From an uncultured Odoribacter sp. (GTDB lineage: Bacteria; Bacteroidota; Bacteroidia; Bacteroidales; Marinifilaceae): 15,398 nucleotides of DNA. Positions 1 to 15,398 of the stretch are shown here, piece by piece. The notes beneath the pieces are model-generated. The model saw only the letters and a program-made list of their open reading frames with translations, did no database searches and was not told the DNA's origin. The stretch covers positions 1-15,398 of the forward strand of contig CAJKZL010000016.1 of assembly GCA_905204385.1 (NCBI GenBank). Reading direction: 5' to 3'. Numbering within the stretch: position 1 is the stretch's first letter; every line of letters begins with the position of its first letter. The position numbers and the translations under genes are program-made.

Positions 1-1453
1 TCACTTTCACCGTTTCATCCGCTATACTTTCATAATGCTCCCCTATGATTTGTCCTGTATCGACGTCATAAAAATACAACGACCCTTTTAAGCCCTGACG
101 GCTGCTATTGTAGGTGGCTATATAGAGTTGTTTCTGATCCGTAGACTGATTCATACATTTAACAACCTCGTTTTCCGGTAGAGGAATAAAGGCCTGATCA
201 GGTATTTCCGACTGATTGTAAGCCCATTTGTACACCTTGTTTCCATTGGAAAATAACAAACAAGAATTAGGATCGTTGACTTGCAAAACAGACTCCTGGT
301 TAAGCAGTGCCGGATTAACAGTACATTCTTTTTCACTGATAATATCCAATTCCGGGTTTCCCGCCATGATCGACGGAATACTGGTAAGGCTCGAACCGAT
401 TTTTGTCAACAAATACTTTCCTTCTTTTATACTATAAACAATCAGATTTCCATCTTCATCGTAAAAAACTTGTATAATCTCCCGGTCCCGGAAATAACCG
501 TAACAATCGAAATAGCCGAATTGAAAACCTGTACTCACCCCATAGGCATAAATCTGACTATTCACATCGTCGATGAATGCAATAACCTTGGAAGCACTAT
601 AATTGGGCCGGTCGTATGTCCGGGTAAATTTAATATTTTGCGGTAAATCCGTGTAGGAATAAATTTCCAGGTCGGCTTGCTGTATTTTAGCCACTCCTCC
701 ATTCGGAGAAGTCGAATAAATCTCCCTGCAATAAGGGGAGTCGTATGAAATTAAATCCTGAGGATAAAAATCGCCCTCATACCTATTGTAATCGAATTCA
801 AAAACCAATTGGAAAGACTTAGCGTCGATCTGGTACACTTTCTGTTCCCGACCACACAGAATATAAAGTTTATCCGCTATCTTATCGCAATCCACAGGAC
901 CCTCTCCCAACTCCTTTCCCCCATTGGTATAAGCAAATAAATTCTGACGAAATTCCGGCTTCATACCTTGAGCGACTTCTTCCGGAGTCAGTGTCTTCAT
1001 AAAAGCTAAACTCCCTTTTCCATTTTCCTTTCTCCCAAGAATAAGATAACCTTCTTCAAACTCCGAATTTACAAATATATGATAATATTTGATGGTACTT
1101 CCATACCCGTTACTCACTACCAATCGCAGAAAATAATGTCCCAGTTCCGTCGTTTTATATTCTAATTTCCGGGTGGTAGCTATTTCCTTAAAAACAGTAG
1201 TAACATCTCCGGAAACAGGATTTGTCCTATATGTTCCCATGCTCCATTGCCAACTCATCTCTTCTCCTGCATCGGAACTTTGTGGATCGATAGAAATATT
1301 ATCTCCTAAGTATAAATTAATCGTGTCTTTCGCATTGTCTGTAATATCGATTTCCGTTATTTTTTCTACCGGTAAAGTAGAATCATCGTCATAACAGGCA
1401 CTCAACACAAACAAAAATGCTAGAACCGGTAAAATATATAGTGATCGTCTCAT
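1..1453 (-). CDS. PKD-like family lipoprotein, 3' end beyond left edge
   Basis: Reading from an ATG at 1453, the frame stays open for 484 codons to the window edge, so the C-terminus is missing. The product starts with a lipoprotein signal (MRRSLYILPVLAF, then the lipobox LSAC with Cys20) followed by an acidic YDDD stretch. That suggests a lipoprotein that may reach the cell surface. Roughly residues 30-125 look like a PKD-type beta-sandwich: a Pro/Asp-rich start, a WQWSMG core and a strand ending in RLVVSNGYG. The rest has repeated beta-strand blocks such as KLYILCG and QIYAYG that resemble a propeller. This matches the Bacteroidota PKD-like lipoproteins found after SusD and DUF4843 genes. 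It starts 3 bases after the DUF4843 stop, so it is surely co-transcribed. A role in substrate capture is inference from position; no enzyme motif is seen. Confidence 0.8.
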   Translation of the reverse strand, partial: MRRSLYILPVLAFLFVLSACYDDDSTLPVEKITEIDITDNAKDTINLYLGDNISIDPQSSDAGEEMSWQWSMGTYRTNPVSGDVTTVFKEIATTRKLEYKTTELGHYFLRLVVSNGYGSTIKYYHIFVNSEFEEGYLILGRKENGKGSLAFMKTLTPEEVAQGMKPEFRQNLFAYTNGGKELGEGPVDCDKIADKLYILCGREQKVYQIDAKSFQLVFEFDYNRYEGDFYPQDLISYDSPYCREIYSTSPNGGVAKIQQADLEIYSYTDLPQNIKFTRTYDRPNYSASKVIAFIDDVNSQIYAYGVSTGFQFGYFDCYGYFRDREIIQVFYDEDGNLIVYSIKEGKYLLTKIGSSLTSIPSIMAGNPELDIISEKECTVNPALLNQESVLQVNDPNSCLLFSNGNKVYKWAYNQSEIPDQAFIPLPENEVVKCMNQSTDQKQLYIATYNSSRQGLKGSLYFYDVDTGQIIGEHYESIADETVKV

Positions 1454-1456
1454 GGC

Positions 1457-2194
1457 TTAGTTATTAGGATTAGGAATTCGGTATAAGGGATCATTGCTTT
1501 CTAAATAATATTCATACATCGGGGTCAGGATATATCGATTTAAAAAACCTTGGTATGAGTATATAGTCAATAAATTTTTTGCTGTTCCTTCATCCAGATT
1601 CTCTCCCCATCTTTTCCTGATATCTTCATAAATCACCGGACTTAGTTCCTTACTTTGATGATAAAAATCGACAAATAAGATAAATTTCTCCTGATTATAT
1701 TCCCCTACTTTTGCTGCTTGCCACCAAACAGGGGCTTCGATATCCCTATTACTAAAAAATATCACACATTCCTTTACATCGGCAGGGGCATAATTCTCAT
1801 TCTCCACCAACTGTAAAGTCAACCTGTATTCTTTATTTTTTTCCAGGTTCGGTTTCTTAAAATCGATCGGAATAAAAGCTTTTAATGAATCTTTAGGCAT
1901 CCGATTTACATCCGGTAAATCATAATGCTCCCCTTTCCTGGCATTCGTATCCTCAACAATTTTCAATTTAAAAGCTTTATCTTGTGTTAAATCGACAAAT
2001 CCGATTAATTTTACTCCTACGTTTAAATCCACCTCTTTATCCAGAGTCAACCCGTACGTAAAGCGGAGCGTGTCATCGACGAAAAATAATTTGTCTTTGT
2101 CATTTGAATCATAGATCTTATAATCGGTATTTTCACAAGAAAAAATAGTAAAAACACCGAAGAAAAGCAATGAGTATAGAAATCCTTTTTTCAT
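1457..2194 (-). CDS. DUF4843 domain-containing lipoprotein
   Basis: This 245-residue protein has a lipoprotein signal ending in the lipobox IFSC (Cys20). The following ~210 residues resemble DUF4843 proteins: an early LFFVDDTLRFTYG strand, a VDLNVGVKLIGF strand, the phrase TNARKGEHYDLPD, then IPIDFKKPNLEKNKEYRL and LQLVENENY. These read like a Calx-beta or immunoglobulin-like sandwich. The C-terminal ~85 residues, starting IEAPVWWQ, are typical of the family too. The gene sits 12 bases after susD and 3 bases before the PKD-like lipoprotein, the usual order in FecR-controlled susCD loci without glycoside hydrolases. Its function is unknown; a surface accessory protein of the SusCD complex is the best inference. 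The stop is TAA at 1457-1459. Confidence 0.82.
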   Translation of the reverse strand: MKKGFLYSLLFFGVFTIFSCENTDYKIYDSNDKDKLFFVDDTLRFTYGLTLDKEVDLNVGVKLIGFVDLTQDKAFKLKIVEDTNARKGEHYDLPDVNRMPKDSLKAFIPIDFKKPNLEKNKEYRLTLQLVENENYAPADVKECVIFFSNRDIEAPVWWQAAKVGEYNQEKFILFVDFYHQSKELSPVIYEDIRKRWGENLDEGTAKNLLTIYSYQGFLNRYILTPMYEYYLESNDPLYRIPNPNN

Positions 2195-2206
2195 AATGAT
2201 TACGAA

Positions 2207-3643
2207 TTAATATCTGTATTCAATTTCATTTTCCGGAATAGGAAGTACATAAATATCATTGGAAGCTTTATAGGTTTTCCCACTCTTAGTTTCCAGAATA
2301 TCCTGATTGTATCTTTTCAGGGTGAAAAAATACTGTCCTTCACCAATCAATTCTTTTTTTCTTTCGCGGATCACCTGTTCCAGCGTGAGAGTAACTCCTT
2401 GCCGGTCGGCATAGGCGGTCAGTCCCCTGGAAACCATCACCTTATCGTAATACTTTATGGCCTCGTCGGGACGATCGATACTCAAATAATATTCTGTGAT
2501 AATGTAGTACAGTTCCGGTAAACGCAACATATTTATCCCTTTCACCCTGGATTCTTTCCGGCTTGAATAAGTCAGTTCATAGGTATCCAAGATCTTGATA
2601 CAGCGCATACCGCTAGCTTCTACCTGATTATAACTATTAAACCATTTATCGTAACGATAGTCGGTCCCTTCTTTATCCGCATTATAATCTTCATCGTGTT
2701 CAGCTTTCAGGAAAAGACAGGTAGGGCTTCCGGTTAAATAAAGTATCGATCTGACATCGGTATAGAAAGTCGAAGAGAAAAGTCCCCAGATCGTCTCTTT
2801 GGGCGAAAGAACCCCGTTCACCAAATCTTGTATCTCACTTTTATCCGCCAATTCGAAATATCCACAATCGAGAACTTTTTGCGCATATTCAGCAGCCGTT
2901 TTTAATTCCCCTTTCATCCAATATACACGGGCCAATATCCCCTGTATAGCATAAAGGTTCATGTGAATGGCCCGGTCCTTCAAAAACTCATTATTCTGCT
3001 GTTCAGCATCTTCGAAATACTCTCCATTTTTCAGCATAAGATCTTCAGCAGCTTTTAAATCTCCGATAATTCTTCCATAGGCAGCTTCAGCACTCAGGAA
3101 CGGACTGACTTCAAACGAATAGTTGTCTACATAAGGGATTCCCTGGGCATTCTGATTATTGACTATGTTTTCACTGAACAAACGCAGCAGATCGAAATGC
3201 ATAAATCCTCTCAGACCTAAACACTCCGCTTTATATACGTTATACAATGGAAGAGCATCTTCATCGTAGCCCTTCAGATTTTCCAGAATATTATTCACAT
3301 AAGAAATAGCCTTATACATTTTTTCCCAAATCCCGTCGACGGTAGGCCGCACCTGAGCGTCTTTGTATTCAAAGCTGCAAATTTTCAATGTGACATTCCC
3401 CGGATAATCGTGAAAGAAATACTGAGCCAGAACGTCATGGAAATTATAAGTCATAGTGGCCCCGTAATAGGAGGAAGTACCTAATGTAGAATATACGCCA
3501 TAAAGGGCATCTTCAAATCCCTCTGCGTTTTTAAAGAGTTCATTGTTTACCATCTCTCCCTCCGGACGTACATCCAGAAAACTATCACACGAATAACAGA
3601 GTATGAAGCAGAGAATCATCGATAAATATTTCATTTTTTTCAT
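2207..3643 (-). CDS. SusD/RagB family substrate-binding lipoprotein
   Basis: This is the surface-exposed partner of the SusC transporter, expected to form the lid that captures substrate over the barrel. The ATG at 3643 gives 478 residues: MKKMKYLSMILCF, lipobox CYSC (Cys19), then FLDVRPEGE, the classic N-terminal SusD segment. SusD-type helical repeats follow (LRGFMHFDLLRLF, NLYAIQGILARVYWMKGE), and the end LPIPENEIEYRY is family-typical. The length is normal. A TTG at 3655 directly abuts the susC stop and would add four residues. I prefer ATG 3643 because it gives a standard signal peptide, 12 bases after susC. It is intact although its susC partner carries two stop codons. The ligand cannot be told from sequence. 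Confidence 0.93.
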   Translation of the reverse strand: MKKMKYLSMILCFILCYSCDSFLDVRPEGEMVNNELFKNAEGFEDALYGVYSTLGTSSYYGATMTYNFHDVLAQYFFHDYPGNVTLKICSFEYKDAQVRPTVDGIWEKMYKAISYVNNILENLKGYDEDALPLYNVYKAECLGLRGFMHFDLLRLFSENIVNNQNAQGIPYVDNYSFEVSPFLSAEAAYGRIIGDLKAAEDLMLKNGEYFEDAEQQNNEFLKDRAIHMNLYAIQGILARVYWMKGELKTAAEYAQKVLDCGYFELADKSEIQDLVNGVLSPKETIWGLFSSTFYTDVRSILYLTGSPTCLFLKAEHDEDYNADKEGTDYRYDKWFNSYNQVEASGMRCIKILDTYELTYSSRKESRVKGINMLRLPELYYIITEYYLSIDRPDEAIKYYDKVMVSRGLTAYADRQGVTLTLEQVIRERKKELIGEGQYFFTLKRYNQDILETKSGKTYKASNDIYVLPIPENEIEYRY

Positions 3644-3655
3644 CGTGTATTGCAA

Positions 3656-6600
3656 TTAAAAGGTTGGACTGATCGTAAATGAGAATCCCCGGCTGAAAGG
3701 ATAAGAAGTTCCCCGCTCATATTTCACGGAAGAAAACCGTACGACATCGTTCATACCCGCTCCCATTCGTAAACGTTTAAAGCCAATTTTGTTTAACCAG
3801 GAACTCTTGAACTCATAGGCCAGTTCTATCCGGTTAATCTGTAATGTATTTTCATCCTCGACAAAACGGCTACTGTGATAATTGCTTCTCGATTCCGTAT
3901 CTGCAATATCCAGATAAGGGAAAAGGTCGTTCACTCCTTTCCATCTTTCGTCATATGCTCTTTGGTCGACATTATAACGAGGATCCACATTCTCCACGTT
4001 GGCAGAACGGGTAGAATTATAAATCTGTCCACCAAATTTATAAGTCATACTGATGTTTAGCGACCAGTTTTTATAATATAACATCGGGAACACCGAACCT
4101 TCGAGTTTAGGATTTTCATCCCCACACACCACTTTATCGTCGGTATTATATGTCAATGTATATTCTCCGTCTTTATTCATGAACACCTCCTTGCCATTAG
4201 CAGGGTTTATACCGGCAGAACGGACAGCATAAATAGCGGTGGTCGATTGTCCTTCTTTATATAATGTTTTCGGGCTTACCGAATTGGACCGGTTGGCAGC
4301 GTCATTAGAAGCAGCCAAGGCATTGCTAATCGCCAATATTTTATTTTTATTGTGAGCCCCGTTCAATTTCAAACTAAATCTCCAGTCGCCGGTTTGTAAC
4401 AGCACAGCCGCAATATCGAATTCAAATCCTCGATTCCGCTGTTTTCCCAGATTATTATTCACCTTACTTTCACCGATAGAGGGCGGAATCGTCTGATCGA
4501 TCAATAAATCATCCGTCGTTTTAACATAATAGTCAAAAGTCATGCTCAACCGGTTATGAAATAAATCTGCATTCAAACCGATATTATTGGTCTTGGTGGT
4601 CTGCCACGTCAAATCTTTATTTCCCATCTGTTTGGGAATGGCCCCCATGCCATGCAAATAATAATGATCCTGACTATAGGTGTATGTCGTAATTGCCTGA
4701 TAAGAAGGGAAAGTAATATTTCCCGTCACTCCGTAAGAATAACGCAGGCGCAAAGTATTCAACCATTCTCTCTGTATAAAAGATTCATTGTGAATATTCC
4801 AGCCTGCTCCTACAGACCAAAAGGGAGCATAACGATTGTTAGCACCGAATTGTGAAGAACCGGAACGCCGGATAGCACCGTCCACAAAATATTTGTTCTG
4901 CAAGATAAAGTTCAGGTTAGCGAAAAAACCTGCCCGGGTGGTCAACTTCTGACTACCGTTCGGATGAGCATCTTCCTGATAGGTGATCGCATATTGAGGA
5001 GAATGGAGTCCAGGCTTTAAAAAACCCGTCGCTAAAAAACTCTGTGACCGGGCATCGTCTTTATAAATATCCCCCCCTAAATAAAGGCTCAACAAGTTAT
5101 TACTGCCGATATGTCGGTTATAGCTGACCACAAAATTTCCGCTAAAATTCAATGATTTTTGATGATTTTCTGTCAATAATCCCTTTTTAGACAATTCTTC
5201 CTCCGTAAGATAGGAAGCAGAAGCCGGAGAAATGAAAATTTCCTGATCCGAATGATCGGACACAACAGACCCATTGGCAGTGAAATATAAGCCTTTCAGA
5301 ATATCCCAACGGATATTTACAGTGTTGGTAAAAGTATTCGCCGAAGTTTTATTGAAATTACCGGCTTTAGCTTCATACAAAGGATTATTTACGTCCCAGG
5401 ATAGTTTTTTCAATAAAGTCCCGCTTTCATCATACGGCGTATCGTAAGGATTCAGGGAAACATAACTGGAAAAAGTACCGTAAGGACTATCCTGTGATTT
5501 AACGGAAGAATAATTACTTTGATAAGATACGGTCAACTTATCGGCCACATGATAGGCTAAAAACAAGCTAACCCCATAAGTATTCCGGTAGTCATCCTAC
5601 ATCACCCCTTATACATTTCTTATATTGGCATTCACCCGATAGGTCATATTATTTCCCTTCCCGCTGATACCGACAGAATTACCGATAGTATACCCTGTGC
5701 GCAGAGGTTTGGACATCCAGTTAGTATTTACCCCTTTAGAGATCAATAATTTTTTCCGGTTATATTCTTCCAGATCGTATTTATTTTCAAAATCATACAA
5801 ATTAGCCCGGCGTTCAAACTCCAGTTTATCTGCTGCATTCAGGTAATCATAAGTTGTCAGATCGGGAAAATCTACCGAACCATCCAAATTATAAGTCAGC
5901 CTTAACTTTTCATGTAAAATCTTTTTACGTTCGATCACAATCACTCCATTAGCAGCTTTCTCTCCATAAAGAGCAGAAGCCGAAGCATCTTTCAATACAT
6001 CGACCCGTTCGATTTCGTTAATATCCAGATCGTAGAGATCACGGAGAGTGATTTCAAGTCCGTCCAGAATGATGATCGGTTGATTAGGATTTACGTCTGC
6101 TTCGGTCGTTAAGGAGGAAGTTCCGCGGATAACAATTTCCGGAAGCCGGTTAGGGTTAGAACCAGCCTGATTATTTTCCACAATTTTAAGACCGGGAGTC
6201 AACATAGCCAAAGCACTGATCAGATTAGTATTAGAAACAGTCTTCAGCTCTTCGACAGTAAGTGTTTTCACCGAACCGGTAAAGCTATTCTTGTTCTTTG
6301 TAAAAAATCCGGTAACCACAACATCGTCCAGGGTGGTTCGCGCCTCCTGCATCGTTACCTGATAAACGGTTTGAGCAGGATCCACTTTTACTTCAGCATT
6401 TTCCATGCCTATGAACGAAAATACCAGGAAAATTCCCTCCGTTGAAGCGATATCTAACTTAAATTTACCATCGGCATCTGTCGAAACCCCGATCGACGTC
6501 CCTTTGATAATAACACTCACACCGGGCAAGGGCTGACCAGAAGCATCTTTCACTTGTCCGGTAAGGGTGGTCTTCTGTTGTTGAGTCAGGGTCGTCGCTT

Positions 6601-6946
6601 TTTTTATAAAAACAATATCGTCTTTGACTTCATAGATCAACCCCGTCCCTTGTAATAAAGAATGGAGAACTTCACCGACTTCTGCATTTTCCATTTTTAC
6701 CCGGGAAACTGTAATATGATTTACATCCCCGGAAGAATATAGAAAACGATACTTACTCTGAGCCTGAATAATCGTAAATACATTCTTTAGATTCTCTTTA
6801 CGTATCTCCACACTGATCTTACTTTGCGCATGGGTAACAGCCATTCCCGGAAGTAACACCAATAAAAAAAGGAAAGTAAGCAAATGCATGCGCACATTTT
6901 TTTTGATTTTCTCCTGCAGTGGAGGGGTTAATCGTTTTTTTTCCAT
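3656..6946 (-). pseudogene. SusC/RagA TonB-dependent transporter with STN domain, two in-frame stops
   Basis: The reading frame from ATG 6946 to TAA 3656-3658 spans 1096 codons, normal for an STN-bearing SusC, but codons 446 (TAA, 5609-5611) and 450 (TAG, 5597-5599) are stops. Domains in order: signal peptide (about 1-40, ending THAQS), STN/secretin-type signalling domain (about 45-115), carboxypeptidase-regulatory-like beta sandwich (about 127-200, LTGQVKDASGQPLPGVSV), TonB-box-like LDDVVVTGF (about 206), plug (to about 340, with ILDGLEI, VLKDASASALYG and NGVIVIE), then the barrel ending in FTISPTF with the terminal Phe of an outer-membrane barrel. Both halves are in one frame with no other lesion, so this is nonsense mutation, not frameshift. 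The first fragment would hold signal, STN and plug; the second would lack a signal peptide. A start at 6988 adds an unlikely 14-residue extension. The mutations may be recent or a sequencing error. Confidence 0.88.
5597..5611 (-). other. Paired in-frame stop codons in susC1
   Basis: On the coding strand the codons read GTA-TAA-GGG-GTG-ATG-TAG-GAT-GAC-TAC. The reading frame continues on both sides as typical SusC barrel sequence (YRVNANIRNV before, DDYRNTYGVS after). SusC proteins commonly have Gly-Val-Met-Lys here, so TAG sits where Lys (AAG) is expected. TAA could likewise derive from AAA. Each would be a single A-to-T change. The expected residues are from family memory, not an alignment. 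Confidence 0.85.
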
Positions 6947-6974
6947 AATTTTGTAATACATTAAATGATTAAAT

Positions 6975-7025
6975 GCTTGTTCGAGCAAGCTATTTTGAAG
7001 ATGGAGGATACGGCCAATATCCTCC
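6975..7025. other. Two stem-loops in the fecR-susC gap
   Basis: Just after the fecR stop lies a perfect 8-bp stem: GGAGGATA (7003-7010) pairs with TATCCTCC (7018-7025) around a 7-base loop. A second 6-bp stem lies at 6975-6990 (GCTTG pairing with CAAGC plus one G-T pair, loop TCGA). A T-run (7027-7032) follows the first stem only on the plus strand, so on the transcribed minus strand it is not a standard terminator. It may partly attenuate or stabilise the fecR-susC transcript; that is inference. The rest of the 84-base gap has no gene. Confidence 0.5.
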
Positions 7026-7030
7026 GTTTT

Positions 7031-8185
7031 TTAATATTGCGATACAGTAACCGTTTTACCCTGAATCGTAAACCGTACTTTTTCAAGATGTTCGATATAT
7101 TGCAGGAACTCGTGGATCTCCGCATAACGTTTCAGCTCCCCGGTAAATTGAATTTCCTTTAAATCGGAACAGGCATAAAAAATTTCCATATTATACCACC
7201 GCGACAAAGTATTCAGGATATCTTCCAGCGACTGGTCGATAAATATGAATTTACCGGAATGCCAGGCTGTATACAACGATGTATTCACTTCTTTCACCCT
7301 GAGTCGATGAGTAAGAAGGTCCACCCGTGACTGTTTCCCGGGCGTCAGCAGCACTTCCTGCCCGGAAGTCATCACCTTTACCGAACCGTATTCCAAGGTC
7401 GTCGATATCTCCTTTTCTTCAGGATAAGCACGGATACCGAAAGAAGTCCCCAATACCCGGACTACGTGTTCCCCGGACTCTATGATAAAGGGACTGGACT
7501 CGTTTTTAGCCACCTCGAAATAAGCTTCTCCTTTCAAAAAGACTTTCCTTGGACGACTATCGAATACAGGCGGGTATTTTAATTCAGTCTCGGCATTCAG
7601 CCATACTTTCGTTCCGTCGGATAATTTCAGTACATATTCTCCTCCGCGAGGGACATACAAAGTATGGTATTCGACCTGCCGTTCAGGTAATCGCTGATAT
7701 GCTAAGGTATCTTTAACGGCGATCATTCCAACGCCCAACGTTCCTGTTTTGGGAGTAACCGAATCGAGTAGAATCCTCTTTCCGTCAGGCAACGTCAACA
7801 CTGCACAGGGACTGCCGGGACGTATTGCAGAGGTCGCTATCGGAGTTACTTCAGGCTGACTCATCCTATTTACCCATATCGAGAGTGCGAAAACCAATGG
7901 AAATAAAACGGCTGCCACCCAACCGGTTCTTCTGAATAAACGAATCCTTCTTTCCCGTCGCATCCAACGACAAAATACCAGATATCCCGCTTGTTCGTCA
8001 TGTTCCGAATACATCATCCGGTAATTTTCCAAAGCCTTCCGGTCGGTTAACTTTTCGAATAAAGCCCGATGTTTCGCAGACTCATTCAACCATTCTTCCA
8101 ATTGCTTCTCCTCTTCAGAATTAGAAGAACCGGTCAATTTCGCCAGAATTAAGGAAATCAGCCGATACGGCGTATATTTTTCCAT
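7031..8185 (-). CDS. FecR family anti-sigma regulator
   Basis: This 384-residue inner-membrane regulator should bind the ECF sigma factor encoded divergently at 8627 and receive a signal from the STN domain of SusC. The N-terminal ~85 residues form the cytoplasmic anti-sigma part, with an EEEKQLEEWL helix typical of Bacteroidota FecR. One membrane segment lies at about 88-106 (GWVAAVLFPLVFALSIWV). The periplasmic FecR domain is at about 175-272, with YVPRGGEYVLKLSDGTKVWL, AYFEVAK and VLGTSFGIRAY. A C-terminal DUF4974 domain is at about 310-383 (GKFIFIDQSLEDILNTLSRWY). The length is usual. It is the first gene of the minus-strand operon. The ATG at 8185 is the first sensible start; the best promoter found is about 320 bases upstream, at 8502-8533. 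The gene is intact. Confidence 0.93.
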   Translation of the reverse strand: MEKYTPYRLISLILAKLTGSSNSEEEKQLEEWLNESAKHRALFEKLTDRKALENYRMMYSEHDEQAGYLVFCRWMRRERRIRLFRRTGWVAAVLFPLVFALSIWVNRMSQPEVTPIATSAIRPGSPCAVLTLPDGKRILLDSVTPKTGTLGVGMIAVKDTLAYQRLPERQVEYHTLYVPRGGEYVLKLSDGTKVWLNAETELKYPPVFDSRPRKVFLKGEAYFEVAKNESSPFIIESGEHVVRVLGTSFGIRAYPEEKEISTTLEYGSVKVMTSGQEVLLTPGKQSRVDLLTHRLRVKEVNTSLYTAWHSGKFIFIDQSLEDILNTLSRWYNMEIFYACSDLKEIQFTGELKRYAEIHEFLQYIEHLEKVRFTIQGKTVTVSQY

Positions 8186-8464
8186 TTTAATATTTTTTCA
8201 CCTAAGACACCACCCGATCAAAAAGTGGGTATCTTATTCCTAAAAAAATCTTAATCCGGATATTCGATGGTTTCCTAAAAAGGATTTGCCAAAATTCACC
8301 GATCTAAACTGGAAATTGAAAGAAGCCGTTTTGTAACACAACGTATCCCAGGCACCTAAAAAATTATGGTTTTGGAAGAAAAGAATATATGCCCAGGAAA
8401 ATATTGCCAGGCTAGCTCATTTAGCAAATGTTTACTCCTTTACAAAATATGAGTTTTTAACACA

Positions 8465-8598
8465 ACTAATAAAAACGATCGTTTCAAATTGTTAATCCTG
8501 ACAAAGGTATAATTTTTTTGAAATATTGACAATCATAAAGTTTACTTCCCAAAACAAACACTCTTTTTCTAACAGAAAAAACGATCGTTTTTATTAGT
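8465..8598. repeat. 20-bp perfect inverted repeat around a promoter segment (possible inverton)
   Basis: Left arm 8465-8484 and right arm 8579-8598 are exact reverse complements over 20 bases and enclose 94 bases (8485-8578). The inner 12 bases of each arm are themselves a perfect palindrome, AAACGATCGTTT, and the outer 8 bases (ACTAATAA on the left) point away from the segment. The arms diverge beyond the repeat on both sides. The enclosed DNA carries a promoter aimed at fecR. Inverted repeats of this size around promoters are the hallmark of invertible promoters in gut Bacteroidales. Paired operators for a looping repressor are the main alternative: the palindrome centres are 106 bp apart, close to ten helical turns. 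Confidence 0.8.
8502..8533 (-). promoter_or_regulatory. Bacteroidales-type promoter facing fecR
   Basis: On the minus strand the -7 box is TACCTTTG (8502-8509), an exact match to the Bacteroidota consensus TAnnTTTG. The -33 position reads ATTG (8530-8533), three of four bases of TTTG, with a 20-base spacer inside the usual 19-21 range. Transcription would begin near 8495 and run toward fecR. The element lies wholly inside the inverted-repeat segment; if that segment flipped, the -7 box would fall at about 8554-8561 on the plus strand and give the sigma gene a leader of roughly 60 bases. Confidence 0.55.
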
Positions 8599-8626
8599 AA
8601 TATCTGAATATTTATTTTGGCAGTGT

Positions 8627-9184
8627 ATGTCTGTTGAATTTGGCGAAGCCCATATACCATTATTAATTCAGGGAGATCCGGAAGCTTATCGACTGTTATA
8701 TAAGCATTTTTTCATCGCCTTATGTATTTTCGCCCGAAATATGGGAATAGGGAAAGAAGAAGCTGAAGATATCGTTCAGGAAATTTTTTGCCATATTTAT
8801 CGTGAAAATAGGTTGCCGCATCATCCCCATGCTTTCAAATCTTATCTTTATTCAGCAGTCCGTAACCGTTGCCTGAACCTGATCCGGGACACCCGACGCC
8901 GTAAAAACAACGAACTGATTTTCAGCAAAGATCAAGAGGTTACTACCTTTTGGGAGCAAATCGTAGAAAATGAAGTATATCGTGAATTACAGCTTTCATT
9001 AGACAAACTACCGGAGCAATGCCGAAAGATCTTTCAACGTTCGCTCAACGGAGATACCTCCGAAAAGATAGCAGACGAATTGCATCTTTCCATCGAGACA
9101 GTAAAAACACAACGTAAAAAGGCAAAAAAAATACTCCGTGAAAGATACCGAATATTGCAACGCTTATTCGGTATGTTGCTTTAA
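8627..9184 (+). CDS. ECF RNA polymerase sigma-70 factor
   Basis: This 185-residue protein has the two-domain plan of extracytoplasmic-function sigma factors. Region 2 is at about residues 18-90: EAYRLLYKHFF, then EEAEDIVQEIFCHIY and KSYLYSAVRNRCLNLIRD, which bind core polymerase and the -10 DNA. Region 4 is at about 120-172: LDKLPEQCRKIF, then a helix-turn-helix TSEKIADELHLSIETVKTQ, which reads the -35 element. It is divergent from fecR, the usual arrangement for a matched sigma/anti-sigma pair, and would drive the fecR-susCD operon when released. No good promoter faces it in the present orientation; TTATTTTG at 8612-8619 is one base off consensus but would start transcription at the start codon. 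The gene is intact and of usual length. Confidence 0.94.
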   Translation: MSVEFGEAHIPLLIQGDPEAYRLLYKHFFIALCIFARNMGIGKEEAEDIVQEIFCHIYRENRLPHHPHAFKSYLYSAVRNRCLNLIRDTRRRKNNELIFSKDQEVTTFWEQIVENEVYRELQLSLDKLPEQCRKIFQRSLNGDTSEKIADELHLSIETVKTQRKKAKKILRERYRILQRLFGMLL

Positions 9185-9230
9185 TAGCAAATGACTAAAA
9201 CCATTACCGGATTCTCCTGAACTTGTATAG

Positions 9231-9275
9231 ATCCCGTTATGGCCGGAAGCAAGTTTCTTCCGGCCATAACGGGAT
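9231..9275. terminator. 19-bp stem-loop between convergent genes
   Basis: Bases 9231-9249 pair perfectly with 9257-9275 over 19 bp, with the 7-base loop CAAGTTT. The stem is GC-rich in its upper part (GGCCGGAAG). It lies between the end of the sigma gene (plus strand) and the alkaline phosphatase stop at 9281 (minus strand), where a shared bidirectional terminator is expected. No clear T-run follows on either strand, so it departs from a textbook intrinsic terminator. Confidence 0.7.
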
Positions 9276-9280
9276 ATCCT

Positions 9281-10714
9281 TCATCGTGTCGTCACATATC
9301 CGCCTGCCTCGGCAATCTTACGGGGAATATCGGTATTATCCAGTTTTCCTTCAAAAAGCTGAGCCCCGGCCCCGATAGCAAATACAGGAACCACGCCGGC
9401 AGAATGACCTCCACTCGTCCAGCCTACCATAGCGATAGCATCCATGATGCGGATGGCTTTTGCGGCCAGGGGTTCGTTGGAGGAATAAAGGCTTTTTTCC
9501 AACTTCACATCACCGCTCTGGAAAGAATTACGATAAATTTCCTTCAGTTCTTTTTCCTGTTTTTCCGACAGTTTGAGGTCACTCCAGAAACCGAGATTTT
9601 CTGTCAGCAAAGTTTGCACTTCTTCCCAGCTTACCTTGTTATTCTTTTCTTTTCGCAGTTGTTTGATTTTGGCCGTCAGTTCTTCCAGGGAAGCTTTCTG
9701 GTGTTGTAAAGCTTTCAGATTGAGTTCATATTTTCCGGTACCTAAAGCTATTCCTCCTGTTTCGTGATCGGCGGTAATCACGATCAGCGTTTCGTCGGGA
9801 TGCTGCTGATAGAAATCCAGGGCACATTGTATGGCTTCGGCCATATCCACCACTTCATTGAAAGTAGTGGCCGCATCGTTATTGTGACAGGCCCAGTCGA
9901 TTTTTCCTCCTTCCACCATGAGAAAGAAACCGTTGTCATTGTCTTGACTCAAAAACCGGATAGCATGACAAGTGATCTGTGCCAAAGTCATATCACCGGG
10001 TTCCCGGTCGATAGCATAAGACAAGCTCGCTCTGTTCATGTCTTTCTTCTCGATCCAGACCACTTTAGCAGCCTCGGCGGATTTCGCCTCAAACTCTTCT
10101 ACCCCCCGGATAAGCATATAACCGGAGTCTCTCAGGATGTCATAGATAAGGGCTGCAGTAGAATCTTTTTTATTCGTCGGTTGCAAAAAGCCACCCCCGG
10201 CATACAAGTCAAAACCCGTTTTGGGAAGATCCGTAGCTATCTCATAGTACATATTCCGATCCGGCTGATGAGCATAAAAAGCAGCCGGAGTGGCATGGTC
10301 CACACTCACACTCGTAGTAATCCCTACTTTTTTGCCCGCTTTCTTTGCCTGCACTGCAACGCTGTAAAGAGGATCCCGGCGTAAGCTATCCATTCCGATG
10401 GTCCCGTTCTTGGTTTTTGTCCCTGTAGCCAAAGCCGTTCCTGCAGCAGCAGAACAAGTGACAGAGTTGTACTTCGAATAAGTAGTAGCAAAATTGGTTA
10501 CCGGAAATTGAGTAAAATTCAAAGGCTTAAGACCTATTCTACCCTCTTTTTCGGCCAGATACATTTCCGTCCCATTCACCTGATTCACCCCCATGCCGTC
10601 ACCGATAAAATAAAACACATACTTTGCTTTTTTCTCCTTCGGAGCCTGCTGGCATCCCGGTAATAATGCCACCGCCACTATCGCAAATGCCAAGAAATAA
10701 ATAATCCTCTTCAT
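9281..10714 (-). CDS. Alkaline phosphatase (PhoA family), lipoprotein
   Basis: This 477-residue enzyme should cleave phosphate monoesters outside the cytoplasm. A lipoprotein signal ends in LPGC (Cys21). Active-site motifs appear in family order: IGDGMG with metal ligand Asp39; the nucleophile motif VTCSAAAGTA with Ser88; SVDHATPAAF (about 137-146); MVEGGKIDWACHNND with Glu, Asp and His zinc ligands (about 270); ITADHETGG with Asp-His (about 315); and TSGGHSAG with the last His (about 435). A helical, charged ~100-residue insert separates the last two motifs. The residue before the nucleophile is Cys87, where E. coli PhoA has Asp101. The ATG at 10714 fits the signal peptide; the stop is TGA at 9281-9283. 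It lies 195 bases downstream of a second exported phosphatase gene on the same strand. Confidence 0.93.
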   Translation of the reverse strand: MKRIIYFLAFAIVAVALLPGCQQAPKEKKAKYVFYFIGDGMGVNQVNGTEMYLAEKEGRIGLKPLNFTQFPVTNFATTYSKYNSVTCSAAAGTALATGTKTKNGTIGMDSLRRDPLYSVAVQAKKAGKKVGITTSVSVDHATPAAFYAHQPDRNMYYEIATDLPKTGFDLYAGGGFLQPTNKKDSTAALIYDILRDSGYMLIRGVEEFEAKSAEAAKVVWIEKKDMNRASLSYAIDREPGDMTLAQITCHAIRFLSQDNDNGFFLMVEGGKIDWACHNNDAATTFNEVVDMAEAIQCALDFYQQHPDETLIVITADHETGGIALGTGKYELNLKALQHQKASLEELTAKIKQLRKEKNNKVSWEEVQTLLTENLGFWSDLKLSEKQEKELKEIYRNSFQSGDVKLEKSLYSSNEPLAAKAIRIMDAIAMVGWTSGGHSAGVVPVFAIGAGAQLFEGKLDNTDIPRKIAEAGGYVTTR

Positions 10715-10734
10715 AGTCGTTTAAATTGTTTGAG

Positions 10735-10742
10735 CAAATATA
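10735..10742 (-). promoter_or_regulatory. Putative -7 box for the alkaline phosphatase gene
   Basis: The minus strand reads TATATTTG, an exact match to TAnnTTTG, 20 bases before the ATG at 10714, which implies a very short leader. I find no good TTTG -33 element at the expected spacing, so the call rests on one box. No Pho-box-like repeat was recognised. Confidence 0.4.
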
Positions 10743-10840
10743 AACCGAAATCGTTAAAATTTGATTAAGATTCCTATAAAAATCCTCTCTTTTTTCTCTC
10801 TCATCAAACCTTTTCTTCCATCCTAACCTCTCCCCCTATC

Positions 10841-10917
10841 CATAATCTTTCATCTATAATCTATAATCTTTCATCTATAAACTTTAAACTATAAACTATA
10901 AACTTCACTCTATAATT
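10841..10917. repeat. Array of eleven degenerate 7-base repeats
   Basis: Eleven contiguous heptads run in strict 7-base register: CATAATC, TTTCATC, TATAATC, TATAATC, TTTCATC, TATAAAC, TTTAAAC, TATAAAC, TATAAAC, TTCACTC, TATAATT. On the minus strand the register GATTATA/GTTTATA/GATGAAA is apparent. The array covers the 3' end of the metallophosphoesterase gene, whose TAG stop (10910-10912) falls in it. The rest of this 195-base gap (10715-10909) holds a pyrimidine-rich stretch at about 10780-10840 and the promoter-like box listed separately. Confidence 0.8.
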
Positions 10918-12043
10918 TCAAAATCGGCAATTTATCATACACCCGGAATAATTTTCCCCCTTCGATCAACACACCCCGGCTTCGGTTTTCTTTGCGGTTG
11001 TCCTTATTTTTCACATTCACGGCAATTACCCGTCCGTTCATAAACAGAGTCACTTCCTCAAAAATCGTATGCCCTACAAATATCCGTTGGACCTGATATT
11101 TTTTTAGCAACCGCTTCAAATTGGCGTTCGAAAGTGCCGGAAATTTTTCATTGGGCTTAACCATTCCCCGGTACCAGAAAGGTCCTGTCTCGGTATCAAA
11201 AATAAAGGCCGACAAGGGAGACACATTTTCCCGGGCCTCCTTGCTCAAAGACAGTCCCCGGGAAGCGACTTCATTGATTTCATCGAGCGACTCGCGACGA
11301 GCCAGAAATTCCACGCTCAGTCCCGCATGGACAAACAAATTATCGCCGATCACTTCCACCAGGTTGCAAGTCCGCAACCATTTTCCCAACTCACTGGCCG
11401 GACTATATAAATCCTTATATTTCACTTTCAAAGTATCTGCCAGATTTTTGTATTTATCCTTAGCATAGCGGATATTACCCCGCAACTCCATCTCTTCGTG
11501 ATTACCTAAAAGAAAAAGGGAACGGCCTCCGGCCGCCAAAGCCTCCTGCTGCAATTTATACAACAACCAGAAAATAGCGGTCACATCCTCCCCCCGGTCA
11601 AATACATCTCCGATCACCACCAACTGGTTTTTCCCGAAACTCCAGTTATACTCTTCATCGATCACTTTTTGTGCCCTCAAGATAGATATAAAGGAATGGA
11701 AATCGCCATGAGGATCCGACAACACCAAAATTTTTTCTGCCGGCATCATATTCCAGGGCTGCCGTTCAGGCTTCTGCAGCCGCACCTGAAAAGGATGTCC
11801 GTACTTATGGGGAATGACCGTCAGCAGCAGGTTTTCCGGAACCTCCACATAAACCGTATCCGTTAACTTCCGTTCCTTATTTACGGCAATCACCCGCAAG
11901 CCTCCATCCGGCAAATGAAAGACATAGGGCCCGTCGACCGATAACTTCTTCTCCTTTTCCGCTTTGTGGTCCCCGGCCCTTACACCGGCCGGAACACTGC
12001 ATATCCAGAAACAAGCGAATAAAATATACAACAAAGTTCTCAT
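10910..12043 (-). CDS. Exported calcineurin-like (PPP/Shelph-type) metallophosphoesterase
   Basis: This 377-residue protein starts with a Sec signal peptide (MRTLLYILFACFW, probable cleavage after VRA at residue 23) and is likely periplasmic. About 75 residues of beta-rich sequence precede the catalytic domain. All metal-binding motifs are present: SDPHGDF (Asp110, His112), GDVFDRG (Asp146, Asp149, Arg150), LLGNHEEM (Asn181, His182), LFVHAGLS (His239) and VGHT (His325). GPFWYRGM at about 287-294 also fits the bacterial Shewanella-like phosphatases, several of which act on phosphotyrosine. Intact active-site residues argue for a working phosphatase; its substrate is unknown. The stop is TAG. 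It lies between susD2 and the alkaline phosphatase gene, with gaps of 219 and 195 bases that are both filled with repeats. Confidence 0.88.
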   Translation of the reverse strand: MRTLLYILFACFWICSVPAGVRAGDHKAEKEKKLSVDGPYVFHLPDGGLRVIAVNKERKLTDTVYVEVPENLLLTVIPHKYGHPFQVRLQKPERQPWNMMPAEKILVLSDPHGDFHSFISILRAQKVIDEEYNWSFGKNQLVVIGDVFDRGEDVTAIFWLLYKLQQEALAAGGRSLFLLGNHEEMELRGNIRYAKDKYKNLADTLKVKYKDLYSPASELGKWLRTCNLVEVIGDNLFVHAGLSVEFLARRESLDEINEVASRGLSLSKEARENVSPLSAFIFDTETGPFWYRGMVKPNEKFPALSNANLKRLLKKYQVQRIFVGHTIFEEVTLFMNGRVIAVNVKNKDNRKENRSRGVLIEGGKLFRVYDKLPILKL

Positions 12044-12081
12044 ATCAGGTAAAAAATAAATTTTTTAAAGTCCAAAACCTA

Positions 12082-12208
12082 AAGTAACGATTAAAGATTA
12101 ACGATTAAAGATTAACGATCATGAGCGCCTTATGTTATGGTCGGATCGGAACCGAAGGTTCTGTTTATAAAGTCCCCGCAAGGGACCCACGGTCGTTAAT
12201 CGTTACTT
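12082..12208. repeat. 13-bp inverted repeat bounding a hairpin-rich intergenic block
   Basis: AAGTAACGATTAA at 12082-12094 is the exact reverse complement of 12196-12208. The 127-base unit between susD2 and the metallophosphoesterase gene could fold as one large structure with smaller hairpins inside. No target-site duplication is visible at its ends, so a mobile miniature element is not supported. No gene was seen in the whole 12044-12262 gap. Confidence 0.65.
12085..12119. repeat. Five perfect 7-base repeats
   Basis: TAACGAT and TAAAGAT alternate without error for five units (35 bases). In the register GATTAAA/GATTAAC the repeat resembles the heptads on the other side of the metallophosphoesterase gene, where the similar words (GATTATA, GATGAAA) are on the opposite strand. 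Confidence 0.85.
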
Positions 12209-12227
12209 AAGTGACCGAAAGGTCACT
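12147..12227. other. Series of three short hairpins
   Basis: Three compact stems lie in a row: 12147-12163 (core GAACC-GAA-GGTTC, 7 pairs with one G-T), 12172-12186 (GTCCC, loop CGCAA, GGGAC), and 12210-12227 (AGTGACC, loop GAAA, GGTCACT). The last has a GNRA-type loop on the plus strand. They may be parts of a structured RNA or leftover palindromic repeat units; the sequence alone does not decide. Confidence 0.5.
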
Positions 12228-12239
12228 CATCGTTCATCA

Positions 12240-12264
12240 AAATTTTAGACAAAGTCTAAAATTT
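12240..12264 (-). terminator. AT-rich 11-bp hairpin at the susD2 stop
   Basis: AAATTTTAGAC (12240-12250) pairs perfectly with GTCTAAAATTT (12254-12264) around a 3-base loop. The stem overlaps the TAA of susD2 (12263-12265). On the minus strand the 3' arm ends in TTTT, which gives a weak terminator-like shape where the susCD2 operon should end. The high AT content of the stem keeps confidence moderate. Confidence 0.5.
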
Positions 12265-13756
12265 AATACCCCGGATTCTGTTGCTCGGCCAGGTTTTCAT
12301 TACAATCCATCTCACTCCGCGGGATAGGCATCGCCACTTTATAATAATCCCAATTGAAAGACTTCGAAGCCGAGGAAACAGAAACCATATCCCGGGGAGT
12401 CCGGGTAATCGTCTTTCCATTCCGGAGCATATCGAACATCCGGTGTCCTTCACCTGCCAGTTCCTTCCGGCGCTCATCCAAAACACGGTCCACCGTTACG
12501 ATCTCGTCATCACTCACTGTTTTGGCCGGATTTCCCCGTTCCACAAGCGGACGAAGATAGGTCACGGCATCTTCATTGATCCTCAGATGGGCCGCCGCTT
12601 CCGCCGCAATCAGATAAACCTCGGACAAGCGAAAGATACGGATATTCGCCATACGCGGATCTTCGCCTGCTTCCCCCGGATATTTATTCCAATAATAATA
12701 ATATATTTTATTCTCCGTACCATCCTCATTTTTGACCGTCTCCGATTTTCTTTCTATCAATTTATAGCGGATATCCTTCGAATCTTTTTTCATAAACTCG
12801 TAAAAATCGTCCGAACCGATAATTGCCTTATACCCTTTTCTCCAATACAGATAGCCCAACGACTCTTTATCGGGTCCGCTGATATTGGTATTGCCAATCA
12901 CGAAAAACAATTCTGCATTGTTCACACCGCTCCAGCCACCACTGTATTCGCTATTGGTCCACAACCGATACCCGGCTTGTTCAGCCTCTTCGAACAGTTT
13001 TTTCGCCTCCTCCAAAGCAGCCTGATAATCTCCCTTATAGAGATATACCCGGCAAAGCAATGTCCAGGCCGCCCATCGGTTCAAACGACCTGTTACGGAT
13101 GCTTCCTGCTCATCCTCCTCCTCGTCGAACGACTGCCCTTTAAATAAAGGCAAAGCATCGGTCAGATCTTTCAATATATAACGGTAACAAGTCCTGACAC
13201 TATCCCTCCTGGGTTTATAATCGGTAGGCACCGGCTGACGGACCACCGGCACTCCCAGCGACGCGCCCCCGTCTTTGGTATAAGGATAGCCGAACACCCG
13301 GGTCATGTCAAACAGAGCCAACGCCCTTGCTGTCAAGGCCTGAGCCTTTATATCCTTACATTCTTTCTCATCCTCGCCCATCAGATTATCGATTTTCTCC
13401 AATACATTATTGGCAAAGCGGGTCACTGTATAGGGATACGACCATAATTCCGCCGGAGAACTATTAGCGGAATGGGAAAAACGATAATAGCCGTTTCCAC
13501 GGTCGGAAGACTTTTTCGACATAAAGTCCCCTCCCTTCAAATCGGCATAATACATCATGGTAGCTCCATAATAACCCGCATTCTGCATGGTATTGTAAAT
13601 ACCGTTCATAGCATACCGGGCATCCTTAAGGGTCAGCAAAGTTTCATCGGTCGGGACTTTTGTCTCAGGTTCCAGATTCAGCCAGTCGTTTCCGCATCCG
13701 CAGAATAAAATAACCAGTATGACCGGCAATATAGGTTTGATTGCATTCATAATCAT
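12263..13756 (-). CDS. SusD/RagB family substrate-binding lipoprotein (second locus)
   Basis: This 497-residue surface lipoprotein is the partner of the second SusC. The signal ends in the lipobox FCGC (Cys21) and is followed by NDWLNLEPETKVPTDE, the usual SusD start. Helical-repeat segments appear later (ALTARALALFDMTRVFGYPY, WTLLCRVYLYKGDYQAAL, RLSEVYLIAAEAAAH). The family-typical C-terminus carries RRKELAGEGHRMFDMLR and ends AMPIPRSEMD...QNPGY. A second ATG at 13750 would shorten it by two residues; either start gives a good signal peptide. It begins 13 bases after the susC2 stop, so the two are one transcript. It shares little obvious sequence with the first SusD, so the two loci probably take different ligands. 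The gene is intact. Confidence 0.93.
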   Translation of the reverse strand: MIMNAIKPILPVILVILFCGCGNDWLNLEPETKVPTDETLLTLKDARYAMNGIYNTMQNAGYYGATMMYYADLKGGDFMSKKSSDRGNGYYRFSHSANSSPAELWSYPYTVTRFANNVLEKIDNLMGEDEKECKDIKAQALTARALALFDMTRVFGYPYTKDGGASLGVPVVRQPVPTDYKPRRDSVRTCYRYILKDLTDALPLFKGQSFDEEEDEQEASVTGRLNRWAAWTLLCRVYLYKGDYQAALEEAKKLFEEAEQAGYRLWTNSEYSGGWSGVNNAELFFVIGNTNISGPDKESLGYLYWRKGYKAIIGSDDFYEFMKKDSKDIRYKLIERKSETVKNEDGTENKIYYYYWNKYPGEAGEDPRMANIRIFRLSEVYLIAAEAAAHLRINEDAVTYLRPLVERGNPAKTVSDDEIVTVDRVLDERRKELAGEGHRMFDMLRNGKTITRTPRDMVSVSSASKSFNWDYYKVAMPIPRSEMDCNENLAEQQNPGY

Positions 13757-13769
13757 CAGGATTTAATCG

Positions 13770-15398
13770 TTAAAAATTGAGTTCCAGGCCAAACGTCATC
13801 GATTTCAACGGTGGGGTTTGAAAACCGGCTAAACCGTTTTCGCGTACTTCCGGATCGTAGTCGTCATAACGGGCCCAAGTCCAGAGATTGCTGGCAGCAA
13901 AATACAAACGGGTTTTATCGATCCCTATTTTCTTCGTCCAGGTTGGGGGAACCGATATGCCGAAAGTCAGGTTCTTCAACCGGATATGATCGGTGCTGTG
14001 AAAACGGTGAGTGGAGGTAACACTCCCCATATACCCGTCTTTTCCAGTGATAAACATTTCCATTTTAGCATGATCTCCCGGTTGTTTCCAGCGATCCCGG
14101 TAGTAGACCGGAATGTTATAATCCGGCTGCGAACCGCTGTATTGCAGTTTCGAAGCGGCATCGTCGTAAGAATGTCCGCCGAACGAATAAGTCAGCATAA
14201 AATTCAGGTCGAATATTTTATATTTCAATGTATTGCTCAATCCCCCCGTTACTTTCGGATCGATGGATTTCAGTATCTTTTCCGCCGAACCGCTGCTTTC
14301 CGTCAGGCTGCGGTCCGTATACGGATTTCCTTCTTCGTCTTCAGCTTCCTTATTTTTATAATATTGCGGTTTTCCATTCTCGGGGTTAATACCGGCAAAC
14401 TCCCTCAAATAATAAGTATAATAAGGATGTCCCACTTTATGAATCAAATCTCCGTCCTGAATCTCGGTCTGGATGCCATCCAACTGAAGAATCTTATTTT
14501 CATTGTGTCCCAGATTGAATGAGGTGATCCAGCTAAAATCGTTCCGGTCGAAGTTTACAGACCGTACTTCCAATTCCCATCCCTGATTACGTACTTTCCC
14601 GATGTTCATCAGATAAGACGAGAAACCGGTGGTTTTCGAGATAGGACGGTCGATCAGCAGATTTCGGGTAAGCCGGTTGTAATATTCGACTGTAAAACTC
14701 AACGCATTCAACAAAGTAAAATCTGTTCCTACATTGGTCGTATAGTTGGTCTCCCAGGACAAATCGGCATTCTTCATCTGGGATTCCCCCAACCCCGGTT
14801 CCTGAAGATAAGTATAATTATAGGAAGAAAGACTCATATATCCATAATAGTCGCTGGGCAATGTCGCATTCACTCCGTAAGAAGCCCGGAGTTTCATATC
14901 GGTCACCACATTTTCCACAGGCTTCATAAACTTCTCCTCCGAAATTTTCCACGCACCGGATACCGACCAAAAATTCCCCCACCGGTGATCCGGGTCCAGT
15001 TTAGAACTGCCATCCAGGCGGTAGCTGCCTCCCAGGTAATATTTATGACGATAGCTATAATTCAGGCGGAAGATATACGAAACCAGGCGGGTTTCCATTT
15101 TATATCCGTCGATCTCATCCAGGACAGAACCATTGGAAATAGCATCCTTATCCGGACAGGCAAAATTCTTGGTATGCGCTTTCACCTAGTCCCGGGCTTT
15201 CGAATCGATCTCATAGCCGGCCAAAGCATCTATATCGTGATGCCTGGCAAAGGTCTTTTCGTAAGTCAGGTGATTTTTCCACACCAGCTTCCAGAGTTCT
15301 TTATACCGCGATTCTTTTCCCCCATTGTCCTTCCGGCCGTCGTAACTATCGGGGTCTTTCCATTTATCCCCTTTCACAACCGTATAGTCATAACTCAG
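13770..15398 (-). pseudogene. SusC/RagA TonB-dependent transporter, 5' end beyond right edge, one in-frame stop
   Basis: The window holds the C-terminal 542 codons of a SusC barrel. Codon 71 of the visible part is TAG (15186-15188), and the same frame stays open on both sides: LTYEKTFARHHDIDALAGYE before, VKAHTKNFACPDKD after. Typical SusC barrel blocks follow (YYLGGSYRLDGSSKL, NFWSVSGAWKISEE, KLRASYGVNATLPS, LNADLSWETN-like QMKNADLSWETN, RDRWKQPGDHAK, LYFAASNLWTWARYDDYDPE) and the protein ends in LELNF, with the terminal Phe of an outer-membrane barrel. The N-terminal domains are outside the window. Apart from the TAG there is no decay, so this is a recent nonsense mutation or a sequence error. 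The partner susD2 is whole. Confidence 0.87.
15186..15188 (-). other. In-frame TAG in susC2
   Basis: The coding strand reads GAC-TAG-GTG-AAA-GCG (Asp-stop-Val-Lys-Ala). Related SusC barrels often have an aromatic residue near this spot, so TAT or TAC (Tyr) is a plausible ancestor; CAG, AAG, GAG and TGG are also one base away. GTG 15183-15185 could serve as a start, but the product would lack a signal peptide. Confidence 0.85.

Follow-up and report, generated by a model that had tools for sequence, protein, structure and literature searches.

Is the DNA between an ECF sigma factor gene and its divergent fecR-type anti-sigma gene a promoter that inverts and, if so, which of the two genes would it serve? 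In gut Bacteroidales, invertible promoters are best known for switching surface structures on and off. The locus that raises this question lies in a stretch of 15,398 nucleotides from an uncultured Odoribacter sp. (the window, meaning the whole stretch analysed), for which a first-pass annotation had proposed a candidate invertible promoter between the two genes. We examined the window together with related genomes (labelled G) and loci in them (labelled L). The features of the window that matter for the argument are as follows.

1457 to 2194, minus strand: DUF4843 gene (Pfam).
2207 to 3655, minus strand: susD (Pfam).
3656 to 6988, minus strand: susC, as two same-frame ORFs (5609-6988 and 3656-5566) split by in-frame stops.
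7031 to 8185, minus strand: fecR-type anti-sigma gene (Pfam FecR and FecR_C), first gene of the transport operon.
8206 to 8231, minus strand: conserved motif TACCCACTTTTTN5GGTGGTGTC, 20 nt before the fecR start and kept from the sigma-fecR spacer of relatives.
8465 to 8484, plus strand: left arm, with core AAACGATCGTTT at 8473-8484 and central dinucleotide AT at 8478-8479.
8485 to 8578, no strand: segment between the arms, predicted to invert; 94 nt, with 106 bp between the core centres.
8502 to 8533, minus strand: predicted housekeeping-type promoter, TACCTTTG at 8509-8502 and ATTG at 8533-8530, facing fecR as sequenced.
8579 to 8598, minus strand: right arm, the exact reverse complement, with core at 8579-8590 and central AT at 8584-8585.
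8627 to 9184, plus strand: ECF sigma factor gene, divergent from fecR (Pfam Sigma70_r2/r4; TIGR02937).

Pfam matches thus place genes for sigma, FecR, SusC and SusD next to one another, the sigma gene and fecR being divergent and not in the same orientation. The first SusC piece contains Plug and CarbopepD_reg_2 domains; the second (3656-5566) lacks a Pfam match and was called susC from its frame and place. The susC frame is broken at 5566-5640 on the minus strand by two in-frame stops four codons apart, TAA at 5611-5609 and then TAG, and the counterpart in G001 is a single ORF. Of the eight further ORFs scanned, four gave no Pfam match; the others encode an alkaline phosphatase and a metallophosphatase, a second SusD and a second SusC barrel. 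Elsewhere in the window, a 22-bp inverted repeat, near-perfect and with a gap of 1 nt, lies at 9231-9275, between the sigma gene and a convergent alkaline phosphatase gene, and is possibly a terminator, with none flagged there by the terminator scan. Units resembling TAACGATTAAAGATTAACGAT are repeated at 12079-12211, together with inverted copies, adjoining the second susD.

As the first-pass annotation had described, a perfect 20-bp inverted repeat encloses 94 nt, with arms ACTAATAAAAACGATCGTTT at 8465-8484 and their exact reverse complement at 8579-8598. A chance origin of this repeat was ruled out by shuffling: perfect inverted repeats with a gap of 20-300 reached at most 15 bp when the window was dinucleotide-shuffled 200 times, and at most 14 bp when the intergenic region was shuffled 2000 times. 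The minus strand of the segment carries one full promoter box, TACCTTTG, preceded at 20 nt by ATTG (TTG at 8532-8530); the box conforms to the published TAnnTTTG consensus (PMC4747536, PMC12632263). This is the only 6/6 TAnnTTTG box on either strand in 8186-8640, which bears out the earlier claim of a sole consensus promoter in the divergent region, and its strand agrees with the orientation then proposed, towards fecR and the transport operon. The predicted promoter therefore lies within the segment and points outward through one arm. After inversion of 8485-8578 in silico the box occupies, again as anticipated, plus-strand positions 8554-8561; the sigma ATG (8627) follows 65 nt later. The distance from box to core is 17 nt in the window vs 9 nt in 15 of the 17 loci L157-L173. 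Among other signals, E. coli-type promoters were represented by one weak sigma-70 match in 8100-9300 vs a shuffle mean of 3.5, the scan around the element flagged no terminator-like sites, and Rfam gave no match in 7900-9300.

To place the arms in a site family, exact AAACGNNCGTTT pairs were sought in 56 genomes of the family, with the reversed pattern as a control. Pairs spaced 80-110, 111-141 and 180-210 bp apart occurred in 5, 12 and 3 of the 56 genomes, and control pairs in 0, 0 and 1. The 34 exact pairs found over the three spacing ranges are not all independent, as they include duplicate contigs from G046 and some homologous loci. In G046, L033 and L034 are by eye reverse complements of each other around the site. 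Across 393 genomes of the order, at a spacing of 100-130 bp, there were pairs in five genomes and control pairs in three; G044, G046 and G049 of these five belong to the family, and G207 and G313 lie outside it. Single arms with up to three mismatches matched in 39 of the 56 genomes, but the reversed control also matched widely, and the arm vs control counts relied upon are those of G048 (9 vs 0), G017 (9 vs 2) and G049 (5 vs 0). The left half, AATAAAAACGNNCGTTT, was counted against its control in ten genomes with up to one mismatch, with an excess in G048 (18/2), G049 (14/4) and G017 (17/5) and little or none in G001 (0/3), G043 (0/4), G015 (2/2), G016 (5/5), G044 (6/3), G045 (6/3) and G047 (2/0). 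The sequence ACTAATAAAAACGAACGTTT, which is the window arm with one central mismatch, is present at three places in G048.

A pattern in these pairs concerns the bases at the centre of the core. A serine recombinase requires equal overlap bases at its two sites, and a repressor does not. Central dinucleotides varied among the pairs (AT, TT, TC, AA, GA, TA) and were matched in the inverted sense in 33 of the 34; none of 20000 permutations reached 33 matched pairs (permuted mean 10.2). Where the first dinucleotide was non-palindromic (n=18 pairs), 17 matched inverted and none direct. This matching is the signature of a serine invertase. A full TAnnTTTG box lay between the cores in 26 of the 34 pairs, compared with a mean of 7.7 and a maximum of 15 when the inner segments were shuffled 300 times. 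Outside the near-palindromic core, inversion symmetry is weak: over windows of 40 bases, inverted identity exceeded direct identity in 23 of the 34, equalled it in 5 and fell below it in 6. The core alone is no proof of an invertible element, because the site pair L031/L036, which has the same core as the window, carries flanks repeated in the direct sense (24 inverted, 28 direct), and L039 (G313) is closer in the direct sense (22/36 vs 18 inverted). In the window, AAACGATCGTTT is exact in both arms, giving each the AAACG-NN-CGTTT-like core with two crossover bases that is typical of Mpi-class sites, and the central dinucleotides (AT/AT) are matched in the inverted sense, although they are uninformative on polarity. 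As AT is self-complementary, the window sites would lack polarity, and deletion of the segment is therefore also conceivable; related sites with an AT core do show inversion, despite a crossover without polarity. The outer GTC...GAC elements seen by eye near Butyricimonas-like invertases are absent from the window arms.

Segments of this kind were found in both orientations in related genomes. The clearest case is that of L162 (G010) and L164 (G011), which have the core AAACGATCGTTT: their flanks are 97 and 99% identical, and between them the segment is 99% identical when inverted and 61% in the same sense. By eye, both loci adjoin an ORF resembling UpxY, and the gene at L158:3349-3870, adjoining another such element, is UpxY (NF033644). 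The promoter of the invertase itself provides a further case: with manually placed site ends, the L043 (G012) segment is reversed relative to all six other loci compared. Relative to L042, its identity is 82% when inverted vs 56% in the same sense, the flanks being 80% and 78% alike. Seven of 272 locus comparisons passed the flank threshold, of which four were inverted, two were in the same sense and one was undecided; among the inverted ones, the comparisons of L158 with L161 and L165 are weak (67-69% vs 59-60%), and that of L160 with L162 is between two loci of one genome (G010). The inner segments between AAACGATCGTTT sites in L160 and L162 are 99% identical, and L161 is alike by eye, as if a switch cassette had been copied among these three loci of G010.

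Resolvase-family genes lie near such sites at L040:9236-9838 and L037:9670-10269. The L037 gene scored 305.0 against NCBIfam NF009949 (master DNA invertase Mpi family; cut-off 272), and the L040 gene, at 271.6, fell narrowly short of it. Proteins related to that of L040 were detected in 37 of the 56 genomes at E <=0.001 and in 21 at E <1e-50, the latter including G001, G015-G017 and G043-G049, among them the nearest relatives. In the window, as the first-pass annotation had stated, there is no recombinase among the 14 ORFs scanned (of 16 ORFs >=90 aa), and the invertase acting on its arms would be an Mpi-type serine invertase encoded elsewhere in the genome. Taken together, the site core in relatives, the matched dinucleotides, the adjacent Mpi-type genes and the two segment orientations back the proposed class, and the element in the window is, judged from sequence, very probably an Mpi-class invertible promoter.

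The relatives also indicate how the divergent arrangement may have arisen. Sigma P0001, 99% identical to the window sigma, was the closest one found. Among the genomes searched for sigma genes, the nearest ones were two from a MAG of an uncultured Odoribacter (identities of 71% and 57%) and one from a Butyricimonas (53%), in keeping with a host that resembles Odoribacter or Butyricimonas within the Bacteroidales. Genes for sigma and fecR are collinear in G001, L157, L167 and L173; in G001 they are followed collinearly by susC, susD and, after susD, a DUF4843-like gene, with sigma and fecR assigned by Pfam and the others by sequence resemblance. About 63 bp of the G001 sigma-fecR spacer are kept directly before the window fecR at 78% identity, suggesting that a turn or relocation of the sigma gene took place in the window lineage. 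A tblastn search of 8186-8626 for sigma or fecR coding remnants gave no match.

This retained spacer holds the 8206-8231 motif, which follows sigma in identical or close form in L001 (G001), L003, L024 and L012/L072 (G049), and more loosely in L002; in relatives, the gene downstream of the motif was identified by scan as fecR in G001 alone. Because the strict pattern comes from the window itself, its shuffle test there is not independent; a loose pattern also matched seven unrelated places. We take the motif as a candidate for a sigma-dependent promoter. A hairpin over 8206-8231 was considered as an RNA element and rejected, its z being -3.0 for the window as against -1.4 and -1.3 for two relatives.

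Site pairs with comparable placement occur elsewhere. They lie upstream of collinear sigma-fecR-susC genes (susC by sequence) in L157 (G008; 4018-4166), L167 (G011; 4033-4182) and L173 (G018; 4040-4176). These pairs are of the same site class and adjoin the same gene families as in the window, with an inner segment of 113-126 bp. L157 and L173 have an AT core and a full box that points away from sigma, and L167 has an AA core, with no full box found inside. Unlike in the window, their sigma and fecR genes share one orientation, and inversion would switch both together. Site pairs also lie between divergent genes, these identified by eye, in L116, L118 and L128; in L116 (G017; 5527-5916) the two divergent genes are SusC-like with similar starts, making another either-or switch possible there. 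A sigma gene as target and a divergent placement thus exist separately in relatives, and the window joins them on a sigma/anti-sigma pair.

Our preferred reading, which we consider probable, is that the element is an Mpi-class invertible promoter giving transcription of either fecR-susC-susD-DUF4843 or the ECF sigma gene. The either-or part follows from there being one full promoter box between divergent genes, and for the window we infer that its own copy flips, that the box is an active promoter and what would ensue. The invertase would cut at the central AT of both arms and turn the 106 bp between them. As sequenced, the promoter would read fecR-susC-susD-DUF4843 with a leader of about 310 nt, leaving sigma without a full box; after inversion it would read the ECF sigma gene with a leader of about 60 nt. 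The present orientation would give an open loop, producing receptor and anti-sigma but no sigma. In the flipped state other promoters would have to serve fecR-susCD. The conserved motif 20 nt ahead of fecR is a plausible one, and sigma could drive fecR-susCD from it, restoring signal-controlled expression. We tentatively propose, as a possibility and not as an expectation, that this heritable either-or switch rewires the circuit between the open loop and a loop closed through a retained sigma-dependent promoter, such that a clone would split into signal-blind and signal-responsive importers; owing to the palindromic crossover bases, a third state with the promoter deleted would also be possible.

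The most substantial rival accepts inversion and questions the either-or outcome: one of the two genes may have a constant promoter of its own, the flip merely tuning the other. The motif at 8206-8231 may be a separate sigma-dependent promoter before fecR, weak 5/6 boxes lie near the sigma start, and sigma promoters in relatives are not textbook ones, none of their boxes having TTG at the usual distance. Against this stand the lack of another 6/6 box in 8186-8640 and the finding that three of the four relatives' loci scanned (L001, L003 and L072, not L002) carry a box 17-49 nt before sigma, whereas the window as sequenced has none in the 200 nt before sigma. We regard this explanation as somewhat unlikely. 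A different account, which we rate as quite unlikely, is that the element was invertible in origin and is now locked, the invertase having been lost or become inactive on these arms, so that the promoter permanently serves fecR-susCD. It would fit the missing recombinase among the scanned ORFs and the interrupted susC, given which the locus may be decaying. The perfect arms, however, argue for maintained use, the invertase-like proteins at E <1e-50 extend to the nearest relatives, and a single Mpi of B. fragilis inverts 13 regions (PMC4747536).

A reading in which nothing inverts would take the palindromic arms as an operator pair for a dimeric repressor that loops DNA around the promoter. A 12-bp palindrome is indeed present in each arm, the spacing of the core centres (106 bp) corresponds to roughly ten helical turns, and the L036 pair has the same core between direct flanking repeats. 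At L036 (G009; 9701-9831) the core occurs twice in what appears by eye to be a phage-like region, with a toxin-antitoxin-like pair of small genes adjoining (by eye). Yet in the window identity runs 8 bp beyond the palindrome in the inverted sense, central bases vary among pairs while matching within them, for which a repressor has no need, segments between related pairs were found inverted, and invertase genes adjoin two such sites. We rate a repressor loop as very unlikely.

Tsr0667 of B. fragilis is a tyrosine recombinase with a different site consensus. The window arms are of the serine-invertase type, and a promoter of the Tsr0667 type is unlikely here because the arms strongly match serine-invertase sites. 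What the Tsr0667 susC/susD clusters would share with the window is phase variation of SusC/SusD outer-membrane proteins (PMC4747536). There is also a resemblance to the Mpi-dependent capsule promoters of B. fragilis and to those of B. intestinalis, in which a promoter likewise lies between short inverted repeats with a related core: the reported repeats are ARACGTTCGTN for Mpi of B. fragilis and GTTCGTTTAA for the B. intestinalis capsule promoters, and AAACGATCGTTT is one base off the Mpi consensus ARACGTTCGT given there (PMC8375218). As in Mpi systems, Mpi-type invertase genes lie near such sites in relatives of the window. The window differs from the capsule promoters in its core, AAACGATCGTTT, with a palindromic AT centre, in not being a capsule locus, in lying between two divergent genes of one regulatory pair, and in a segment of 94 nt vs 183-186 bp in B. 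intestinalis. Numerous inversion sites have been reported in Odoribacter splanchnicus (PMC5903667). The rule that crossover bases match within a pair makes it simple to look for Mpi-class switches by sequence in genomes not studied before.

An invertible promoter has also been linked to an ECF sigma gene before: with IVp-II of B. fragilis YCH46, expression of BF3407 rises in one combination of promoter orientations, and the passages of that paper available to us do not describe BF3407 as the alternative target of an invertible promoter between sigma and anti-sigma (PMC4747536). In the portions of the open-access full-text literature accessible to us, we found no description of an ECF sigma gene separated from its anti-sigma gene by an invertible promoter. 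The class of flipping element is thus a known one, and its divergent either-or placement on a sigma/anti-sigma pair looks to be the unusual part. If this reading is true, the promoter would choose between the sigma factor and its anti-sigma operon, and would thereby act on the mode of regulation as well as on expression.
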